DNA of 64,000 bases, taken from positions 182,988-246,987 of the forward strand of contig JACSZT010000008.1 of assembly GCA_014332815.1 (NCBI GenBank), in the 5' to 3' direction. Within the stretch, counting starts at the first letter, position 1. Each line of letters opens with the position of its first letter. Source of the DNA: Weissella confusa. GTDB lineage: Bacteria; Bacillota; Bacilli; Lactobacillales; Lactobacillaceae. Positions 1 through 64,000 of this stretch are shown piece after piece. The position numbers were made by a program, and so were the translations under genes. The notes beneath the pieces were generated by a model. It made no database searches. It was not told the DNA's origin and was given only the letters and a program-made list of their open reading frames with translations.

Positions 1-5
1 TTAAT

Positions 6-20
6 GTACAATATATGTAC
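6..20. promoter_or_regulatory. GTACA/TGTAC inverted repeat just before an SD
   Basis: Two 5-bp arms (GTACA, TGTAC) separated by 5 bp end one base before the GGAGG ribosome binding site of the first dehydrogenase gene. It could be an operator or a short hairpin that influences translation. The window begins only a few bases upstream, so the promoter is not visible. A related GTACATGTAC palindrome lies in the same position before the permease gene that starts at 19876. Confidence 0.3.
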
Positions 21-34
21 GGAGGGTGGAACGC

Positions 35-853
35 ATGACAATTAATCATACAAAAGACTCAACCCGTTATCCTGATTTACGTGGGAAAACAGCGGTTGTA
101 ACTGGAAGTTCTTCTGGTATTGGTGAAGCGATTGCACGTCACATGGGATCTGAAGCGATGAACGTGGTTATTAACTACATCAACGCTGACGAAAAGGTGA
201 TTGATGGTTTGATTTACCTAATCGAACAATCAGGCGGACGTGCAGTGGGAATTCGTGCCGATGTTGGAACAGAAGCTGGTGTGCAAGCGATTTATGACAA
301 GGCGATTGAAGCCTTTGGCGATATCGACGTTTGGGTTAACAATGCCGGTTTCGAGATTCAATCAGAAACGCACGAAACATCATATGAAGACTGGCAACGT
401 GTGCTTCACGTTGACTTGGATGGTGTTTTCTTGGGAACTAAGATTGCCGTACAACACTTCTTGAAGCATAACAAAAAGGGTAACATCCTAAACACCTCAT
501 CAATTCACGACATTATTCCTTGGCCTACGTATGCTTCATACGCAACGGCAAAGGCCGGTGTCTTGATGTTTACAAAGACAACGGCGCTTGAGTATGCTGA
601 ACGTGGCATTCGTATCAATGCCATTTCACCAGGTGCTCTGGAAACGCCAATTAACGCACAACGTTTCGCTGATCCAGCGGTTCGTGCCGACACGGAAGGC
701 ATGATTCCAATGAAGAAGGTCGGTGATCCAGTCGATGTCGCTAACGCAGCTGTGTGGCTGATTTCTAACGAAGCCTCATACATTACGGGAACGACATTGT
801 ATATCGACGGTGGTATTACGCTTTACAACGAGTTCCAAGGTGGTCGCGGTTAA
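35..853 (+). CDS. SDR-family oxidoreductase (glucose 1-dehydrogenase-like)
   Basis: Cytosolic NAD(P)-dependent short-chain dehydrogenase of 272 residues. The Rossmann glycine motif TGSSSGIG lies near the N-terminus, NNAG follows mid-protein, the catalytic YxxxK is seen as YATAK, and IDGG closes the fold near the C-terminus. Length and motif order fit classical SDRs. The closest recognisable type is Bacillus glucose 1-dehydrogenase, but the true substrate cannot be read from sequence. The start is placed at the ATG 9 bases after GGAGG; an in-frame GTG at 26 is too close to that site. The gene is monocistronic, with a strong terminator directly downstream. Confidence 0.85.
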   Translation: MTINHTKDSTRYPDLRGKTAVVTGSSSGIGEAIARHMGSEAMNVVINYINADEKVIDGLIYLIEQSGGRAVGIRADVGTEAGVQAIYDKAIEAFGDIDVWVNNAGFEIQSETHETSYEDWQRVLHVDLDGVFLGTKIAVQHFLKHNKKGNILNTSSIHDIIPWPTYASYATAKAGVLMFTKTTALEYAERGIRINAISPGALETPINAQRFADPAVRADTEGMIPMKKVGDPVDVANAAVWLISNEASYITGTTLYIDGGITLYNEFQGGRG

Positions 854-867
854 ATATTGGTACAATC

Positions 868-898
868 AGACATGTCCGATTTGGACATGTCTTTTTTT
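868..898 (+). terminator. Rho-independent terminator
   Basis: Perfect 10-bp stem (AGACATGTCC / GGACATGTCT) followed by seven T. It ends the SDR gene. Confidence 0.9.
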
Positions 899-899
899 A

Positions 900-929
900 A
901 TGACTGTCATACTGGAATTTGTGATATGA
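900..929 (+). promoter_or_regulatory. Candidate sigma-70 promoter for the YitT-family gene
   Basis: ATGACT and TATGAT hexamers are separated by 18 bp, about 35 bases before the start codon. This is a moderate match to consensus. Confidence 0.4.
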
Positions 930-966
930 TTTACACATTAAGCTTTTAGTACTGGGGGCAATTCGT

Positions 967-1866
967 ATGGCAGAAAATATTATGCCAGAGCGTCTAATTG
1001 AAAAAATGCGACTACGTGATTTCGCAATTTTTACAGTTGGAACCGCTATGTATGCGTGGGGGCTGGTTAACGTGAATATCCCCAATCACCTGGCCGAAGG
1101 TGGTGTAACGGGTATCACGTTGATTTTTAAGGCATTGCTAAATGTTAATCCTGCGTTATCAACACTATTTTTGAACATTCCATTGCTCTTAATTGGGTTA
1201 CGCATGCTCGGAAAGCGCGCATTGATTTACACATTGTATGGTATTTTCAGTTTGTCATTCTGGCTGTGGCTATGGCAACTGATGCCATTCGATTTAGATT
1301 TGCAGCACGATTTGCTAATTTCGGCTTTGCTAGCTGGATTGTTTGGTGGATTGGGATCAGGATTGATTTACCGTTACGGCGGGACGACTGGTGGGACGGA
1401 CGTCATTGCCCGTATCTTAGAACAGAAGTTAAACATCCCCATGGGACGTACGCTATTCGCACTGGATGTCGTGGTCTTGACGGCTTCGCTAGTTTATATT
1501 GACGTCGTTCAAATGATGTATACCGTTATTGCGGCCTTTGTGTTTGCGCAAATGGTTAACTTCACCCAAAAGGGATCTTATGCAGCTCGTGCATTCCTAA
1601 TCTTCACATCAAAGCCAGAAGAGATTTCGCATGCAATTATGCAAGATTTGGAACGTGGCACGTCATTGCTACACGCTGAAGGTGGCTTTACGCACAATGA
1701 ACAACGAGTTGTCTACGCAGTGGTTGATCCGTCAGAAATGAATGTGGTGCGAAAGATTATTGATGATATCGATCCACGTGCATTCGTGACGGTCATGGAT
1801 ACACAAGAAACATTAGGTGAGGGATTCTCGTTCGCTCGTCCTAAGAAATCATTCTTTAAGTTTTAG
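967..1866 (+). CDS. YitT/DUF2179-family membrane protein
   Basis: Integral membrane protein of 299 residues. Five or six hydrophobic segments fill the first 200 residues, and a soluble C-terminal domain of about 80 residues has the character of DUF2179 (VVYAVVDPSEMNVVRKIIDD). This is the usual YitT architecture. The family is widespread in Firmicutes; transport or sensing roles have been proposed but no firm function is known to me. The motif GGTTGGTDVIARIL in the loop after the third or fourth segment is typical of the family. The start follows a GGGGG ribosome binding site. It is transcribed alone, between two terminators. Confidence 0.85.
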   Translation: MAENIMPERLIEKMRLRDFAIFTVGTAMYAWGLVNVNIPNHLAEGGVTGITLIFKALLNVNPALSTLFLNIPLLLIGLRMLGKRALIYTLYGIFSLSFWLWLWQLMPFDLDLQHDLLISALLAGLFGGLGSGLIYRYGGTTGGTDVIARILEQKLNIPMGRTLFALDVVVLTASLVYIDVVQMMYTVIAAFVFAQMVNFTQKGSYAARAFLIFTSKPEEISHAIMQDLERGTSLLHAEGGFTHNEQRVVYAVVDPSEMNVVRKIIDDIDPRAFVTVMDTQETLGEGFSFARPKKSFFKF

Positions 1867-1870
1867 AATA

Positions 1871-1915
1871 AAAGCTGGCATTAACGGTTTAACGACGTTA
1901 ATGCCAGCTTTTTTA
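1871..1915 (+). terminator. Rho-independent terminator
   Basis: Perfect 16-bp stem (arms 1871-1886 and 1896-1911) followed by a T run. It ends the YitT-family gene. Confidence 0.95.
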
Positions 1916-1975
1916 ATTTATTTTCATCACTAAAACGCCTGTATGACGCGGTTTTACTGCGGGCACTATAAATAA

Positions 1976-2002
1976 TTAGCACTCTACCGAAGAGAGTGCT
2001 AG
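1976..2002. promoter_or_regulatory. CIRCE element (HrcA operator)
   Basis: TTAGCACTC, a 9-bp spacer, then GAGTGCTAG. This matches the CIRCE consensus at 17 of 18 arm positions. HrcA binds such sites and represses chaperone genes until heat stress. The element lies upstream of clpL, so clpL is probably in the HrcA regulon. No CtsR-type heptad repeat was seen here. Confidence 0.95.
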
Positions 2003-2009
2003 AAAATGC

Positions 2010-2038
2010 TTGCAATGGTTTTGTAATAGTTGTACAAT
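2010..2038 (+). promoter_or_regulatory. Candidate clpL promoter
   Basis: TTGCAA and TACAAT are separated by exactly 17 bp and begin 8 bp after the CIRCE box. A second, weaker pair (ATGACG at 1943, TATAAA at 1967, spacer 18) would put CIRCE directly after the -10, the more usual layout. Which one is used cannot be decided from sequence. Confidence 0.55.
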
Positions 2039-2123
2039 TAGATTACAAGGTTGAGGGATGGCCGTGGGGGCCTCCTCATTACAACCGAGTTTAACAATTG
2101 AATATTGGGGGATTGTAAATAAA

Positions 2124-4226
2124 ATGGCAAACTTTAATGATTTTAACAACATGGATGATATCTTTAACCAAATGATGGGACGCATGGGTGGTTTCAACTC
2201 AGAGAATTCTCGTTATTTGATCAACGGACGCGAAGTAACGCCTGAAGAATTCGCAGAATACCGTCGTACGGGTCAACTACCTAACAGTGCTAACCAAGAC
2301 TTGCCAGAAGTCGAGGCAAATGGTCAAGCACCAAAGAAGGATGGCATTCTAGCCAAGCTTGGTCGTAACTTGACGCAAGAGGCCCGCGAAGGTTTGTTGG
2401 ATCCAGTTATCGGTCGTAACAAGGAAATCCAAGAGACGGCTGAAATTTTGAGTCGTCGTACAAAGAACAACCCAGTCCTCGTTGGAGACGCTGGTGTTGG
2501 TAAGACGGCGGTTGTCGAAGGTTTGGCGCAAGCAATTGTGGCTGGTGATGTACCGGCTTCAATTCGTAACAAAGAAGTTATCTCAATTGATCTTTCAAGC
2601 ATCGAAGCGGGTACGCAATACCGCGGATCATTCGAGGAAAACGTGCAAAACTTGATTAAGGAAGTCAAGGAAGCCGGCAATGTCATCATCTTCTTCGATG
2701 AGATTCACCAAATCCTTGGTACCGGTGCCATGGGTGGTGACTCAGGATCAAAGGGCTTGGCAGATATTTTGAAGCCCGCTTTGAGTCGTGGTGAATTCAC
2801 GGTTATCGGTGCAACGACACAAGATGAGTACCGTAACACGATTTTGAAGAACGCTGCTTTGGCACGTCGTTTCAATGAGGTAACGGTGAACGCACCTTCA
2901 CCAGAGGATGCCTTTAACATCTTGCTTGGTTTGCGTGACTTGTACGCGCAACACCACAACGTTGAATTGCCTGACAATGTTTTGAAGGCAGCGGTTGATT
3001 ACTCAATCCAATACATTCCACAACGTTCTTTGCCTGATAAGGCCATCGACTTGTTGGATATGACGGCGGCTCACTTGGCAGCTAAGAATCCTGTCACTGA
3101 CGTTGTGTCATTGGAAGAGCAAATCAAGCGCGAGCGTGAAGCGCAACAACTAGCTGCTGATAAGGAAGATTACGAGTCAGCTGCCCAACACAAGGTTAAG
3201 ATTGACGAATTGCAAAAGCAAATCGACGACGCTGGCGAGGCTAAGAAAGTAACAGCTACGGTTAACGACGTGGCTGAGTCTGTTGAGCGCTTGACTGGTG
3301 TGCCAGTTGCACAAATGGGTGCCTCAGACATTGAACGTTTGAAGGGTATTAACGAGCGTTTGCGTGGTAAGGTCATTGGTCAAGACGATGCCGTTGAAGC
3401 CGTATCACGTGCCATCCGTCGTAACCGTGCCGGCTTCGATGAAGGCAACCGTCCAATTGGTAGCTTCTTGTTCGTCGGACCTACTGGAACAGGTAAGACT
3501 GAGTTGGCAAAGCAATTGGCTTTGGATATGTTTGGGTCAAAGGATCACGTTATCCGTTTGGACATGTCAGAATACTCAGATTTGACGGCCGTTTCAAAGT
3601 TGATTGGTGCAACTGCTGGATACGTCGGCTACGATGATAACAGCAATACGTTGACTGAGCGTGTTCGTCGCCAACCATACGCTATCGTCTTGCTAGATGA
3701 GATTGAAAAGGCGAACCCACAAGTTTTGACCTTGTTGTTGCAAGTGATGGACGATGGTCGTTTGACTGACGGACAAGGAAACACGGTTAACTTCAAGAAC
3801 ACTGTTGTCATTGCAACGTCAAACGCCGGCTTTGGTAACGAAGCTTTGATGGGCGATGATGCTAAGGACAAGGAATTGATGGAGAAGTTGGCACCATACT
3901 TCCGTCCAGAATTCTTGAACCGTTTCAATGCTATCGTCGAGTTCTCACATTTGACTAAGGAAGACTTGAACCAAATCGTTGACTTGATGTTGAACGATGT
4001 TAACGATACATTGGCTAAGAAGGACATTGTGTTGACGGTTACGCCTGCAGCCAAGGCTTGGTTGATCGATGAAGGCTACGACGAGGCCATGGGAGCACGT
4101 CCATTGCGTCGTGTTATCGAGCAACAAATCCGTGACAACGTGACCGACTTCTACTTGGATCACTTGGACGCTAAGAACTTGCAAGCAGACCTTGTTGACA
4201 ACAAGATTGTTATTTCAGAAATCTAA
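2124..4226 (+). CDS. clpL: ATP-dependent chaperone ClpL
   Basis: Cytosolic Hsp100 disaggregase of 700 residues, the usual ClpL size. It lacks the long ClpA/B N-domain and the ClpE zinc finger. A short N-terminal region ([13 protein letters not shown]) leads into AAA domain 1, with Walker A GDAGVGKT near residue 120 and a Walker B ending in FFDE. A short coiled-coil middle region lies near residues 330-370, and AAA domain 2 has GPTGTGKT near residue 451. ClpL supports heat and acid tolerance in lactobacilli and streptococci. The ATG at 2124 follows GGGGGA with an 11-base gap; a longer frame from 2058 lacks a ribosome binding site. The CIRCE box predicts HrcA control. Confidence 0.95.
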
Positions 4227-4240
4227 AAATTTAAGTCACC

Positions 4241-4280
4241 AAAAAGGGCCTGTAAACTGCTGTTTACAGGCCCTTTATTT
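4241..4280 (+). terminator. Rho-independent terminator
   Basis: Perfect 15-bp stem (4243-4257 / 4262-4276) with a 4-base loop and a T-rich tail. It ends clpL. Confidence 0.95.
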
Positions 4281-4343
4281 TGGTCGGTGTTTGAAAAGGG
4301 TGTAAACTTTAATATGTAAGATTATTGAGATAGGGTGGATAAC

Positions 4344-5534
4344 ATGTTAGAGAAACAAGTATTTAGCAAGCTTTTGTCAAAAGCTTTTGATGTGCCCGTT
4401 ATGGTGACATATTGGGATGGTAAGTCAGAAAATTACGGGGACGGCTTGCCAAAAATTCACATCAAGTTGAATGAGAAACCAAACATGAAGTCCTTAGCCA
4501 AGATGCCAACATTGACACTCGCTGAGGCGTACATGAATCGTGGCATTGAAATTGAAGGCAGCATTCAAGAATTGATTGCTTCCGCTTACCGTCAATCCGG
4601 TAGTTTTTTAACTGATCAAAGCGGTTTCAAGGGCACGTTGACGAAAATGCTCCACGGCCACGATAAGAATGAATCTAAAGAAGACATTCACAGTCACTAT
4701 GATATTGGTAATGACTTCTATAAGGAGTGGTTGGACCCATCAATGACTTATTCTGCGGCGTACTGGCCAAAGGATGGGATGACATTGGAAGAAGCTCAGA
4801 TGGCTAAGGTTCACCATATTTTGGACAAGTTGCACAGTGAACCAGGTAAGAAGCTATTGGATATCGGTTCTGGATGGGGAACGTTAATTATCACGGCTGC
4901 CCAAGAATACGGTCTTGAAACATACGGCGTAACGTTGTCAGAAGAACAATATGCCTTTACGAACCAACGCATTCAAGAACTAGGCCTACAAGATAATGTC
5001 CACGTTATGTTGCGCGATTACCGTGATGTGGATATGACCTTTGACTACATCACTTCAGTTGGGATGTTTGAACACGTTGGTAAGGAAAACTTGGGCGAGT
5101 ACTTTAAGGACGTCGCGAACTATCTCGTACCAAATGGTCGTGCGTTGATTCACGGTATCACTGGTCAACACTACGGTGCCGGTGTTGATCCATTTATCCA
5201 AAAGTACATTTTCCCTGGTGGTTACATTCCAAACATCGCCGAGAACGTCACACACATTATGGAAGCCGGTATGCAGTTGGACGATATCGAACCATTGCGT
5301 CGACACTACCAAAAGACGTTGGAAACTTGGACTGAGAATTACCACGCCGTATACGACAAAACAGTTGCCGAGCGTGGCGAAGCATTCGCCCGTGCTTGGG
5401 ACTTATACCTACAAGGTAGTGCTGCTTCATTTGAATCAGGAAACATTGACGTTATCCAGTTCCTAATGACTAAGGGCGCTGCCGGCCAAGGGTTGCCAAT
5501 GAGCCGAGCTTACATGACAGCCCGCGAAAATTAA
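4344..5534 (+). CDS. cfa: Cyclopropane-fatty-acyl-phospholipid synthase
   Basis: S-adenosylmethionine-dependent enzyme of 396 residues. It adds a methylene bridge to cis double bonds of membrane phospholipid acyl chains, a response to acid, cold and stationary phase. It has the N-terminal domain of Cfa proteins, then the SAM-binding motif LDIGSGWG near residue 175, and the family sequences [11 protein letters not shown] and [10 protein letters not shown]. Length is normal. The start follows AGGGTGG by five bases; an in-frame GTG nine bases upstream overlaps that site. The gene stands alone between terminators. Confidence 0.93.
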
Positions 5535-5542
5535 AAAACTTT

Positions 5543-5581
5543 AAGCGTTTGCGACATTTTTTTGTCGCGAACGCTTTTTTA
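5543..5581 (+). terminator. Rho-independent terminator
   Basis: Stem AAGCGTTTGCGACA against TGTCGCGAACGCTT, followed by T6. It ends cfa. Confidence 0.92.
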
Positions 5582-5592
5582 CAATTGTGTAA

Positions 5593-5606
5593 CAAAAACG
5601 CTTTCA
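5593..5606. promoter_or_regulatory. Candidate cre (CcpA) site upstream of first matrixin-like gene
   Basis: CAAAAACGCTTTCA matches the catabolite-responsive consensus TGWNANCGNTNWCA at all but the first two positions. A near-identical box (6634-6647) sits in the equivalent place before the paralogous gene, which supports function. Confidence 0.45.
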
Positions 5607-5715
5607 TAAAACGATATCATTTCACTTACCCAAAGTAACCTTTATGCTAGTCAAGCAAGAGATCGAAAAGGCGACTGCAGACGCCAAATTAGAGACACAA
5701 GGTGAGTGAGACATA

Positions 5716-6567
5716 ATGAAGTTTATTAAAGGACTAGCCGGTATTATTACGGCTACAGCATTGCTAGTTAATACAACCATCGTTGATGCAGCCACATGGG
5801 CATACAGCAATCTAAACGCATCAGAAACGGTTGTTGCGTATTCAGCTGATTATCCAGCGCAAACTGCAGCTGCAGCAGCTTATTGGAACAGCCTCGCAGG
5901 AACAACCGTCGTTGCCGTTACGAATAATCAGGCTGATGCAACGGTCACAATCGAAAAGAAGGATACCCCAGCTGGAGACGCCGATCCAAACGTGGCGCTA
6001 ACTTATGCACCAAATGGGATTACTGATATTTATCCGTCACGCATTGCTTCACAAGGCGTTGATTTGCAAACGGTCATTACCCACGAATTAGGTCACTCCT
6101 TGGGATTGGACCACGATGCTGGCTCAACTTTGATGGCGCCAGCCGGTGGCCAATTGGGTGGGCAAGCACATGATTATCAAGCTTTGAAGGCAGACTTAGC
6201 CAGCCACGGTCGTCAATTAGATAACCCAGCTTACGAGACAACGAATTCAGGAGCATCAAGTCAAGCTAGCTCATCTGCAACGACCCCAGCCTCTAGTCAA
6301 AAAGCGACGTCAACTGAAACAGCAGCCGTTTCTGAGCAAAAGCAACCTGATACGGACACATCAACCAGTGCGGATGCTGGAACGTCAAGTCAAATTGCTG
6401 GTTCAGCTACGGTGACTCGTGATGCAACGTCCGTCAAGGCATCCCCAACCACAGCGACTGTTGAATCATTGCCAGAGCAAACAAAAACAACTGGCCAAAG
6501 CGGCCGCCTGCAACAAGAAGTGAAGGTCGTTATTCACAAAGTTTCAGATGCCCTAGCAACCAAGTAA
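5716..6567 (+). CDS. Secreted matrixin-like zinc metalloprotease, copy 1
   Basis: Predicted exported protein of 283 residues. An N-terminal hydrophobic signal peptide ends near VDAATWAYS. A catalytic domain of about 160 residues carries the zinc motif HELGHSLGLDHD near residue 122, followed by a Met-turn (STLMAP), as in metzincins. A Ser/Ala/Thr-rich low-complexity C-terminal third may be an extended spacer to the wall; no LPXTG is present. The start follows AAGGTGAG. The next gene is a close paralogue. The substrate is unknown: host-matrix, bacteriocin-processing or wall-protein roles are all possible. Confidence 0.8.
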   Translation: MKFIKGLAGIITATALLVNTTIVDAATWAYSNLNASETVVAYSADYPAQTAAAAAYWNSLAGTTVVAVTNNQADATVTIEKKDTPAGDADPNVALTYAPNGITDIYPSRIASQGVDLQTVITHELGHSLGLDHDAGSTLMAPAGGQLGGQAHDYQALKADLASHGRQLDNPAYETTNSGASSQASSSATTPASSQKATSTETAAVSEQKQPDTDTSTSADAGTSSQIAGSATVTRDATSVKASPTTATVESLPEQTKTTGQSGRLQQEVKVVIHKVSDALATK

Positions 6568-6580
6568 TTCATATTTTTAA

Positions 6581-6612
6581 AACTCCCAGATGGCAACATT
6601 GGGATTTTTTTC
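6581..6612 (+). terminator. Rho-independent terminator
   Basis: Hairpin of TCCCA..ATG against CAT..TGGGA with a one-base bulge, followed by a long T run. It separates the two protease genes. Confidence 0.75.
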
Positions 6613-6633
6613 ATTGACTTTTCAGTTTGATAA

Positions 6634-6647
6634 CAAAAACGCTTACA
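6634..6647. promoter_or_regulatory. Candidate cre (CcpA) site upstream of second matrixin-like gene
   Basis: CAAAAACGCTTACA is nearly identical to the site at 5593 and shares flanking bases (TAACAAAAACGCTT). Upstream control was therefore duplicated with the gene. It matches the cre consensus except at the first two positions. Confidence 0.42.
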
Positions 6648-6723
6648 TAAAACTATTGGCTTTAACTTACAATTGGTAAGGCGTAACTTATACAGTGAGT
6701 TAAAAATGGTAGGGATATGAATC

Positions 6724-7584
6724 ATGAATTTTTCAAAAGGACTGCTCGGTGTGGCAGTTACCGCTGCACTTTTAGCGGACACACCATCAGCTCATGCGGT
6801 TACATGGGCAACAAGTAATTTGAACAGCAGTAACATGGTCGTGGCTTATTCGCCCGACTATCCAAACCAGGTCGCTAACGCAGCGGCTTACTGGAATAAC
6901 TTGGCTGGCACAACTGTGGTTGGTGTCACAACCGATCCAAGTGCCGCTTCAGTAACAATCAAGGATGTACCTGTGCCAGATGGTGACAACACACCTAATT
7001 TGGCATTGACCTTTGCACCAACTGGCGAAACTGATATTTATCAGCAACGCATTACTGAGCAAGGGGCAGATTTGCAAACGGTTATCACGCACGAACTGGG
7101 TCACTCATTGGGGTTGGATCATGACCCAGCTTCAACCTTGATGGCACCATCAAACGGTCATCTTGGTGGGCAAGCGCATGATTACCAGGCGCTGAAGGCG
7201 GACTTGGCCAGTCATGGTCGTGAAATCGACAATCCGGCATTTGATGGTCAACAGACATCACAAGCTGCTAGCTCAGCTGCACCAGCAAGTAGCGCTGCTA
7301 GCGCCTCACCTGAAGCAAGTACCGCGTCGTCAGCATCCGAAACATCATCACATACGACGACGAGTCAAACAGCTCGTGCAACACGTGATGAAGCTAGTAC
7401 ACAAGCAAAGCAACTTGCAACAGTTGAAACGACACCCGATCAACCTAAGACGTTTGATGCCAAGGTATCAACAATAGCGCACAATACCACGAAGCGTATT
7501 GTCGAAGGCGCTATGGTTGTTGTCGGTGCCGTCGCAGGTCTTTTCACAGCAATGGCCCGTTATTCACGTACGCACATCGATTAA
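6724..7584 (+). CDS. Secreted matrixin-like zinc metalloprotease, copy 2
   Basis: Paralogue of the preceding gene, 286 residues. It has the same layout: signal peptide ending near AHAVTWATS, catalytic domain with HELGHSLGLDHD then STLMAP, and a Ser/Ala/Thr-rich tail. The catalytic halves are much more alike than the tails. Unlike copy 1 it ends in a hydrophobic stretch (VEGAMVVVGAVAGLFTAMA) followed by basic residues, so it may stay attached to the membrane. The pair clearly arose by tandem duplication including the upstream region. The start is at the ATG after a weak purine-rich AGGGAT site. Confidence 0.8.
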   Translation: MNFSKGLLGVAVTAALLADTPSAHAVTWATSNLNSSNMVVAYSPDYPNQVANAAAYWNNLAGTTVVGVTTDPSAASVTIKDVPVPDGDNTPNLALTFAPTGETDIYQQRITEQGADLQTVITHELGHSLGLDHDPASTLMAPSNGHLGGQAHDYQALKADLASHGREIDNPAFDGQQTSQAASSAAPASSAASASPEASTASSASETSSHTTTSQTARATRDEASTQAKQLATVETTPDQPKTFDAKVSTIAHNTTKRIVEGAMVVVGAVAGLFTAMARYSRTHID

Positions 7585-7595
7585 TATAGACATCA

Positions 7596-7632
7596 AACTT
7601 TCCATTTGTTCAAGTGGGAAGTCTTTTTCTTT
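7596..7632 (+). terminator. Probable terminator
   Basis: CTTTCC pairs with GGGAAG (one G-T pair) ahead of a TCTTTTTC tail, 20 bases after the second protease gene. Confidence 0.6.
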
Positions 7633-7712
7633 TGCTGATTAATTAGTCAATCCACATTTGTATACTTGTGTATAGTAAGTTTGCTGAACTGCAACAAATA
7701 CAGGAGGGACAA

Positions 7713-8765
7713 ATGTTTTTAGCAATTAGAGAGATTAAAAAAGAAAAACTACGGTACGGCTTGATTCTGACAGTCGTCGTCTTAATCAGTTATTTGATTT
7801 TCATTTTAAGTGCCCTGGCACTTGGGCTGGCGACAGCTAACACCGCTGCGGTGGACAGCTGGCAGTCTAAGTCCTTTGTAATGACCAAAGACGCAAATGG
7901 CAATGCCGGACAGTCATTACTGACAACGAAACAGGTTGATCAGTTAAGTGGCGAAAAAACCGCAACACTTGGCATTACACCAGTTAATATGAAAGTTGGC
8001 GGAAAACGTGAATCCGCCCAATTCGTTGGGATGAATAACGACGAGTACATCGCTAAAAACCTACAATTAACCAAGGGGCACTTGCCAAAGGCAGCTAACG
8101 AAGTCGTCCTCGCTGACTCAGTTGATAAGGATATTTACGGTATGGGAGATAAAATTTCGATTGGGTTATCTGATACGAAATATAAAATCGTGGGTTATGT
8201 GAAAAATGCCACGTATAATACCGCACCTGTTATTTATGGTGAGTTAGCGCAATGGCGTGTCATTAAGGGCGTGTCAGATCAATTCCAAGGTAGCGTCGTT
8301 GCTTCAAAAACGTCACAATCGGTCGATGATAAAGCATTAAAGACTTATTCATACCAAGCCTTTATCAATAAATTGCCAGGTTATACACCGCAAAAAGCGA
8401 CGTTTGGTCTCATGATTGGCTTCCTGATTGTCATTTCATTGATTGTGATTACCATCTTCCTCTACATTCTAACGGTTCAAAAATTGCCTAACTTGGCAGT
8501 TTTGCGTGCACAAGGCATTCCAAATCGTTTCTTGGCCCAAAATACGTTATTTGAGACGTTCTTTATTATGGCAACTGGTATCGTCGTTGGTGCCGTACTA
8601 TCGGCATTAACTGAATTTGGGATTCCAGACAGCGTACCAATGGCATTTGATTGGGGATTGATGGGACTCATTGCGGCCGGATTGATGGTAACCGGGTTAC
8701 TGGGTGCAATCATTCCGATTCGTGTGATTAGTAAGATTGATCCGGTATCAGTAATTGGAGGTTAA
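7713..8765 (+). CDS. ABC transporter permease, HrtB/DevC-like (FtsX fold)
   Basis: Membrane subunit of 350 residues in the MacB/FtsX group. One N-terminal membrane helix (start MFLAIREIKKEKLRYGLI), a large extracytoplasmic domain of about 200 residues, then three C-terminal helices. The N-terminal signature resembles HrtB, the permease of the heme-exporting HrtBA system of Gram-positives; that substrate is an inference. The start is chosen at the ATG 5 bases after AGGAGG; a frame from 7668 lacks a binding site. The ATPase gene follows 4 bases downstream, so the two are one operon. Confidence 0.8.
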   Translation: MFLAIREIKKEKLRYGLILTVVVLISYLIFILSALALGLATANTAAVDSWQSKSFVMTKDANGNAGQSLLTTKQVDQLSGEKTATLGITPVNMKVGGKRESAQFVGMNNDEYIAKNLQLTKGHLPKAANEVVLADSVDKDIYGMGDKISIGLSDTKYKIVGYVKNATYNTAPVIYGELAQWRVIKGVSDQFQGSVVASKTSQSVDDKALKTYSYQAFINKLPGYTPQKATFGLMIGFLIVISLIVITIFLYILTVQKLPNLAVLRAQGIPNRFLAQNTLFETFFIMATGIVVGAVLSALTEFGIPDSVPMAFDWGLMGLIAAGLMVTGLLGAIIPIRVISKIDPVSVIGG

Positions 8766-8769
8766 AAAG

Positions 8770-9450
8770 ATGCGTGAAGAAAAACTAGCCCTTGAACACG
8801 TGACGAAACAATTTGGTCAGAAAACCAATTTAGTTACGGCACTTGAAGACGTCAGTTTAGCGTTTAAAGCTGGTGAGGTGTCGCTTATCATTGGGCCTTC
8901 AGGATCTGGTAAAAGTACCTTGCTAACCATTTTAGGTGGGTTACAGACACCAACAGACGGCTCAGTTCGTTTGAATGGTCACGATATCAGTGATTTGAGT
9001 ACCAAAGAAGCCGAAAAAATACGACTTGAACAAATCGGGTTCGTCTTACAGGCATACAATCTCGTGCCATATTTAACCGTAGCAGACCAATTCAAACTTG
9101 TAGACCAGGTGAAGCCTAACAATAACCTCAGTCAAGATGCCTTTGACAAAATTATTGAAACGCTAGGCATTCAAAAGTTATTAAACAAATACCCTGGCGA
9201 ATTGTCTGGTGGTCAACAACAACGCGTTGCGATTGCCCGAGCATTGTATACAGACCCGGCAATCATCCTAGCCGATGAACCTACGGCGGCCTTGGATACG
9301 GCGCGTGTCAAAGAAGTTGGCCAACTTTTTGCCAATATTGCGCATGACGAGGAAAAAGCAGTCGTCATCGTCACGCACGATGATCGTCTGCGAGAGTTTT
9401 CTGATAACGTCTACAAAATTGTCGACGGAAAACTATCTAATACGGACTGA
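8770..9450 (+). CDS. ABC transporter ATP-binding protein, HrtA-like
   Basis: ATPase subunit of 226 residues for the permease just upstream. Visible motifs are Walker A GPSGSGKST, Q-loop, signature LSGGQQQR, Walker B ending ILADEPT and H-loop VIVTHD. This is the LolD/MacB-type short ATPase. The ATG follows GGAGG, which overlaps the permease stop region, pointing to translational coupling. If the system is HrtBA-like it would expel excess heme or a similar amphiphile; a peptide or antibiotic substrate is the main alternative. Confidence 0.85.
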   Translation: MREEKLALEHVTKQFGQKTNLVTALEDVSLAFKAGEVSLIIGPSGSGKSTLLTILGGLQTPTDGSVRLNGHDISDLSTKEAEKIRLEQIGFVLQAYNLVPYLTVADQFKLVDQVKPNNNLSQDAFDKIIETLGIQKLLNKYPGELSGGQQQRVAIARALYTDPAIILADEPTAALDTARVKEVGQLFANIAHDEEKAVVIVTHDDRLREFSDNVYKIVDGKLSNTD

Positions 9451-9522
9451 TTAACACACTTTCTAGTTGCTTTTGGGTATACTGGAATAGTTAAACAGAA
9501 TTAAAGTAAGGGAGGACCTCGT

Positions 9523-9849
9523 ATGTTGAGGAATCCTTGGTTAAAAATCGTGCTAGCCATTGGCTTTGAAGATGGTTGGGTCGTCGGTCTAAAACACGCC
9601 AACCAATGGTGGGAATGGGGACTAACCCTAATTGCCTTAGGGTTGTCATTTCTCTTGTTCATGACCGCTGTCGACAAGTTGCCCGTTGGTACCGTGTATG
9701 CCGTATTCGTCGGACTCGGTTCTGCTGCAACTGTCTTGACTGGTTGGCTAGTCTTTGGGGACAAGCTAGACTTACCGGAGTTGCTTTTCTTAGCCATCTT
9801 ATTGGGTGGTGTAATTGGACTTAAGTTGATAACGGAGGAACACACATAA
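9523..9849 (+). CDS. SMR-family efflux subunit, YkkC/Gdx-like
   Basis: Small multidrug-resistance protein of 108 residues with four membrane helices. A conserved acidic residue lies in helix 1 (GFEDGWVVGLKHA), the position of the proton/substrate-binding Glu of SMR pumps. The start MLRNPWLKIVLAIGFE follows GGAGG. It overlaps the next gene by one base, so the two products probably form a heterodimer like B. subtilis YkkCD. YkkCD-type pumps are guanidinium exporters, and quaternary ammonium compounds are an alternative substrate. No ykkC riboswitch fits in the 72-base gap upstream. Confidence 0.85.
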   Translation: MLRNPWLKIVLAIGFEDGWVVGLKHANQWWEWGLTLIALGLSFLLFMTAVDKLPVGTVYAVFVGLGSAATVLTGWLVFGDKLDLPELLFLAILLGGVIGLKLITEEHT

Positions 9850-10172
9850 TGGCATGGGTATTTCTTGTTCTCGCCGGTTTAATGGAAGTTTCTGGCGTTA
9901 TCATGATTAACGAATGGCAACGACGTAAAGCCTGGTGGGCTGCAGCTGGTATGGCTATTGGCGGTGCGTTAAGCATTGGCTTGTTGGGTCTGGCTTTGCG
10001 TCAAATTCCAATGGGAACCGGTTATGCGATCTGGACAGGTATCGGTGCAGCCGGTGGCACTATCGTCGGCATGTATTTGTACAAAGAGTCTAAAGACTGG
10101 AAGCGCATTCTATTTATCACGATGATTATCGTCGGAGCAGTTGGCTTGAAGCTAACCACCGGTAAAGGATAG
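9849..10172 (+). CDS. SMR-family efflux subunit, YkkD/Gdx-like
   Basis: Partner subunit of 107 residues with four membrane helices. Glu lies in helix 1 (AGLMEVSGVIM), and the segment PMGTGYAIWTGIGAAGG is characteristic of the SMR family; the tail IVGAVGLKLTT resembles YkkD. It overlaps the upstream SMR gene at TAATG, giving 1:1 coupled translation. A terminator follows, so the operon contains only the two subunits. A TetR-family gene lies next and may regulate them, although it has its own transcript. Confidence 0.87.
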   Translation: MAWVFLVLAGLMEVSGVIMINEWQRRKAWWAAAGMAIGGALSIGLLGLALRQIPMGTGYAIWTGIGAAGGTIVGMYLYKESKDWKRILFITMIIVGAVGLKLTTGKG

Positions 10173-10180
10173 CGAGAGAA

Positions 10181-10206
10181 AGAGGGGGAGCGCCCCTCTT
10201 TTTTTG
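10181..10206 (+). terminator. Rho-independent terminator
   Basis: AGAGGGG pairs with CCCCTCT, followed by T7. It ends the SMR pair. Confidence 0.9.
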
Positions 10207-10314
10207 TTGTTGCTCATTTGCGTCATAACCGTTACGATTAAGAGATAGAAAAGACTTTGCTGAGCATCGATTTACTGGGGAGTAACGATTTTAGCAATTG
10301 ATAGGGAATAATGT

Positions 10315-10887
10315 ATGCGAACACGAGATGAGAATAAGATTCAAGCTTTAGAAAACGCAACGTTTGATTTAGTAGAAGAATCAGGAATTGCGAATTTAAG
10401 CATCAATAAACTAGCAAAACGCGCCGGCGTATCGGTTGCGACCACCTATATTTATTATGAAAACAAGGCTGATTTATTGGGCCAACTATTCAGTAAAGTA
10501 CAAGAAAATTTAATCACGCAACTACCAATGCCAGATCAAACGCTTACGCCTCAAGATCAGTTTGCAACATTGATGCGTGATTACGCGGCTAATTTCGAGA
10601 AGCATCCAAAACAAGTTGCTTTCATGGCCACGATGGTCGCCAATCCTGAATTTTTGCCTGACGATATGCAAGGCGAAGGGTCATTGTTGAGTCCTGCCAT
10701 GTTAACGGTTATCAAGCAAGCGTATCAGCAACAACTGCTAACCACCGCCAACGTGGATATCATCGTGGCCCAAGCCTTGCAGCCAATGCAGTGGCTCATG
10801 CAGTCGCGTCTGCGTAATAATCTGAGCGTTAGTGAAGATGAACTTAATACACTTATCCAACTTGCAACCCGTGCGTTGTTTAAGTAA
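10315..10887 (+). CDS. TetR/AcrR-family transcriptional regulator
   Basis: DNA-binding regulator of 190 residues. The N-terminal HTH (residues about 10-55, ending RAGVSVATTYIYYENKADLL) is typical of TetR. The variable ligand-binding domain follows, so the inducer cannot be inferred. The start follows AGGGA. It lies directly after the SMR efflux pair and downstream of the HrtBA-like genes, and TetR proteins often control such pumps (HrtR is a TetR protein). Its target is therefore plausibly one of these neighbours. Confidence 0.85.
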   Translation: MRTRDENKIQALENATFDLVEESGIANLSINKLAKRAGVSVATTYIYYENKADLLGQLFSKVQENLITQLPMPDQTLTPQDQFATLMRDYAANFEKHPKQVAFMATMVANPEFLPDDMQGEGSLLSPAMLTVIKQAYQQQLLTTANVDIIVAQALQPMQWLMQSRLRNNLSVSEDELNTLIQLATRALFK

Positions 10888-10892
10888 CTTTC

Positions 10893-10928
10893 AGCACCTC
10901 TGATCGCCCATCTGAGGTGCTTTTTTTG
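10893..10928 (+). terminator. Rho-independent terminator
   Basis: AGCACCTC pairs with GAGGTGCT, followed by T7. It ends the TetR gene. Confidence 0.92.
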
Positions 10929-10987
10929 CGTCATTTGCCAAAAACTTCTAAAGAACAAGCAGATAATATGCAATTCACTTACATTTT

Positions 10988-11060
10988 AGATACAATAGAT
11001 GTGTTCCGTAGGTGAGAGACACGGAATACTGAAAATCGCATACACACCCTTTAGGAGGCA
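10988..11060 (+). promoter_or_regulatory. Promoter -10 and 5' leader hairpin of the flavin reductase
   Basis: A TACAAT box near 10990 is followed by about 65 bases of leader. The leader contains TTCCGT and ACGGAA arms around an 11-base loop and ends at an AGGAGG site. The hairpin could modulate translation. It did not match any riboswitch class I can recognise. Confidence 0.35.
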
Positions 11061-11065
11061 GAATC

Positions 11066-12397
11066 ATGGCAAACTACGATTACGATGTGCTGTACATTGG
11101 ATCAGGACACGGAACGTTTGATGGTGCAATTCCATTGGGAGCGAAAGGGAAAAAGGTTGGCGTTGTTGAACAAGATTTGGTCGGCGGTACCTGCCCAAAT
11201 CGCGGTTGCAACGCGAAAATTGTCTTAGATTCACCAGTTGCAATGCAACGTCACTTGGAAGAAGTGCACGGTATTGTTAACGGCGAAACTAAAATTGATT
11301 GGGCTGAAAACCAAGCCCACAAGCATGAGGTGATTGATGGCTTGCCAGCATTCATCCAAGGTTTGATGGACTCAACTAATGTTGATGTTCTGTTTGGTCG
11401 TGGTACGTTGGCTGATGCCCACACGGTGATGGTTAACGGCGAAGCGAAGACTGCGGATAAGATTGTTATTTCGACTGGGCTTCGTCCACACCGTTTGACA
11501 ATTCCTGGTTCAGACTTGGCACACGATTCAGAGGACTTTTTGAATTTGACTGACATGCCTGAACGACTAACAATCATTGGTGGTGGTTACATCGCTATGG
11601 AGTTCGCCACGATGGCAAATGCAGCCGGTTCAGATGTGACGGTCATTTTGCGTGGCAAGGAAGCATTGAAGGCTTATCACCAACCATTCGTTGAACAAAT
11701 CATCGCTGATTTGGAAAAGCACGGTGTGACCTTTATTCGCGAAACTGCCGTTGAAGCAATTGTCCAAGGGGCAGAAGGCTTGGTTGTTCGTGGACAAGAC
11801 TTGAACATCGAAACTGATTGGGTGCTTGACGCAACTGGTCGTGTACCAAATGTCGAGAATCTTGGTTTGGAAGAAGTGGGTGTTAATTACACACCGGCTG
11901 GTATCACGGTAGATGATTACTTGCGGACATCAGTATCAAATATCTATGCGTCTGGGGATGTGATTGATAAGGTGCAACCAAAGCTAACGCCAACGGCTGT
12001 CTTTGAATCACTCTACTTGATGCACACATTTGCCGGTGAAACGACTGATCCGATTGTTTATCCAGCAATCCCATCTGTTGTCTTCACATCACCACGTTTG
12101 GCTCAGGTGGGTGTCACCGTTGCTGAAGCGGAAGCTAATCCTGAGTTGTACACGATTGAAATGAACCACATTCCTGATGATTGGTACCGCCAAGTTGACA
12201 AGGAGACAATCGGCGACAATATCTTAATCTTCGACAAGGCTCACAAGTTAGTTGGTGCGACTGAAGTGTCAAACAAGGCCGACGATGTGATTAACACCTT
12301 GTTGCCAGCAATTGAATTTAAGTTTGGTCCTGCTGAAATTGAGCGAATGGTTTACCTTTTCCCATCAATTTCATCATCTGCATGGGGTCAATTGTAA
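11066..12397 (+). CDS. FAD-dependent pyridine nucleotide-disulfide oxidoreductase, copy 1
   Basis: Cytosolic flavoenzyme of 443 residues in the glutathione reductase/dihydrolipoamide dehydrogenase class. It shows the N-terminal FAD-binding segment (YDVLYIGSGHG), the redox-active pair GGTCPNRGC with four residues between cysteines, an NAD(P)-binding GGGYIAMEFA near residue 170, and the second FAD motif IYASGDV. The C-terminal dimer domain lacks the usual HxxxxE catalytic pair of lipoamide dehydrogenases and ends with the distinctive FPSISSSAWGQL. The substrate is not certain; a low-molecular-weight disulfide reductase is likely. A paralogue is encoded at 31349. Confidence 0.85.
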   Translation: MANYDYDVLYIGSGHGTFDGAIPLGAKGKKVGVVEQDLVGGTCPNRGCNAKIVLDSPVAMQRHLEEVHGIVNGETKIDWAENQAHKHEVIDGLPAFIQGLMDSTNVDVLFGRGTLADAHTVMVNGEAKTADKIVISTGLRPHRLTIPGSDLAHDSEDFLNLTDMPERLTIIGGGYIAMEFATMANAAGSDVTVILRGKEALKAYHQPFVEQIIADLEKHGVTFIRETAVEAIVQGAEGLVVRGQDLNIETDWVLDATGRVPNVENLGLEEVGVNYTPAGITVDDYLRTSVSNIYASGDVIDKVQPKLTPTAVFESLYLMHTFAGETTDPIVYPAIPSVVFTSPRLAQVGVTVAEAEANPELYTIEMNHIPDDWYRQVDKETIGDNILIFDKAHKLVGATEVSNKADDVINTLLPAIEFKFGPAEIERMVYLFPSISSSAWGQL

Positions 12398-12410
12398 TAG
12401 TGCACGTATT

Positions 12411-12443
12411 AACACGAGATCTGGGGTCAGGTCTCGTGTTTTC
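12411..12443 (+). terminator. Rho-independent terminator
   Basis: AACACGAGA pairs with TCTCGTGTT in a 9-bp stem with a short T tail. Confidence 0.85.
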
Positions 12444-12502
12444 ATATTTTGGGCATAGTTTTATCGTAAACTAACGATGATTAACACACTTAGGAGCGAC
12501 TC

Positions 12503-13643
12503 ATGACAAAACCAGTTAAAATCGGAACGTTCATTATTCTGGTGAACTTTTTAATCTATATCGGGCTTGGTTTGCCAGATGCCATTATGGGTAGTGCTTG
12601 GCCGGCTGTCCGTCAAACATACCACGTGAACGTTGACTACGTTGGGTATTTGACAATGATTAGCCTGGCATTCTCCTTCATATCGACGTTGCTTTATCCT
12701 AGACTTGCAAAAGCAATGACGATGGCATCAATCATGCTCATGAGTATGGGATTTGTCATGATTGGTATTTTGCTGTTGCTATGGGGAGAGGCCACAATCC
12801 TGCTTATTTTAGCTTCTGTAGCGCTCGGCTTAGGACAAGGGGCAATTGATATCGCTGTAAACGACTACGCCGCCAAGCACTTTACAAGTGGCTTGATGAG
12901 CATTTTGCACGGCATGTATGGTGTCGGTGTCACGTTGAGTTCGCTTATCCTCGCCATTAGTCTATTGTTCCCAACTGGCTGGCGCATCGGTGTCCTAATC
13001 ATTGGTGTCTTGCAACTGTTGATTATGCTGTTTGTTTATCAAACACGACAAGAATTTGCAGAAAAAGATAATGGTTCTGATACAGCAACTGAGACTGGTG
13101 GCAAATTGAGGGGGAGCTGACTGGCTATTACCAATCTTCTATTTCTTCTATTCGGTTGAATTGGTTGTGGGTAAGTACTTATCTAGTTATGCAGTCGATC
13201 GCTTGAAACTATCTGACTCATTAGCAGCGAATGCCACCACACTATTTTGGGCCGGCTTAATGGTCGGCCGTTTCCTAACTGGGTTGACGACGAAATGGTT
13301 CTCAAACAAGCAATTGATTTTAGGGCATATCGTACTGACGTTCGGTAGGATGGGGCTACTATTTGTACCAAACACCGCTGTGCTACTATGCTCTAGTTTC
13401 GCGATTGGTTTGGGACTCTCAGCGCTCTATCCATTGATGATGATGGTGCCGTATGAACGACACGATGATCAAACGGCCAAGTTGATGGTTAGTCGCAATC
13501 TAGCTTTTTGCCAAGCTGGGATGGTGGTCTTACCGCTAATCACTGGTTGGGTTTATCAAGCAGCGGGGGCAACAACCATGCCACTAATTGGCTTCATCTT
13601 GGTTGCGGTCATGTTAGGCTTGACTGTGAAAATTTTGAAATAA
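12503..13643 (+). pseudogene. MFS transporter interrupted by a frameshift
   Basis: The first frame (12503-13120) encodes the N-terminal six helices of a major facilitator, starting with KIGTFIILVNFLIYIGLGLPDAI, and stops early after GGKLRGS. The remaining helices continue in another frame to 13643 (VVGKYLSSYAVDRL and onward). Reading one fewer G in the G5 run at 13110-13114 joins the halves through GADWLLPIFYFFYSVELVVG into a normal product of about 380 residues. The family resembles sugar/fucose-permease-type MFS proteins. The gene is probably a recent pseudogene or phase-variable; a sequencing error in the homopolymer is the simplest alternative. Confidence 0.8.
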
Positions 13644-13645
13644 CT

Positions 13646-13681
13646 AAAAAGACCTCGGAACCAAAATTCCGAGGTCTTTTT
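13646..13681. terminator. Bidirectional terminator
   Basis: Perfect 15-bp stem AAAAAGACCTCGGAA / TTCCGAGGTCTTTTT. It ends the MFS gene and could also stop mleP transcripts from the other strand. Confidence 0.92.
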
Positions 13682-13763
13682 GATAGGTGATGTGACATGC
13701 ACTAGTTTAGTAAAAGTGTTCTGCATGTTCGTTTGCGCACAGGCCACATCCCTAAGTATTTAA

Positions 13764-14714
13764 TTACAACATCGTGATGATTTGCATCAAGATTGGCACA
13801 ACAATCACGAATAGGACAGTAGACGTCGTCACAACGTTTGTTGCGTATTCAACGTCACCCTTAGCTTCACCGACCAAGATAGGCAACACAGCCAATCCAG
13901 GGGCAGCAGCTTGGATTATCAAAGTACCTTGCTCAACTGATGGAATGTCCATCGCACCCTTAAACATCATCATGATAACAATCATAACGGCAGGAGCGAA
14001 GACGAAACGACCAAGCAAAGCAACGATTGTGTCGCGATCGAAGTGGATTGACTTCAAACCAGCGTCAGCCAAGACAATACCAATGTAGATCAATGACAAT
14101 GGCGTTACGACACCACCAACTATTGAGAACGTCTTATCAACCAACGTAGGCAAAGGCAAATCTAGCAACAACCATACCAAAGCCACGATAAATCCTAGCA
14201 ATGGGGCAGGCAACAACTTCTTCCAGTTGAACTTCTTGTCAGCGACCTTAGGACCGTCGTTTTGGATGAAGAAGATACCGATGGCCCACGTTGAAACCGT
14301 GTTAGCCAAGTAGTAAACCAAGAAGAATGACAATGAGTGTTCACCAAACAATGCCAAGTTCAAAGGCAAACCAATGAAAATCGTGTTGGCATTAACGAAC
14401 ATGTTAATGAACGTTCCACGACGACCGGCAGGCACCTTCATAATCTTTGTCAAAAGCCAGGCTACTAGGTAACCAAAGGCGAAAGAAATAATCACAAAGA
14501 TCAATGAACCAGAAAGTGAAATCAACTTTGAACGGGTCAAGTTGTCCAAAACACCAACGAAGATGTTCAAAGGCAACGCAACCTTCATGATTAAGAATTC
14601 GATATCGTGCTTGAATGAGTCTTGGAACTTACCACCGTTGCGGAGGAAGTAACCCAAAGCAATCACGAAGATAATCTCAACAACAGATGAGATTGAAGTT
14701 AGCAATGCAGACAT
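13764..14714 (-). CDS. mleP: Malate permease (AEC family)
   Basis: Membrane transporter of 316 residues with about ten helices in the auxin-efflux-carrier fold. Next to a malolactic enzyme it is most likely the malate uptake or malate/lactate exchange carrier MleP. Malate entering is decarboxylated to lactate, which builds a proton gradient and raises pH. It lies 24 bases downstream of mleA on the same strand, so the two form an operon. Polar breaks in the helices near residues 110 and 265 are typical of AEC transporters. Other organic acids are possible substrates. Confidence 0.88.
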   Translation of the reverse strand: MSALLTSISSVVEIIFVIALGYFLRNGGKFQDSFKHDIEFLIMKVALPLNIFVGVLDNLTRSKLISLSGSLIFVIISFAFGYLVAWLLTKIMKVPAGRRGTFINMFVNANTIFIGLPLNLALFGEHSLSFFLVYYLANTVSTWAIGIFFIQNDGPKVADKKFNWKKLLPAPLLGFIVALVWLLLDLPLPTLVDKTFSIVGGVVTPLSLIYIGIVLADAGLKSIHFDRDTIVALLGRFVFAPAVMIVIMMMFKGAMDIPSVEQGTLIIQAAAPGLAVLPILVGEAKGDVEYATNVVTTSTVLFVIVVPILMQIITML

Positions 14715-14738
14715 TTCCCAAATATCTCCTATATTCGA

Positions 14739-16364
14739 TTAGTATTCAGGCGTCCATTGAGCAGCCTTAACAGCGGCTTCAACGTCGTCAATTTCAACTT
14801 GGTTCAACCCTTCAGCAATCGCTTGCTTAGCCACGGCAACCGCAACACGGAATGACATTTCTGACAAACGTGAAACAGGTGGCAAAACAGGGGCACCAGG
14901 TTGTGAGGCATCGACCATACCACCCAAAGCGTGGGCAGCAGCTGAAATCATACCATCTGACAAGACCTTAGCCTTGGCAACAATCGTACCCAATCCCAAA
15001 CCAGGGTAAACCAACATGTTGTTAGCTTGTCCGATTTCGTAAGTTACACCGTTTGATGCCGTAACAGGGTCAACAGGCACACCAGTTGCAACCAATGCCT
15101 TACCATCTGACCACTTGATCAAATCATCTGGCATTGCTTCGTGCAACTTCGTAGGGTTTGACAATGGGAAGATCTTTGGGTGATCCGTGTTGGCAACCAT
15201 TGCTTCAACGACTTCCTTGGTAAATGAACCAGGGTTAGTTGATGTACCAACCAAAACCGTTGGCTTAACAGCCTTAACAACTGACAACAAGTCCGTCAAC
15301 TCGTCAGCGTTCTCAAATTCTGAACGTGAACGGGCGAATGGCTTTTGCTCAGGCGTCAACGTTTCGTCATCGTCGAACAACAATCCTTGACGGTCAACCA
15401 TGTAGAAGTGCTTGCGAGCTTCTTCTTCTGACAAACCTTGTTGCATAAACTCAGCCAAGACACGGTTAGCAATACCCGTACCAGCTGAACCACCACCGTA
15501 CGTCAAGTACGTTTGTGACTTGATGTCTTCACCAGTAATAGCCAAGGCACCCAAAACAGCTGACGTTACAACGATTCCAGTACCTTGAATGTCATCGTTA
15601 AACGTTGGCCAGTCATTCTTGTACGTGTTCAAAATCTTCGTTGCCGTTGAACGACCGAAGTCTTCAAAGTGCAAGTACATCTCTGGGAACAATGATTGCG
15701 CCGTCTTAACAAACTTATCAATGAACTTGAAGTATTGGTCACCACGAACACGTTCGTGACGGTTTCCCAAGTATAGTGGGTCTTCCAACAATTCCTTGCG
15801 GTTCGTACCAGCATCAACAGAAACTGGCAAAACTGAAGCAGGGTCGATACCAGCGGCAGCCGTGTAAACCATCAACTTACCAACAGCGATATCAACACCT
15901 TGGACACCCCAGTCACCGATTCCCAAGATACCTTCAGCATCAGTGGCAACCAACAACTTAATGTCACGACCATCAGCAGCGTTCTTCAACGTTGCTTCGA
16001 TGTTCTCTGGGTGGTTGATGTCCAAGAACGCAGCGTTTTGTGGGTTCACAAACAATGCTGAGTAGTTTTCGATCGTGTCTGCGATTGTTGGGTCGTAGAC
16101 AACTGGCATGAACTCAGCAACGTGTTGATCTACCAAGTAGTAGAACAATGTGCGGTTCGTGTCGAACAACGTTGAAAGGAAAATACGCTTTTCAACGTCG
16201 TTAACCTTTGTTAGGTATTGGGCATAGGCTTGATCAGCTTGCTCTTGAATCGTTTGAACATGGGCTGGCAACATACCAGTCAAACCAAGTTCTGCACGCT
16301 CTTCCTCAGTAAAGGCAGTACCCTTATTCAAGAAGGGGTTGTTTAAAATTTCTTGTCCACGCAT
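14739..16364 (-). CDS. mleA: Malolactic enzyme
   Basis: NAD- and Mn-dependent enzyme of 541 residues that converts L-malate to L-lactate and CO2 without releasing pyruvate. It belongs to the malic enzyme family. The N-terminal domain holds the catalytic Tyr region, and [20 protein letters not shown], ending near residue 185, is the conserved malic-enzyme block. FEDFGR and NDDIQGTG follow, the latter part of the metal site, then the NAD-binding domain with [11 protein letters not shown]. Length fits malolactic enzymes. The genetic context (permease downstream, divergent LysR regulator) is the classical mle locus. The start follows a GGGAGA site. Confidence 0.95.
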
Positions 16365-16422
16365 GGTGTAAACATCTCCCTTAAATCTATAAATAATTTC
16401 TTAACGGTGCCCAGTCTACTAC

Positions 16423-16438
16423 CTATAAATTTTTATAG
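16423..16438. promoter_or_regulatory. Candidate MleR operator in the mleA/mleR divergent region
   Basis: CTATAAA and TTTATAG flank two T, a near-perfect 16-bp palindrome between the divergent genes. LysR regulators bind AT-rich dyads containing T-N11-A, which this site satisfies. A half-site (TCTATAAATAA) lies about 35 bp closer to mleA, consistent with a second contact. Confidence 0.55.
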
Positions 16439-16495
16439 TCAAATTCAACAGATATGATAAAATTAATTTATATTAACGAAAGAAGGGGCGTCGTA

Positions 16496-17374
16496 ATGAA
16501 CTTTAAAGACTTGGCTTACTTCTCTGCCCTTGCAGAGTTAAAGCAGTTCACAGCTGTGTCAGAGCAGTTTGGTGTCACACAACCAACCATCACGTACGCA
16601 ATCAAACGATTGGAAGAAGAATTCGACAGTGAATTGTTGGAGCGCCACGCTTCAAAGAAATCAGTTGAACTGATGCGTACTGGTGAACTAGTTTTGGAAC
16701 TGGCCAAGCAAATCCAAAGTGAAATTGCGTTCACTAAGGAAGAAGTCCGTCTGCATTCCTTGAAAAAATTACGGTTTGGTTTACCGCCAATTATCGGAAC
16801 TTACTATTTTATGCCGGTAACCCGTCAGTTAGCTAAACGTCATTTGCTGCCTAATTTCGAAGCGGTCGAAATGGGTAGTGCGGATTTAATGGCGCAAATC
16901 GCGGACGGTAAACTAAATTTTGGTTTAATCGCCTCGATTGATCAGGTTCACATTCCTGGCGTTATTGCCCAAAAGGTCGCATCCTTCCCATTTGTACTCG
17001 CAACAACAAACAAAGATTTACCTGATGAAATGTACTTTGAAGATGTTGCTGATGAAGATTTCATTCTATTAAACGAAGGCTTCATTCATAGTCGCGTGTT
17101 TAAAGAACTCACAAATAACAACGAAACGTTTCCACGCATTCTCTACACAACTTCAAACGTCGAGGCTTTGAAAGGGGTAGTGAAGGAAGGACTTGGGATG
17201 ACATTAATTACGACGTTAGCCTTACAAGAAACTGATCGTGACATGCACTTTATCAAGTTATTAAATGACGACGTACCAACGTTTGACATCTATCTGCTAG
17301 CCCGTGAAAGCGTCCATGTCAACGACGCCCGTGCTGACATCTTGCAGGTCATCCGCGAATATACTGATAAATAA
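16496..17374 (+). CDS. mleR: LysR-family malolactic regulator MleR
   Basis: Transcription regulator of 292 residues. The N-terminal winged HTH (MNFKDLAYFSALAELKQF, then TQPTITYAIKRLEEEF) is that of LysR. The effector-binding domain from about residue 90 would sense malate. It is divergent from mleA with 131 bases between the start codons, as in other malolactic loci, where MleR activates mleA when L-malate is present. The start is the ATG after GAAGGGG; a longer frame from 16454 lacks a ribosome binding site. Confidence 0.9.
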   Translation: MNFKDLAYFSALAELKQFTAVSEQFGVTQPTITYAIKRLEEEFDSELLERHASKKSVELMRTGELVLELAKQIQSEIAFTKEEVRLHSLKKLRFGLPPIIGTYYFMPVTRQLAKRHLLPNFEAVEMGSADLMAQIADGKLNFGLIASIDQVHIPGVIAQKVASFPFVLATTNKDLPDEMYFEDVADEDFILLNEGFIHSRVFKELTNNNETFPRILYTTSNVEALKGVVKEGLGMTLITTLALQETDRDMHFIKLLNDDVPTFDIYLLARESVHVNDARADILQVIREYTDK

Positions 17375-17471
17375 GCGTTCATTCATTTAAAAATGTTCCC
17401 TTTTTGCAACACCCGCGCGCCGAAACTAGGTATGATAGCCATACGAATTAACGAAACAAGAGGCAAACAAT

Positions 17472-18206
17472 ATGTACGAGGGTAAAGTTATTTTGGTCGC
17501 CGGTGGAACCGGGGCCGTTGGTGAGGGAATCGTCAAGTATTTAGCAGAGAATGGCGCAACCGTACTAGTGCCATCACGTTCTGAAGAAAAAGCGTTGGAT
17601 GCATTAGGGTTTGTTGATCAACCATTCCGTAAGAACGTGTTTTACTTGTTCGGTGATATTTCAAACGAAGATGACGCACAAAAGATGCACGATGTGATTG
17701 TTGATAACTTCGAACAACTAGACGGAATGGTGTCATCACTTGGTGGTTGGTGGCAAGGCGCTGCCTTGACTGACATTACTAAGGCTGAATGGGAAGAGTT
17801 GATGCAAGGTTTGTTGACGGCTCACTTTGTTGCCAGCAAGACCTTGATGCCTTTGCTCCGCCAAGGTGCAAACTACACGTTTATTAGTGGCGTTTCCGCA
17901 GAAGACGCTGCTTTCAGTAAGTTCTCAGGTCCAGTTGCCCCAGCTGGCGCAGCTGTTCTCATGATGAGTGAGCTTTACGCCGTTGAAATGGCTGGTCGAT
18001 TTAACGTTAACTCATTGATTCTTGGCCCAGTTAACACACGCGTTCGTCCATCTTTGTACCGCAAGGATAGTTACGTGACGTCAAAGATGGTTGGTGAACT
18101 AATCGGTGCGTTGCACTTTGAGAACACTGAGTCAATGACTGGCCAACGTTTGCGTGTGCCTGACGTTGAAGCCGCTAACGAGTACTTGGCCAAGTGGCGC
18201 GCTTAA
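17472..18206 (+). CDS. SDR-family NAD(P)-dependent oxidoreductase
   Basis: Short-chain dehydrogenase-like protein of 244 residues. The nucleotide-binding loop is atypical, AGGTGAVGEG in place of TGxxxGIG. The catalytic region reads FISGVSAEDAAFSKFSGPVAP, and I do not see the usual YxxxK pair, so it may be a divergent or non-canonical SDR. It is monocistronic and ends at a strong terminator shared with the convergent permease. The function is unknown; the loss of YxxxK makes a classical dehydrogenase activity doubtful. Confidence 0.7.
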   Translation: MYEGKVILVAGGTGAVGEGIVKYLAENGATVLVPSRSEEKALDALGFVDQPFRKNVFYLFGDISNEDDAQKMHDVIVDNFEQLDGMVSSLGGWWQGAALTDITKAEWEELMQGLLTAHFVASKTLMPLLRQGANYTFISGVSAEDAAFSKFSGPVAPAGAAVLMMSELYAVEMAGRFNVNSLILGPVNTRVRPSLYRKDSYVTSKMVGELIGALHFENTESMTGQRLRVPDVEAANEYLAKWRA

Positions 18207-18229
18207 TATTAAAAATAAAACTCACATTA

Positions 18230-18265
18230 AAAAATGCCGGATGACTTGAATCATCCGGCATTTTT
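18230..18265. terminator. Bidirectional terminator
   Basis: Perfect 15-bp stem (18230-18244 / 18251-18265) with A5 and T5 flanks, between convergent genes. Confidence 0.95.
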
Positions 18266-18268
18266 CAG

Positions 18269-19876
18269 TTACTTTTTAACTTTCACTTTCGCATTAACGC
18301 GTTGCGCTTGCTTAAAGTATTTGGTCATCACGTGACTAACAGTTCCCCAATAATAGAACAACAGTGAGCCAGCAATAATGACAATGAAATCAAATGGATA
18401 ATGAATCCAATTTTGACCGTTAAATTCCTTCGATCCGATGTATGACATGATTGAGATAAAAATCAAATAGCCAATCATCCAGAAACTACCCTCAAACGCA
18501 CGTTTCGTCTTGTTGAAACCAGTGCGCCACTCGTAGTAAAAGTAGAAGGGCAATCCGAGCAAGATAACTAAAATAACCTGAACTGTCGTGGGCCACATCG
18601 CCCAGTAAGTCGCTAGCGACGCCAAAACAAATGATAGTGGCGCCATAACCTTTAGAATCTTACCGCGGAATGGGCGGTTGAATTCAGGTGCCATTTCGCG
18701 TAATGAAATAACTGTGACAGGGCCAGTTAGGTAGGCAATCAATGTTGACGTTGAGATAACACTAGCCAACGTTCCCCATGAACGGAAAATAGACACCATC
18801 AGCATACTTAGAATGGCATTAACCACCATTGCGATACGGGGCGTACCGTATTTTTCGTTAATCTTACCGACGAATTTTGGAATATGGTTATTAGAAACCA
18901 TGGCCGCCAATGTACGACTAGACGACGCTACGAATGATACACCAGTACCAAACGGTGAAACGAAGGCGTCCATATACAGCAACACTGACAGCCAATGAAT
19001 ACCAAGCAAAATTGCCAAGTCAGCAAACGGTGATGCAAAGTTTATGCCGTGCCAACCGCTAGCTGCAATCATGTCCGGCTTCAAAGCTGTGATGAAAGTG
19101 CTTTGAAGCAAAATATACAATACACCACTAATTAGTAGTGAATAAACGATACCGCGACCGATATTTCGCTTGGGATTTTCGATTTCACTTCCCATGTTGA
19201 TAACCGTTTGAAAGGCGTTAAATGAGAAAATAATCCCCGAAACCGTCGTGGCTGCAAAGATTGGGGCCGTACCGTACGGCATAAACTCGTGTAACGATGT
19301 CCCGTAGTTTTCTGGGTGAAAACCTGACATCGTCAACATGATGATCGTTAGCAACGGCACCCCAATTTTAAAGACTGAGATTAAGCTCGTAAAGTTCGTT
19401 AATAGCTCCACTGACCAGTAATTCAACAACGTGAACACAGCGATGAAAAAGAAAACTGCTAATAATCCTTCAGATGTAATTGAACCATTTGCCATGAAGC
19501 TCTGCGTCCATTTCGCCCATGACCAAGGCCATGAACTCATATACTGAACAGCCGCAACTGACTCAATTGGAATCAACGTAATTAAAGAAATCCAGTTCGC
19601 CCATGAAGCAATGAATCCGAGTAATGAACCGTGGGTATACTGTGCGTATTTACTCATCCCACCAGATTGTGGGAACATCGTACCAAGCTCGATATAGTTA
19701 TAGGCGATTGTTCCGATAACGATACCGCCAATTACCCAGGATATGATAGCGGCTGGACCTGCAACTTGAGAAGCTTCCCAAGCACCAAATAGCCAACCTG
19801 ACCCAATTAGAGAACCAAGTCCCAGCATAACAAGCTGGAATAACCCGATTTTCTTGGCCTTTTTTGAATTTTTCAT
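18269..19876 (-). CDS. APC-superfamily amino acid permease
   Basis: Amino acid transporter of 535 residues with about 12 helices. The first helix carries the substrate-backbone-binding glycine motif GLGSLIGSGWLFG, and EIENPKRNIGRGIVYS near residue 230 is typical of APC proteins. The N-terminal tail is basic. The length and the YNYIELGTMFPQSGGMSKY motif recall LAB permeases of the AspT/GadC-neighbour type, but the specific amino acid cannot be assigned. The start ATG follows GGAGG. A perfect GTACATGTAC-centred palindrome overlaps the upstream edge of that site. It is a single-gene unit. Confidence 0.85.
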   Translation of the reverse strand: MKNSKKAKKIGLFQLVMLGLGSLIGSGWLFGAWEASQVAGPAAIISWVIGGIVIGTIAYNYIELGTMFPQSGGMSKYAQYTHGSLLGFIASWANWISLITLIPIESVAAVQYMSSWPWSWAKWTQSFMANGSITSEGLLAVFFFIAVFTLLNYWSVELLTNFTSLISVFKIGVPLLTIIMLTMSGFHPENYGTSLHEFMPYGTAPIFAATTVSGIIFSFNAFQTVINMGSEIENPKRNIGRGIVYSLLISGVLYILLQSTFITALKPDMIAASGWHGINFASPFADLAILLGIHWLSVLLYMDAFVSPFGTGVSFVASSSRTLAAMVSNNHIPKFVGKINEKYGTPRIAMVVNAILSMLMVSIFRSWGTLASVISTSTLIAYLTGPVTVISLREMAPEFNRPFRGKILKVMAPLSFVLASLATYWAMWPTTVQVILVILLGLPFYFYYEWRTGFNKTKRAFEGSFWMIGYLIFISIMSYIGSKEFNGQNWIHYPFDFIVIIAGSLLFYYWGTVSHVMTKYFKQAQRVNAKVKVKK

Positions 19877-19884
19877 GTGACCTC

Positions 19885-19900
19885 CTCGTACATGTACGAG
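19885..19900. promoter_or_regulatory. 16-bp perfect palindrome at the permease ribosome binding site
   Basis: CTCGTACATGTACGAG is fully self-complementary. Its first base is part of the CCTCC that forms the SD on the minus strand. It may be an operator for a dimeric repressor, or an mRNA hairpin touching the SD. Confidence 0.45.
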
Positions 19901-19944
19901 TAACAGCTTACCAAAAGTTCACATATAAATCTAATTTTTAGAAC

Positions 19945-19980
19945 TAAAAAAGCCTGATTTTTAGGACAATCAAGCTTTAG
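19945..19980 (-). terminator. Probable terminator
   Basis: AAAGC-TGATT pairs with AATCA-GCTTT around a mismatch, with T-rich sequence on the minus strand. It lies downstream of the gene ending at 20007. Confidence 0.6.
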
Positions 19981-20006
19981 CAGTTATATTCTGTCGTTAC
20001 TATGAT

Positions 20007-20474
20007 TTAAGCTGCATCTTCTTGGTGCCAAACAAGGTCGAATACGCCATTCACAAGTGGCCGAACCACGAAAAGCAATAGCGGAATTGCGAATAGTAGC
20101 GTGTGAGCCCATTGGATAAAGTAAGAATGAATCAAATGGTGCGTGTCGTAATGGTGAGACATGTACAACCCATAAAATGACATGATTGAAACGTTACCGG
20201 TGACAATGAACACCGCCATCGAATGACGACGTGGAATTAGACGACTAAACCAAGCTGGCAAGACATCGTGGAGCTTAATGACCAATGGCAAGGTTACGTT
20301 TTCCTTCAGTAAGAACGCTAGCATGAACGTCAACGGTACAATGGTTAGTGTCGCAAGAATTGTTTTCTCATGCCAACCTGCAACCCAAGTACCGTTCCAA
20401 ATACTAATAATTGTCACCATCATCAACGTTGTGACAATTCCCAAAATAAATGATCGTTCAAAAAAGCGTTTCAT
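20007..20474 (-). CDS. Membrane protein of unknown function (DUF2798-like repeat)
   Basis: Predicted membrane protein of 155 residues with four helices arranged as two similar halves. Each half starts with a hydrophobic segment after a basic or aromatic lead (RSFILGIVTTLMMVTIIS; SMAVFIVTGNVSIMSF). The pattern resembles a duplicated DUF2798 unit; this is a weak assignment. The start is the internal ATG of MKRFFERSF, which has GGAGG upstream; a longer frame lacks one. It is transcribed alone, divergently from queT. Confidence 0.6.
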   Translation of the reverse strand: MKRFFERSFILGIVTTLMMVTIISIWNGTWVAGWHEKTILATLTIVPLTFMLAFLLKENVTLPLVIKLHDVLPAWFSRLIPRRHSMAVFIVTGNVSIMSFYGLYMSHHYDTHHLIHSYFIQWAHTLLFAIPLLLFVVRPLVNGVFDLVWHQEDAA

Positions 20475-20595
20475 TAAAAATCCTCCGTGGAAAAAATAAG
20501 TATTTTTCCAAACTACCATAACTGGGAGGATTTTGACAAGGTCGTTCTGAAAAACGCTTATTGCCGATAAGGAATGATTTTGCTATGCTGTAAGT

Positions 20596-20634
20596 TAGTG
20601 GTTCGTAACCATCCCACTCAAAAAAACTAGGAGA
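20596..20634 (+). promoter_or_regulatory. preQ1-I riboswitch
   Basis: AGTGG pairs with CCACT around GTTCGTAACCATC, and the A-rich tail CAAAAAAACTAGGAG follows. This reproduces the minimal class I preQ1 aptamer: a short stem, a C-rich loop, and an A-rich tail that folds back, with the SD at its 3' end. Binding of preQ1 (7-aminomethyl-7-deazaguanine, a queuosine precursor) is expected to hide AGGAG and shut off translation of the next gene, the transporter QueT. It is immediately upstream of the start codon, supporting translational control. Confidence 0.93.
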
Positions 20635-20643
20635 GAATTAAAT

Positions 20644-21141
20644 ATGGACACGAAAAAACGCTCTTTTTCAGCGCGTGATATTTCACTAATTGCCGTTATC
20701 GCAGCATTGTACGCTGTCGCAACCGTGGCTTTGCCATTTGCTTCGTACGGCCCATTCCAACTACGCTTTTCAGAAGGGTTTAACCATTTGGTCGTCTTCA
20801 ACAAGCGTTACATCATCGCTTTGACCATCGGGGTATTTATTGCCAATATCTGGTCACCATACGGAATCGTCGACATGATTGTCGGTACGGCTGGCACCTT
20901 AGCCATGACCACGATGTCTTACTTTGCGACGCGCAAGGTTAAAAGCGTGATTAAGCGTTTGGCTATTAGTACCGTTATCGATGCATTAATGATGTGGGTT
21001 GTTGCCGCCGAGTTGTACTTTATGGCCAAGACGCCATTCTGGGCAACATTTGCTTGGACGGCGCTTGGGGAGCTGGCAGCTTTGATTATCGGGGCTGTTA
21101 TCTTCTACATTTTGAGCAAGCGCGTTGATTTGGAAAAGTAA
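20644..21141 (+). CDS. queT: Queuosine precursor ECF transporter S component QueT
   Basis: Membrane substrate-binding component of 165 residues with five or six helices. It matches the QueT family (start ARDISLIAVIAALYAVATVA; PFQLRFSEGFNHLVVF in the first loop). It would work with the shared ECF energizing module to import a queuosine precursor for tRNA modification, needed when the queuosine biosynthesis genes are absent. A preQ1-I riboswitch lies directly upstream, which firmly supports the assignment. The SDR gene overlaps its stop by one base and so is co-translated. Confidence 0.95.
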   Translation: MDTKKRSFSARDISLIAVIAALYAVATVALPFASYGPFQLRFSEGFNHLVVFNKRYIIALTIGVFIANIWSPYGIVDMIVGTAGTLAMTTMSYFATRKVKSVIKRLAISTVIDALMMWVVAAELYFMAKTPFWATFAWTALGELAALIIGAVIFYILSKRVDLEK

Positions 21142-21878
21142 TGATTACACAAGACTATAAAAATCAAACCATTTTGTTAACTGGGGCTGCATCAGGGATT
21201 GGATTGGCCCAGTTAAACACCTATTTAGATGCCGGTGCGACGGTCATCGCAATTGATAAGCAACCAATACCAGTTACGCACGATCGTTTGACGCCATATC
21301 AACTAGATTTAAGTGATATGACCCAGCTAGGCGAGTGGATTGCGTCGCATAACGACGAACTAAGCATCGTTGATATCTTTCTCAGCACCGCTGGTATATT
21401 AGATGCATTCACACCGGCCTTAGACACCGATTTTACAGCCATTCAACAATTGATGAACGTCAATGTTAACGCGGCTGTCCAATTAAGTTTGGCTATCTTA
21501 CCACATATGGTGAAACGCCAAGCTGGACAAATGGTGTTCATGGCCTCAATCGCCGGTCAAATTGCTGGCGGTGGCGGGGCAGCCTACACGATGTCAAAGC
21601 ACGCCTTAGTCGGCTGGATGAAACAATTAGCTTTAGATTATGCTGATCAAGGCGTCCATATTAACGCTATCGCACCCGGTGCCATCAACACGCCAATGAA
21701 TGCGGCTGATTTCGCTGGTGACGGCGCAATGGCCAAGCAGGTCGCTGCTGAAACCCCGGTTAAACGCTGGGCAGCTGCGCAAGAAGTCGCTGATATGACG
21801 TTATATCTCACAAGTCCAGAATCAAGTTATGTGCAAGGGCAAGTGTTTACCATCGATGGTGGTTGGACAATTAAATAG
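21141..21878 (+). CDS. SDR-family oxidoreductase (3-oxoacyl reductase-like)
   Basis: Classical short-chain dehydrogenase of 245 residues: TGAASGIG at the N-terminus, catalytic Ser in MASIAG, YTMSK as YxxxK, and TIDGGW near the end. It overlaps queT at TAATG, so it shares the riboswitch-controlled transcript. Linkage to queuosine is not expected from the family, and may simply be read-through co-expression. A fatty-acid 3-oxoacyl-ACP reductase or sugar/alcohol dehydrogenase is likely. A strong terminator follows. Confidence 0.83.
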   Translation: MITQDYKNQTILLTGAASGIGLAQLNTYLDAGATVIAIDKQPIPVTHDRLTPYQLDLSDMTQLGEWIASHNDELSIVDIFLSTAGILDAFTPALDTDFTAIQQLMNVNVNAAVQLSLAILPHMVKRQAGQMVFMASIAGQIAGGGGAAYTMSKHALVGWMKQLALDYADQGVHINAIAPGAINTPMNAADFAGDGAMAKQVAAETPVKRWAAAQEVADMTLYLTSPESSYVQGQVFTIDGGWTIK

Positions 21879-21884
21879 TATGCC

Positions 21885-21916
21885 AAAAAGGAGACCTCAT
21901 ACGAGATCTCCTTTTT
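21885..21916. terminator. Bidirectional terminator
   Basis: AAAAAGGAGA pairs with TCTCCTTTTT, with an inner CTC/GAG. It separates convergent genes. Confidence 0.93.
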
Positions 21917-22477
21917 CTACATAACGGTCATGTTTACTAGGTATTCGAAATACATCAAATCCGGTGTAACATCAACCATGAAATTGTCGTTTTTGTACAA
22001 TAACAAGCGCCAATCGCTAGTCTTGTCGTTATTACGTTCATCGATAAATTGGTTAAGTGACCCATCATTGTTTAACAAGATGTAACCAGCGTATTCATCA
22101 AGAACAGCCGGCAAGTCAGTCGTGCGACGTTCAATCTTGGTTGTACCTGGTTCATACAAGGCAATCGTGAACTCGCCGATTTCTGGACGCGTGTTATCGA
22201 AGTACCACTTAAACGCCATCAAATCGTTCATCGTTAGTCCGATATTCATCAAGTAATCCACACTAAGGCGGAAGTGGATTGGCTCAACCATGTCAGGTAG
22301 GGCTGGTACGTGGAATTTATCCGCGTAATATTCAGAAAAACGTTGCCACATCAAGATTTCAGGTTGCTTTTCACCTGATTCATAGGCACGTAATTCATCT
22401 GGTGACAGTTGTAGTGCAGTGCTTACTTCAGTGGTTCCTAATTGAAAGAACTCACGAATCGTTTGTAGATTATTCAT
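21917..22477 (-). CDS. XRE-type HTH protein, unknown role
   Basis: Protein of 186 residues. The first 55 residues form a Cro/C1-type HTH (IREFFQLGTTEVSTALQLSP, then ELRAYESGEKQPEI). The remainder is acidic and aromatic, without a recognised fold. The start is placed at MNNLQTI; the upstream MLYNSG extension begins inside the promoter-like region. Its stop overlaps the bidirectional terminator. It is perhaps a regulator of a nearby or distant stress gene; no target can be named. Confidence 0.7.
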   Translation of the reverse strand: MNNLQTIREFFQLGTTEVSTALQLSPDELRAYESGEKQPEILMWQRFSEYYADKFHVPALPDMVEPIHFRLSVDYLMNIGLTMNDLMAFKWYFDNTRPEIGEFTIALYEPGTTKIERRTTDLPAVLDEYAGYILLNNDGSLNQFIDERNNDKTSDWRLLLYKNDNFMVDVTPDLMYFEYLVNMTVM

Positions 22478-22519
22478 GCCACTATTATATAGCAATTTTT
22501 TGAATTGTCATATCTGAGA

Positions 22520-22846
22520 CTAATTCAAAAAACGCGTGTTCTTGGCTTTCCAATCTTCCAATTTGATACCAACCCAGAAGCCATAAATACCTAGCGTAAT
22601 AATCATCAGTAACAGCCACTTAATCCAGTTACCAAATAGGCCCACTGCAGATCCGTTAAACTGCATGCGGTGACCGTCAATAACAGTGTGGTTAATCTTC
22701 CAACCATATACCATCACCAATGCCCACGGATATAGAATTCCAAGTGAGATGACCGTAACAATAAACCCCAAAATGCTCCAACCAATTAACGACAGCAACC
22801 CACCATCAAAAAAAGATTGACGGCCAAACTTACTTTCTGGTCCCAT
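22520..22846 (-). CDS. DUF898-like small membrane protein
   Basis: Membrane protein of 108 residues with two helices (SLIGWSILGFIVTVISLGIL and LFGNWIKWLLLMIITLGIYG). Between and after the helices come the family patterns TLGIYGFWVGIKLEDWKAKNT and YPWALVMVYGWK. This fits DUF898/YjgN-type proteins, whose role is unknown. It is probably a single-gene unit. Confidence 0.7.
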   Translation of the reverse strand: MGPESKFGRQSFFDGGLLSLIGWSILGFIVTVISLGILYPWALVMVYGWKINHTVIDGHRMQFNGSAVGLFGNWIKWLLLMIITLGIYGFWVGIKLEDWKAKNTRFLN

Positions 22847-22973
22847 AAAAATACTCCCATAGCTTTTTACGTCATTCCAATCTGGACGTGAATAAGCCTA
22901 GTGTAAAAAAATGTGGTATGGAAATCAAGACGTTCTTCAAGCAAAATATATACTCTAAGCAAAAGAAAGCAAT

Positions 22974-23015
22974 GAACCCCCGGACGCAACTTTAAATCGA
23001 GTTGTCCGGGGGTTC
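22974..23015. terminator. Strong terminator hairpin after lepA
   Basis: GAACCCCCGGAC pairs with GTCCGGGGGTTC, extended by CAACT/AGTTG. The stem is long and GC rich. The minus-strand tail is only modestly T rich. Confidence 0.8.
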
Positions 23016-23021
23016 ATCTTA

Positions 23022-24803
23022 TTAATTACTATTCATATCGAGGATTGCGTCAAAGACTGCTTGTGGCAATTCGATGTCGCTCTTCTTTTGGCCTTGACGG
23101 CGCAATTGTTGTTGCTTCTTTGAGACCTTAGTTCCAGAAGCAGCAGCCTTACGAAGTGGTGGCACATCGGCACGAGCGATGGCACGACCTTCAACAATGG
23201 CTTGAACTGGCATTGATTGCAACTTACGTGGAATCAAATCCTTCAGCTTAGACACAATTTCAGTTCCGACACGATCAACCTTTGAGCGGTGCATAACGAA
23301 AGTCAATGCATCAACCTTAGCGTAGTCAACCGCAATATCGATTCGAACCAAATCTGACTCTTGGTATGAATCAAACTCTGTAGAAAGGGTAGCAAAACCG
23401 TGTGACGCTGACTTCAATTCGTTAAAGAAGTCATAGGCGATTTCTGAAATTGGCATACGGTAAGTCACCATCAACATTGAACCAATCGTTGCCAAATCCA
23501 CCAATTCACCACGACGACCTTCAGCCAAGCGCATAATGTCATTCAACATTTCGTTTGGCAACGTCATCTTAGCCAACATGTAAGGCTCTTCAACCTTTAC
23601 AATTTGGCCGTAGTCAGGGAATTGAATTGGGTTTTCAACGTAAATCGGCTCATCTTCATTCTTGACCGTTACGCGGTACGTTGAATTTGGCATCGTTGTC
23701 AAAACATCCAGGCCGAACTCTTCTTGCAAACGCTCACGAATAATTTGCAAGTGGAAGATTCCCAAGAATCCACCACGGAATCCCATCCCCAAAGCTTCAG
23801 ATTGCTCTGGCTCATATTGGAAGGCGGCATCATTCAAGCCAAGCTTTTCAATACCAATCTTCAAGTCCTTAAACTCACTACCACGAGGGTAAAGACCGGC
23901 ATAAACCATTGGCTCAACATCTTGATAACCAGGAAGGGGTTCAGCAACCGGATCATTAGCGAGCGTAATCGTATCACCGACACGAACCGCCTTGGCATCC
24001 TTAATACCAGTCACAATGAACCCAACATCCCCAGACTTAAGCGTATCAAGTGACGTCATCAAAGGTGAGAAGACACCCATTTCTTTGATTTGCGACTTAA
24101 TCTTGTTAGCCATGAACAAAACGTTGTCTGAAGACTTCAATTGTCCATCAAACAAACGCACTTGCACAATGTCACCCTTGTATGGGTCAAACTTCGAATC
24201 AAAGACCAAGGCCTTCAACTTACCAGTTTCGTCGCCTTGTGGGGCAGGGATGCGGTCACGAATTGCCTCTAGAACTGCATCAACACCTAAACCGCTCTTG
24301 GCTGAGATTTTTAGGATGTCTTCTTCCTTAAATGACTCATCCAAATCAAGCAATTCTTCGATAGTCTTATCAACTTCAGCAGCCATGTTATCAATCTTGT
24401 TCACGATTGGAATAATCACAAGGTTAGCAGCCTTAGCAAGACGGTAGTTAGCGACCGTTTGGGCTTGCACACCCTTAGTCGCGTCCACCAAAAGCAACAC
24501 ACCATCAGTCGCTGACAATGAGCGTGAGACTTCATAGTTAAAGTCGACGTGGCCTGGCGTATCAATCAAGTTATATTGATATTCAGTCCCGTTGTTATCA
24601 ATGTAGTAGTTTCGCACAGTACGAGACTTAACCGTAACACCGTGAGCCTTTTCAACGCTCAAATCATCAAGCAGTTGGGCTTCGGTTTCACGCTCTGATA
24701 CTGTGTTTGTCATTTCCATAATACGATCGGCCAAAGTAGACTTACCGTGGTCGATGTGCGCAATAATTGCAAAATTGCGAATTAAATCTTGTCTCGTTGA
24801 CAT
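23022..24803 (-). CDS. lepA: Translation elongation factor 4 (LepA)
   Basis: Ribosome-associated GTPase of 593 residues. The G domain carries AHIDHGKST (G1), DTPGHVDF (G3) and NKID (G4). EF-G-like domains II-V follow, and the LepA-specific C-terminal domain ends with QAVFDAILDMNSN. LepA back-translocates ribosomes or assists initiation under ionic stress, and is a core chromosomal gene in most bacteria. This supports a chromosomal origin for this half of the window. The start is chosen at MSTRQDLIRN, after AGGAGA; a frame seven residues longer has no site. Confidence 0.97.
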   Translation of the reverse strand: MSTRQDLIRNFAIIAHIDHGKSTLADRIMEMTNTVSERETEAQLLDDLSVEKAHGVTVKSRTVRNYYIDNNGTEYQYNLIDTPGHVDFNYEVSRSLSATDGVLLLVDATKGVQAQTVANYRLAKAANLVIIPIVNKIDNMAAEVDKTIEELLDLDESFKEEDILKISAKSGLGVDAVLEAIRDRIPAPQGDETGKLKALVFDSKFDPYKGDIVQVRLFDGQLKSSDNVLFMANKIKSQIKEMGVFSPLMTSLDTLKSGDVGFIVTGIKDAKAVRVGDTITLANDPVAEPLPGYQDVEPMVYAGLYPRGSEFKDLKIGIEKLGLNDAAFQYEPEQSEALGMGFRGGFLGIFHLQIIRERLQEEFGLDVLTTMPNSTYRVTVKNEDEPIYVENPIQFPDYGQIVKVEEPYMLAKMTLPNEMLNDIMRLAEGRRGELVDLATIGSMLMVTYRMPISEIAYDFFNELKSASHGFATLSTEFDSYQESDLVRIDIAVDYAKVDALTFVMHRSKVDRVGTEIVSKLKDLIPRKLQSMPVQAIVEGRAIARADVPPLRKAAASGTKVSKKQQQLRRQGQKKSDIELPQAVFDAILDMNSN

Positions 24804-25011
24804 TATTTCTCCTAACATTCCCAAAAATGTATCTTACTGATTGTAACATTTTGCAACCATGAGAACAAAACTGTGTCAACATAGACACGAAATTATTTAT
24901 TTTTTTCGGAAATGACCGTCGATTGTTTATTTTTAATTAGTTAATTAAATGTTAATATAAATCTCATGAAGGAAAGAAAGCGTCTATTATAAAAACACGG
25001 GGGATGTAGAT

Positions 25012-25281
25012 ATGGATTACTCTACTGGTGAAATGGGCCCAAGCACCTTGCATTACACGTTCGAAAAAGCCAACGCTGCAGATTTTGCAGTGAACGGGGT
25101 GGCTGAAGTCGTTCAACCAAAAATTAATGACAAACTCATCGAACACTATCTGGATTTGTGCGAACGTCATCCAACTTGGACGTTCGGGCAGATTGCGAGT
25201 GGCTTGCACATTGATGCAGCAACTTTGCGTCAGCTAGAAACGGTTACAAATAGCAAATTACGCTCTGCCAAAGTAAGGTAG
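25012..25281 (+). CDS. Small hypothetical protein with possible C-terminal HTH
   Basis: Protein of 89 residues. The C-terminal part (WTFGQIASGLHIDAATLRQL) reads like a helix-turn-helix. The N-terminal half has no recognised motif. It starts 8 bases after GGGGGA, and a terminator follows directly, so it is a real isolated gene. It sits divergent from lepA. Function not recognised. Confidence 0.65.
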   Translation: MDYSTGEMGPSTLHYTFEKANAADFAVNGVAEVVQPKINDKLIEHYLDLCERHPTWTFGQIASGLHIDAATLRQLETVTNSKLRSAKVR

Positions 25282-25286
25282 TTGCT

Positions 25287-25317
25287 GACGCTCGAATTAA
25301 ATTTCGGGCGTTTTTTA
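25287..25317 (+). terminator. Rho-independent terminator
   Basis: ACGCTCGAA pairs with TTCGGGCGT (one G-T pair), followed by T6. Confidence 0.88.
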
Positions 25318-25410
25318 TTTTTTACTAATATATGTCCCGTATTCCTTATCTTTTTACAGCAGAACCTGGTATGATGGACATTATTGAAATTTTTAAATAA
25401 GGGGCTTCCA

Positions 25411-26742
25411 ATGAACGATCAAAACAAACTGAATCGTACAATGACGCTTTTGCCAGCAATTTCGACTGTCATGGGAACTGTTATTGGAGCGGGTGTCTTT
25501 TTTAAAGCATCTAGTGTTGCACAATCAACTGGTTCAACCAGTATGTCTCTATTCGTTTGGATTTTGGGTGGTTTGATTAGTCTGGCTGCCGGTTTGACCG
25601 GTGCTGAACTTGCTGCCGCATTGCCACAAACTGGTGGGATGCTAGTCTACATCGAACGAGCTTATGGTAAGTTACCAAGTTACTTGCTAGGGTGGGCACA
25701 AATTGTTGTGTACTTCCCAGCCAGCGTGGCGGCAAAGGGGGTTATCTTCGGTACCCAAGTTGCTAATTTGTTCCACTTGCCAACAAGTGCGATTATTCCA
25801 GCGGGAATCATCGCGGTCGCATCAGTCTTTTTGATTAACTTGCTTGGATCTAAGATTGCTGGACAATTCCAATCAATCACGTTGTTCTTCAAGTTAATCC
25901 CATTGGCCTTGATTATCATCTTTGGTTTGCTACAACCAGGTGGGGTGGATGTCAGCTTGTTCCCAGTTGAACCAGGTTCACAAGCCGGTTCATGGGCAAC
26001 GGCTGTCGGTGCCGGACTTTTGGCCACGATGTATGCCTACGATGGATGGATTCACGTTGGTAACATCGCCGGTGAAATGAAGAACCCACAAAAGGACTTG
26101 CCACGTGCAATCGCCGGTGGGTTGATTGGTATCATGGTCATTTACTTGCTTGTTAACTTTGTTTACTTGCACTCATTGCCATTGTCAGCTATCTCAGGAA
26201 ACGAAAATGCCGCTAGTGATGTGGCACAACACATTTTCGGTGGCTTCGGTGGTAAGTTGATCACGATTGGTATCTTGATTTCTATCTACGGTACGCTGAA
26301 CGGATACACGATGACCGGAATGCGTTTGCCATATGCCATGGCCTTAGAAAACGAGTTGCCATTCTCAAAGCACTTGGTTAAGTTGAACCGTTACCAAATC
26401 CCATATGTGGCTGGTATCTTCCAACTTGTCTTGGCAGTTGCTTTGATGTTTATCGGTGGTTTCGACATGTTAACCGACATGTTGATCTTCGTTATCTGGT
26501 TGTTCTATACGTTGGTATTCATTGCCGTTATTAAGTTGCGTATTACCGAACCTGATTTGCCACGACCATACAAGGTGCCATTGTATCCAGTTGTACCAAT
26601 CATTGGTATCGCTGGTGGGGTATTCATCATTGTCATGACCTTGATTTCAGAGTTCCAGCTCGCCATGATTGGGCTAATTTTGACACTAGCTGGTTTGCCT
26701 TTGTACTTCTACATGCAATCACGCAAGCGTCGTCAAAACTAA
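25411..26742 (+). CDS. APC-superfamily amino acid permease
   Basis: Amino acid transporter of 443 residues with 12 predicted helices. MGTVIGAGVFFKASSVAQST is the first broken helix that binds the amino-acid backbone; AALPQTGGMLVYIERAYG and GEMKNPQKDLPRAI follow. The pattern is that of the LAT/SteT-type branch (Ser/Thr or neutral amino acid exchange). Specificity is not readable. The start is the ATG of MNDQNKL after AAGGGG; upstream codons in frame lack a site. It is a single-gene unit ending at a terminator. Confidence 0.85.
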   Translation: MNDQNKLNRTMTLLPAISTVMGTVIGAGVFFKASSVAQSTGSTSMSLFVWILGGLISLAAGLTGAELAAALPQTGGMLVYIERAYGKLPSYLLGWAQIVVYFPASVAAKGVIFGTQVANLFHLPTSAIIPAGIIAVASVFLINLLGSKIAGQFQSITLFFKLIPLALIIIFGLLQPGGVDVSLFPVEPGSQAGSWATAVGAGLLATMYAYDGWIHVGNIAGEMKNPQKDLPRAIAGGLIGIMVIYLLVNFVYLHSLPLSAISGNENAASDVAQHIFGGFGGKLITIGILISIYGTLNGYTMTGMRLPYAMALENELPFSKHLVKLNRYQIPYVAGIFQLVLAVALMFIGGFDMLTDMLIFVIWLFYTLVFIAVIKLRITEPDLPRPYKVPLYPVVPIIGIAGGVFIIVMTLISEFQLAMIGLILTLAGLPLYFYMQSRKRRQN

Positions 26743-26754
26743 ATCACGTAAAAA

Positions 26755-26800
26755 TAAGCAGACTAATTGCCAAACGGCAGTTGGTCTGCTTTTATTTTTG
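26755..26800 (+). terminator. Rho-independent terminator
   Basis: AAGCAGACTAATTGCC pairs with GGCAGTTGGTCTGCTT (G-T pairs), followed by a T-rich tail. Confidence 0.9.
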
Positions 26801-26842
26801 CCGTATACTAATACTCTGACTATAAGAAAAGTGGGGTGTCTT

Positions 26843-27955
26843 ATGCCGACATTCATCAAAAAAATACTATCTGACAAAACTTTAGCAATTACGACTATCT
26901 TGAGCGTTCTTGCATTACTTTTTGGCCAAGTGGCTTGGACGGACATCAACGTCCATACCATTGTGGCCTTAGCCGCTTTATTACTACTAGTTGGTGTCTA
27001 TGAGCGAACTGGGGTCTTGGTCGCCATCGCGACGACCATTATTAAAAAGAGTCGCACGACGCGCCAAGTTATTTTAGTGACGCTATTGCTGTCATTCTTT
27101 GGCTCGATGATTTTCACCAACGACGTGGCCATTCTAACGTTGGTACCAATTTTTGTGACAATCGCCCGCAAACTTGAATTAAAGATGGTGTTACCAGTCA
27201 TCTTTATTACGATTTTTGCGAACTTAGGGAGTGCCTTCACGCCGTTCGGTAACCCGCAAAACCTTTATCTAGCGTCACATTATCATTTAACACTGGGACA
27301 TTTTTTGCAGCTGTCACTACCAATCGGCATGATTAACTTAGTGTTCTTGTTACTCAGTCCGTTTGCCTTTAAAAATGTGCCCATCCATGATATCGAACTA
27401 ACTGCGACAAAAATAGAGACACGGACTGTCATTATCTTGGTAATTAGCACCCTCTTAGTACTAGCCGGCATTTTGAATCTCTTTCCAATTTGGGGTGCCT
27501 TGTTGGTCAGCATCGTCACAGCATTGCTACTCAACCGCCAAACCTTTGGCCAAATCGATTATGGCATCTTATTGATGTTCGTTGAGTTCTTTATCATTGT
27601 TGGCGCATTAAGCCGCATTGAATGGGTATCCGCCATGATTAAGCTTGGTATGACAACGCCAGCAATGACGTTCATCACAGGAGCAATCTCAAGTCAATTC
27701 ATTAGTAACGTGCCAGCAGCGGTGTTGTTATCAAACTTCACTAGCCACGTTTCGCCACTGTACCTCGGAGTAACAACTGGCGGGTTGGGTACGTTGATTG
27801 CATCATTGGCCAACTTACTCGCTTGGCGCCAATTTGCACAACATACAAGCGATCAATCATGGCACTTTCCACTACGCGCGATGCTAATCAATGGTGTGCT
27901 ACTCATTATCTACTTGCTTATTGGGTTGGGACTCATTATGCTTAGACTTAACTAA
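26843..27955 (+). CDS. SLC13/ArsB-type anion permease
   Basis: Transporter of 370 residues with about ten helices in the ion transporter (IT) superfamily. The paired hallmark loops are visible: FTNDVAILTLVP in the first half, and ISSQFISNVPAAVLLSNF in the second. GSAFTPFGNPQNLYLA is the conserved NPQNL segment of ArsB/NhaD/SLC13-like proteins. Candidate substrates are dicarboxylates, citrate, or Na+/arsenite; no accessory ars genes are nearby, which argues for an organic anion. The start follows GTGGGGTG. A tiny membrane gene follows 24 bases later. Confidence 0.83.
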   Translation: MPTFIKKILSDKTLAITTILSVLALLFGQVAWTDINVHTIVALAALLLLVGVYERTGVLVAIATTIIKKSRTTRQVILVTLLLSFFGSMIFTNDVAILTLVPIFVTIARKLELKMVLPVIFITIFANLGSAFTPFGNPQNLYLASHYHLTLGHFLQLSLPIGMINLVFLLLSPFAFKNVPIHDIELTATKIETRTVIILVISTLLVLAGILNLFPIWGALLVSIVTALLLNRQTFGQIDYGILLMFVEFFIIVGALSRIEWVSAMIKLGMTTPAMTFITGAISSQFISNVPAAVLLSNFTSHVSPLYLGVTTGGLGTLIASLANLLAWRQFAQHTSDQSWHFPLRAMLINGVLLIIYLLIGLGLIMLRLN

Positions 27956-27979
27956 TAACGCGTCAATGGAGGTAGCACT

Positions 27980-28138
27980 ATGCATGGACTACTATTACCG
28001 TTAATCGGCCTAATTTTATTGAGCATCATCACATTTTCAATCACGTTGGTCGGAAAGCGACGTCGTCCGCAGCTACCAACCGAACGCGAGTTACAACAAG
28101 CCGAAGCCAAAGAATTACATGAAAATAAAGATAACTGA
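27980..28138 (+). CDS. Small membrane peptide of 52 residues
   Basis: Short ORF with a good TGGAGGT site seven bases before the ATG. It has one hydrophobic helix (LLLPLIGLILLSIITFSITL) followed by a basic RRRP and a charged tail. It lies 24 bases after the anion permease on the same strand, and so may be an accessory subunit or a small-protein partner. No family recognised. Confidence 0.6.
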   Translation: MHGLLLPLIGLILLSIITFSITLVGKRRRPQLPTERELQQAEAKELHENKDN

Positions 28139-28240
28139 CACCACCTTAAGAAAAGGTGTTCTTAAAACCGTAGCAATCAACGCAATCTCATTCCTCTTGT
28201 ATAATATAAGAGTTAATAAAAAGTGAGTAGGTTTTGGGAT

Positions 28241-29431
28241 ATGCGAAAAAACGTCAGTATCATTTTTAGCGTCCTCATAATCATGGGGGCGTTTATTTTT
28301 TGGGGTCTCACGACGCATCAACATATTAGTTCCGACTTAAATACAGTTAAAAGCGATGATGTGAAGGTGCCTTACGGGGGTGCCTCACAAAAACCACTGT
28401 ATTCAGATAAAGATTTTTTAAATCGTATGTCACCATATCCGGTGATGCATGACGATCTGCAATATGCAATTGCGCTACCTGGTCTTCAGGGCGCCTGGTC
28501 GCTAAAAGCGGGGCAAGCATCAGTTGACAAGCACCAACTGATTAAGGTCGATACATTGGATCCACAGGGCATCGCAGTTAGTCGTAATGAAATTTTTATC
28601 TCTGCGTATGATCACGCACACAAAGCAAATTCAGTTATTTATGTGCTTAACAAGTGGACTGGTCGTTACATCAAGACATTAGTCCTACAATATCAAGATC
28701 ACGCTGGTGGCATTTCATACGATCCTGACCATCAATTACTCTGGGTTGCCGGTCACAACGGTAAAGATTCTGTGCTATACGGCATCGCTCAGACGGATTT
28801 TGATAGCTATGACATTCGTTCCAAGCTGCCAATTGGCTATCAGCAGGATTTCACACTTAAAACTGCGATTAATGCCTCAACTGTGGCTTATTATGATGGG
28901 GCACTTTGGGTTGGATACTTTACGCGTACCGGTCTAGGTAACATCCAAAAGTTTGCAATTAACGGGGATTCAAACGCAACGTTAATGGTTGGACAACCAG
29001 TGGGCGATAAAGACCCATCAATCGTTGCCGGGAATAAGTTTTATGAAAGCGTACCTGAGTTGCAGGGCATTTCAGCTAATACGAATCACGTGATGATTAC
29101 ATCATCGTTTAGTAATGCTGATTCAAAGTTGGTGCGCTTTGATAAGGGGGATGACGGCAAAATGACCAATGGCATGTATGTCACCATGCCACCATTTTTG
29201 GAAGGCGTTAATTACGACGGGGATACAGACCGCTTCTACGCCTTATTTGAGAGTGCGACACCGGTGTACCGTATTAAGACAAAGGCCGTCGTGGATCGTA
29301 TTGTCTATATCGATCCCGAAACATTCAATAAGTACGCTTTGCCATATAAGGCGTTGCGTAATCCGCTTGGGTTTAATTTAGCAACGAAAACTAGCCAAAC
29401 GCAAAATCCAGCTTGGGTTTACCATAAATAA
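28241..29431 (+). CDS. Membrane-anchored or secreted beta-propeller-like protein
   Basis: Protein of 396 residues. A single N-terminal hydrophobic segment (IIFSVLIIMGAFIFWGL) can serve as anchor or uncleaved signal. The rest is extracytoplasmic, with repeated short blocks such as GISYDPDHQLLWVAGHNG and VAYYDGALWVGYF that have propeller-blade character. No enzyme motif is recognised. It lies 23 bases before a serine hydrolase gene of similar topology; the two are one transcript. The start choice between GTG 28223 and ATG 28241 is uncertain. Confidence 0.6.
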   Translation: MRKNVSIIFSVLIIMGAFIFWGLTTHQHISSDLNTVKSDDVKVPYGGASQKPLYSDKDFLNRMSPYPVMHDDLQYAIALPGLQGAWSLKAGQASVDKHQLIKVDTLDPQGIAVSRNEIFISAYDHAHKANSVIYVLNKWTGRYIKTLVLQYQDHAGGISYDPDHQLLWVAGHNGKDSVLYGIAQTDFDSYDIRSKLPIGYQQDFTLKTAINASTVAYYDGALWVGYFTRTGLGNIQKFAINGDSNATLMVGQPVGDKDPSIVAGNKFYESVPELQGISANTNHVMITSSFSNADSKLVRFDKGDDGKMTNGMYVTMPPFLEGVNYDGDTDRFYALFESATPVYRIKTKAVVDRIVYIDPETFNKYALPYKALRNPLGFNLATKTSQTQNPAWVYHK

Positions 29432-29454
29432 GCATTAGTCATGAGGGGGATAAC

Positions 29455-30564
29455 ATGAAGCGTCTACACTTAGGCATTGGTTTAATTGTCATTGTCGCAT
29501 TGGGGGCTTTTATTGGTCTGAATGAACCAAATAAAGTAGCACAGGAAAAACGACCAACTACGAAGCATGAAAAGATTAAAAAGGTCGATGTTAATCAAAC
29601 TATCGCGCCATCTGGTACGCTAGGGGCACAAATTGCGCAGCGGGCAAAGGATAGTCATCACAGTGGCACACTTTTGGTTGCCCAAAATGGCAAAATAATC
29701 CTTAATCAAGGGTTTGGTTTAGCGAATAAGTCAGCCAATACGCCAACAACCGCTAAATCTCTGTATGGTATCGCATCAATTCAGAAGAATCTAACGGCCA
29801 TCCTTGTCATGCAGCAGGTTCCAGCTGGTAAGCTACACTTGACTGACAAAGTGAGCCAATACTTGCCAGAATTACCTGACGCCGACACGGTCACTATTCA
29901 GCAGTTGTTGAACATGACAGCTGGTTATAATCAGGTTGGTAAAACCGAAGCCAAGCTGGATGAAGCTGGCTACGTTGATTTTGGTTTAAAGCACCTGACC
30001 ATGGATCAACGTGGCGCCTGGTATTATTCAGCTGGTAATTACGTAGCCTTGGTTGGCATCCTACACAAGGTGACCGGCAAGTCATATGAGCAGCTACTAG
30101 ACAATACTTTCAAAAAGCAATTCGGCATCGATTACACAAATTATAATGATTTCGTCAATAGTCCTAATCGTGTTGAAAATTATAGCGCTGACGGGAAGCC
30201 GTTCTTTGATAACCCAAGTATTTTTAACCGCGAAGTCGGTACCGGTAGTATTGAGATGACGACCGGAAATTTGTACAAGTTATTACATGAAGAACTAGCT
30301 GGTAAGCTGATTAGTAAAAACTTGTTGCACCAAATGTTGGTCACAGGTCCAAACGAAAACTACGCATCAGGCATGTACGACGATGGCAATGCCTACCGAT
30401 TTCACGGCGTTTTGCTAGGATTTGAACCTTCTGTTAAAACAACCAAGGACGGTAAAACAATGGTCATTTGGTTGAGCAATGAAAATGCGGCGCAGAGCAA
30501 AGAAAACTACACGCTGGTTAATCAGATTTTTGACCTGGTGACCGGTGCACCCGCCACTAAATAA
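29455..30564 (+). CDS. Serine hydrolase of the beta-lactamase/PBP4* family
   Basis: Protein of 369 residues with an N-terminal signal anchor. A class C beta-lactamase-type domain carries SxxK as SIQK near residue 108 and the YxN-like YYSAGNYVALVG near residue 190. The third triad motif (HxG/KTG) is seen only as FHGVLLGFEP. These proteins act as D-amino-acid peptidases, esterases or wall-related hydrolases outside the cell. It follows the propeller-like gene in an operon, and a terminator follows. True antibiotic resistance is not implied. Confidence 0.8.
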   Translation: MKRLHLGIGLIVIVALGAFIGLNEPNKVAQEKRPTTKHEKIKKVDVNQTIAPSGTLGAQIAQRAKDSHHSGTLLVAQNGKIILNQGFGLANKSANTPTTAKSLYGIASIQKNLTAILVMQQVPAGKLHLTDKVSQYLPELPDADTVTIQQLLNMTAGYNQVGKTEAKLDEAGYVDFGLKHLTMDQRGAWYYSAGNYVALVGILHKVTGKSYEQLLDNTFKKQFGIDYTNYNDFVNSPNRVENYSADGKPFFDNPSIFNREVGTGSIEMTTGNLYKLLHEELAGKLISKNLLHQMLVTGPNENYASGMYDDGNAYRFHGVLLGFEPSVKTTKDGKTMVIWLSNENAAQSKENYTLVNQIFDLVTGAPATK

Positions 30565-30574
30565 GCAAGATTTC

Positions 30575-30605
30575 AAGTCCACCAGTATGGTGGGCTTTTT
30601 ATTTT
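30575..30605 (+). terminator. Rho-independent terminator
   Basis: AAGTCCACC pairs with GGTGGGCTT, followed by T5ATTTT. Confidence 0.9.
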
Positions 30606-30682
30606 GAGGGGTTGAGAGTGGCAAAGCGTTAATTATCATCGTTATAATAATGGCAATAATTGTTATTAACGAGGGGAATCCA

Positions 30683-31201
30683 ATGATAATAAGACCACTA
30701 GAAAAAGTAGACTTGGAGTTTATTTACCAACAAGAAAACACGCGCAATGCCATGGCACTGTGGTTTGAAGAACCTTATTCGTCATTCGATGAACTCAGCC
30801 TGCTTTATGATAAGCACATCTTGGATCAAAGCGAACGACGCTTTATCGTCCAAGAAGACGACGGTACGCCAGTTGGTGTTGTTGAGATTATGGATATTGA
30901 TTTGCTACATCGGACTGCCGAGATTCAGGTTTATATCAACAGCGCTTTTACGGGCAATGGGTATGCAACAAAGGCAATGGCTTATGGTGTACGTTATGGG
31001 TTTAACAACCTAAATTTGCACAAGCTATACCTGTATGTTGACGTTAAAAACGCCTCTGCGATTCATATCTACGAAAAGCTAGGCTTCCGACGAGAAGGGA
31101 CGTTGATTGAGCAATTCTTTGCTGAAGGGCAATATCACGATTCTTATTTCATGGGGATGTTGCATAACGAATATCGCGATTGGGTTGCTGCCCAAAAATA
31201 A
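30683..31201 (+). CDS. speG: Spermidine N1-acetyltransferase
   Basis: GNAT enzyme of 172 residues that transfers acetyl from acetyl-CoA to spermidine or spermine, relieving polyamine toxicity. Diagnostic SpeG blocks are visible: WFEEPYSSFDELSLLYDKH, DQSERRF and NLHKLYLYVDVKNASAIHIY. The acetyl-CoA loop reads TGNGYATKAM. The start follows GAGGGG; the longer frame from 30650 is not supported by a site. It is transcribed alone and ends at a perfect terminator. Confidence 0.93.
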   Translation: MIIRPLEKVDLEFIYQQENTRNAMALWFEEPYSSFDELSLLYDKHILDQSERRFIVQEDDGTPVGVVEIMDIDLLHRTAEIQVYINSAFTGNGYATKAMAYGVRYGFNNLNLHKLYLYVDVKNASAIHIYEKLGFRREGTLIEQFFAEGQYHDSYFMGMLHNEYRDWVAAQK

Positions 31202-31209
31202 CGCTTTCT

Positions 31210-31239
31210 GCCCATACATACCTGTATGGGCTTTTTTTC
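31210..31239 (+). terminator. Rho-independent terminator
   Basis: Perfect GCCCATACA / TGTATGGGC stem followed by T8. It ends speG. Confidence 0.95.
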
Positions 31240-31348
31240 TACTAAAAATAAAAACATACTACCAATTGTGTTTGGTTTGACCTGATTTTTTGTTAGTGAT
31301 ATCGTTAACTTGTACGATATTTGGTACGCATATAGAAAAGGTGAAATC

Positions 31349-32689
31349 ATGACATACGACGTAATTTATATTGGAAGTGGTCACGCCGCCTGGCACGGCG
31401 CCCAAGAACTAGCACGTGCCGGTAAAAAGGTTGCCTTGATTGAACAAGAAAAAGTGTCGGGAACGTGTACTAATTTTGGCTGCAACGCCAAAATTTTGTT
31501 AGATGGCCCGGCTGAATTATTGCATCATTTGCATAATTATCACGGCATTGGTATCAACGACGCTGTAAACATTGTTTGGCCAGAGTTGATGGCCTACAAG
31601 CACCAAGTTATTGATCCAATGGACGATGTTATGGCACGCATTTTGGCCGTTGATGGTATTGATATCATTTTTGGGCACGCATCGTTTGTAGACGAACACA
31701 CGGTTGTTGTCGCTGATGAAACATATACAGCTGATAATTTTGTGCTTGCAATGGGTCAACGTGCTGCTAAGCTACCAGTGGCTGGTACGGAATTAACGTA
31801 TGACAGTAAAGATTTTCTAGACTTACCCGAAATGCCAACATCGATGATTTTGATTGGCGCCGGGTTCATTGGGATGGAGTTTGCTTCTATTGCCCATGCG
31901 GCTGGTAGCGATGTCACAATTATCGAATATGCTGATCGTGCTTTGGCAAATTTCGATGCTGAATACACACAACGTGTTGTTGAAATTATGTCAGAAAAGG
32001 GTATCAACTTTGCTTTTGGTAATGCTGTAAACGAAATCAAAGCAACTGACAACGGATACATTGTGACGACTGCGCAAGGTAATCAATTTGAAGCTGCGAT
32101 GGTATTTGATACAACTGGTCGTATACCAAATATCGATCATATGAATCTTGAAGACATTGGTGTTGAAACGAATCGGGGCGGGGTAGTCGTAAACGATTAC
32201 ATGCAGACTAGCGTTTCACACATTTATGCCAGTGGTGATGTCGTCGCAAAAACAACGCCACGTTTAACGCCGACCGCTACCTTCGAGTCGTTGTACATTG
32301 CGGACATTTTATTAGGCAAAGAAAACGAAGCAATCAAGTACCCAGCTGTACCGACTGTAACGTTTACGTTGCCACGCATGGCACAAATCGGCGTTTCTAC
32401 AACTGAAGCCAATGCTTCGGATGAGTATCAAGTTCACAATATTAATTTTGCGCAACTCGGTATGTTTGCAAGTCATCACGATCAGGAAGCGAAGGTTAAA
32501 ATTGTTTTGAATCGTGATAAGCAATTGGTTGGTGCCGCAATCATCGGCGATGCAGCGCCGGAACTTGTTAATACACTCGTACCAATCATCAACCATAAAT
32601 ATACAAAGGACGACCTTAATAAGACGATTTACGCATTTCCAACCGCATCAGCGATGTTACCAATGTTGTTAGCCAACTTCTTGGCATAG
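31349..32689 (+). CDS. FAD-dependent pyridine nucleotide-disulfide oxidoreductase, copy 2
   Basis: Paralogue of the enzyme encoded at 11066, 446 residues. It has the N-terminal YIGSGHAAWHGAQELA FAD motif, redox cysteines in GTCTNFGC, NAD(P) site GAGFIGMEFA, and IYASGDV near residue 290. The C-terminus ends in FPTASAMLPMLLANFLA instead of a catalytic HxxxxE, as in copy 1. Both copies replace the usual GGGxxG with GSGH at the first FAD loop. The substrate is unknown; disulfide or quinone reduction is likely. The start is at the ATG after AAAAGGTG; the longer frame from 31310 has no site. Confidence 0.83.
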   Translation: MTYDVIYIGSGHAAWHGAQELARAGKKVALIEQEKVSGTCTNFGCNAKILLDGPAELLHHLHNYHGIGINDAVNIVWPELMAYKHQVIDPMDDVMARILAVDGIDIIFGHASFVDEHTVVVADETYTADNFVLAMGQRAAKLPVAGTELTYDSKDFLDLPEMPTSMILIGAGFIGMEFASIAHAAGSDVTIIEYADRALANFDAEYTQRVVEIMSEKGINFAFGNAVNEIKATDNGYIVTTAQGNQFEAAMVFDTTGRIPNIDHMNLEDIGVETNRGGVVVNDYMQTSVSHIYASGDVVAKTTPRLTPTATFESLYIADILLGKENEAIKYPAVPTVTFTLPRMAQIGVSTTEANASDEYQVHNINFAQLGMFASHHDQEAKVKIVLNRDKQLVGAAIIGDAAPELVNTLVPIINHKYTKDDLNKTIYAFPTASAMLPMLLANFLA

Positions 32690-32731
32690 TCTGAATAATT
32701 TAATACGAACAAAACCTGTCAATAATTTTTC

Positions 32732-32757
32732 GTCCACGTGAACAACGTGGACTTTTC
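32732..32757 (+). terminator. Rho-independent terminator
   Basis: GTCCACGT pairs with ACGTGGAC, with a short T tail. Confidence 0.8.
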
Positions 32758-32848
32758 ACTATCAAAATACATGTGAACATTTCTACAAAATATCGTACAA
32801 TCGAAAATAGTTATGTATTAAATTACGATATTTTTGGGGGATACAACC

Positions 32849-33784
32849 ATGACAACAGGTGTGTTGTTGGTAAATTTAGGAACACCGGCTAGTCCAAACA
32901 ATGTTGACGTTAAGCCATATTTAAAAGAATTTTTATCGGATCCGAATGTCATTCATGTGCCAAAACCGATTTGGCAAGTGATTTTAAACGGGTTTATTTT
33001 GCCGATGCGCACCTGGCGATCAGCGACCTTTTATCGTGAAATCTGGCTAGAAGAGGGATCGCCATTAACTGTTTACACAGCGAAGTTAGCTGAGAATTTG
33101 CGAAACTTACGACCAGACTGGCTGGTTGACTACGCAATGACGTACGGTTCACCAACAATTCCGGATCGACTACAACAATTACGTGAAAATGGCGCCGATG
33201 ATATTATCGTGGTGCCATTATTCCCGCAATACTCAACAACGACGACAAAAACAATCGTTGAAAAAGCGACGGCTGCTGATCCAAATGCACAGATTATCCT
33301 CTCGTACGAGACACATCCAGCCTACATCGAAGCCTTAGCTGAGAAGATTAAGGTGGACTGGCAATCAAACAGCTATGATAAGTTGATGTTGTCATATCAC
33401 GGTATTCCAACGAGCTATGTGCGGCAGGGGGATGATTACCTAAAGCAGGTAAACGCGACGACAGAATCCCTTAAAACAGCCTTGCAATTGGATGACAATC
33501 AAATTGTTCAAACATTCCAATCAAAATTTGGACCAACGCCTTGGTTAAAGCCATATACCAGCCACGTTTTGACAGAGTTGCCTATCTACGGTGACAAAAA
33601 CGTACTAGTTGCAACACCAGGGTTTGTAATCGACTCGCTCGAAACGCTGAACGAATTGAAGATTACCGCCGCGCAAACATTCAAGGCGGCGGGTGGTGAC
33701 CGCTTCAGCTTAGTATCACCACTAAATGACGATCCAGCATTAGCGAAAATGTACGAAAGCATTGTGAGTGATTATGTTCGATAA
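32849..33784 (+). CDS. hemH: Ferrochelatase (coproporphyrin/protoporphyrin)
   Basis: Cytosolic or peripheral enzyme of 311 residues that inserts Fe(II) into a porphyrin. It starts with GVLLVNLGTP. The metal-site histidine is in LSYHGIP near residue 184, and the conserved Glu is in LETLNELK near residue 265. These fall at the same positions as His183 and Glu264 of the B. subtilis enzyme, the coproporphyrin type. No other heme biosynthesis gene is in view, and LAB usually lack the pathway. It may salvage host or partner porphyrins or work in reverse as a dechelatase. The NRAMP gene overlaps its end. Confidence 0.93.
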   Translation: MTTGVLLVNLGTPASPNNVDVKPYLKEFLSDPNVIHVPKPIWQVILNGFILPMRTWRSATFYREIWLEEGSPLTVYTAKLAENLRNLRPDWLVDYAMTYGSPTIPDRLQQLRENGADDIIVVPLFPQYSTTTTKTIVEKATAADPNAQIILSYETHPAYIEALAEKIKVDWQSNSYDKLMLSYHGIPTSYVRQGDDYLKQVNATTESLKTALQLDDNQIVQTFQSKFGPTPWLKPYTSHVLTELPIYGDKNVLVATPGFVIDSLETLNELKITAAQTFKAAGGDRFSLVSPLNDDPALAKMYESIVSDYVR

Positions 33785-34976
33785 GCGATTTTTTCAACGG
33801 TTCTTGTCATACGCCGGCGCTTCGTCATTAGTCGCAATCGGCTACATGGATCCTGGTAATTGGTTGACTGCGATCGTCGGTGGTAATCTATTTCACTGGT
33901 GGATACTACCGGTTATGACCTTGGCTATCGTATTTGCGATTGTCTTGCAATTGGTTAGTGCGCGACTAGGCATTGTTACGGGCAAAAACCTAGCTGAATT
34001 GGTTGCACCAGCGTTGTCTAAGCCAGTCCGAATCGGTTTTTGGGCATTCAATGAACTAGCGATGATTGCAACTGATTTGACGGCCGTAGTCGGTACTGCA
34101 ATTGCATTACACTTATTGTTTGGTTGGTCACTCCAAGTAACCACGTTATTAACTGTATTCGATATTATTATTTTTCTGTGGTTGTTTAAGTTCGGTGTCC
34201 GTCGTATCGAGTTACTAGCCGTCGCCGTGATGATTGTTGTCACAATTGGCTTTATTTTTGTGCTACAACCACATCGTTTGGCAGAGACCCAACCAGTACA
34301 CGAACCATTACGCTCGTTCGGTTGGCTAAGTGTTAGTTTGGTTGGCGCCATCATCATGCCGCATAACTTGTATTTGCATTCTGAATTGGCTAAAGCGCGG
34401 CCATACAACCGTGAAAACGATGCAGAAGTAAGCGACATGCTCCGAATGGCAAAGTGGGATACAACAATCCATCTACTTGGTTCTTGGGTTGTCAACGTGC
34501 TGTTGGTATTGATGGGATGGTTCGTCTTTACTGAAATCGGACATAGTAATGTGATGTTCAGCGCACTGTACGATACGTTGAAGCCGACCGTCATGGCACC
34601 AATTTTTGCGATTGCGCTTTTGCTTACCGGTTTGATCGCGTCAATTGCCAGTACATTAGCTGGTCAGATTGTCATGACTGGATTATTAAAGTGGCGTTTG
34701 CCAATGGTATGGCGCCGTATAATCACACGGGCATTTACGCTAGTGCCTGTGATTATCATCGTCTTTTTGTACCACGGCCAAGAGCAGGCACTATCAGAGC
34801 TGATCATCGTGGCACAGTACAGTCTAGCAGTAATGTTGCCCGCTAACTTAGCTGTCATGTGGTGGGCCATGCGTCGCTTACCAACACGCTGGCAGTTCCC
34901 ACCGATGGTTCAGAAGATTGTCGTCGGTGTCGCATTGGTAGTCGGTGTATTCAGTTTGTTAGGATTATTCATGTAA
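33774..34976 (+). CDS. mntH: NRAMP-family Mn2+/Fe2+ transporter MntH
   Basis: Proton-coupled divalent metal importer of 400 residues with 11 helices. The metal-binding motif DPGNW lies in helix 1 (GYMDPGNWLTAIVGG) and MPHNLYLHSEL in helix 6, both hallmark NRAMP sequences. The start codon lies inside the 3' end of hemH (overlap of 11 bases), so translation is coupled to ferrochelatase. This suggests the metal delivered may serve porphyrin metalation, although manganese uptake for LAB stress tolerance is the family norm. A GTG six bases upstream is an alternative start. Confidence 0.93.
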   Translation: MFDKRFFQRFLSYAGASSLVAIGYMDPGNWLTAIVGGNLFHWWILPVMTLAIVFAIVLQLVSARLGIVTGKNLAELVAPALSKPVRIGFWAFNELAMIATDLTAVVGTAIALHLLFGWSLQVTTLLTVFDIIIFLWLFKFGVRRIELLAVAVMIVVTIGFIFVLQPHRLAETQPVHEPLRSFGWLSVSLVGAIIMPHNLYLHSELAKARPYNRENDAEVSDMLRMAKWDTTIHLLGSWVVNVLLVLMGWFVFTEIGHSNVMFSALYDTLKPTVMAPIFAIALLLTGLIASIASTLAGQIVMTGLLKWRLPMVWRRIITRAFTLVPVIIIVFLYHGQEQALSELIIVAQYSLAVMLPANLAVMWWAMRRLPTRWQFPPMVQKIVVGVALVVGVFSLLGLFM

Positions 34977-35079
34977 GTAACATTTGCGTTGTTACTAGAT
35001 CTTACTTATTTTTGCCTCGTTGAATACGTGTTTTGTCTCATGTTATGCTTTGATTACCTTATGACTTGGAGAATCCAAA

Positions 35080-35592
35080 ATGCCTAAAAACGTGTACCGA
35101 TTATTACTATTGCTAACAACTGTCGCTTTGCTGGCCAGTGTGCCGACCATCGCGAAAGCTAATGCTTATGAAGCAACTGCCCAGGACGATTTATTCCGCA
35201 ACGCGCCTGATGATCAGTATGTCATCGTTTCATCAGGCGGTGGTTACTTTACTTCCCGGGATGAGAATCGGGTGAAGCAAGATAATCCAATAGGATTCCT
35301 AGGGCAAAAAGGTGTGGGCGAGAGTACAGTAGGCGAATTAAGAAAGCTTTTCAAAGAACACGGTGTCTACACAGACATGAACGCTTTTGATAATCTCACA
35401 ACCGAAGAAAAGCAACTTCAAGTCAAGAAAAGAATTGCTATTTTCAAGCAACTTGCGAAAGAGACTAACAGTCGTCACAGAATACACGGCACGTTTGTTG
35501 AACGCAACACACCACGTAATCAAAGTCACATCAAAAAGACTGTTATTTCACGATGCATCGATTCAATTAAGGCTTTATACCCTGGGAACTAA
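35080..35592 (+). CDS. Secreted hypothetical protein
   Basis: Protein of 170 residues with a clear signal peptide (hydrophobic LLLLLTTVALLASV; cleavage probable after AKANA). The mature part is hydrophilic and lysine rich, with no recognised domain or cell-wall anchor. It is a single gene between mntH and a bidirectional terminator. Possibilities include a secreted inhibitor or colonisation factor, but nothing in the sequence decides this. Confidence 0.6.
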   Translation: MPKNVYRLLLLLTTVALLASVPTIAKANAYEATAQDDLFRNAPDDQYVIVSSGGGYFTSRDENRVKQDNPIGFLGQKGVGESTVGELRKLFKEHGVYTDMNAFDNLTTEEKQLQVKKRIAIFKQLAKETNSRHRIHGTFVERNTPRNQSHIKKTVISRCIDSIKALYPGN

Positions 35593-35617
35593 GTATTCAA
35601 TAGCAACATATACAATC

Positions 35618-35664
35618 AAAAAACGACCGGGAAAGGTATCACTGAGGCTTTCCCGGTCGTTTTT
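35618..35664. terminator. Bidirectional terminator
   Basis: Stem of 17 bp (35618-35635 / 35648-35664) with A6 and T5 flanks between convergent genes. Confidence 0.95.
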
Positions 35665-35877
35665 CTAAATAATTGATGATATCCCTGTGATGATTGGTCC
35701 CAGGGATAATAAAATGAGCGCTGCACCGATGTAATAACCGTAGCTTACTCCCCATAACTTGAAAGGGGTAGCATGTGATTGGTCATATCGTTCATAGGTC
35801 TTAACTGCTTGTTTTGTCAGATGGAGTTCCAGTACACCCAAAACGAGCATCAACAGGCCGAAGAGGAGTGTTAGCAT
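35665..35877 (-). CDS. Small membrane protein of 70 residues
   Basis: Two hydrophobic helices (LLFGLLMLVLGVLELHLT and YIGAALILLSLGPIITGI) separated by a charged stretch. The start is the ATG after AAAAGGAT, which lies 13 bases downstream of the stop of the next gene upstream. The two are one operon. No family recognised. Confidence 0.6.
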   Translation of the reverse strand: MLTLLFGLLMLVLGVLELHLTKQAVKTYERYDQSHATPFKLWGVSYGYYIGAALILLSLGPIITGISSII

Positions 35878-35890
35878 ATCCTTTTCCTTC

Positions 35891-36160
35891 CTAACTACTG
35901 ATATGATCGTTGTAGTATTTAACCGCAGATTTTGTGAAATAGGCGTTTGCAAGCATTGCGATGATCGGAATCAGTGACAAAAGAATATTGATTTGGGCCA
36001 ATACAATTACCCAAACTGGTGCCAAGATGTAAAAGGTCGCAAGTCCCGTCAGCAAGCCAAATGCCATTCGCGGGTTGTTAAAAATTGCGAGATGACGTTT
36101 CGTATGACGAAAACTATAAACAGACACAAATATTGTTGTGATTAATATGATGTACAACAT
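35891..36160 (-). CDS. Small membrane protein of 89 residues
   Basis: Hydrophobic protein with three probable helices and a basic cluster (RHTKRHLAIFNNPRMAFG) after the first. The start follows AAAGGAGA. It is co-transcribed with the downstream 70-residue membrane protein. Their shared size, topology and the C-terminal 'KSAVKYY'/'KQAVKTYERY' similarity suggest a two-component small membrane system of unknown role. Confidence 0.6.
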   Translation of the reverse strand: MLYIILITTIFVSVYSFRHTKRHLAIFNNPRMAFGLLTGLATFYILAPVWVIVLAQINILLSLIPIIAMLANAYFTKSAVKYYNDHISS

Positions 36161-36340
36161 TGGCAATCTCCTTTCATATCCACAGTCAATCAACATATAC
36201 TTTAATTGTAAACGTTTTCATTCGTTATGACGACTTATAACATTTATATTTCGTTTAGGAAATAATTACAACGGCTATAAACAATAGCAAAGTACGTTAC
36301 GATTATCACAAACAGTAACTAATAAAAGAGGCTAAATAAC

Positions 36341-36589
36341 ATGGCAAACACAAAAACATTTAAAATCACCGCCGGTATCTTCGCGGCATTGGCACTGATT
36401 CTGTTATTAGGTGGCATCTTGATGGACTGGCCATCTCGAATTAACAACCTTGTTGTTTGGGGGTCTTTAAGCTTGTCATACCTAATGATGTACATTGACG
36501 GCAAAAAGAAATGGCAATTAGCTTTTTTCGGCTTTTTTGCAATCGCATTTCTGGTATCAGTATTCACAAATTTCATGGCACTAAAATAA
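36341..36589 (+). CDS. Small membrane protein of 82 residues
   Basis: Three short hydrophobic segments with a basic loop (DGKKKWQLAFF). The start is at MANTKTF after a weak GAGG site. Convergent with the acetyltransferase gene. No family recognised. Confidence 0.5.
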   Translation: MANTKTFKITAGIFAALALILLLGGILMDWPSRINNLVVWGSLSLSYLMMYIDGKKKWQLAFFGFFAIAFLVSVFTNFMALK

Positions 36590-36615
36590 GCTTGTGAACT
36601 GTGATTCGTCTGCAA

Positions 36616-37029
36616 CTACAGCGTCATTTGTAGATAGTATTTGGTAGTGCCAACAAACGGTGTGTCTGCAAGCTGACCAAAGATACTAAAGCCAAAACTT
36701 TGATAAAAATCGGGCGCCTGATAATCCTGTGTATTAACCGTGATATGTAGCAGATTCAGTGATTTAGAAGTCTTAATGGCAGCATCCACAAGATTATGGC
36801 CGATGCCGTGACCGCGATACTCAGATGATACGGCTAGCAATGAAATGTGAGCAGTATTGCCAAAAACTTTAAGCACCAAGGCGCCAATAACAACATCATC
36901 AGTTACGTCAGCAAATGCAATCGTCGATTCGGGTAGATGATCAACTTCAAAAAGAGTTTGTTGCTGTGTATTTAATTGATTAACGATGAAGTCGGTTGCA
37001 AGTTGTGTATCAATTTGTTGAATAGCCAT
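36616..37029 (-). CDS. GNAT-family N-acetyltransferase
   Basis: Acetyltransferase of 137 residues. The acetyl-CoA-binding loop is SSEYRGHGIGHNLVDAAI, followed by the C-terminal DFYQSFGFSIFG block typical of GNATs. The substrate is unknown. The start is the ATG after GGGAGG; an upstream extension of 31 residues lacks a site and overlaps terminator sequence. This is the last clearly chromosomal gene before the plasmid-type element. Confidence 0.85.
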   Translation of the reverse strand: MAIQQIDTQLATDFIVNQLNTQQQTLFEVDHLPESTIAFADVTDDVVIGALVLKVFGNTAHISLLAVSSEYRGHGIGHNLVDAAIKTSKSLNLLHITVNTQDYQAPDFYQSFGFSIFGQLADTPFVGTTKYYLQMTL

Positions 37030-37133
37030 CGTAGAACCTCCCAAAAATGTATTATCGGACAGTGTATCATAGATAACGATATTTAAACGGTCCACCTCCT
37101 TATTAAAATAACAACGAAACATTGAAAAATAAA

Positions 37134-37178
37134 CCTGTCAAATCGGAACGAAAACGTTGATATGGCAGGGATTTTTTT
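37134..37178 (+). terminator. Terminator at the junction
   Basis: CCTGTCA..ATC..AACG pairs with CGTT..GAT..TGGCAGG, followed by T7. No complete + strand gene precedes it. It may be a remnant of a gene lost at the junction, or insulation for the element. Confidence 0.85.
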
Positions 37179-37264
37179 GAGACTTGTGTACAGATTCGAC
37201 TGTTGTATTTTAACAATCTTAACACTCCTTACATATTAATTTTTACGTGGTTTTCACGGACTTA

Positions 37265-37293
37265 GGTCTGCCGATTCGGCAGGCTTATTTTTT
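37265..37293 (+). terminator. Second terminator at the junction
   Basis: CTGCCG-ATT-CGGCAG stem followed by TTATTTTTT. It lies between the first terminator and the element's XRE/rep operon. Confidence 0.75.
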
Positions 37294-37450
37294 GTTTAAA
37301 TTCATATTTATGCAGCAGTATTCAAGCAAGTTTTTTCCTTAAAAAAATAGAATGTCTGTCAGCAAAGTAGAAGGCCATTACTAAAGTGATGGTCTAAAAA
37401 TTTTTATTATTTTCCCTAAAACGGGACGCGGGTACATAAGGAGGTCTGAT

Positions 37451-37681
37451 ATGGACATTGGTAAGGTCGTGAGCGACTACTTAAAACATAACGGTATGAC
37501 TCAAGCTGAGTTTAGGAGGCGCAGTGGGGATAGGATTGCTCGAACAACATTATCCAATGCTGTTACCAAGCGAAATTATAAGCCAAGCCCTCAAAACCTA
37601 GAAGTTATCGCCGATGTAATGGGATTAAGCGTGGATGACTTGCTAAGAAAGGCCAAGGAGGCTTCAAATGAATCGGATTAG
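37451..37681 (+). CDS. XRE-family HTH regulator of the rep operon
   Basis: Cro/C1-type DNA-binding protein of 76 residues. The HTH reads MTQAEFRRRSGDRIARTTLS, and its tail is of the kind seen in phage/plasmid regulators (EVIADVMGLSVDDLL). It starts 7 bases after AAGGAGG. It overlaps the repA start by 14 bases, implying coupled translation and probable copy-control autoregulation. Confidence 0.82.
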   Translation: MDIGKVVSDYLKHNGMTQAEFRRRSGDRIARTTLSNAVTKRNYKPSPQNLEVIADVMGLSVDDLLRKAKEASNESD

Positions 37682-38597
37682 TGCAAGCGAAGCAAATGGA
37701 CAGCGTTTTTTTCAAAGTCCAAAAGCATTTATTTATGACGACTTTTACAAGCCAATGTCCGTACATGCTAAATACTTGTATGGAATCTTACGTGATCGAT
37801 TTGAACTATCTTTTAAAAATGATTGGGTCGACGATGATGGATTCATCTATATTTACTGCACACTAGATGACATTCGGGATATTCTCGCAGTTGGAAAAAC
37901 AAAGGCAATCCAGATCAAAAGGGAGTTACAAGAGTATGACTTGTTGGAAGAAGTTCAACAGGGCATAAACAAACCAAATCGGTTGTATGTAGGACAAGTA
38001 GTTTTCCACAAGGTTGAGGCCAGTAACGACGCGGAAGTTCAAAATATGAACCTCCGGAAGTCTGAATTACGAACCCCCGGAAGTTCAGAATCTGGACTTC
38101 AAGAGGTTCATATTCTGAACCCTAATGATACTGAGTTTAATGAGACTGAATTAACTAATACTGAGTTACCGAAACTAGGACTCTTAAGTGATGAGGATGA
38201 TGATATAACAGATAATCACGCGCGAGAAACGCAACAAAAAATTACAAGCAACGATGCCATGGTGATAAAAATTAACCAATTAATTTCCGATGAAAGTTGG
38301 ATTCACTCAACCCATGTTTGGACTTATCTTTTTGATTGGGAGATTGAAAATCCTTCCGGCACGTTTGAAATTGTAAATGCAATTGTGGATGCTTATTGGA
38401 ATTTGAGAAGAGCAAAAGACGAAGGATACTCACGTGTTGGGGCACTGGGAGTAGAAGCTGCGCTCGATATGTCTTTCGACAATGCTAAGAAAGTTGCAGA
38501 TCAACATGTAGTAGATTCGAAAAAGTATTTTACGTATTTGAGTCAGGGAATAACAATGCAAGTTGATAAATTTCTACTTGGATCAGCCGTTGGGTAA
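37668..38597 (+). CDS. repA: RepA_N-family replication initiator
   Basis: Initiator of theta replication, 309 residues. The conserved RepA_N N-terminal winged-helix domain is clear: FFQSPKAFIYDDFYKPMSVH and AKYLYGILRDRFELS, then DIRDILAVGKTKAIQIKREL. A variable middle section contains the candidate origin repeats. An acidic linker precedes a C-terminal host-specific domain (VWTYLFDWEIENPSGTFEIV). Large Gram-positive plasmids (pAD1, pSK41 types) use this family, with the origin inside the gene. Its presence shows the right part of the window is a plasmid or plasmid-derived element. Confidence 0.93.
   Translation: MNRISASEANGQRFFQSPKAFIYDDFYKPMSVHAKYLYGILRDRFELSFKNDWVDDDGFIYIYCTLDDIRDILAVGKTKAIQIKRELQEYDLLEEVQQGINKPNRLYVGQVVFHKVEASNDAEVQNMNLRKSELRTPGSSESGLQEVHILNPNDTEFNETELTNTELPKLGLLSDEDDDITDNHARETQQKITSNDAMVIKINQLISDESWIHSTHVWTYLFDWEIENPSGTFEIVNAIVDAYWNLRRAKDEGYSRVGALGVEAALDMSFDNAKKVADQHVVDSKKYFTYLSQGITMQVDKFLLGSAVG
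38032..38122. other. Candidate replication origin within repA
   Basis: A 12-bp inverted repeat, AATATGAACCTC at 38043 and GAGGTTCATATT at 38103, encloses repeats of GGAAGTTC/CCGGAAGT. RepA_N plasmids carry their origin as repeats inside the rep gene at this relative position. Confidence 0.65.
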
Positions 38598-38659
38598 TCA
38601 AAATTAAATCGCGAAAGTGAGATTATAAATAATCTTTGTTAACTGAAGGGGGTAGCAAG

Positions 38660-38896
38660 ATGACTGTCTATATTGCGTTAGATTTCAGCAAACAGAAAAT
38701 CCTGTTTGCATCAGAAAACCGTCCGGAATTGAATCGCATTTTGTTGGAGAAACAGGCTAAAACTAAAAATGGGCAAGCCGTATGGCTTGGCAAAATGACG
38801 GAGGAAACATTTCTACAGATTTCGAATAGGATGCTTGAAAAGCGTGAGACATTTAGTGTTGCAGCTAAAGCGTTAGGTGTGGTTTATGGACTATGA
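38660..38896 (+). CDS. Hypothetical protein in the plasmid backbone
   Basis: Protein of 78 residues starting MTVYIALDFSKQKIL, after GAAGGGGG. No motif recognised. Its stop is just inside the next gene (overlap 11 bases), placing it in the ssb operon. Confidence 0.6.
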   Translation: MTVYIALDFSKQKILFASENRPELNRILLEKQAKTKNGQAVWLGKMTEETFLQISNRMLEKRETFSVAAKALGVVYGL

Positions 38897-39320
38897 AGAA
38901 ATTGAACTAGAGTTATTTCCCAGTGAAGAAGAACAGACTGAGCTGGACATATTTGGTGATGCATTGGCAACTCATACAGGAGTTTGGGCACGTAAGGTCA
39001 CGGAAACGGGTTTGGGTGAGTATGACATAGTGCTAATTTCTGTAGGTGTTGAGGTGTTTGACTCTGACCTAGTAATTGACGAGCACGACAATATTTTTGT
39101 TGTTGAAAGAAGTATTAGAAAAACTCATTTCTTCGTTTCTAGGCAAGACTATACCGATTCTTTTAATCGTCACGGTGCTCAATTTGTTAAGCCATTGGGC
39201 ACAACTTTGCAGGAGTTGATGCAGGACAGGCTGCATAGCCTGGTAGCAACAGTAAACAATGCATACGATTATGAACATGAAGAGGATATTCAAAACGGAG
39301 GACTTAACAATGCAAGTTAA
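38886..39320 (+). CDS. Acidic hypothetical protein upstream of ssb
   Basis: Protein of 144 residues with a strongly acidic N-terminus (DYEEIELELFPSEEEQTELD). It overlaps both neighbours: the start lies in the previous gene, the stop extends 11 bases into ssb. Tight coupling with ssb suggests a role in plasmid DNA metabolism, but no fold is recognised. Confidence 0.6.
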   Translation: MDYEEIELELFPSEEEQTELDIFGDALATHTGVWARKVTETGLGEYDIVLISVGVEVFDSDLVIDEHDNIFVVERSIRKTHFFVSRQDYTDSFNRHGAQFVKPLGTTLQELMQDRLHSLVATVNNAYDYEHEEDIQNGGLNNAS

Positions 39321-39726
39321 CCAACACGTAGGACGCGTATCTGTGTTACCAAAACTCACACACGTCGGCCAAAAAAATTTGTCGAAAGTAACATTTGGTT
39401 TAGCTATTGATTCAGAAATCAGCAAGGACAAAACGAATTTTTTGTACTACGAAGCCCTTGGTAAAACGGCGGATTTAATCAATCAATTTGTCAAAACTAA
39501 GGGAACCATTCTCGAAGTTTCGTTCGAAATCCAATCACGTCAGTTCACCAATTCGAATGGCGAAGAAAGGACTGCCTACGCAAATGTTGTGACACATTTT
39601 AAAGTTTGGGCCGCTCCTAAGGCAAAAGAAAAAGCTATTGTTGATGATCAAGCAAACGATGAAAACTTTGCTCCGATTCAACAAGACTTTTCTATCCCGG
39701 ATGACTTTATTGACTATGAACACTAG
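39310..39726 (+). CDS. ssb: Plasmid-type single-stranded DNA-binding protein
   Basis: OB-fold protein of 138 residues. It starts MQVNQHVGRVSVLPKLTHVG, and LEVSFEIQSRQFTNSNGEER forms the central strands. The acidic C-terminal tip (DDFIDYEH) is of the type through which SSBs contact partner proteins. It is more divergent than chromosomal Ssb, as often in conjugative elements, where it protects incoming single strands and blunts SOS induction. The start follows GGAGG. Confidence 0.82.
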   Translation: MQVNQHVGRVSVLPKLTHVGQKNLSKVTFGLAIDSEISKDKTNFLYYEALGKTADLINQFVKTKGTILEVSFEIQSRQFTNSNGEERTAYANVVTHFKVWAAPKAKEKAIVDDQANDENFAPIQQDFSIPDDFIDYEH

Positions 39727-39737
39727 GGAGGACACTC

Positions 39738-40754
39738 ATGCAGCAAATTCAAGAACGCCCAGGTAAGGCACCAAAAATCGACCCCAGCCTTAAAGGAATT
39801 CGCAAGATTTGGAACCGATACAAGGTGTGGCAATATGATTTTAAGTATGACTTTTACGACAAAGTCCGTCGTAATCTAGTGTTTGTATTTCTAGCGTTCA
39901 CGGTCACCGGTATAGGTTTGATTGTGTACACAAATGTCACACCTCGACCTAGTTCAGTAGCCAGCACACCCCTAAACGGGGCCCAGTCATTTGGACCATC
40001 AGGGAAAACGGCTACACTTTTTTCTAAAACTTTCAACCCGGACAACAATACGTTGTTGCTTAAATTTGCTTTGGCAAATGGATCAGGCGAAGTTGATTCT
40101 GCCGTCGATACACGAAATATTAAGGTGGATGTTGAAGGAAATGGAACCGGAGACGCGACAATGCACATTATTCCGACGTCAAAAAATACTGTGGCAATTT
40201 TGTTCAATAACGTGAACCCAAACTTCCAAAGTGTAAAAGTTAAAGTGGCCGACAAGCAAACAAACGCTCTAGCATCTAGTGCACCGGACACGGTTAGCGC
40301 GTTGTCATCAAGTCGAGCAGCTGCATCATCAGCTAAGAAAAATGATGATGGTATCGCAACATTTATTATCAACTCTGACAAGCTTAAGACGGACAAAACA
40401 TTAGTCAATATGACTCAAAAGAAGTTGGCTCTTCTCCAGGTTAAGTCGGATATCACTGATCAAAAAAAGTTGCTGGCTGCTAACAATTCGGCAATCAAAA
40501 ACGCTAACAAAGACATCAAAGAACTTCAGAAAGATATCACGTTCCAAAGTTCTCAAAAGCAAAACGCAACGGCTGATGAGCAGCAACAATATCAACAAAC
40601 CATTGATAATGATCTGAATAAGATTCAAGATTTGACTCAGAAAATTGCAACAACCCGTGACACTATTCAAACAATCGATCAAAAAATTTCAAACCTTGAA
40701 TCGCGTCAGAGCGCAATCAAAAATGGACAGGTAAATTTGCCAAAGCCATACTAA
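39738..40754 (+). CDS. Membrane-anchored coiled-coil protein (conjugation-related)
   Basis: Protein of 338 residues. The cytoplasmic N-terminus of about 55 residues is basic, followed by one membrane helix (NLVFVFLAFTVTGIGLIVYT). An outside domain of about 120 residues follows, then a Ser/Ala-rich linker and a long coiled coil rich in Gln/Lys/Asp near residues 230-330. The topology recalls accessory transfer proteins of Gram-positive plasmids. It lies 11 bases after ssb and immediately before the oriT region. Exact function not recognised. Confidence 0.65.
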   Translation: MQQIQERPGKAPKIDPSLKGIRKIWNRYKVWQYDFKYDFYDKVRRNLVFVFLAFTVTGIGLIVYTNVTPRPSSVASTPLNGAQSFGPSGKTATLFSKTFNPDNNTLLLKFALANGSGEVDSAVDTRNIKVDVEGNGTGDATMHIIPTSKNTVAILFNNVNPNFQSVKVKVADKQTNALASSAPDTVSALSSSRAAASSAKKNDDGIATFIINSDKLKTDKTLVNMTQKKLALLQVKSDITDQKKLLAANNSAIKNANKDIKELQKDITFQSSQKQNATADEQQQYQQTIDNDLNKIQDLTQKIATTRDTIQTIDQKISNLESRQSAIKNGQVNLPKPY

Positions 40755-40785
40755 TGTCGTGTATGTCGTGGAAATTTGGAACAAA

Positions 40786-40960
40786 ATTAGGGCGTCAAAA
40801 CACTCCAAAAGTGACGCCCACGCGACAAAAAAGGCGTCAAAAAGGCCGAAAAGTGACGCCTTGCACCCGAAGGGTGGTCCCAAAAGAAATGCCCGCACAG
40901 CGGGGTTATCCCACGGTGTGGGATCATTTCCCCTTAACCTGTTATCAAATTAGTTTTTTG
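40786..40960. other. Candidate origin of transfer (oriT)
   Basis: Non-coding region between the backbone and mobilisation genes. It holds two tandem dyads with identical half-sites (GGCGTCA / TGACGCC, inner spacing 14 bp in both; 40790-40819 and 40831-40862) repeated 42 bp apart. CCCGC-ACA-GCGGG follows at 40892-40904, then ATCCCAC-GGT-GTGGGAT at 40908-40924. Paired dyads for an accessory protein next to a GC-rich hairpin with a nick region are the usual oriT layout. The next gene encodes an RHH protein, and the relaxase lies 2.5 kb further. Confidence 0.72.
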
Positions 40961-40983
40961 GATACTTGAAAGGTGGTCATCAC

Positions 40984-41331
40984 ATGAAAAAACAAATGGA
41001 AATTCATATTCGCGGGCTGAGCGAATTTACCATGCATCAACTTGATGAGCGAGCAAAAGAGTTTAATCTTTCTCGATCAGCATTTGTCGTTATGCTTTTA
41101 GATGACTTCGCACATGACAACGCAGCGGCCAAAGGAATTGAACTTTCTTCAAATCGTTTGGACAACATGGTTTCAGTTTTGAATACTCTCACCAAGACTT
41201 TCAACGAAAATAATTCTGAGGTTGTTAAGGCATTAAATCATTTTTCAGAATCGCTTGATGCACACACCAAACAAATACAGGAAGAAGAACTTACGATTAA
41301 TGCCAAGCTTGATGTACTTTTAGATGATTAA
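40984..41331 (+). CDS. Ribbon-helix-helix relaxosome accessory protein
   Basis: Protein of 115 residues. The N-terminal RHH fold (KKQMEIHIRGLSEFTMHQLD, then LSRSAFVVMLL) is followed by a helical tail likely to form coiled coils (NTLTKTFNENNSEVVKAL, then DAHTKQIQEEELT). Such proteins (MobC/TraM-like) bind oriT dyads and assist the relaxase. It lies immediately downstream of the candidate oriT, whose paired dyads are the probable binding sites. The start follows GAAAGGTGG. Confidence 0.8.
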   Translation: MKKQMEIHIRGLSEFTMHQLDERAKEFNLSRSAFVVMLLDDFAHDNAAAKGIELSSNRLDNMVSVLNTLTKTFNENNSEVVKALNHFSESLDAHTKQIQEEELTINAKLDVLLDD

Positions 41332-41349
41332 AGACAGAGAGGTCTGAAC

Positions 41350-42111
41350 ATGCGAAGACGTCGATGGCCTATTGTAATACTTGTTCTATTTTTCGCCGGC
41401 GGGCTTTGGTTGTTTAATAACAGGGCAACTATTTTTAGTGGCGTTTTTACAAACGCAGCTCCCACAATTAAAGCGCCAACTAATGACGTTCATTCAACGG
41501 AGATAACAAAACAAAGTCTTTCGTCATTAAATTTTTCTGGAACACAGGTGATATCTGTCAATGATAATCAACCGGATTTTTCAGTTGATGATTTGTCACT
41601 ATCTGAAGGTGCATGGCAAAAACTTCATTCAAGAGATTGGGAAGGTCGCGCCCAAGTGGCGAACGCAATGTTGAACAAAAGTCTTATGCCTTCCGTTCAA
41701 CGCGAACCACTAACTTTCAATCCTTCAGGTTATCATGTCTATAAAAATTCTGATGGTGAATACCTTTACAACATATCACATTTAATTGGATATCAGCTTA
41801 CTGGTCTGAACAATGAACCCAAAAATCTCGTGACTGGGACAAAATCATTCAATGCACTTCACACAACCGATAATCAACAATCCATGGAAAATTATGAAAA
41901 CATTGTTGCTGAATATCTGAAAAAAGACTCACACCGATATGTACGTTATCGTGTTACGCCAATCTACAGAAATGTGGAACAAGTACCAAGAGGTGTTGAG
42001 ATGGAGGCACAATCAATTACCGACGATTCAATTAAATTTAATGTTTATGTTTTCAATGTCGAACCTGGATGGCAGATTAACTATCTTACCGGTTTGGCAG
42101 CCAGACAATAA
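41350..42111 (+). CDS. DNA/RNA non-specific endonuclease, secreted or membrane-bound
   Basis: Protein of 253 residues. An N-terminal signal anchor (WPIVILVLFFAGGLWLF) precedes an EndA/NucA-type nuclease domain: YNISHLIGYQLTGLNN contains the catalytic His, and KNLVTGTKSFN holds the metal-binding Asn. The first residues of the usual DRGH motif are degenerate (NISH). Such nucleases in conjugative elements may process DNA at the surface or remove incoming competing DNA. The start follows AGAGAGG, 18 bases after the RHH gene. Confidence 0.83.
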   Translation: MRRRRWPIVILVLFFAGGLWLFNNRATIFSGVFTNAAPTIKAPTNDVHSTEITKQSLSSLNFSGTQVISVNDNQPDFSVDDLSLSEGAWQKLHSRDWEGRAQVANAMLNKSLMPSVQREPLTFNPSGYHVYKNSDGEYLYNISHLIGYQLTGLNNEPKNLVTGTKSFNALHTTDNQQSMENYENIVAEYLKKDSHRYVRYRVTPIYRNVEQVPRGVEMEAQSITDDSIKFNVYVFNVEPGWQINYLTGLAARQ

Positions 42112-42164
42112 ACACCCCTGGCTTATGCCGGGATACATATCATTTCATGATGGGAGGACTAGAT

Positions 42165-42455
42165 ATGTGTGAATTAAAGTTAAAAACAAAATTTCGAGAA
42201 GGGGATAGTGTTCATTTGATTCCAACGACGTACTTAAAATATTTTGAAGATCATGGCGCAATGGACGGCAGAATTAAACAAGTTTTGACATCGGTTCATT
42301 CAGAATATGTTCCGGAATATGTAGTGGAAACTGAACACGGATTACTAAATGTACCGGAGTATTCAATGTCCCTTAAGCGTAAAGGACGTAATAATAATCA
42401 CCCGTTACAAAGCCAAACGAAAACGAATGCGACAAAAGAAATATTGCTTTTTTAG
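42165..42455 (+). CDS. Hypothetical protein in the mobilisation operon
   Basis: Protein of 96 residues starting MCELKLKTKFREGDSVHLIP. The beginning resembles a small beta-barrel (SH3-like) fold, suggested by RIKQVLTSVHSEYVPEYVVE. No family recognised. It starts after GGGAGG and is preceded by a hairpin with CCGGGATACATAT. Confidence 0.6.
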   Translation: MCELKLKTKFREGDSVHLIPTTYLKYFEDHGAMDGRIKQVLTSVHSEYVPEYVVETEHGLLNVPEYSMSLKRKGRNNNHPLQSQTKTNATKEILLF

Positions 42456-42470
42456 ATGGGGGGCAATCTA

Positions 42471-43115
42471 ATGGATATTAAAAAAGAGCACAATGAAGCT
42501 AGGTTCAAATTTCTATCACGTCTAAATGAAATAAGTGAACCATGGAAAGAAATTCCAACCAATGAAATTCCTGAACCACTAAAGGACTTTGCACAATATC
42601 TTTTATCAATCACGACTTTTTTGGATGAAGAAATTGACACTAGTGATCAACGGAAAAATATATCGTTTAAAAAATCCGAAGATATTTGGTTATTCAGATT
42701 ACTAACAAATTGGATTGAAACGAATCCGGTTATTACTGACCAGGACAAAAAAGAATATTCAGGTACCGTCGGTGCCATTAGATTGGCTATGCAATTTTTT
42801 GCTGCAAATGTCATTTTGGATATCAATAACACGGGCCTATCACTCGATGATTTATCAGCAAAACTAAAAGGAACCGGCACTATTATGGCAGAACAGTCAA
42901 AGATGGAACGCCGACTTCGTGATATCGAAAATGAGTTAGGATTTTTGGTAGCCTTAGGCGTTGAGTCATCAACTATGCCCAAAGGTGACTTGCGTCATCT
43001 ACCCACTGATTTGGATAGAGAGTCATTGTCGAATGAAATCTATAACACTTTTAAGAAACGTCGTGGTGACGATAAGGTGCTGTTGTCTCGTAAAAGGAAA
43101 GATCAATTGAGGTGA
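42471..43115 (+). CDS. Hypothetical protein upstream of the relaxase
   Basis: Soluble, helix-rich protein of 214 residues without a recognised domain. It starts after GGGGGG, and the next gene begins six bases past its stop. Its place in the mobilisation operon suggests a relaxosome or coupling-related role; this is inference from position only. Confidence 0.6.
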   Translation: MDIKKEHNEARFKFLSRLNEISEPWKEIPTNEIPEPLKDFAQYLLSITTFLDEEIDTSDQRKNISFKKSEDIWLFRLLTNWIETNPVITDQDKKEYSGTVGAIRLAMQFFAANVILDINNTGLSLDDLSAKLKGTGTIMAEQSKMERRLRDIENELGFLVALGVESSTMPKGDLRHLPTDLDRESLSNEIYNTFKKRRGDDKVLLSRKRKDQLR

Positions 43116-43120
43116 TTAAC

Positions 43121-43441
43121 ATGGCGGATTTTGATTTAAAAAGCATTATGACGCAGCTTAACAATTTAGAGTTTAATGAGCCAATTTATACGGGTGAAAC
43201 GGTCACAGCTGAAACAAATTTTGAACCGTTGTACGATCCTGTTGTGGACCATCCAAGATATTATTGGATGGCTCAAATATGTCATATCCTGAGTAAAAAC
43301 TTTGGACTGTCATACGCTGCAATTGGAAGAATTTTGAATGAGCCTGAAGCAAATGTACGTCGATGGGTTAAAAAAGTTGCACATGACTTCACATCCTTTT
43401 CAGAGATTCAGGAGGTTTTTACAAATGAAAACAGGTGGTAA
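43121..43441 (+). CDS. HTH protein overlapping the relaxase gene
   Basis: Protein of 106 residues. The C-terminal half contains a likely helix-turn-helix (LSYAAIGRILNEPEANVRRW). The N-terminal half is acidic. It overlaps the relaxase start by 17 bases and so is translated with it. It may be an oriT-binding helper or regulator of the mob operon. Confidence 0.65.
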   Translation: MADFDLKSIMTQLNNLEFNEPIYTGETVTAETNFEPLYDPVVDHPRYYWMAQICHILSKNFGLSYAAIGRILNEPEANVRRWVKKVAHDFTSFSEIQEVFTNENRW

Positions 43442-44915
43442 GGCAAACTTTGCTGTTAATGAGCACGGCAACGGTATGGTCATAATGCCCATGCAATTTG
43501 TCACGGCCAACGCAGCAAATTCTCGTGGTCAAAAATTTGCGGATCTGGTCGATTACAGTTTGAGGAACGAGGCTATTCTGAATGAAAACAACGTTCCTGT
43601 TAATAAAACTAACAATGACGAACTAACAACAGATATTTTGAACCAATTAGCACAAGAGGGTTATGCTACTCGTGCGGATGCGGTGACAGAAACGTATCCA
43701 ATTTTTAATTCTGAAAAACTCAATTTAAACGATCATGATATTTCGGAGCTTAAAAAGGACTTGCAAACTGCTCAGGATAATGGAAACACACTTCATGAAC
43801 ATGCATTCTCAATCCGCGCAGATTGGCTGATTGAAAATGATCTGTATAATCCAGACACAAAAGAACTTGATCAAAACGCCTTGAAACAAGCTGAACAAAA
43901 CATTGTGAATAGACTTTTTCATAATGGCCAGGCTTTACCATTGGGTGAGAGTCCCGATGATGTGGTGTGGTTTGGTGTCATCCACCAAGATACAGATCAT
44001 TTGAACATGCACCTATGGTATGTGAAAAAATCTAGAGAAACGCGACCAGAAATGCTTCATTCCAAAACTGGTGAGCCGAAAGGCGTTGTCAAATTATCCG
44101 AAAAAAATAGAGGCCTGGCCGACTTCAGGCGGTACCTGATGAGTGAGGGAGTCAAAGAAAAACGTAATAAGGTTTATGAACGTGTTGATAATTTACGAGT
44201 CAACATCCGTGAAAGTTCATTGGAAGCTTTGGATTCGACTAATAAGTATTACGAGGACTTGCGAAAGATATATGTTTTGCTTCCACAAGACTTACGAGGC
44301 AGGTGGAAAGTGGGAAACACAGACCAATTGGTTACGGACCCACAAATAAGTCGAATGGCCGGTGCTAATGTACAAATGGAAAAGTTGATTAATAAGCTGC
44401 TTACGGATGATTTGAAAGATGAGTATGAAGCCTTCAAACTGGAAAACAAGCAACTGAATCAAATGGCAACACGCGATAATGGACAAATTCACTCGCAAAA
44501 CATTTTCGCAATCAGCGAACGCAATGAACGACGTTTACGAAAAGAGATGGCCAATAGAATTTACCGACAATTCAATGAAAACTTTAAATCGGCTAATTCT
44601 GAATTATCGAATATTACTGACCAGGACAAAAATCGCCGGGACAACTATGTTCGAGGAGCAGATGGTACTTTCGAACGTATCAAATTTGATGCGTTATCAA
44701 GCGGTCAGGACCCAAAACGGACGGTTGTCACGGCAGTAGCGGCTAATTCACTTAGCCGTATAGCAAACGGGCTTAGAAGGGGCGCTAGACGCGATTTAGA
44801 GACAATGCATAGATTTATTCGACAACAAACCCAACTAGACAATATGACCATGACTGAAGCTGCAGAGCATGCAACTAAAGAACAATTACGTTCTGACAAA
44901 GGTTTTCGACGATAA
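43425..44915 (+). CDS. MobP-type relaxase (MobP2-like)
   Basis: DNA-nicking transferase of 496 residues. The N-terminal region (MQFVTANAANSRGQKFADLV) resembles MobP2 relaxases. The metal-binding three-histidine motif is visible as HQDTDHLNMHLWYV near residue 185. The catalytic residue near the N-terminus could be Tyr in DYSLRNEAIL. The enzyme would cut one strand at oriT and lead it into the recipient. The start follows GGAGG in the 3' end of the previous gene. The C-terminal 200 residues are charged and helical. No coupling protein or type IV secretion gene is present in the window. Confidence 0.85.
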   Translation: MKTGGKANFAVNEHGNGMVIMPMQFVTANAANSRGQKFADLVDYSLRNEAILNENNVPVNKTNNDELTTDILNQLAQEGYATRADAVTETYPIFNSEKLNLNDHDISELKKDLQTAQDNGNTLHEHAFSIRADWLIENDLYNPDTKELDQNALKQAEQNIVNRLFHNGQALPLGESPDDVVWFGVIHQDTDHLNMHLWYVKKSRETRPEMLHSKTGEPKGVVKLSEKNRGLADFRRYLMSEGVKEKRNKVYERVDNLRVNIRESSLEALDSTNKYYEDLRKIYVLLPQDLRGRWKVGNTDQLVTDPQISRMAGANVQMEKLINKLLTDDLKDEYEAFKLENKQLNQMATRDNGQIHSQNIFAISERNERRLRKEMANRIYRQFNENFKSANSELSNITDQDKNRRDNYVRGADGTFERIKFDALSSGQDPKRTVVTAVAANSLSRIANGLRRGARRDLETMHRFIRQQTQLDNMTMTEAAEHATKEQLRSDKGFRR

Positions 44916-45000
44916 TGTGTGCATTTTTCTAGCTATATCCGGTTAAATCATGTAAACTAAATCTTGGTTCTCCCATCAAGAGAACTAAGCAGCGTAAGAT

Positions 45001-45069
45001 CTAGACAGTCATCCGCTGCTACCCATAAAAGTAACAAGCCCAAAGAACTCAATTGAATTCTTTGGGTAT
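45001..45069 (+). repeat. Terminator-associated direct repeat, copy A
   Basis: The first 41 bases (CTAGACAGTCATCCGCTGC and following) are about 93% identical to 48241-48281. Both copies run directly into a terminator-like hairpin of different sequence (here CCCAAAGAA / TTCTTTGGG). The pair flanks the AAA ATPase gene. Confidence 0.85.
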
Positions 45070-45200
45070 TCTTATGATGAGTTTTTAAAATAGGATTTAT
45101 AGTTTGGTAACATTCCACCATAGGAATATGTTGTCCAGTTTTGTGCTCACAAAACGTACCTATACGGTAAATCAGAATAATTAAATCTCTTTCTCAAACA

Positions 45201-45249
45201 AAAGCTCAAGTTAGCACAAACACTGTGCCGACGTGAGCTTTTTTTGTTA
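45201..45249 (+). terminator. Strong nested terminator hairpin, possibly of a small RNA
   Basis: AAAGCTCA-GTT-GCACA pairs with TGTGC-AC-TGAGCTTT, followed by T7. No ORF ends before it, so it may terminate an RNA transcribed from the preceding 130 bases. Confidence 0.7.
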
Positions 45250-45441
45250 CTGGTTCAGGTTTTAGAATATTTTGAGCATCGAGAGTGACTGAAATGTAAA
45301 TCAGAAAATACCACTCGGTCGAAACGGTAGAGTTCTCCTACATGCGAAATCATCATAAATATTTCTGATTTTTCGTCAGGTCTAGTCTATAATCAAAATA
45401 TAATATTTTGTTATTTGTGTCATATAAGGGGAGGGTTCAAA

Positions 45442-47649
45442 ATGACAGAAATTACAATCGACTTAAAAGAGCAACATTTCGAAGACGGCATCCGTATCTT
45501 TAAAGATGACCAAGTACTGTTGAACAATAAAAATTTTATCTTTGCGCGTAACGGCTCAGGGAAATCTACATTTTCAAAACTAATTGCTGACAAATACTCT
45601 GAAGATTTTGATGTCCGTTTGTTTGCTGGGTTTGATGAACTATTAGGTGAAAACACAAGGTTAGACGCTTTTGCATTGGCAGTTGACGCCGGCTCAAACG
45701 AAAAATTGATTTTGGAAAAGGAAAAGCAAAGGGAAGCAAAGAATGTTGAATTGCAAGCGTATCAGAAGGATTTAGGCATTGGCGCGGACGTTGAGGAAGA
45801 AAATCTGCAAACCAGATTAACCGCTGCAAATACCAATGTTGAAGTCTTAGAGAATCAACTGACTAAAAACTACCGTACGGCAGCCTCTCAGATTAAAAGG
45901 ATGACTGACCCACAAATTGCTAAAACATCTTATGATATCAATAATTTCCAGGGTGAGATTGATAACGCAAAAAAACTATCTGATGATGATATAAATATTT
46001 ATAAACAGACCATTAAATCAGATCCAAAAAATGCAAACATAATAACTTGGACAAATATTGATTTGGCAATGCAACTTGAAAACGTCAATGAAATCATTAC
46101 GAGCGCTGTTCATCAGCGAGTAGAAATTCCTCGCCTTAAAGACGATCCTAAGAAGACACAATTTGCAAAGGAGGGGTTGGAGATACACAACCATATTGAC
46201 GGCGAAATTTGTGCTTTCTGTGGCAACCCAATTTCCCCAGAAACATTTTTTGATCTGCAAAACTTTTTTTCTTCGGACGAAATCGCTGTACTTCAGCAAA
46301 ATATCGAAGATGAGGAGAAGCGGATTTCTGATTTTCTAATCAAGTTGAGCAAATTGAACTTCGAAAAGAATGTCTTCTATCCGGAATTTTCAAAACAAGC
46401 TGAGGAACAACGCAGATTGTTAGAAAAACAGGTGCTTGATATTTCAAAATTTTTCGAAACACTCTTAACGGCATTGGAAAGCAAAAAGACAGGGTTATTT
46501 AGCGCCCAAGATACCCTAAAACTCGAGCTCCCAGATGATTTGGACTTATCCACTTATAATAAACTTGTGGTGGAAAATACAAAATATGGCCAGCAGCTTG
46601 CGAACAAACAGCAAGAAGCCCGTGATTTCCTACGTCTTAACGAAGTTGCGAAGAAATTAGAAGAATTCGGCTATTCTGAACTTAAGGCAAAACTTCATGC
46701 CGCAGAGGACGTAAAAGGTAGTGTTAAAAAAATATTTGAAGCCCAAAAAAATCAAATGCTCCACTTGCAAAGTGAAATCGATAAAATTGACAAAGAGATC
46801 GAAGATTTAGAGCCGAAGGCTGAGGAGCAAGCTGTTAATAACATTAACTTAAAGTTGAAGAGTGTTGTCTCCTGGCAAATTGCCTATGCGGATAGTTCAG
46901 AATCAGGATACTATCGCATTGAACAACAAAATGATGCCGGCAGCGTTTCTTACCGTGGTGTTGGGGAGCTTTCAACTGGCGAAAAGAATATCATCGCTTT
47001 TTTGTACTTTATGGAACGGCTTGCAGTTAAGGATTCTACGCCCCGAACAAAAATCATCATATTCGACGATCCAATGAACTCTAACGATGCTACTATGCAA
47101 TATTTAATTATTACTGAATTACAGAAGTTGTATGGTCAAAAGAAGCCATATTCACGTGATACATTTGATCCCAGTAAGGACTACTTTGTGCTGCTAACTC
47201 ACAATGTTCATTTCTATTTGAATGTTCCACCTATGGGGAACTACGAAGATAATAAGGGAAGAACAAAGTATGATAAAAATAATTTTTACTTCATACAGGG
47301 TGGTAAATTTGTCAAAATCACAAGTTCGAAACAAGATCTCAAGAACAGTTATGATTCGCTTTGGTCAGAGCTCAAAGCACTACAAGAACACGGCTTTTCA
47401 AACTCAATGTTAAATTCTATGCGGCGCATTATTCAAACATATCTAGAGTTTACTGGCACCGAGCAAGATACTTTTTATCAAAATAACGCGCAATATCTAA
47501 AGTTATTTAATGTGAATTCACATTCTGCCACGGATGATGTTTCCACCCAAGCGTTTTCAGAAACACCTGCCGAATTGGTTGCACTTTTCAAAGGCATTTT
47601 TGAGGATAATGGTGTAGTTGACCACTTCAATGCACATTGGAAAGATTAG
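45442..47649 (+). CDS. AAA_13-family ATPase with zinc hook (RloC/PrrC-like, possible defence)
   Basis: ABC-type ATPase of 735 residues. Walker A ARNGSGKST near residue 37 leads into a long coiled-coil arm with a CxxC pair (CAFCG near residue 256), like the Rad50 or RloC zinc hook. The signature LSTGEKN lies near 510, Walker B KIIIFDDP near 536, and the H-loop LLTHN near 585. The C-terminal part (SMLNSMRRIIQTYLEF and VNSHSATDD) is typical of AAA_13 proteins. RloC and PrrC carry an anticodon nuclease domain; I cannot see one convincingly here. A phage-defence cargo is the best guess. It starts after GGGGAGGG and is flanked by direct repeats. Confidence 0.8.
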   Translation: MTEITIDLKEQHFEDGIRIFKDDQVLLNNKNFIFARNGSGKSTFSKLIADKYSEDFDVRLFAGFDELLGENTRLDAFALAVDAGSNEKLILEKEKQREAKNVELQAYQKDLGIGADVEEENLQTRLTAANTNVEVLENQLTKNYRTAASQIKRMTDPQIAKTSYDINNFQGEIDNAKKLSDDDINIYKQTIKSDPKNANIITWTNIDLAMQLENVNEIITSAVHQRVEIPRLKDDPKKTQFAKEGLEIHNHIDGEICAFCGNPISPETFFDLQNFFSSDEIAVLQQNIEDEEKRISDFLIKLSKLNFEKNVFYPEFSKQAEEQRRLLEKQVLDISKFFETLLTALESKKTGLFSAQDTLKLELPDDLDLSTYNKLVVENTKYGQQLANKQQEARDFLRLNEVAKKLEEFGYSELKAKLHAAEDVKGSVKKIFEAQKNQMLHLQSEIDKIDKEIEDLEPKAEEQAVNNINLKLKSVVSWQIAYADSSESGYYRIEQQNDAGSVSYRGVGELSTGEKNIIAFLYFMERLAVKDSTPRTKIIIFDDPMNSNDATMQYLIITELQKLYGQKKPYSRDTFDPSKDYFVLLTHNVHFYLNVPPMGNYEDNKGRTKYDKNNFYFIQGGKFVKITSSKQDLKNSYDSLWSELKALQEHGFSNSMLNSMRRIIQTYLEFTGTEQDTFYQNNAQYLKLFNVNSHSATDDVSTQAFSETPAELVALFKGIFEDNGVVDHFNAHWKD

Positions 47650-48052
47650 TTTAACCATTCGTCATACCAGGGTATTCAATCCGGATTTGATCAGCACCAC
47701 CGGATTATTGACTAGTTATGTGATCATTGTGATCAGCTAATATCTTCATAACCCGAACAAACAAGCTTCTATGAATCAATCTCTATGTCAAGGGCGCAAC
47801 CGAGATTGTTAAACCTTAGGCCTTTACTTGAAGAAGCGGAGGTGGTCTCCATGCGGCACCACTTAGTAAAATTAATTTGCTGACTCTGTATCCGATAAAT
47901 TGCAAAAGTGGAATGTATGTTCCAATACTAAATCTACCCAAAGGGCCTTGACTATTTTGGTACCAAGGCCTTTTAGTTTGCAAAAATTTTTGAAATCTAG
48001 CTCCTTGAAGACTCTTAAAAATGCTCCAACAACCTGACATTAATCCCAGGTC
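47650..48052. other. Gene-free region after the AAA ATPase
   Basis: About 400 bases with no convincing ORF. A terminator-like hairpin (GGCCTTG / CAAGGCC) with four T lies at 47941-47975. The remainder shows no repeat or motif I can interpret. Confidence 0.5.
47941..47975 (+). terminator. Probable terminator
   Basis: GGCCTTG at 47944 pairs with CAAGGCC at 47964, followed by TTTT. Confidence 0.6.
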
Positions 48053-48244
48053 ATGCCACTTTTGTTGCCTTTGGAAACATGGGTGACATACATAGTTACA
48101 CATCAGAATGAATTATATTCGACTTTTGACCCGTTAATCCCAGAACTGGAACTGCGAACCAATATTCAACGTCAAAAATTCAAGGATCTAATTACTCCTG
48201 AAGTACGAGACGCGGCCGTGAAACTTGACAACTCGTTCCACTAG
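48053..48244 (+). pseudogene. Possible 3' fragment of a lost gene
   Basis: ORF of 63 residues (MPLLLPLETWVTYIVTHQNE and onward, ending in KFKDLITPEVRDAAVKLDNSFH) with no ribosome binding site. Its stop lies in the second terminator-associated repeat. Codon use looks coding-like. It may be the end of a gene truncated when the ATPase cargo was inserted. A small real gene is less likely. Confidence 0.3.
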
Positions 48245-48315
48245 ACAGTCATCCGCTGCGACCCATAAAAATTAACAAGCCCCAGAAACTCAACGAAGTT
48301 TCTGGGGCTTTTCCT
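48241..48315 (+). repeat. Terminator-associated direct repeat, copy B
   Basis: CTAGACAGTCATCCGCTGC and the following 22 bases repeat copy A with two substitutions and one insertion. The attached hairpin (AGCCCCAGAAACTC against GAAGTTTCTGGGGCT, then TTTT) differs in sequence but not in position. It lies downstream of the ATPase unit and also ends the convergent gene at 48290. Confidence 0.85.
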
Positions 48316-48643
48316 GTGCCTTGGAATCTATTCTTTTTTCCTTATTATACCGGTAGTGATAGTGATTTCCTTCTAAGGTTCGAACGCTTAGGCCAATGAT
48401 TTCTGAGATTTCCGCATCACTTTTCCCGTTGTCACGTTCAATCTTATAGGCCGCATACCGTGCTTCATATGCCTTTTTAACTTTCATACGGCTTATTTCA
48501 TTTTGCGCCTGTTGGGTTAAATGTTGAACTCGTGTGTCGGGTACAATGGTTTTTTTCTTTACCGGACGCTCGATTTTTACATCCATATTGATTGACGATG
48601 CAAAGTGGTAATTGATAGGTTCGAAAGATCTTGACTCGGACAT
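48290..48643 (-). CDS. Putative HTH protein of 117 residues
   Basis: Basic protein with a likely C-terminal HTH (KSDAEISEIIGLSVRTLEGN). The middle is charged and helical. The start is MSESRSF, after AAAGGGAG. The upstream 63-residue gene stops one base before this start codon, so they are coupled. A DNA-binding plasmid regulator is plausible. The stop lies inside the repeat-B terminator. Confidence 0.6.
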   Translation of the reverse strand: MSESRSFEPINYHFASSINMDVKIERPVKKKTIVPDTRVQHLTQQAQNEISRMKVKKAYEARYAAYKIERDNGKSDAEISEIIGLSVRTLEGNHYHYRYNKEKRIDSKAQEKPQKLR

Positions 48644-48644
48644 A

Positions 48645-48836
48645 TTAATTAACTCCCTTTGATTCGTGAACAGATAGGATAATGTGTACAATAGAATTAC
48701 TTTTAGCGTATTTCACCGCTTGATCACGATTCACCGTCTCGTATACGCGAGTACCATTCTGGGTTTGCACAAACCAGTATGGTTTAGTTACTTTCAATGG
48801 CGTGGTAATTAATTCTTGCCAATCTGTCTGGTTCAT
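48645..48836 (-). CDS. Hypothetical protein of 63 residues
   Basis: Starts at MNQTDWQELITTP after AAAGGAG, 14 bases upstream. No motif recognised, although the WFVQTQNGTRVYETVNRDQA region has a small beta-fold pattern. Coupled to the HTH gene downstream. Confidence 0.55.
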   Translation of the reverse strand: MNQTDWQELITTPLKVTKPYWFVQTQNGTRVYETVNRDQAVKYAKSNSIVHIILSVHESKGVN

Positions 48837-48934
48837 CTCGTATCAAAGCTCCTTTACGTAAAAGTACAATTAGTTCTCACCAAAATTAAATGCGGAACCA
48901 TGATTTAAATTATATCACTTGGTCAATAGGGTAA

Positions 48935-49273
48935 TTAGTCATCTTTTGTCCTAACTGCTTTAACTGCTCGAATCAACTTGTTTTGTTCTTCAGTCTGAAC
49001 AATCAAAGAATTAGAATTGGGTACCATTTTATTTGATCGCACCCCAACAATATTAATAACGGCAACATAGCAGACAATCAAGAAAAGCAACGTAAACAGT
49101 GCTGCCAGGAGCAATCCAAACCGGAACCATGCCCAAGAAAAAAGTAATAGAGGCAAAATGACTTGAATATGTCGAATAACGAATATTGAAAATTCAATTG
49201 CACCGCTGACAACTGCTACTATGAATCGCCATGAGAAAAAGATAATGACTGCAATGATGATTAAAAATGCCAT
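48935..49273 (-). CDS. Membrane protein of 112 residues
   Basis: Three hydrophobic segments within the first 80 residues, then a charged tail (EEQNKLIRAVKAVRTKDD). It starts after GGAGG, 54 bases downstream of the large surface-protein gene on the same strand, with a hairpin in the gap. It may be an accessory of surface-protein display; the function is not recognised. Confidence 0.6.
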   Translation of the reverse strand: MAFLIIIAVIIFFSWRFIVAVVSGAIEFSIFVIRHIQVILPLLLFSWAWFRFGLLLAALFTLLFLIVCYVAVINIVGVRSNKMVPNSNSLIVQTEEQNKLIRAVKAVRTKDD

Positions 49274-49295
49274 AGGTGTTTCCTCCGTTAGAATA

Positions 49296-49321
49296 TATGT
49301 ATCCCGGACATGGCCGGGTTT
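49296..49321 (-). other. Intergenic hairpin with CCGGGATACATAT
   Basis: Read on the minus strand, CCCGGCCATGTCCGGG forms a short hairpin followed by ATACATAT. The + strand gap at 42111-42145 has the same layout and shares CCGGGATACATAT. It sits between the surface-protein stop and the next start; it has no T run and may be an mRNA processing or stability element. Confidence 0.4.
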
Positions 49322-49327
49322 TTAAAC

Positions 49328-51805
49328 TTAGTTTTCTCGCTTCTTAATACCCAAAAGTGACAGGGCACTCGTTAGAAGCAGAACGGCCGCAACACCGTTA
49401 GTAGACTTTTGTGAAGCACCGGTTTCTGGCAACACCACATCGTGTACTAAAGACGTAAGTTCAACTGGATTCGATGCCTCTGTAGATGGGTAATCCTTTG
49501 AATTGCTACCACGTTGTACACTGACTGGGAGCAAATCGGTTTCATCGGCATTAGTCGATAGCACCATTGAATTTCCTGGAGCTTGTTGGTCGTTATTGAC
49601 TGTCTTATTGGCCATTTTGTTTGCAGAGTCAATCGCATCCTGGGCGGCCTTTCCAGCTGAAGTAACTGCTTCATTAGCTTTGTCCAAGTTTTGTTGAGCC
49701 TGCAATAATGCACTCTTAGCACTATCCAAGTCACTTTGTGCCTTTTGTGCTGCAATCTTTTTCACGTTTTGAGTAGCTAGAGCAACGTCAAGATTGTGTT
49801 GAGCGTTAGCAAGAGTCGCCTCGTCCTCACGCAATTGATCATTTGCTGCCTTTAATACTTGTTGACGAACAGCCAATTCGGTTTGTAATGCTTGCGCATC
49901 AGAAACCAATGTAAGTTTCTTTTGTGCGTTAGCTAGATTATCTTTTGCAACTGAGAGGGTATGAGTTGCTTCAGAAATCTTGCTCTTATCAGCTTCGATA
50001 GCCTTAAGTGTGCTTTGCAACTTTGTCTTTGCCGATTGAAGTTCTGAATTTGCTTGATTAGCCACCTTAGTTGCAGCGGTCAAAACACTTTGTGCATCGT
50101 TGTTCGCCTTGGATGCAACTTCTACCAAAGAAGTTGCATTCTTGCTGTTTTCAGTATCAATCTTTAATTGATTTTCCGCGTTAGCTAAGTTTGCTTTAGC
50201 CTGGTTTACTACTGATTGTTGCTTCGCATAAGCAGGGTTAGCAATCCAGCCAGTGTTTTGGTTGACGTAAGGAGCATCAGTTACCGTCATGTCACTACGG
50301 TCAACGGCATAAGGCGTCATAACATAAAAGTCCATTAGGAAGTCGCCGTCAGGCGTCCAGTAAGCTCCAAAGGCATTTGTGTAGACGGTGCTACCATACT
50401 CTTTGTTCGAGTCAATGAGCAGATTATCACGGTGTCCCCAATCTTGGGCACCATCTTGATAAGCCATGGCAGTTAAGGCATTCAAGACTTGAATTTTAGC
50501 TTCAAGCATCGTACGTGGGGTAGACTGTCCCATACCTAGATTTTGTGCAATAGACACATGACCGCGATTATTGTCTGAGAAGTATGAATCCGACGTGTAG
50601 TGGTTGTTCTTAGTATTAGCGGTTGCTAAACGCTTATTCATTTCGACAAGGGCCGCTGCTTGTGACGCGTTCGTGATGTGCAGTGGTGATAGTCCATTCT
50701 GAGCACGGAACCAATTAATTAGCGTCAATTCATAATTGGCCAAATCTTGTTGTTGTGCATCGGTCATTCCTGAAGCTGAAATGATATCAGAGGCATCCAA
50801 TCCATTTCTGCCATCATATGAGTACCAATTTGTATAGAATGGATCATATTCATGACCATCAGCGTTACCTGGTTTAACAAGCTTATCAGGCAATTGATTT
50901 ACTTCTTGAATCGTGCTTGCGGCTGTAATGGTTGAACCTGTAGCAGCAGGCTTAGCAACTGGAAGAGACGCGACACTTGTAGGCGTGTTATTCAACTTAG
51001 TTTCTTCCTGGTTGAGTTTATCTTGCGCAGTATTGAATGCTTGTTTATCTGAAGCAATTACTGAAGCTGCATTGTTTTGTAATGCCTTAGCTTGATTCAA
51101 AGCCGTTTGAGTTTTATCGGCTGCTGACTTTGCAACTGCCTCAGATGAGTTGGCCAACGATGCATTACTTGAAGCAACATTTACAGCTTGAGAATCGTTA
51201 ACAGCTTGGTGATTATCCATAGCCAAGGCGTCATTCGCTGAATTCAAAGCAGCGCTTGCACTATCAACGGCCGTGGACTTTGCAACGACAACTGAAGATG
51301 CCGAAGCAATTGCACTAGGTTGATTAGTGATTGCTGATTGAATTTCCTGAACACTGTTGCTTGCATTTACAACGGCAGTCTGATTGCTGCTTACGGTGTT
51401 TGAAGCAGTAGTAACATTACTTTGGGCAAGAGAAACGGCATCATTCGCTGAACTTAAGGCACTATTTGCTACATCAGCATTTGATTGGGCTACCGCAACA
51501 TTTGAGCTAGCGACTGAAACTGACGCTTGTTTATCCGCTACTTGTTGAACAACCGCTTCAGAAGAACGAGCATCATCAGCGGTTTGTAGTGCCCGATTTG
51601 ATACGCTATCGCTTGAAGGCATTGCAACTGAAGGCTGATTGTCCGTTGGTGCACTAGAAGTTGGTACTACCGATACAATTTCCTTTTGCGACACAGATGA
51701 AACGGTATCCGCGTTTGCTACCATTGTTGTCCCAGTGACGCCGGTAAGGGCAAATACAGAAGCAACAACCCACATCTTTCCTGACTTGTACATTTTCTTA
51801 CGCAT
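49328..51805 (-). CDS. LPXTG cell-wall protein with SEC10/PgrA surface-exclusion domain
   Basis: Wall-anchored protein of 825 residues. A KxYKxGKxW-type signal (KMYKSGKMWVVASVFALTG) is followed by an Ala/Ser-rich coiled-coil region (residues about 60-285). A central domain (about 300-530; ANYELTLINWFRAQNGLSPL, GHRDNLLIDSNKEYGSTVY) resembles the CAP-like SEC10/PgrA surface exclusion domain. A second coiled coil and the sortase motif LPETG near residue 792, a helix and KKREN complete it. In enterococcal pheromone plasmids this family lowers redundant mating. Adhesion is the main alternative role. It starts after GGAG. Confidence 0.88.
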   Translation of the reverse strand: MRKKMYKSGKMWVVASVFALTGVTGTTMVANADTVSSVSQKEIVSVVPTSSAPTDNQPSVAMPSSDSVSNRALQTADDARSSEAVVQQVADKQASVSVASSNVAVAQSNADVANSALSSANDAVSLAQSNVTTASNTVSSNQTAVVNASNSVQEIQSAITNQPSAIASASSVVVAKSTAVDSASAALNSANDALAMDNHQAVNDSQAVNVASSNASLANSSEAVAKSAADKTQTALNQAKALQNNAASVIASDKQAFNTAQDKLNQEETKLNNTPTSVASLPVAKPAATGSTITAASTIQEVNQLPDKLVKPGNADGHEYDPFYTNWYSYDGRNGLDASDIISASGMTDAQQQDLANYELTLINWFRAQNGLSPLHITNASQAAALVEMNKRLATANTKNNHYTSDSYFSDNNRGHVSIAQNLGMGQSTPRTMLEAKIQVLNALTAMAYQDGAQDWGHRDNLLIDSNKEYGSTVYTNAFGAYWTPDGDFLMDFYVMTPYAVDRSDMTVTDAPYVNQNTGWIANPAYAKQQSVVNQAKANLANAENQLKIDTENSKNATSLVEVASKANNDAQSVLTAATKVANQANSELQSAKTKLQSTLKAIEADKSKISEATHTLSVAKDNLANAQKKLTLVSDAQALQTELAVRQQVLKAANDQLREDEATLANAQHNLDVALATQNVKKIAAQKAQSDLDSAKSALLQAQQNLDKANEAVTSAGKAAQDAIDSANKMANKTVNNDQQAPGNSMVLSTNADETDLLPVSVQRGSNSKDYPSTEASNPVELTSLVHDVVLPETGASQKSTNGVAAVLLLTSALSLLGIKKREN

Positions 51806-51884
51806 AATACATACTCCATTCTTAAAAACCTATATAAATGTATCCAATGGCGATCTTTTTATGGCGGCCACATTCCATGATGTT

Positions 51885-52397
51885 CTAAAGCAAAATTACA
51901 TTGATGCTCGTATATCTTTGTTTCAACTCTGATGAATCAAGTGGGACCTCATTGTTCTTTTCATCCAGCCCTAAGCCAACTTCAATTCCTTTATCGTTGA
52001 AATAATGCTTAAATCCCATACCACCAGCAATCATTTCAATATCGTCTGTGAAAGCAGCAAACGCAAATCCTTGGCCAATTGGTGCAAGGCTAGTAGATAT
52101 CACAATAACTAGAGAAGTGGGTATATCTCCAAAATTCAAGTCGTGATTATAGAGCCTGATAACCATCGTTTCAATGCCGTAACCTGTGTACTTAGCTACA
52201 CTACTGGTTTCAATAAACAAACCATCATCGCTTAATGAACTATTCGTTTCTTGCAATAACTTCTTTTGTACAAAGTAGTCATCAAATACCTTTTGAAAGT
52301 CATCATTTGTTACGATTCGACTGTTGATTCCTGATAGAATTTTGCGATAGTTAGAGTCTTGTACGATTTTTTGAAGGTTCTTAGTTACCTTGTCCAT
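51885..52397 (-). CDS. Hypothetical protein of 170 residues
   Basis: Soluble protein with mixed charge, starting MDKVTKNLQKIVQDSN after GGAGAAAAA. A central beta-rich region (GYGIETMVIRLYNHDLNFG) has no family I recognise. It lies upstream of the surface protein and downstream of two small genes on the same strand, and is probably part of one leftward operon. Confidence 0.6.
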   Translation of the reverse strand: MDKVTKNLQKIVQDSNYRKILSGINSRIVTNDDFQKVFDDYFVQKKLLQETNSSLSDDGLFIETSSVAKYTGYGIETMVIRLYNHDLNFGDIPTSLVIVISTSLAPIGQGFAFAAFTDDIEMIAGGMGFKHYFNDKGIEVGLGLDEKNNEVPLDSSELKQRYTSINVILL

Positions 52398-52431
52398 TGT
52401 TTTTCTCCTTGGTTATTTAGCTCAAACGTTC

Positions 52432-52626
52432 CTAATTGTGTACGCTTCTTGCATTTTTGCTTTGTGTCCGTCGCGTGTACGTGTCTCCGGATTGAATTAT
52501 TCCCTGTTGCAACAATTCAAGTCTAAGAGCGCGATCTTCATAAACTTCAGTATTGATGCTTAAAAAGGCATCTGGGGCGACACGACTGAATAGTCGTTTG
52601 AATCGCTGAACGGATTGTCTAACCAT
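52432..52626 (-). CDS. Hypothetical protein of 64 residues
   Basis: Basic small protein starting MVRQSVQRFKRLFSR after GAGGG. It overlaps the end of the preceding gene by 67 bases in another frame, so coding is less certain than for neighbours. The ribosome binding site is the main support. Confidence 0.45.
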   Translation of the reverse strand: MVRQSVQRFKRLFSRVAPDAFLSINTEVYEDRALRLELLQQGIIQSGDTYTRRTQSKNARSVHN

Positions 52627-53084
52627 GTTTGTCCCTCGAAACTTTCTTGTGCAGTCGGAGTTGTTCCGGCCAAGCGTTTATCAATCGCTTCATCCAGCGG
52701 ACTCCATTTTTCATATGTGAAGAACGGAGAGGCAAAACCGTATTTTCGATCTAACTCAACCAATTCATTTTCCAAGGTTTCTGTGCTTTCCTGGTTTCTG
52801 GCTTTTCGTTCCTCAGTGAGGTTCTTTTCAACTTTTTTTACGTAGATCATATAGTTGGTCAATGAACCAAATTCATCATTAATTAGCTGTAACTGATGAT
52901 TAAACGCATCTTGCTGCATTTCGGAAATTTTGTATTCAAGTTCGGCAAGTTCAGAAACACCAACAGAATCAAGCTCATCCTGGTGGACGATATACCAAAT
53001 CTTCCTTGGTGATCCATGCAATCTTGTCTCGCGATTGAACGAATCACGCAGCTCATCAGAGAAATCTGACAATAGTTTTCGCAT
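52560..53084 (-). CDS. Hypothetical protein of 174 residues
   Basis: Charged, helix-rich protein (MRKLLSDFSDELRDSF; EYKISEMQQDAFNHQLQL; KKVEKNLTEERKARNQEST) with probable coiled coil in the middle and a Pro-rich tail. It starts after AGAAAGGA. It is the first gene downstream of structured leader R1, though more than 290 bases separate them. Confidence 0.65.
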   Translation of the reverse strand: MRKLLSDFSDELRDSFNRETRLHGSPRKIWYIVHQDELDSVGVSELAELEYKISEMQQDAFNHQLQLINDEFGSLTNYMIYVKKVEKNLTEERKARNQESTETLENELVELDRKYGFASPFFTYEKWSPLDEAIDKRLAGTTPTAQESFEGQTWLDNPFSDSNDYSVVSPQMPF

Positions 53085-53606
53085 ATTTCGTAATCCTTTC
53101 TAAGGGCTATCACTGACTGGGACAAAATCACCACAGGCAATGGTGGATGCACGTTATAAACCATTCATTCTAGGTGCCAAGGGTTTTGTGCACTATTTAT
53201 CGAGCATCTCATTCAGTAGTTAGCTAATTTGCGGTCTATTTTGGCGCCCACTTTCCATATGTATCCGTCCTGACTGAAGGGCGGCAGTAATTTTTCGGTT
53301 TCCCTCAACCCCTTTAACTTTTTCCCGGTCCTCTTTTGTGACCATCGTTGTTTCATTTTGACGAGTCTGCAACACGATGGACAGTTTTCAAACGCAAGGC
53401 CGGCGTAGCCGAACGCAGTGGTGCCTTGCGTTTGAAACTAGAGTTACTTGTGCGTAGCACTTAGAAACTCTGTCTGTCGTATTGTGGGATTGGCAAAAGG
53501 AAACGATGGTTAAGAAGTGGGCGGTGGGCGAAGCTAATTTGACCCCCGCTTGCGGGGACTGGGGTGGGCGATGGCCAAATGTGTGTTTCACATTTGACGA
53601 ACTATA
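53085..53606. other. Gene-free region holding leader repeat R1 and its downstream leader
   Basis: About 520 bases with no convincing gene on either strand. It contains R1 (53382-53567), and the AACGATGGTCACAAAAGAGG segment toward the gene at 53084 that recurs in shortened form after R2 (AACGACCATAAAGGCCGGG). The rest shows no recognisable signal. Confidence 0.5.
53382..53567 (-). repeat. Structured leader repeat R1
   Basis: Three hairpins in fixed order. H1: a 17-bp stem with one bulge (53382-53399 / 53423-53439) enclosing GGCGTAGCC. H2: AGAGTT / AACTCT enclosing GTGC / GCAC with a conserved CTTAGA (53440-53471). H3: CCCCGC-TT-GCGGGG followed by ACTGGGG (53541-53567). The same plan recurs in R2-R4, so R1 belongs to one family. 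Read on the minus strand it precedes the group of genes that begins at 53084. Confidence 0.8.
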
Positions 53607-53870
53607 TTAAATGTATTTTTCCGCCAGTAGCACAATGTCTTGTGGTTGGAAGAAATCTGTGATGATACCTTGTGTACCGTCCCAACTGGTTAAGAACTTG
53701 TCCGCAGTGTCGGGGCGCATATTCTTATCCAAATGCCATGAACGAATTGAAATGTAGCCGTCTTCTGGTTCCATGTCAGCCCAAATGGCAACTTTGTCAT
53801 TTACAATCATTGGTTCTGTTCCGTCAGACGCTAAGAAAGCTTGTGCCTTTTCAAATAATGTCTTGTTCAT
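53607..53870 (-). CDS. Small protein of 87 residues, paralogue of gene at 56404
   Basis: Starts MNKTLFEKAQAFLASDGTEP after GAGG. It resembles the protein encoded at 56404-56706 (LEQAKAFLESHGTVKLSFGN), including an N-terminal FxxAxAFL and a central WADxEPEDGYISI-type strand pattern. Family function is not recognised. It lies directly downstream of structured leader R2. Confidence 0.65.
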   Translation of the reverse strand: MNKTLFEKAQAFLASDGTEPMIVNDKVAIWADMEPEDGYISIRSWHLDKNMRPDTADKFLTSWDGTQGIITDFFQPQDIVLLAEKYI

Positions 53871-53951
53871 TAGTAGATTCCTCGCTTTTTCCCGGCCTTT
53901 ATGGTCGTTGCTTAATTTGTCATGTTGACGTGATGGCAGTACATCGAGGAG

Positions 53952-54125
53952 TTCGAAACACAAGGGCGGCAAAGCCGTTCATATACCCTTGTGTTTCGAA
54001 TTAGTGTGCTTTCACGCTTTAGCGTTTAGGCACACTCCTTGAGGTATTGTTAGCTCGGCAATGTGACAAGCAACGATCATAAGGGCGGTGGTTTGTAATT
54101 TGATCCCCGTTTGGGGGCTGGGGGG
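53952..54125 (-). repeat. Structured leader repeat R2
   Basis: H1: a perfect 15-bp stem TTCGAAACACAAGGG / CCCTTGTGTTTCGAA enclosing GGCAAAGCC. H2: AGTGTGC / GCACACT enclosing CGCTTTAGCG. H3: GATCCCCGTTTGGGGG then CTGGGG. Stem sequences differ from R1 while pairing is kept. It precedes the gene starting at 53870 on the minus strand. Confidence 0.8.
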
Positions 54126-54147
54126 AAGTGTGGAGGCTGAGCCTCCA

Positions 54148-54417
54148 TTATTGGATGTTCCAGTTACGCAATGTCCCTTGTGTAATAGTAGAAAGCCGGT
54201 TAAGAAATGATACCAGCGGCATGGTGGGCTCGAATGTTTCTGCAATCAAATCAATAACGTAGTTATACTGCACAAATGCCATTGCAAAATCTCTGGTTAC
54301 GAGCTTGAATTTTGTATCAGAAAATACATCGCTTGATATAAGAATCGAAACTGTGGATGCAGTATTAGTAATATGGAATGCAAAGTTTCCGCTTGGTGTT
54401 TGAACTTTTTTGATCAT
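54148..54417 (-). CDS. Small hypothetical protein of 89 residues
   Basis: Starts at MIKKVQTPSGNFAF, 8 bases after GGGGT; a longer frame reaching 54642 runs back through a hairpin and terminator and is not credible. A beta-strand-rich N-terminal half is followed by a helical end. No family recognised. It belongs to the leftward cluster of tiny genes. Confidence 0.6.
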   Translation of the reverse strand: MIKKVQTPSGNFAFHITNTASTVSILISSDVFSDTKFKLVTRDFAMAFVQYNYVIDLIAETFEPTMPLVSFLNRLSTITQGTLRNWNIQ

Positions 54418-54506
54418 AAGTGATACCCCGAAATACTGTTTCAAATTTAATGATAATTCCGTGAACGAACGCTTGGAAAAATGGCGGAAATGAATACTGA
54501 GTGCAG

Positions 54507-54530
54507 TTGATCCCGCTTGCGGGGCTGGGG
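54507..54530 (-). repeat. Solo copy of leader hairpin H3
   Basis: GATCCCGCTTGCGGGG-CTGGGG matches H3 of R1-R4, but H1 and H2 are absent. It lies between a terminator (54537-54558) and the gene starting at 54417, so this gene has only the H3 part of the leader. Confidence 0.7.
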
Positions 54531-54536
54531 TATTAA

Positions 54537-54558
54537 ACAAAAAAGGCCGAAGCCTTGG
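54537..54558 (-). terminator. Terminator with TTCG tetraloop
   Basis: On the minus strand AAGGC-TTCG-GCCTT is followed by TTTTG. It ends the gene at 54569. Confidence 0.85.
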
Positions 54559-54568
54559 TTTGTACCTT

Positions 54569-54898
54569 CTAATCGAGAATTTCTGAATACGCGCGTTCAA
54601 ACTGGTTCTTTTGTTCGCCGGTTGCAATATTCCATTTTTCAAAAAACAAATCGTTTAATAGCTCATATTCTTCTGAATAAATCTCCATGTATTCTTTGTT
54701 ATCCAGTTCGTAGAAATGCCACAAATTGTGGTTTAATGCTGCAACTAATTCAGCCAGGTAAATGGGGTTATGGCTATCATTCACGAATGCCTTTAACCGT
54801 TCGATTGTTTCTAGAATTGCCTTGCCTCCAAAACGATTGGCAATGGCCAAATCTTCATAAACTGTTGTTTCCGTTTGTCGTCCAAATACTACTGCCAT
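54569..54898 (-). CDS. Hypothetical protein of 109 residues
   Basis: Helix-rich protein starting MAVVFGRQTETTVYEDLAI after AAGGAGG. Aromatic and acidic residues are frequent in the middle (LAALNHNLWHFYELDNKEY region). No domain recognised. It follows the gene at 54917 with 18 bases between and shares a transcript. Confidence 0.65.
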   Translation of the reverse strand: MAVVFGRQTETTVYEDLAIANRFGGKAILETIERLKAFVNDSHNPIYLAELVAALNHNLWHFYELDNKEYMEIYSEEYELLNDLFFEKWNIATGEQKNQFERAYSEILD

Positions 54899-54916
54899 TT
54901 TTATAGACCTCCTTGT

Positions 54917-55168
54917 TTATTTAAGTGTCACATCTACACTTTGAAATGTGTTTCGACCACCTAATAGGCGCGGGTAGTTACCCACAGTTACCAGAACTTC
55001 TGCACCGATTGGGAAGCTGTCTAATTTAGCTCCACTATCTGCCGTATACGTGCCAATGAAGCCTGTTTCATCAGAAATTTTGACAAAACCGTGTGCCAGA
55101 TGACTGACCAATACACCGTTGAACTGGACGAACATGTTTTCGCCTTCAAAATACACGTTGTTAATCAT
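54917..55168 (-). CDS. Hypothetical small protein of 83 residues
   Basis: Beta-rich protein starting MINNVYFEGENMFVQFNG; the start is the second ATG, with GAGAGG seven bases upstream. The pattern suggests a small barrel (FIGTYTADSGAKLDSFPIGA). It is the first gene after structured leader R3. Confidence 0.6.
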   Translation of the reverse strand: MINNVYFEGENMFVQFNGVLVSHLAHGFVKISDETGFIGTYTADSGAKLDSFPIGAEVLVTVGNYPRLLGGRNTFQSVDVTLK

Positions 55169-55258
55169 CACAAAACCTCTCATTTCTTTTGTCCTGGGCC
55201 AAGCCTGATGCGGCTGGCCTATCTCGTTGAGACAGGATGTTTATTTCAGGTAACGGCG

Positions 55259-55453
55259 GTATTTGCAAAGCCGGCGCAGCCGAACGTAGTGGTGCCTTGC
55301 AAATACTGCTAGAGGCACTTAGTGTGTAACACTTAGAGCCTCTGTTGCCTGATATAAATTGATGGCTCATAAGAGAGGGGACAGACGTATTGGGCGCCCA
55401 GGCGGCGAACGCCGGCGGCATTTGATCCCCGCTTGCGGGGTCTGGGGTTTGGG
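55259..55453 (-). repeat. Structured leader repeat R3
   Basis: H1: GTATTTGCAAxGC / GCxTTGCAAATAC enclosing GGCGCAGCC. H2: AGAGGC / GCCTCT enclosing AGTGTGTAACACT with CTTAGA (55311-55343). H3: GATCCCCGCTTGCGGGGTC then TGGGG. A further 60 bases on the gene side (55195-55258) are homologous to the same part of R4, including a GCTGGC..TATCTCGTTG block. Confidence 0.8.
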
Positions 55454-55497
55454 GCAGAGCCGCCCGTTGGGGTGGATGCCATCACATTTAGTAAATT

Positions 55498-55962
55498 TCA
55501 ATCTTTCGGCGTGACGTTAACCCATTTGCCGTGCCTAAATAAATAAGCGTATTCAATCATTAACCCTAGATTGTTTAACCATTCGTCAACGCTTGAATAA
55601 ATTACAGCGTCTACGCCAGTCTCACCTCTATCTCGTCCGTAAAATCTTGAATAGTCGAACGATTGATACTCTGTCTTAATGCGTCGTACTTGCTCCGCAG
55701 GTAGTTTAGCAAGCTGTTCGGCGTATTCCGGGAGGTCTGGCATAAAATCAAAACCAAATAATCTGACGCCCTCGCTTGGCTCAATGTAGCGACCAATATA
55801 ACTTGCGTCACCTAAATTGATTAAAGCCGTGGCTTTCTCCAATGAGTTGTAATAACTTTTTAGAGTCTTCAAAAGGTAGTCGGGGTATCCGTCCCAATGG
55901 CTATAAATTACTTTGACTGTTCCGTCGTCTTGCAGGACACCAACATTTGCGCGTGTACTCAT
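55498..55962 (-). CDS. Hypothetical protein of 154 residues
   Basis: Starts MSTRANVGVLQDDGTVKVIY. The YSHWDGYPDYLLKTLKSYY segment is a conserved-looking motif of small plasmid and phage proteins. Acidic overall. It overlaps the preceding gene by four bases (ATGA). Function not recognised. Confidence 0.7.
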   Translation of the reverse strand: MSTRANVGVLQDDGTVKVIYSHWDGYPDYLLKTLKSYYNSLEKATALINLGDASYIGRYIEPSEGVRLFGFDFMPDLPEYAEQLAKLPAEQVRRIKTEYQSFDYSRFYGRDRGETGVDAVIYSSVDEWLNNLGLMIEYAYLFRHGKWVNVTPKD

Positions 55963-56219
55963 TCGTCGTCCTCCTTTGGGTTAAGCGTAAATTGCAACCC
56001 ATTTTCTTTGGTGGTCTTGAATAGCTCCAAATACTTCGGGTCTAACATTTGCTTAGACTTGTTTGCTTCTCGAACACTCCAAACGTGCTCCATTGCCTGA
56101 TATTCATCAGGGGCGATTGTAGACGGCTTGACGCCCATATCCAGTAATAGCAAAGCTTGATAGAATAACTTTGGGCTTTCCTTTTGTAGGGCGGAAAGTG
56201 TGCTGTGAATGGTGTTCAC
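55959..56219 (-). CDS. Hypothetical protein of 86 residues
   Basis: Starts at GTG (NTIHSTLSALQKESPKLF); the upstream frame is open and the ribosome binding site is unclear, so the real start may be a little earlier. Helical. Its stop overlaps the next start at ATGA. Confidence 0.55.
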   Translation of the reverse strand: MNTIHSTLSALQKESPKLFYQALLLLDMGVKPSTIAPDEYQAMEHVWSVREANKSKQMLDPKYLELFKTTKENGLQFTLNPKEDDE

Positions 56220-56242
56220 TAGGTTAATTGATACACTTGCTT

Positions 56243-56392
56243 CTACAATTTCCTCGTAACCTTTGAAAGCATTTCCTTGTAGTGCTTCTTTGGGACGCGG
56301 GTTTCCTTGTATTGGTAAGTCATATCAGAGATTGATTGGGACATCTTATCCAAAGTTAGCTTTGAAAAATCGTCATAGTATTGTCGTGCCAT
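56243..56392 (-). CDS. Hypothetical protein of 49 residues
   Basis: Tiny basic protein starting MARQYYDDFSKLTLDKMSQ after AGGAGG. Lies 11 bases after the gene at 56404 in the same operon. No motif recognised. Confidence 0.55.
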   Translation of the reverse strand: MARQYYDDFSKLTLDKMSQSISDMTYQYKETRVPKKHYKEMLSKVTRKL

Positions 56393-56403
56393 GTTTTGAC
56401 CTC

Positions 56404-56706
56404 CTAGTAGAATTGACCGTAAAATCGACGTAGCGTTTGCAAGTCCGATAGTGTTAGCCACGTTAGGAACTTCGACGCTTTACCGCGACGGGGGCGGGGG
56501 ATACGAGTTGCAATCATAATCTTGTTACCCAGCTTTCCGTCATAATCTTCTTCGTAAAGTCCGACCTCAAACATGACTGGGTTATTAGGGTTATCAACTA
56601 ATAAGGCATACCCGTTCCCAAACGATAGCTTGACCGTTCCGTGGCTCTCCAAAAAAGCCTTGGCTTGTTCAAGGAAATACTTATCCGACATTTTGTTGTG
56701 CTTCAT
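56404..56706 (-). CDS. Small protein of 100 residues, paralogue of gene at 53607
   Basis: Starts MKHNKMSDKYFLEQAKAF after GGAGG. It shares the N-terminal FLxQAKAFLxSxGT block and a central strand-rich segment (NGYALLVDNPNNPVMFEVGL) with the 87-residue protein at 53607. Both follow a structured leader (R4 and R2). A recognised function is lacking. Confidence 0.65.
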   Translation of the reverse strand: MKHNKMSDKYFLEQAKAFLESHGTVKLSFGNGYALLVDNPNNPVMFEVGLYEEDYDGKLGNKIMIATRIPRPRRGKASKFLTWLTLSDLQTLRRFYGQFY

Positions 56707-57095
56707 ACAGACGCACCTCCACATAGTATTTTTGTCACCCTTGGCTTTGTACCGGCTACTGCCTGTTGTAGCTGGCTTATCTCGTTGTGACATAGAATTT
56801 TTATCGGGTTACGGGCCGTTTGCAAGGACGGCGCAGCCGAACGAAGTGGTGCCTTGCAATAAGGACTAGCGAATCTTGGTGCTTTAGCACCTAGAAACGC
56901 TGTGACCTGATATAAATGATTGGCACATAAGAGAGAAGCCACGAAAACAGGTAGTCCGGCATTTGCCGGGAAGTAGATCCCCGCATGGCGGGGTCTGGGG
57001 GGACAAGGTGGATAAAAAAATGCAAAATACAAAATCAACGCTAGTTTCATATGGCATGTCGACAGCGTATAATTATATGTAAGGGGGAATATATT
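56707..57095. other. Gene-free region holding leader repeat R4
   Basis: About 390 bases. It contains R4 (56820-57003), the leader segment toward the gene at 56706, and a divergent promoter region for the + strand gene at 57096. An ORF in frame upstream of 56706 crosses the hairpins and is not credible. Confidence 0.5.
56820..57003 (-). repeat. Structured leader repeat R4
   Basis: H1: TTGCAAGG / CCTTGCAA enclosing GGCGCAGCC. H2: AGCG / CGCT enclosing GGTGC-TTTA-GCACC with CCTAGA (56868-56901). H3: GATCCCCGC-ATG-GCGGGGTC then TGGGG. H1 and H2 stems differ from R1-R3 but all pairs are kept. It precedes the operon starting at 56706. Confidence 0.8.
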
Positions 57096-57464
57096 ATGAC
57101 AAAAATTGTTCAAAGTTATATGGCGGCTACAAATTATAATGGCATTCCATCAATATCGCTCGTACAACTTTTAAAGTCTGACGAAGCTTCAGATAAAATC
57201 ACTCCGGCACAATATAGTTTCATTATTTACAGTGTGACCGGCACGGCAGCATCTAATTTTAATGACACGGCTATGCAAGAGCTTGGCAAACAAATTCGCA
57301 ACTGGATTGCAAATTCATTTGAGCAAATCATTAATGTACAAGATTTCAACGTTTCGTTCTCATTTACAGACAAGTATCGAGAAAATTATGAATTTGCGAA
57401 CGAAGTTTTTGGATTAATAAAGGATCATCTTGATACTGGGACAGTACCGTTATCTTTTAAGTAG
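57096..57464 (+). CDS. Hypothetical protein of 122 residues
   Basis: Soluble protein starting MTKIVQSYMAATNYNGIP after AAGGGGGAA. No domain recognised. It is one of the few + strand genes in this block, divergent from the R4-led operon. A strong terminator follows at 57565. Confidence 0.65.
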   Translation: MTKIVQSYMAATNYNGIPSISLVQLLKSDEASDKITPAQYSFIIYSVTGTAASNFNDTAMQELGKQIRNWIANSFEQIINVQDFNVSFSFTDKYRENYEFANEVFGLIKDHLDTGTVPLSFK

Positions 57465-57564
57465 CGCCTATACCAAAGAAAGTTGACATAATGTTTGTTA
57501 TACAAAGTTGTTGATTTGGCGGGGCTGAGAGCACTTTGCTCAATTTGATAAATTCACAAACTTA

Positions 57565-57614
57565 AAAATGACCAGAAGGGACAATTTCACAAAGTCCTTT
57601 CTGGTCATTTTTCA
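57565..57614. terminator. Bidirectional terminator
   Basis: AAAATGACCAGAAGGGAC pairs with GTCCTTTCTGGTCATTTT around one mismatch, with A and T flanks between convergent genes. Confidence 0.92.
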
Positions 57615-57618
57615 CAAT

Positions 57619-58071
57619 CTATACCATTTGTTGTTCTTTAGTTACTACGTGCCGCTTTTGAATGTATTTTTGCCAATATTGAAGATCATCATAAATCTGG
57701 CGTTGATCTTCCTGATTGTAGTCATGACGCAAATAATTATAAATTGGTTGTAAATCGTCCAAATTAAAATCAGATACAAACTGACTTCTAGTATTCAGCC
57801 AATCTGTATGCCGGACGTTTGTTATTTTGATTCGAACAATGCGGGCAACCCGTATGTTGGGATTAAGAACGTTCTCACTGGTTGGCACGTTGATCAAACT
57901 GCCAACCAGGGCATCATAATAATTGTACTTGATGCCATGTTGAAATAATTGATAACGTTCGTATTCGATGGCTCGTTTAATATCCCAAGGTAAGACAAAC
58001 CATTGTCTTCCTTGATTTGGCATTATAACCTGCACATTATAGAAAAACGGCTTACCATAGTCGATCCTCAT
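57619..58071 (-). CDS. Hypothetical protein of 150 residues
   Basis: Starts MRIDYGKPFFYNVQVIMP. Rich in Tyr, Gln and charged residues; the C-terminal half is helical (LDDLQPIYNYLRHDYNQEDQ). No family recognised. Single gene with a terminator downstream. Confidence 0.65.
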   Translation of the reverse strand: MRIDYGKPFFYNVQVIMPNQGRQWFVLPWDIKRAIEYERYQLFQHGIKYNYYDALVGSLINVPTSENVLNPNIRVARIVRIKITNVRHTDWLNTRSQFVSDFNLDDLQPIYNYLRHDYNQEDQRQIYDDLQYWQKYIQKRHVVTKEQQMV

Positions 58072-58184
58072 TAGTTTAACTTCCTTCCCGGCATCTTAGC
58101 TACAATTAGCAAATAATAGTCCGTTCTTTACAAAATTAGATATTAGGTTTAACCTAATCAAAGTAAATTAACGGAGGTTGTTTC

Positions 58185-58589
58185 ATGACTGAACCCATTG
58201 ATATTAACTTTGATGCGAATGACAAATCAGCAATGTATGAACGAGCCGCTTACTTCTTCGCACACGACTATCATGAACGTGGCATGGTGAAATGGCAAGG
58301 GTATTTTTTGTCTGATCACACCGAAGACGTAAAAAAGAAGACAGAAGAAGAAAAAGCTGCAATGCAACGTCAGCGAATGCCAGAAATGGCATTGATTGAT
58401 ATAACCAACATTTTGATGCATGCGTACGCTAATACGCAGATCGTGCGCGTTCAAACAAATTCCAAAAGCAATAGTGGCGTAATACCACCAATCATCGAAG
58501 GTCCTGTTAAGGGGTACACTGATAATGGTGTGATTATTGGTGAATCCGAGATACCTTTGGATGATTTATGGTGGGCTTCTATAAAATAG
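58185..58589 (+). CDS. YolD-like family protein
   Basis: Protein of 134 residues. RGMVKWQGYFLSDHT is the signature of the YolD-like family. Members usually sit beside UmuC/DinB-type polymerases, which is not the case here. The C-terminal half (NTQIVRVQTNSKSNSGVIPP) is a beta-fold. A role in DNA-damage response or plasmid maintenance is possible. It starts after GGAGG. Confidence 0.7.
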   Translation: MTEPIDINFDANDKSAMYERAAYFFAHDYHERGMVKWQGYFLSDHTEDVKKKTEEEKAAMQRQRMPEMALIDITNILMHAYANTQIVRVQTNSKSNSGVIPPIIEGPVKGYTDNGVIIGESEIPLDDLWWASIK

Positions 58590-58615
58590 ATAATGTCGAA
58601 CGGCATCCGTTATTG

Positions 58616-58725
58616 TATACTAAATTTGTAGCAAAATCGGATTAGAATTTGCGTTTCTATAAGTAAAGATCAACTCGTTTGTCATGACTGATAGCACACA
58701 TGATTAACGGGTTTTTCTTTAAGAA
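58616..58725 (+). ncRNA. Candidate small RNA A, similar to RNA B
   Basis: A TATACT box at 58616 begins a segment matching RNA B: TTGTATACTA, GTAGCAAA, TTTGCG, TTTCTAT and GTAA occur in the same order and spacing. It ends in the hairpin CTCGTT..TCATG / CATGA..AACGGG followed by TTTTTCTTTA, also found after RNA B. No ORF lies inside. Confidence 0.45.
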
Positions 58726-58777
58726 CACTATCTAACTAACGATGCCTCCATTTGATTCATCAAACAAAACAGCTGTT

Positions 58778-58827
58778 ATACTTAACCGTATACGATAGCG
58801 TATAACAGTACGTATACGGTTAAGTAT
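58778..58827. repeat. Centromere-like inverted repeat C1
   Basis: ATACTTAACCGTATACG (58778-58794) and its exact complement (58811-58827) form a 17-bp inverted repeat. Its core GTATACG is the same as in the repeat clusters around parA and the RHH gene. Confidence 0.75.
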
Positions 58828-58907
58828 GTTTATTTATATGTGAATTTCTCATCTGATTTTCAGCCTGTACAGTACCTCATAACTCTAAATAAAAAGGTAA
58901 CTCAGAC

Positions 58908-59040
58908 TTGGTATCTGGTTACCTTTTGTTGTATACTATGCGTGTAGCAAAGTTCGAGAAGGCTTTGCGAATTTCTATCTGTAAGAAAAGCGCTCGCTAA
59001 TCTCGGTGGCCAAACTTGCGATTAGCGGGTTTTTCTTTAC
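58908..59040 (+). ncRNA. Candidate antisense RNA B
   Basis: Promoter TTGGTA-18-TATACT (58908-58937) is followed by GTAGCAAAGTTCGAGAAGGCT with a GCAAAG/CTTTGC hairpin. It ends at the terminator CGCTAATC / GATTAGCG then TTTTTC (58993-59037). The transcript runs antisense to the 3' part of the minus-strand gene 58997-59221. Confidence 0.5.
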
Positions 59041-59221
59041 AGTTTTTTGGATGGCCACGATTATTAACCAGACGTCGTATGGCGAATGGGTTAAGCAGCG
59101 CAGCTAAAACATCAACAATGCGTAGAGCGACGCGTGAACGCCGTTCTGGCGGGGCGGTATAAACCGCAACGATGCCGAAACCGATTAAAGAAAGAACCAG
59201 CACGGCTGCAATTAAAAGCAT
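58997..59221 (-). CDS. Small membrane protein of 74 residues (type I toxin candidate)
   Basis: Starts MLLIAAVLVLSLIGFGIVAV after GTGAGG. One strong hydrophobic helix is followed by a basic, Arg-rich tail (PPERRSRVALRIVDVLAALL). Its last 45 bases overlap candidate antisense RNA B, and its own leader contains GTAGCAAAGTT and CGAGAAGGCT, which RNA B also carries. This resembles a type I toxin-antitoxin, but the protein is longer than Fst-like toxins. A plain small membrane protein is the alternative. Confidence 0.5.
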   Translation of the reverse strand: MLLIAAVLVLSLIGFGIVAVYTAPPERRSRVALRIVDVLAALLNPFAIRRLVNNRGHPKNCKEKPANRKFGHRD

Positions 59222-59638
59222 TATGAGTTACCTCACTTTCAAAAAGCAGCCTTCTCGAACTTTGGCAGCAAAACTTTGCTACGAAATTTATTATACAGGA
59301 ATATTGAACTCAGCGTTTAGGTTATTTAGATTAGTAATGAATCAAGATTACCCGGCTAAGCAGTGGTAGTAATGTATTGGCAGGGTTTAACATGTTGCGG
59401 TGAAAGTAGCATAATAATCTTGCATCTAAAAAACACTCTACTCTCTATCTATAACCTGGTCGTAAACCGGGTTTTAAGTCCTTTACTTTGTGTACCGGTA
59501 ATACGATATACAAAGTTATTACTCAATCAAATTGATGCAAAATGAGTATTTTATCGTCCACTAGCTTTCAACCGGCTAGTGGATTTTTTGCTCCAAAACC
59601 CTGTATTTTCCAGGGCTCAAGTGGATACATAATATTTA

Positions 59639-59725
59639 GTATACGCAACAATATGTTAAATCGTATAATACTAGTCATACGCAACAGTATACTTATAACC
59701 ATAAGGTTGCGTATACGCATAACAA
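59639..59725. repeat. Centromere-like repeat cluster C2
   Basis: Contains GTATACGCAACAATATGTT (identical to 60125-60143), CATACGCAACAGTATAC and GCGTATACGC. It lies downstream of the RHH partition gene. Confidence 0.6.
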
Positions 59726-59757
59726 CAAATAACATTTACCATGTTATAAACACAACA

Positions 59758-59785
59758 AAAGCCGGGCTCAACACCCGGCTTTTAA
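59758..59785. terminator. Terminator after the RHH partition gene
   Basis: AAAGCCGGG pairs with CCCGGCTTT, with a T-rich run on both sides. Confidence 0.88.
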
Positions 59786-59800
59786 TACAATTTCTAGACT

Positions 59801-60100
59801 TTACTTGTGCAAGTTACTTGCTTCAATGACACCATCCAGTAACTTCGTAACGTATGCTGACATCGAACGGAAACCATTTTGCTTGGCCAACTTTGTTAGA
59901 TCTTTCTTCATTGATGGAGTCATTGTAATTGATACAGAAGCCTTACGCTCAGACTTCTCAGCGACCACCTTAGATGGATCAAATCCATCTGGTAACAATG
60001 ATGAAGCGTCTTCAGCAAACACTTCAGAAAACTGCTCCTTAGCGGCCTTATCATTCTCACGCATTGCAGTATCAAATCGAGTTTTATTATCAATAGCCAT
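59801..60100 (-). CDS. RHH-type partition protein (ParB/omega-like)
   Basis: Protein of 99 residues. The C-terminal half forms a ribbon-helix-helix (ERKASVSITMTPSMKKDLTK, then SMSAYVTKLLDG). It lies downstream of parA on the same strand, with repeats between and around; this is the arrangement of ParA plus a small centromere-binding protein of Gram-positive plasmids. It starts after GGAGG. It probably binds the GTATACG repeats and represses parA. Confidence 0.8.
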   Translation of the reverse strand: MAIDNKTRFDTAMRENDKAAKEQFSEVFAEDASSLLPDGFDPSKVVAEKSERKASVSITMTPSMKKDLTKLAKQNGFRSMSAYVTKLLDGVIEASNLHK

Positions 60101-60121
60101 CTTCTTTTTTCCTCCTAGTAA

Positions 60122-60208
60122 GTCGTATACGCAACAATATGTTTATAGGTATACGTAATAGTATGCTTAACATTATACGCTAACGTATACGTTTAATTAC
60201 GTTTTATC
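60122..60208. repeat. Centromere-like repeat cluster C3
   Basis: Contains GTATACGCAACAATATGTT, GGTATACGTAATAGTATGC, TATACGCTAACGTATACG and CGTATACT. It lies between parA and the RHH gene, the likely operator for the latter. Confidence 0.65.
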
Positions 60209-60216
60209 GTATACTA

Positions 60217-61011
60217 TCAGGCTTCATCCAGCATGACTGCATCCAACATAGCTTGAAACTCAGGCTCGTATTGATCCACAAAGCCTTTATAAGACCGCAA
60301 GTCTGATGCTGCCATATCTACAATCGGCGTCTTGAACAACGTCGAAAGTTTAAAAGGCTCACGCTTATTTATCAATGCAACTGCATTCGGTAGTTCACGC
60401 ATAACTTCCTCAAATGACTTAGAAGAATTGGTTTGTGGCTCAACTTTATTACCAACAAACAAAACCTTAGCAGTAATATCCGATATGCCTGTACGAGGGT
60501 CAGTAGCATCTTCACGGAATACCTGCATGCGTTGTTCAAATTGATTCTTTGATTGTTGGAACCCATATTCAGAAGGTTCAAGTGGTACAACAACATAATC
60601 ACTAACCGCAATCATGTTCTTAGTTAAAGTACCAAAATCAGGGTGCGTATCAATGATAATGAAGTCAAACGTCTCCAATTCATGGCGGTTATTACGCATC
60701 CACTGAAGCATCTTATATTCACGGTACATTTCGGGTTGTAATAGTGTCTCAATTTGATCCAAATCTGGTGAAGCTGGGAGAATGCTAAGATTCTCATCAA
60801 TCTTGCGAATTTCTGCATTGCCCAGCATGATTGCATCAAATAATGTGCGCTTCTTAGTCAGCAGATTAAATGTCGAACTCAAGTTTGCTTGATAATCTGC
60901 GTCGATAAGAAGAACTTTATGTCCTTGACGGGCTAACCAAGTTCCCCAGTTGTACGTCAATGTTGTCTTTCCAACGCCACCTTTAGAAGCTGAAAATGTA
61001 ATGATTTTCAT
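60217..61011 (-). CDS. parA: ParA-family partition ATPase
   Basis: Deviant Walker ATPase of 264 residues: SKGGVGKTT at the N-terminus, IDADYQANLSSTF as the Walker A' region and IIIDTHPDFGT as Walker B. It segregates plasmid copies over the nucleoid with the RHH protein. Its presence with RepA_N shows a plasmid maintenance module. It starts after GGATGG; repeat cluster C4 lies about 120 bases upstream. Confidence 0.92.
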   Translation of the reverse strand: MKIITFSASKGGVGKTTLTYNWGTWLARQGHKVLLIDADYQANLSSTFNLLTKKRTLFDAIMLGNAEIRKIDENLSILPASPDLDQIETLLQPEMYREYKMLQWMRNNRHELETFDFIIIDTHPDFGTLTKNMIAVSDYVVVPLEPSEYGFQQSKNQFEQRMQVFREDATDPRTGISDITAKVLFVGNKVEPQTNSSKSFEEVMRELPNAVALINKREPFKLSTLFKTPIVDMAASDLRSYKGFVDQYEPEFQAMLDAVMLDEA

Positions 61012-61124
61012 TGTAATTTACCATCCTATATTTGTAGTTTAATCTGTCAAAACGAAACTAACGTGATGGTGGTTTTTAGGTTACCCAACTTATTACAAAT
61101 ACTATTATAGCGCCTTTTGGGCAT

Positions 61125-61250
61125 TGCGTATACTGTATAACATGTTTATGCGTATACCTTAACGTATACTTAACATTATACGAGGAATTATACTTATGCG
61201 TATAATAGTAAACATGATTATAAGTATAGTCATGCGTATGCTGTATCATT
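61125..61250. repeat. Centromere-like repeat cluster C4
   Basis: Contains GCGTATACTGTATAACATG, GCGTATACCTTAACGTATAC, ATGCGTATAATAGTAAACATG and CATGCGTATGCTGTAT. It lies upstream of parA, a probable operator and partition site. Confidence 0.6.
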
Positions 61251-61330
61251 CGTTATTTAGAATTACCGTGGGAGATAAAGACTACAATCATTTTCCCGGT
61301 ACGATAATTAAAATTTTTAGCATTCATTTT

Positions 61331-61362
61331 GCCTCCGGAACATTGTTTCCAGAGGCTTTTTT
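61331..61362 (+). terminator. Rho-independent terminator
   Basis: GCCTC-GGAA-CATTG-TTCC-GAGGC with a mismatch on each side, followed by T7. No ORF ends before it. Confidence 0.85.
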
Positions 61363-61447
61363 TCATTTCCGCCACTTTCAAATTCCAATACTAATCCTTT
61401 CTATACTGAAAATGTAAATCATTTAAGGAAAGCAAGGGGTCAAAAAT

Positions 61448-61735
61448 ATGGCAACAAAGAAGCAAATTAAGAAGTTGGAAGAACAAGTAGCGGCAATGCA
61501 ACTAAAGCTGCACCAAACGCAAAAGGATTTGGAAACAGCCAAGGAGGAGGCCAATGCCGAACTGGGAGAAAAGTTAATGAAGTACTTTGGGACAACTGAC
61601 GTTACCGAAGCTACTGATTTGTTAGCCAATCTGCCGGCTTACGTCTCATCTAAGAACGAAAGTGACGCATCTAAGGTCTCACACGACCAATCCGACCAAG
61701 TGGTAGGAGGTAACTACGATGGCGGTATTAACTAA
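61448..61735 (+). CDS. Small coiled-coil protein upstream of the LtrC-like gene
   Basis: Protein of 95 residues. The first 50 residues form a coiled coil (KKQIKKLEEQVAAMQLKL, TQKDLETAKEEANAE). It starts after AAGGGG and overlaps the next gene's start by 17 bases. It may be a partner of the large downstream protein; no family recognised. Confidence 0.65.
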   Translation: MATKKQIKKLEEQVAAMQLKLHQTQKDLETAKEEANAELGEKLMKYFGTTDVTEATDLLANLPAYVSSKNESDASKVSHDQSDQVVGGNYDGGIN

Positions 61736-64000
61736 TGAACAGAAGCAAGTGCTAAAGTCATTGCCTATTCAAGGATATTTGGACTGGCGAGGCATTGAGT
61801 ATAAGCAAACATCACGTCGTCAGCTGGCTCTGGTTGAACACGATAGTCTCGTAGTCAACATGTCAAAGAACACCTTCTATTGGAACTCTCGGCAAGTTGG
61901 CGGAGATTTGGTGGCTTTTATTAAAGAGTACGATCAGGTGGATTTGAAAACTGCTTTTACAGAACGATTAGCCTATGCCAGGTACTTACAAGGTGAAAAC
62001 ATCGACGTGAATGAAAAGTACCAACGTCCAGCCGCTAAGTTGTATGATTTTGATTTCTCCAAGTGGCGACTCTCTCAAGATCAAGAGACAGCTAAGGCTT
62101 ATCTTGTCAACGTTCGTAAGTTGGATGCAACATTTGTTGAACGACTTGCAACGGCTGGATTCGTACAGCAGGGCGTGTCATACAAGGACAAGGCCACCGG
62201 AGAACGTGTGTCCGCACCAGTGATTTTCCCATGGTTCGATTCAAATAATAAGGTCGTGGGTGCTGATATTCAGGGTACTGAAATCAACTTTGAAAAGTTT
62301 GAGCATCGTGGCACCGAGAAACGTATTGCTGGTGGATCGGACGAGGATAATTTTGGGTTTAATTTTAAGTTCGGTGATGGTAGCGAAAAGCTTTACGTCT
62401 TTGAAACGCCAATTGACGCACTAAGTTATACGCAGCAAAACCTAAGCACACTGGCCAAAGAGAATGCAACGGTTCTGTCAATGGCGGGCCTAAAGCAACA
62501 TAAGGTTTGGGCAACAATGAATCGGATGTTCGAAACGTCTAATCGCACGCCATCTGACTTGATTATTGCAACAGATAATGATTTAGCTGGTTATCAATTT
62601 GCAAAGCGCATGAACGCCGTTGAATATGAAAACCTAAATATGATCCGCCGAATTCCAGTCCAAGGAAAAGACTGGAACGAACAATTGCAAGCCGGAAAAC
62701 GCGGTTATCGAGATATGGATATGGAGGCAAGCGAACGACGATTAGCAACATTGGAGGCATATGCAGCACAAAATGCTGAGCTAAACGAAGCCGCCAATAA
62801 TGTTGATTCCGCAAAACCTGGTCTCATGGAAACCACCGCAGAAGCCAAGCAACAAGCTAATCAGTTAAAGAAAGAAAAGAAGGCAACATTAGATACCCGG
62901 CAAGTATCAACTGCACACCAGGGTAAGAAACAGCGAACGGTTGAGTCTCGTGCTGAGCGTAAGGCTAAAACTCGTAAGCAAAATGAAGCAATCATCCAAG
63001 ATGCGCTAGCAAAAGTGAAAGCATATAAAGATGATCCGGCAGAGATTAAGAAGTATTTGGATTTTGTCGCCATCGGCGGTAGCTTTTCTCCCCGTAATTC
63101 AATGCTTATTTACGCACAAAATAATGATGCGACGCTTGTTCGTGGGTATAAGCAATGGGAAAAAGACGGCATCCAAGTTAATAAGGGAGAAAAGGGCATC
63201 AAAATTTTCGGTGCACCAACGCAACTGAGAACGATTGTAGACGAAAACGGCCAACCAATTTATTGGCGCGATGCCACTGATGCGCAAAAGAAGGCCGCTG
63301 AGGCGGGCCAACTTAAAACAACTTCATTGAACTACTATCCAATCGAAACAGTATTCGATGTTAAACAAACCAATGCAACGCTAGATCAATTACCCAAGTT
63401 ATTGCCTAACCGTCCAATTGACCTTGCGACTGATCAATCTGTTGAACACTTAGAAAACGTCTACAACGCGCTAATTCAGTACGCAGGCGAACATGACGTT
63501 GTTGTTTATGACAAACAGACTGTGGCACCTTTACGTGACCAAATTAGCCACAAAGGGCAATTGGACAACAATGGCATTGCGAAGGGTGTATTCATGCGAA
63601 ATCGTGACGAAAACGGCAAGCAAGCCATCTTGATTCGTGATGATTTGCCTTTGACTGACAAAATTGCAACATTGGCTCATGAAGTTGGTCACGCAGCACT
63701 GCATTCAACCGCAGAAGCTAGTCAATTGTCCCAGGGTGTTAAAGAAGTTCAAGCCGAGATGACTAGCTACGTCGTCTTAAAAAACATGGGAATAGAACCT
63801 GGAGAAGTGAGCGAACGCTACATGAACTCCTGGTTGTCTCACAGTAAAGAGTTAAATCCTGCTGAAGCTATCAAGGGATCCGTAGCAACTCTTGAAGTTA
63901 TCAACGAAAAGAATCATGCCTTTAATCTTGCGCATGGTGAACAAGGAAACCGTGTGAATGAGAACGTAACATTGGCCGACGTGAAGGTTGCAAAAATGCC
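61719..64000 (+). CDS. LtrC/ArdC-like toprim and metallopeptidase protein, truncated by window end
   Basis: Frame open to the window edge, at least 760 residues. The N-terminal part resembles DUF3991 with a toprim domain (DLIIATDNDLAG near residue 278). Then come a charged coiled-coil region and an ArdC-type N-terminal domain (SFSPRNSMLIYAQNNDAT, GYKQWEKDGIQVNKGEKG near 450-490). An IrrE/ImmA-like zinc motif HEVGH lies near 653. LtrC and ArdC proteins occur in conjugative elements; ArdC has anti-restriction and ssDNA-protecting activity. The start follows GGAGG inside the previous gene. A role in primase-like DNA processing in the recipient is possible. Confidence 0.85.
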   Translation, partial: MAVLTNEQKQVLKSLPIQGYLDWRGIEYKQTSRRQLALVEHDSLVVNMSKNTFYWNSRQVGGDLVAFIKEYDQVDLKTAFTERLAYARYLQGENIDVNEKYQRPAAKLYDFDFSKWRLSQDQETAKAYLVNVRKLDATFVERLATAGFVQQGVSYKDKATGERVSAPVIFPWFDSNNKVVGADIQGTEINFEKFEHRGTEKRIAGGSDEDNFGFNFKFGDGSEKLYVFETPIDALSYTQQNLSTLAKENATVLSMAGLKQHKVWATMNRMFETSNRTPSDLIIATDNDLAGYQFAKRMNAVEYENLNMIRRIPVQGKDWNEQLQAGKRGYRDMDMEASERRLATLEAYAAQNAELNEAANNVDSAKPGLMETTAEAKQQANQLKKEKKATLDTRQVSTAHQGKKQRTVESRAERKAKTRKQNEAIIQDALAKVKAYKDDPAEIKKYLDFVAIGGSFSPRNSMLIYAQNNDATLVRGYKQWEKDGIQVNKGEKGIKIFGAPTQLRTIVDENGQPIYWRDATDAQKKAAEAGQLKTTSLNYYPIETVFDVKQTNATLDQLPKLLPNRPIDLATDQSVEHLENVYNALIQYAGEHDVVVYDKQTVAPLRDQISHKGQLDNNGIAKGVFMRNRDENGKQAILIRDDLPLTDKIATLAHEVGHAALHSTAEASQLSQGVKEVQAEMTSYVVLKNMGIEPGEVSERYMNSWLSHSKELNPAEAIKGSVATLEVINEKNHAFNLAHGEQGNRVNENVTLADVKVAKM

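Follow-up and report, generated by a model that had tools for sequence, protein, structure and literature searches.

Four repeated units in Weissella confusa, R1–R4, are probably Frpo-like single-strand promoters of a new architecture, as judged from their modelled folds, and would be active only when the + strand is single-stranded. They lie in a window of 64,000 nt (assembly GCA_014332815.1, contig JACSZT010000008.1, positions 182,988–246,987 of the forward strand), in a studied region of about 53,085–57,095, and their coordinates are positions within that window. An earlier note on this DNA had placed R1–R4 here, with hairpins H1, H2 and H3 in the same order, and had offered two readings, a cis-acting RNA leader or a promoter that works on the single strand. 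All four were indeed found at those places with that common order; the single-strand promoter has gained from the split promoter boxes, a strand-specific −10, mismatches of the stable kind and gene direction, while the RNA leader has lost ground. The features are listed below, with matches to a covariance model (CM) built from R1–R4; each unit comprises an outer stem, P1, around H1 and H2.

53332..53515, + (proposed folded strand, RNA leftward): R1 unit; CM match 53385–53484
53426..53431, +: R1 −35-like TTGCGT in the H1 3′ arm (non-template strand of the folded promoter)
53480..53485, +: R1 −10-like TATTGT in the P1 3′ strand; spacer to the −35 of 16 nt, not counting H2
53538..53564, +: R1 H3 box, TTTGACCCC..GGGGACTGGGG
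53892..54088, +: R2 unit; CM match 53951–54049
53989..53994, +: R2 −35-like TTGTGT
54045..54050, +: R2 −10-like TATTGT; spacer to the −35 of 16 nt, not counting H2
54099..54123, +: R2 H3 box
54507..54530, +: fifth, solitary H3 box without H1 or H2, between two leftward genes
55195..55400, +: R3 unit; CM match 55256–55356
55297..55302, +: R3 −35-like TTGCAA
55353..55358, +: R3 −10-like TATAAA from the free pair search; spacer to the −35 of 17 nt, not counting H2 (the strand-comparison scoring took a hexamer that overlaps this one, shifted 2 nt onward)
55421..55447, +: R3 H3 box
56753..56943, +: R4 unit; CM match 56815–56914
56854..56859, +: R4 −35-like TTGCAA
56911..56916, +: R4 −10-like TATAAA; spacer to the −35 of 17 nt, not counting H2
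56973..57000, +: R4 H3 box
52560..53084, −: gene behind R1, encoding 174 aa without a confident family assignment
53607..53870, −: gene behind R2, 87 aa from ATG
54148..55183, −: three genes behind R3, of 88, 109 and 89 aa
55498..56706, −: ORFs behind R4, including one similar to each half of a widely conserved MTKxYYDDF gene
40882..40946, +: proposed oriT core, a cloverleaf fold then CCCTTAACCTGTT, upstream of the relaxase
43338..44915, +: MobL (PF18555) relaxase gene

Because the long outer stem P1, absent from the earlier note, encloses both H1 and H2, each unit is modelled as a three-way junction, 184–206 nt in the stretches folded. The folds of P1 contain internal loops, and H2 varies between 30 and 44 nt across clusters. 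In a shuffle test of fold strength that covered R1 and R3, each single-strand fold was better than 200/200 shuffles, with z-values for + strand DNA of −4.0 (R1) and −4.8 (R3); R2 and R4, folded without shuffles, take the same shape. The proposal that the stems of R1–R4 covary was borne out by strong compensatory change: 15/31 core pairs were altered on both sides, a number reached by 0/500 column shuffles and by no slid register. Among 49 distinct copies, 94.5% of cells were paired and the covariation score was 0.711, compared with 0.171 after shuffling (0/500), in an alignment fitted to the CM; one of five measures, that of further pair types, was matched by 43/500 shuffles. In a partner-swap test, which is alignment-free, a copy's own partner strand outranked the other 19 of 20 candidates in 14/20 clusters for P1, and in 17/20 for H1 and for H2 alike. 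The CTTAGA that had been ascribed to H2 is not constant, TTAG being present in 36/54 copies. A CCC..GGG(N)CTGGG pattern follows 54/54 copies, although the C-rich H3 varies in the length and sequence of its stem.

The CM and the Rfam scan for which the earlier note had asked returned 54 copies and no Rfam family. The 54 copies, R1–R4 among them, occupy 21 loci in Weissella/Leuconostoc elements, namely locus L006 and 20 loci picked out of the family-search CM matches. They were reduced by script to 20 clusters, represented at a similarity ratio of 0.85; related copies among the 54 are not independent. In Rfam, no family scored above its gathering threshold at R1–R4, and E ≤ 10 gave sub-threshold matches only. 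A search at the level of the order matched 7/395 genomes at E ≤ 0.001, three of the seven being weak and outside the family. DNA similarity alone appears to be too weak to find the units, because a plasmid blastn with one Weissella unit as query gave zero matches. When the query was 53200–57100, 498 plasmid records were returned (497 Enterococcus and one Lactococcus), and the 40 matches listed fell inside a small gene, with no unit among them. The family search also gave weak matches in other genera (∼28–36 bits), several of them identical and on 3-kb contigs.

In the folded + strand, a −35 (TTGnnn) lies in the H1 3′ arm and a −10 (TATAAA/TATTGT type) in the P1 3′ strand, at a spacing of 16–19 nt when H2 is skipped, as against ∼50 nt in duplex DNA. 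A free −35/−10 search of the H2-skipped strand chose the H1 TTG and a −10 just past the junction, with a 16–19 spacer, as the best pair in 16/20 clusters, which thereby share with Frpo the placing of both boxes at promoter spacing within a single-strand fold. The same spacer was obtained in 18/20 clusters when the −10 was sought 6–12 nt past H2, a figure that is partly by construction. The H2-skipped strand outscored the contiguous strand in only 13/20 clusters, and compared with the opposite-strand fold it was higher in 14/20, with one tie and five lower. A random-deletion control for box spacing was set aside as uninformative, since removal of any stretch that separates the two boxes brings them back to promoter distance.

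The −10 is strand-specific. It scored 3.46 on the folded 3′ strand, against 0.74 when the 5′ strand's complement was read, and was higher on the former in 17/20 clusters (Wilcoxon p = 1.7e-4), although some clusters have a weak −10 (GATTGT, TTAATT, CACAAT). The score peaked at that site and on the + strand alone; composition-matched draws had a mean of 1.79 (sd 0.52) and a maximum of 3.56 in 2000. Imperfect pairing at the −10 and start, with the better −10 on the non-template strand, is a further trait of Frpo; here the better −10 was found in those 17/20 clusters, and the folds show internal loops. The −35 is uninformative on strand because it sits in a well-paired stem. Single stem mismatches comprised 53 of kinds stable on the + strand and 13 of their complements. 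Wobble pairs are not enough by themselves to tell the strand: by cluster there were 10 GT and 4 AC (p = 0.18, not significant), and the numbers were 59 and 16 in the 49 distinct rows of the core alignment, which was fitted to the + strand model.

Each of R1–R4 has a leftward gene group behind it, as the earlier note had described, and the direction of these genes agrees with transcription from the folded + strand. In Frpo, too, the downstream genes are templated by the folded strand, and the same arrangement was found at 41/41 CM matches (E < 0.01), all on the strand opposite a conserved small gene by which 27 loci had been fetched; these loci come largely from the same genomes as the family CM search. 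A unit at E < 0.01 was present in 18 of the 27 and in none of the other nine, some of which have another strong fold close by. Related leftward genes include those for RadC-like and DUF4942/methyltransferase proteins. We believe the leftward genes to be establishment or anti-defence genes.

We propose that the + strand, when single-stranded, would fold into the three-way junction so that the H1 5′ arm and the P1 5′ strand form a continuous template strand, with the H1 3′ arm and the P1 3′ strand serving as the non-template strand and H2 looped out of the spacer. The fold would bring the −35 and −10 boxes to 16–19 bp, and melting would be eased by the −10 mismatches and by a small internal loop past the −10. 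RNA polymerase, which at Frpo starts on ssDNA with stimulation by SSB and presumably uses the fold here, would then transcribe the small genes by moving leftward on the + strand, giving early and transient expression in a recipient cell that would end with synthesis of the second strand. One possible role of H3 is to shield the genes from duplex read-through, by analogy with EGeRS1 of pLS20; another is to serve priming, and both are guesses.

Such a mechanism presumes that the + strand is the one transferred, which is its weak point: the proposed oriT core favours the + strand, the published pLS20 nick the other. The unit was on the same strand as the oriT core in 10/10 genomes and as the MobL relaxase in 11/11 genomes with both on one contig. 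Transfer of the + strand, nicked at the 40882–40946 core, would place its 5′ end at or after CCCTTAACCTG. Refolded singly, most oriT copies gave the cloverleaf, L073, L121 and L127 being without it. The structure given to the oriT model labelled R2 was out of register (51.3% of cells paired, with the +1 and +2 slid registers pairing more); that model still found the sequence, and the pair tally from its structure was discarded. Against the mechanism, units lie past the relaxase gene, at a distance from the oriT core that is 12–16 kb here and reaches ∼45 kb in Leuconostoc; the relaxase gene is typically the last to enter, according to the portion of PMC11541004 available. Also against it, the published nick of pLS20, a related MobL plasmid, lies on the opposite strand to that favoured by the oriT core here, so that the establishment genes of pLS20 would have the transferred strand as their non-template strand (from parts of PMC8708921 and PMC5313138).

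The units might instead act in leftward − strand RNA, as mRNA leaders or insulators that terminate or attenuate transcription and so silence genes or answer a signal, although we consider this unlikely. The − strand RNA folds well too (shuffle-test z of −3.7 for R1 and −3.4 for R3), H3 lies 25–51 nt past the stop codon of an upstream gene in R1, R2 and R3, and EGeRS1 is described, in the available part of PMC8708921, as stopping read-through in its native direction. However, the stem mismatches are mostly of the kind stable on the + strand rather than the − strand, a −10 conserved on a single strand would serve no purpose in RNA, and R4, the rightmost unit, is complete with its H3 although no leftward gene lies directly upstream. 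Nor is there an outstanding promoter to transcribe a leader: duplex promoters showed no excess (7 found, 7.4 expected), with 0 inside the units.

Masai and Arai reportedly found in 1997 that Frpo itself primes replication, and the units could likewise be single-strand origins (sso) whose folds chiefly prime second-strand synthesis through RNA polymerase or primase, gene expression being a side effect. ssoA-type origins have a conserved CS-6 motif, TAGCG(T/A). As far as the available text of PMC4595007 goes, Gram-positive sso elements (ssoA, ssoU and sso1 of ICEBs1) resemble the units as strand-specific folds that act as promoters read by RNA polymerase, but serve second-strand priming. This explanation seems to us distinctly improbable, since 2–4 copies occur per 20-kb locus, ahead of separate gene groups, and the CS-6 motif is mostly absent (present in just 5/20 clusters and 18/54 copies). 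That the units are dispersed transposon or MITE hairpin repeats without a role has in its favour the closeness of several copies to one another, yet we give it hardly any credence, because the stems diverge in sequence and still pair, and strand and pre-gene position are fixed across genera.

Single-strand promoters have been demonstrated in enterobacterial plasmids; our literature search gave no clear case for Gram-positive elements. For an island of Streptococcus pneumoniae, the part of PMC11541004 available reports that a similarity search gave no Frpo-like sequence. In the Frpo/ssi elements of F and ColIb-P9, folding of the T-strand rebuilds the −35 and −10 in a stem ahead of leading-region genes templated by that strand (parts of PMC9849209 and PMC11541004). 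The units here also set both boxes in a single-strand fold, and two of four F regions, folded as controls and taken as Frpo by position and fold rather than by published coordinates, behaved alike: on the T-strand there were 9 stable mismatches and 0 of their complements. One of the two regions reads TTGCAT-15-TAAGAT in its 3′ arm, the second having no match to the −35/−10 pattern. Homology to F or ColIb Frpo was not found, and the CM matched nothing in the F region. The units differ from Frpo/ssi in that a whole hairpin, H2, is looped out of the spacer in a three-way junction, an H3 box follows each unit, and the hosts are Lactobacillales with MobL relaxases.

The earlier note knew of no described family with this layout, which holds for Rfam but overlooks EGeRS1 of the Bacillus subtilis plasmid pLS20, a published analogue as presented in part of PMC8708921. 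The units resemble EGeRS1 in that several structured copies precede leftward operons of establishment type, within a MobL element and next to a YolD-like gene; on the strand that corresponds, EGeRS1 also has an H1-like hairpin, CACAAGGG..CCCTTGTG. This hairpin is the sole shared part, the EGeRS1 region having no CM match; EGeRS1 is ∼600 bp, with side hairpins inside its H1-like hairpin, and, as we read its predicted fold, it has no correctly spaced −10. The authors who described EGeRS1 considered it highly unlikely to be a single-strand promoter (from the portion of PMC8708921 available). It is possible, though we put it forward tentatively, that split single-strand promoters form an entire class in the MobL-type conjugative elements of Bacillota and launch a zygotic programme off the strand that enters, with the relaxase operon sense strand as transferred strand and EGeRS1 as a divergent member; the published pLS20 strand would then need re-examination.

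A covarying Lactobacillales family with a testable split promoter bears on how Gram-positive elements turn on early genes, and the units make the strand transferred by MobL relaxases directly testable. The CM offers a sequence-based finder of such gene islands, which are possibly rich in anti-defence genes. Enterococcus relatives have ssb, AbiE and ArdC-like genes nearby. A structure in E. faecium and E. mundtii, outside the 54 copies, has its side hairpin placed elsewhere.

The four structured repeats R1–R4 lie within what looks like a conjugative element of about 37 to 87 kb on the window scale, running past the window's right end; the window itself sits in a contig of 337,397 bases (C23). 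The large rightward ORFs to the right of the window look like a secretion apparatus, as judged by eye from ORFs alone, and the small genes at 52.5–56.7 kb all point leftward. The element carries the following genes:

37668, RepA_N initiator
39259, SSB-like protein, under the Pfam cut-off
43338–44915, + strand, MobL relaxase

Adjoining the relaxase gene is an AAA_13 ATPase gene (PF13166; 45415–47649, +), of the kind known from PrrC/RloC-like anticodon nucleases. A long surface-type protein with an LPxTG-like end, recognized by eye, is encoded between the relaxase gene and the repeats (49328–51805, −), and a PreQ1 riboswitch (20592–20636, +; Rfam score over the gathering threshold) lies outside the element.

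The earlier note had described hairpins H1, H2 and a C-rich H3 in each repeat, with stems maintained by compensatory changes. This layout was borne out, and to it we add P1, an outer stem with H1 and H2 inside. Covariation was strong in three tests: on the four copies, against column shuffles and slid registers; on 49 distinct copies in an alignment fitted to the model, where one of the five measures, further pair types, was matched by 43 of 500 shuffles; and in a partner-swap test made without alignment. A covariance model built from R1–R4, as the note had proposed, gave matches at E ≤ 0.01 in 35 of 397 family genomes (8 of its own genus, own genome included, 9 Leuconostoc and 18, weak, in other genera). 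At E < 0.1 there were 54 copies in 21 loci, on a single strand throughout any given locus. A small gene preceded by units, with the motif MTKxYYDDF, has relatives in Weissella, Leuconostoc, Enterococcus, Latilactobacillus and others; a unit was found at E < 0.01 in 18 of its 27 loci, many of which belong to genomes already in the family search, and the gene and the units lay on opposite strands for all 41 matches. The repeats are a real, selected, strand-specific DNA structure. Rfam matches to rli28 and SpF66_sRNA in related elements (L052 5363–5547; L059 8416–8633) fall near units, not at them.

Each of the 54 copies is followed, 22–111 nt on, by the H3 pattern CCC..GGG(N)CTGGG, which hardly occurs elsewhere (the 20 loci holding 50 of the copies have 53 matches in total, counting both strands); H3 is therefore part of the unit. 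Some Leuconostoc copies have a long inner hairpin in H3 with CTGGGG kept (3′ of L050:8278–8377, L055:7463–7564 and L057:8272–8373).

When the + strand folds, the H1 5′ arm and P1 5′ strand make up its 5′ side, which runs unbroken toward the leftward genes; the 3′ side pairs with it, and H2 bulges from the 3′ side. Read along the 3′ side with H2 skipped, the window copies give, as −35, spacer and −10:

R1, + strand, TTGCGT-16-TATTGT
R2, + strand, TTGTGT-16-TATTGT
R3, + strand, TTGCAA-17-TATAAA
R4, + strand, TTGCAA-17-TATAAA

In a free search of 20 clusters representing the copies, the best −35/−10 pair combined the TTG of H1 with a site just past the junction, at a spacer of 16–19, in 16 clusters, the exceptions being L042:8283, L039:11479, L046:11801 and L050:8278. 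Restricting the −10 to the expected window gave that spacer in 18, a result partly built in by the restriction; when H2 is counted, the spacer is 46–60. Skipping H2 raised the score above that of the contiguous strand in 13 clusters of the 20; compared with the opposite-strand fold it was higher in 14 and tied in one. The −10 belongs to the folded (+) strand: its mean score there was 3.46 vs 0.74 on the opposite strand (higher in 17/20, p = 1.7e-4) and peaked at the expected place only. Single stem mismatches were biased likewise, with 53 A-G, G-A, G-G, G-T, T-G or T-T on the + strand vs 13 complements. Duplex promoters showed no excess over shuffles, and none fell inside any unit.

The split promoter points in the right direction for the leftward genes. 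A function like that of Frpo, the single-strand promoters of F and ColIb-P9, is the best explanation of the units, and a probable one; we place it slightly lower than we might have because the free search gave 16 rather than 18 of 20 clusters and skipping H2 improved on the contiguous strand in 13. That the units act instead as mRNA leaders seems unlikely, if slightly less so in view of these counts. Units and Frpo would work alike but are not homologous by the tests made. Two F-plasmid regions, before an antirestriction gene and before ssb, called Frpo by position and fold, served as control: on the T-strand their mismatches were skewed the same way, by 9 to 0, and the first reads TTGCAT-15-TAAGAT, while the second gave no match to the −35/−10 pattern. 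The nearest Gram-positive analogue, EGeRS1 of Bacillus subtilis pLS20, has the setting and an H1-like hairpin in common with the units but, unlike them, does not match the covariance model. Within the accessible literature, subscription papers and preprints excluded, we recognized no paper as describing the unit family; the analysis in PMC11541004 excludes MOBP2 elements, and the paper draws an Enterococcus durans island.

The earlier note had proposed promoters working on the single strand that enters a recipient. The split promoter, strand-specific −10 and gene direction favour this; it would require transfer of the + strand, and the published pLS20 nick speaks against that. The evidence for the + strand comes from the likely oriT core of MobL elements, a conserved cloverleaf with CCCTTAACCTGTT after it:

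40882–40946, + strand, cloverleaf then CCCTTAACCTGTT, upstream of the relaxase gene
L103 27691–27757, + strand, cloverleaf and CCCTTAACCTGTT
L072 5996–6061, L073 2146–2209 and 10091–10154, oriT core in small Weissella plasmids typed non-mobilizable

The core is present in 22 of 397 family genomes, 1.4–2.7 kb upstream of the relaxase gene and on the same strand in the 19 cases pairable by coordinates. Four Weissella plasmids also carry it, three typed non-mobilizable and one mobilizable; the stretches of L072 and L073 covered have no listed relaxase (the PLSDB tables are incomplete), and such small plasmids may ride on MobL elements. In the core, too, single mismatches favour the kinds that are stable on the + strand, by 7 to 0, among related copies that are not independent, and the conserved motif is 3′ of the cloverleaf on that strand. 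Relaxase sites usually carry a hairpin 5′ of the nick. Mismatch bias and motif position both point to the + strand, where the units fold, as the transferred strand. A match in pLS20 (E = 7.5e-4) very likely falls inside its 362-bp oriT, because only 37 bp separate it from the nick sequence published for that plasmid. The hairpin rule also holds for that nick. Its authors mapped the nick to the opposite strand (PMC5313138), and in a later paper the nick strand was the ground for regarding single-strand promoters as highly unlikely in the case of EGeRS1 (PMC8708921).

Pfam gave no family for five leftward window proteins behind R2–R4, and one of seven leftward proteins tested matched PHROGs, in groups of unknown function. 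Leftward genes elsewhere encode, in four loci, a RadC-like protein and, in one locus, a DUF4942/methyltransferase protein. Of the Enterococcus plasmids that carry the conserved small gene, three were read: all have ssb nearby in the same direction, and two also have AbiE-type and ArdC-like genes placed in this way. This content fits an establishment region, without proving one. The MTKxYYDDF gene, one ORF in relatives, is two shorter ORFs in the window (55959–56461, −).
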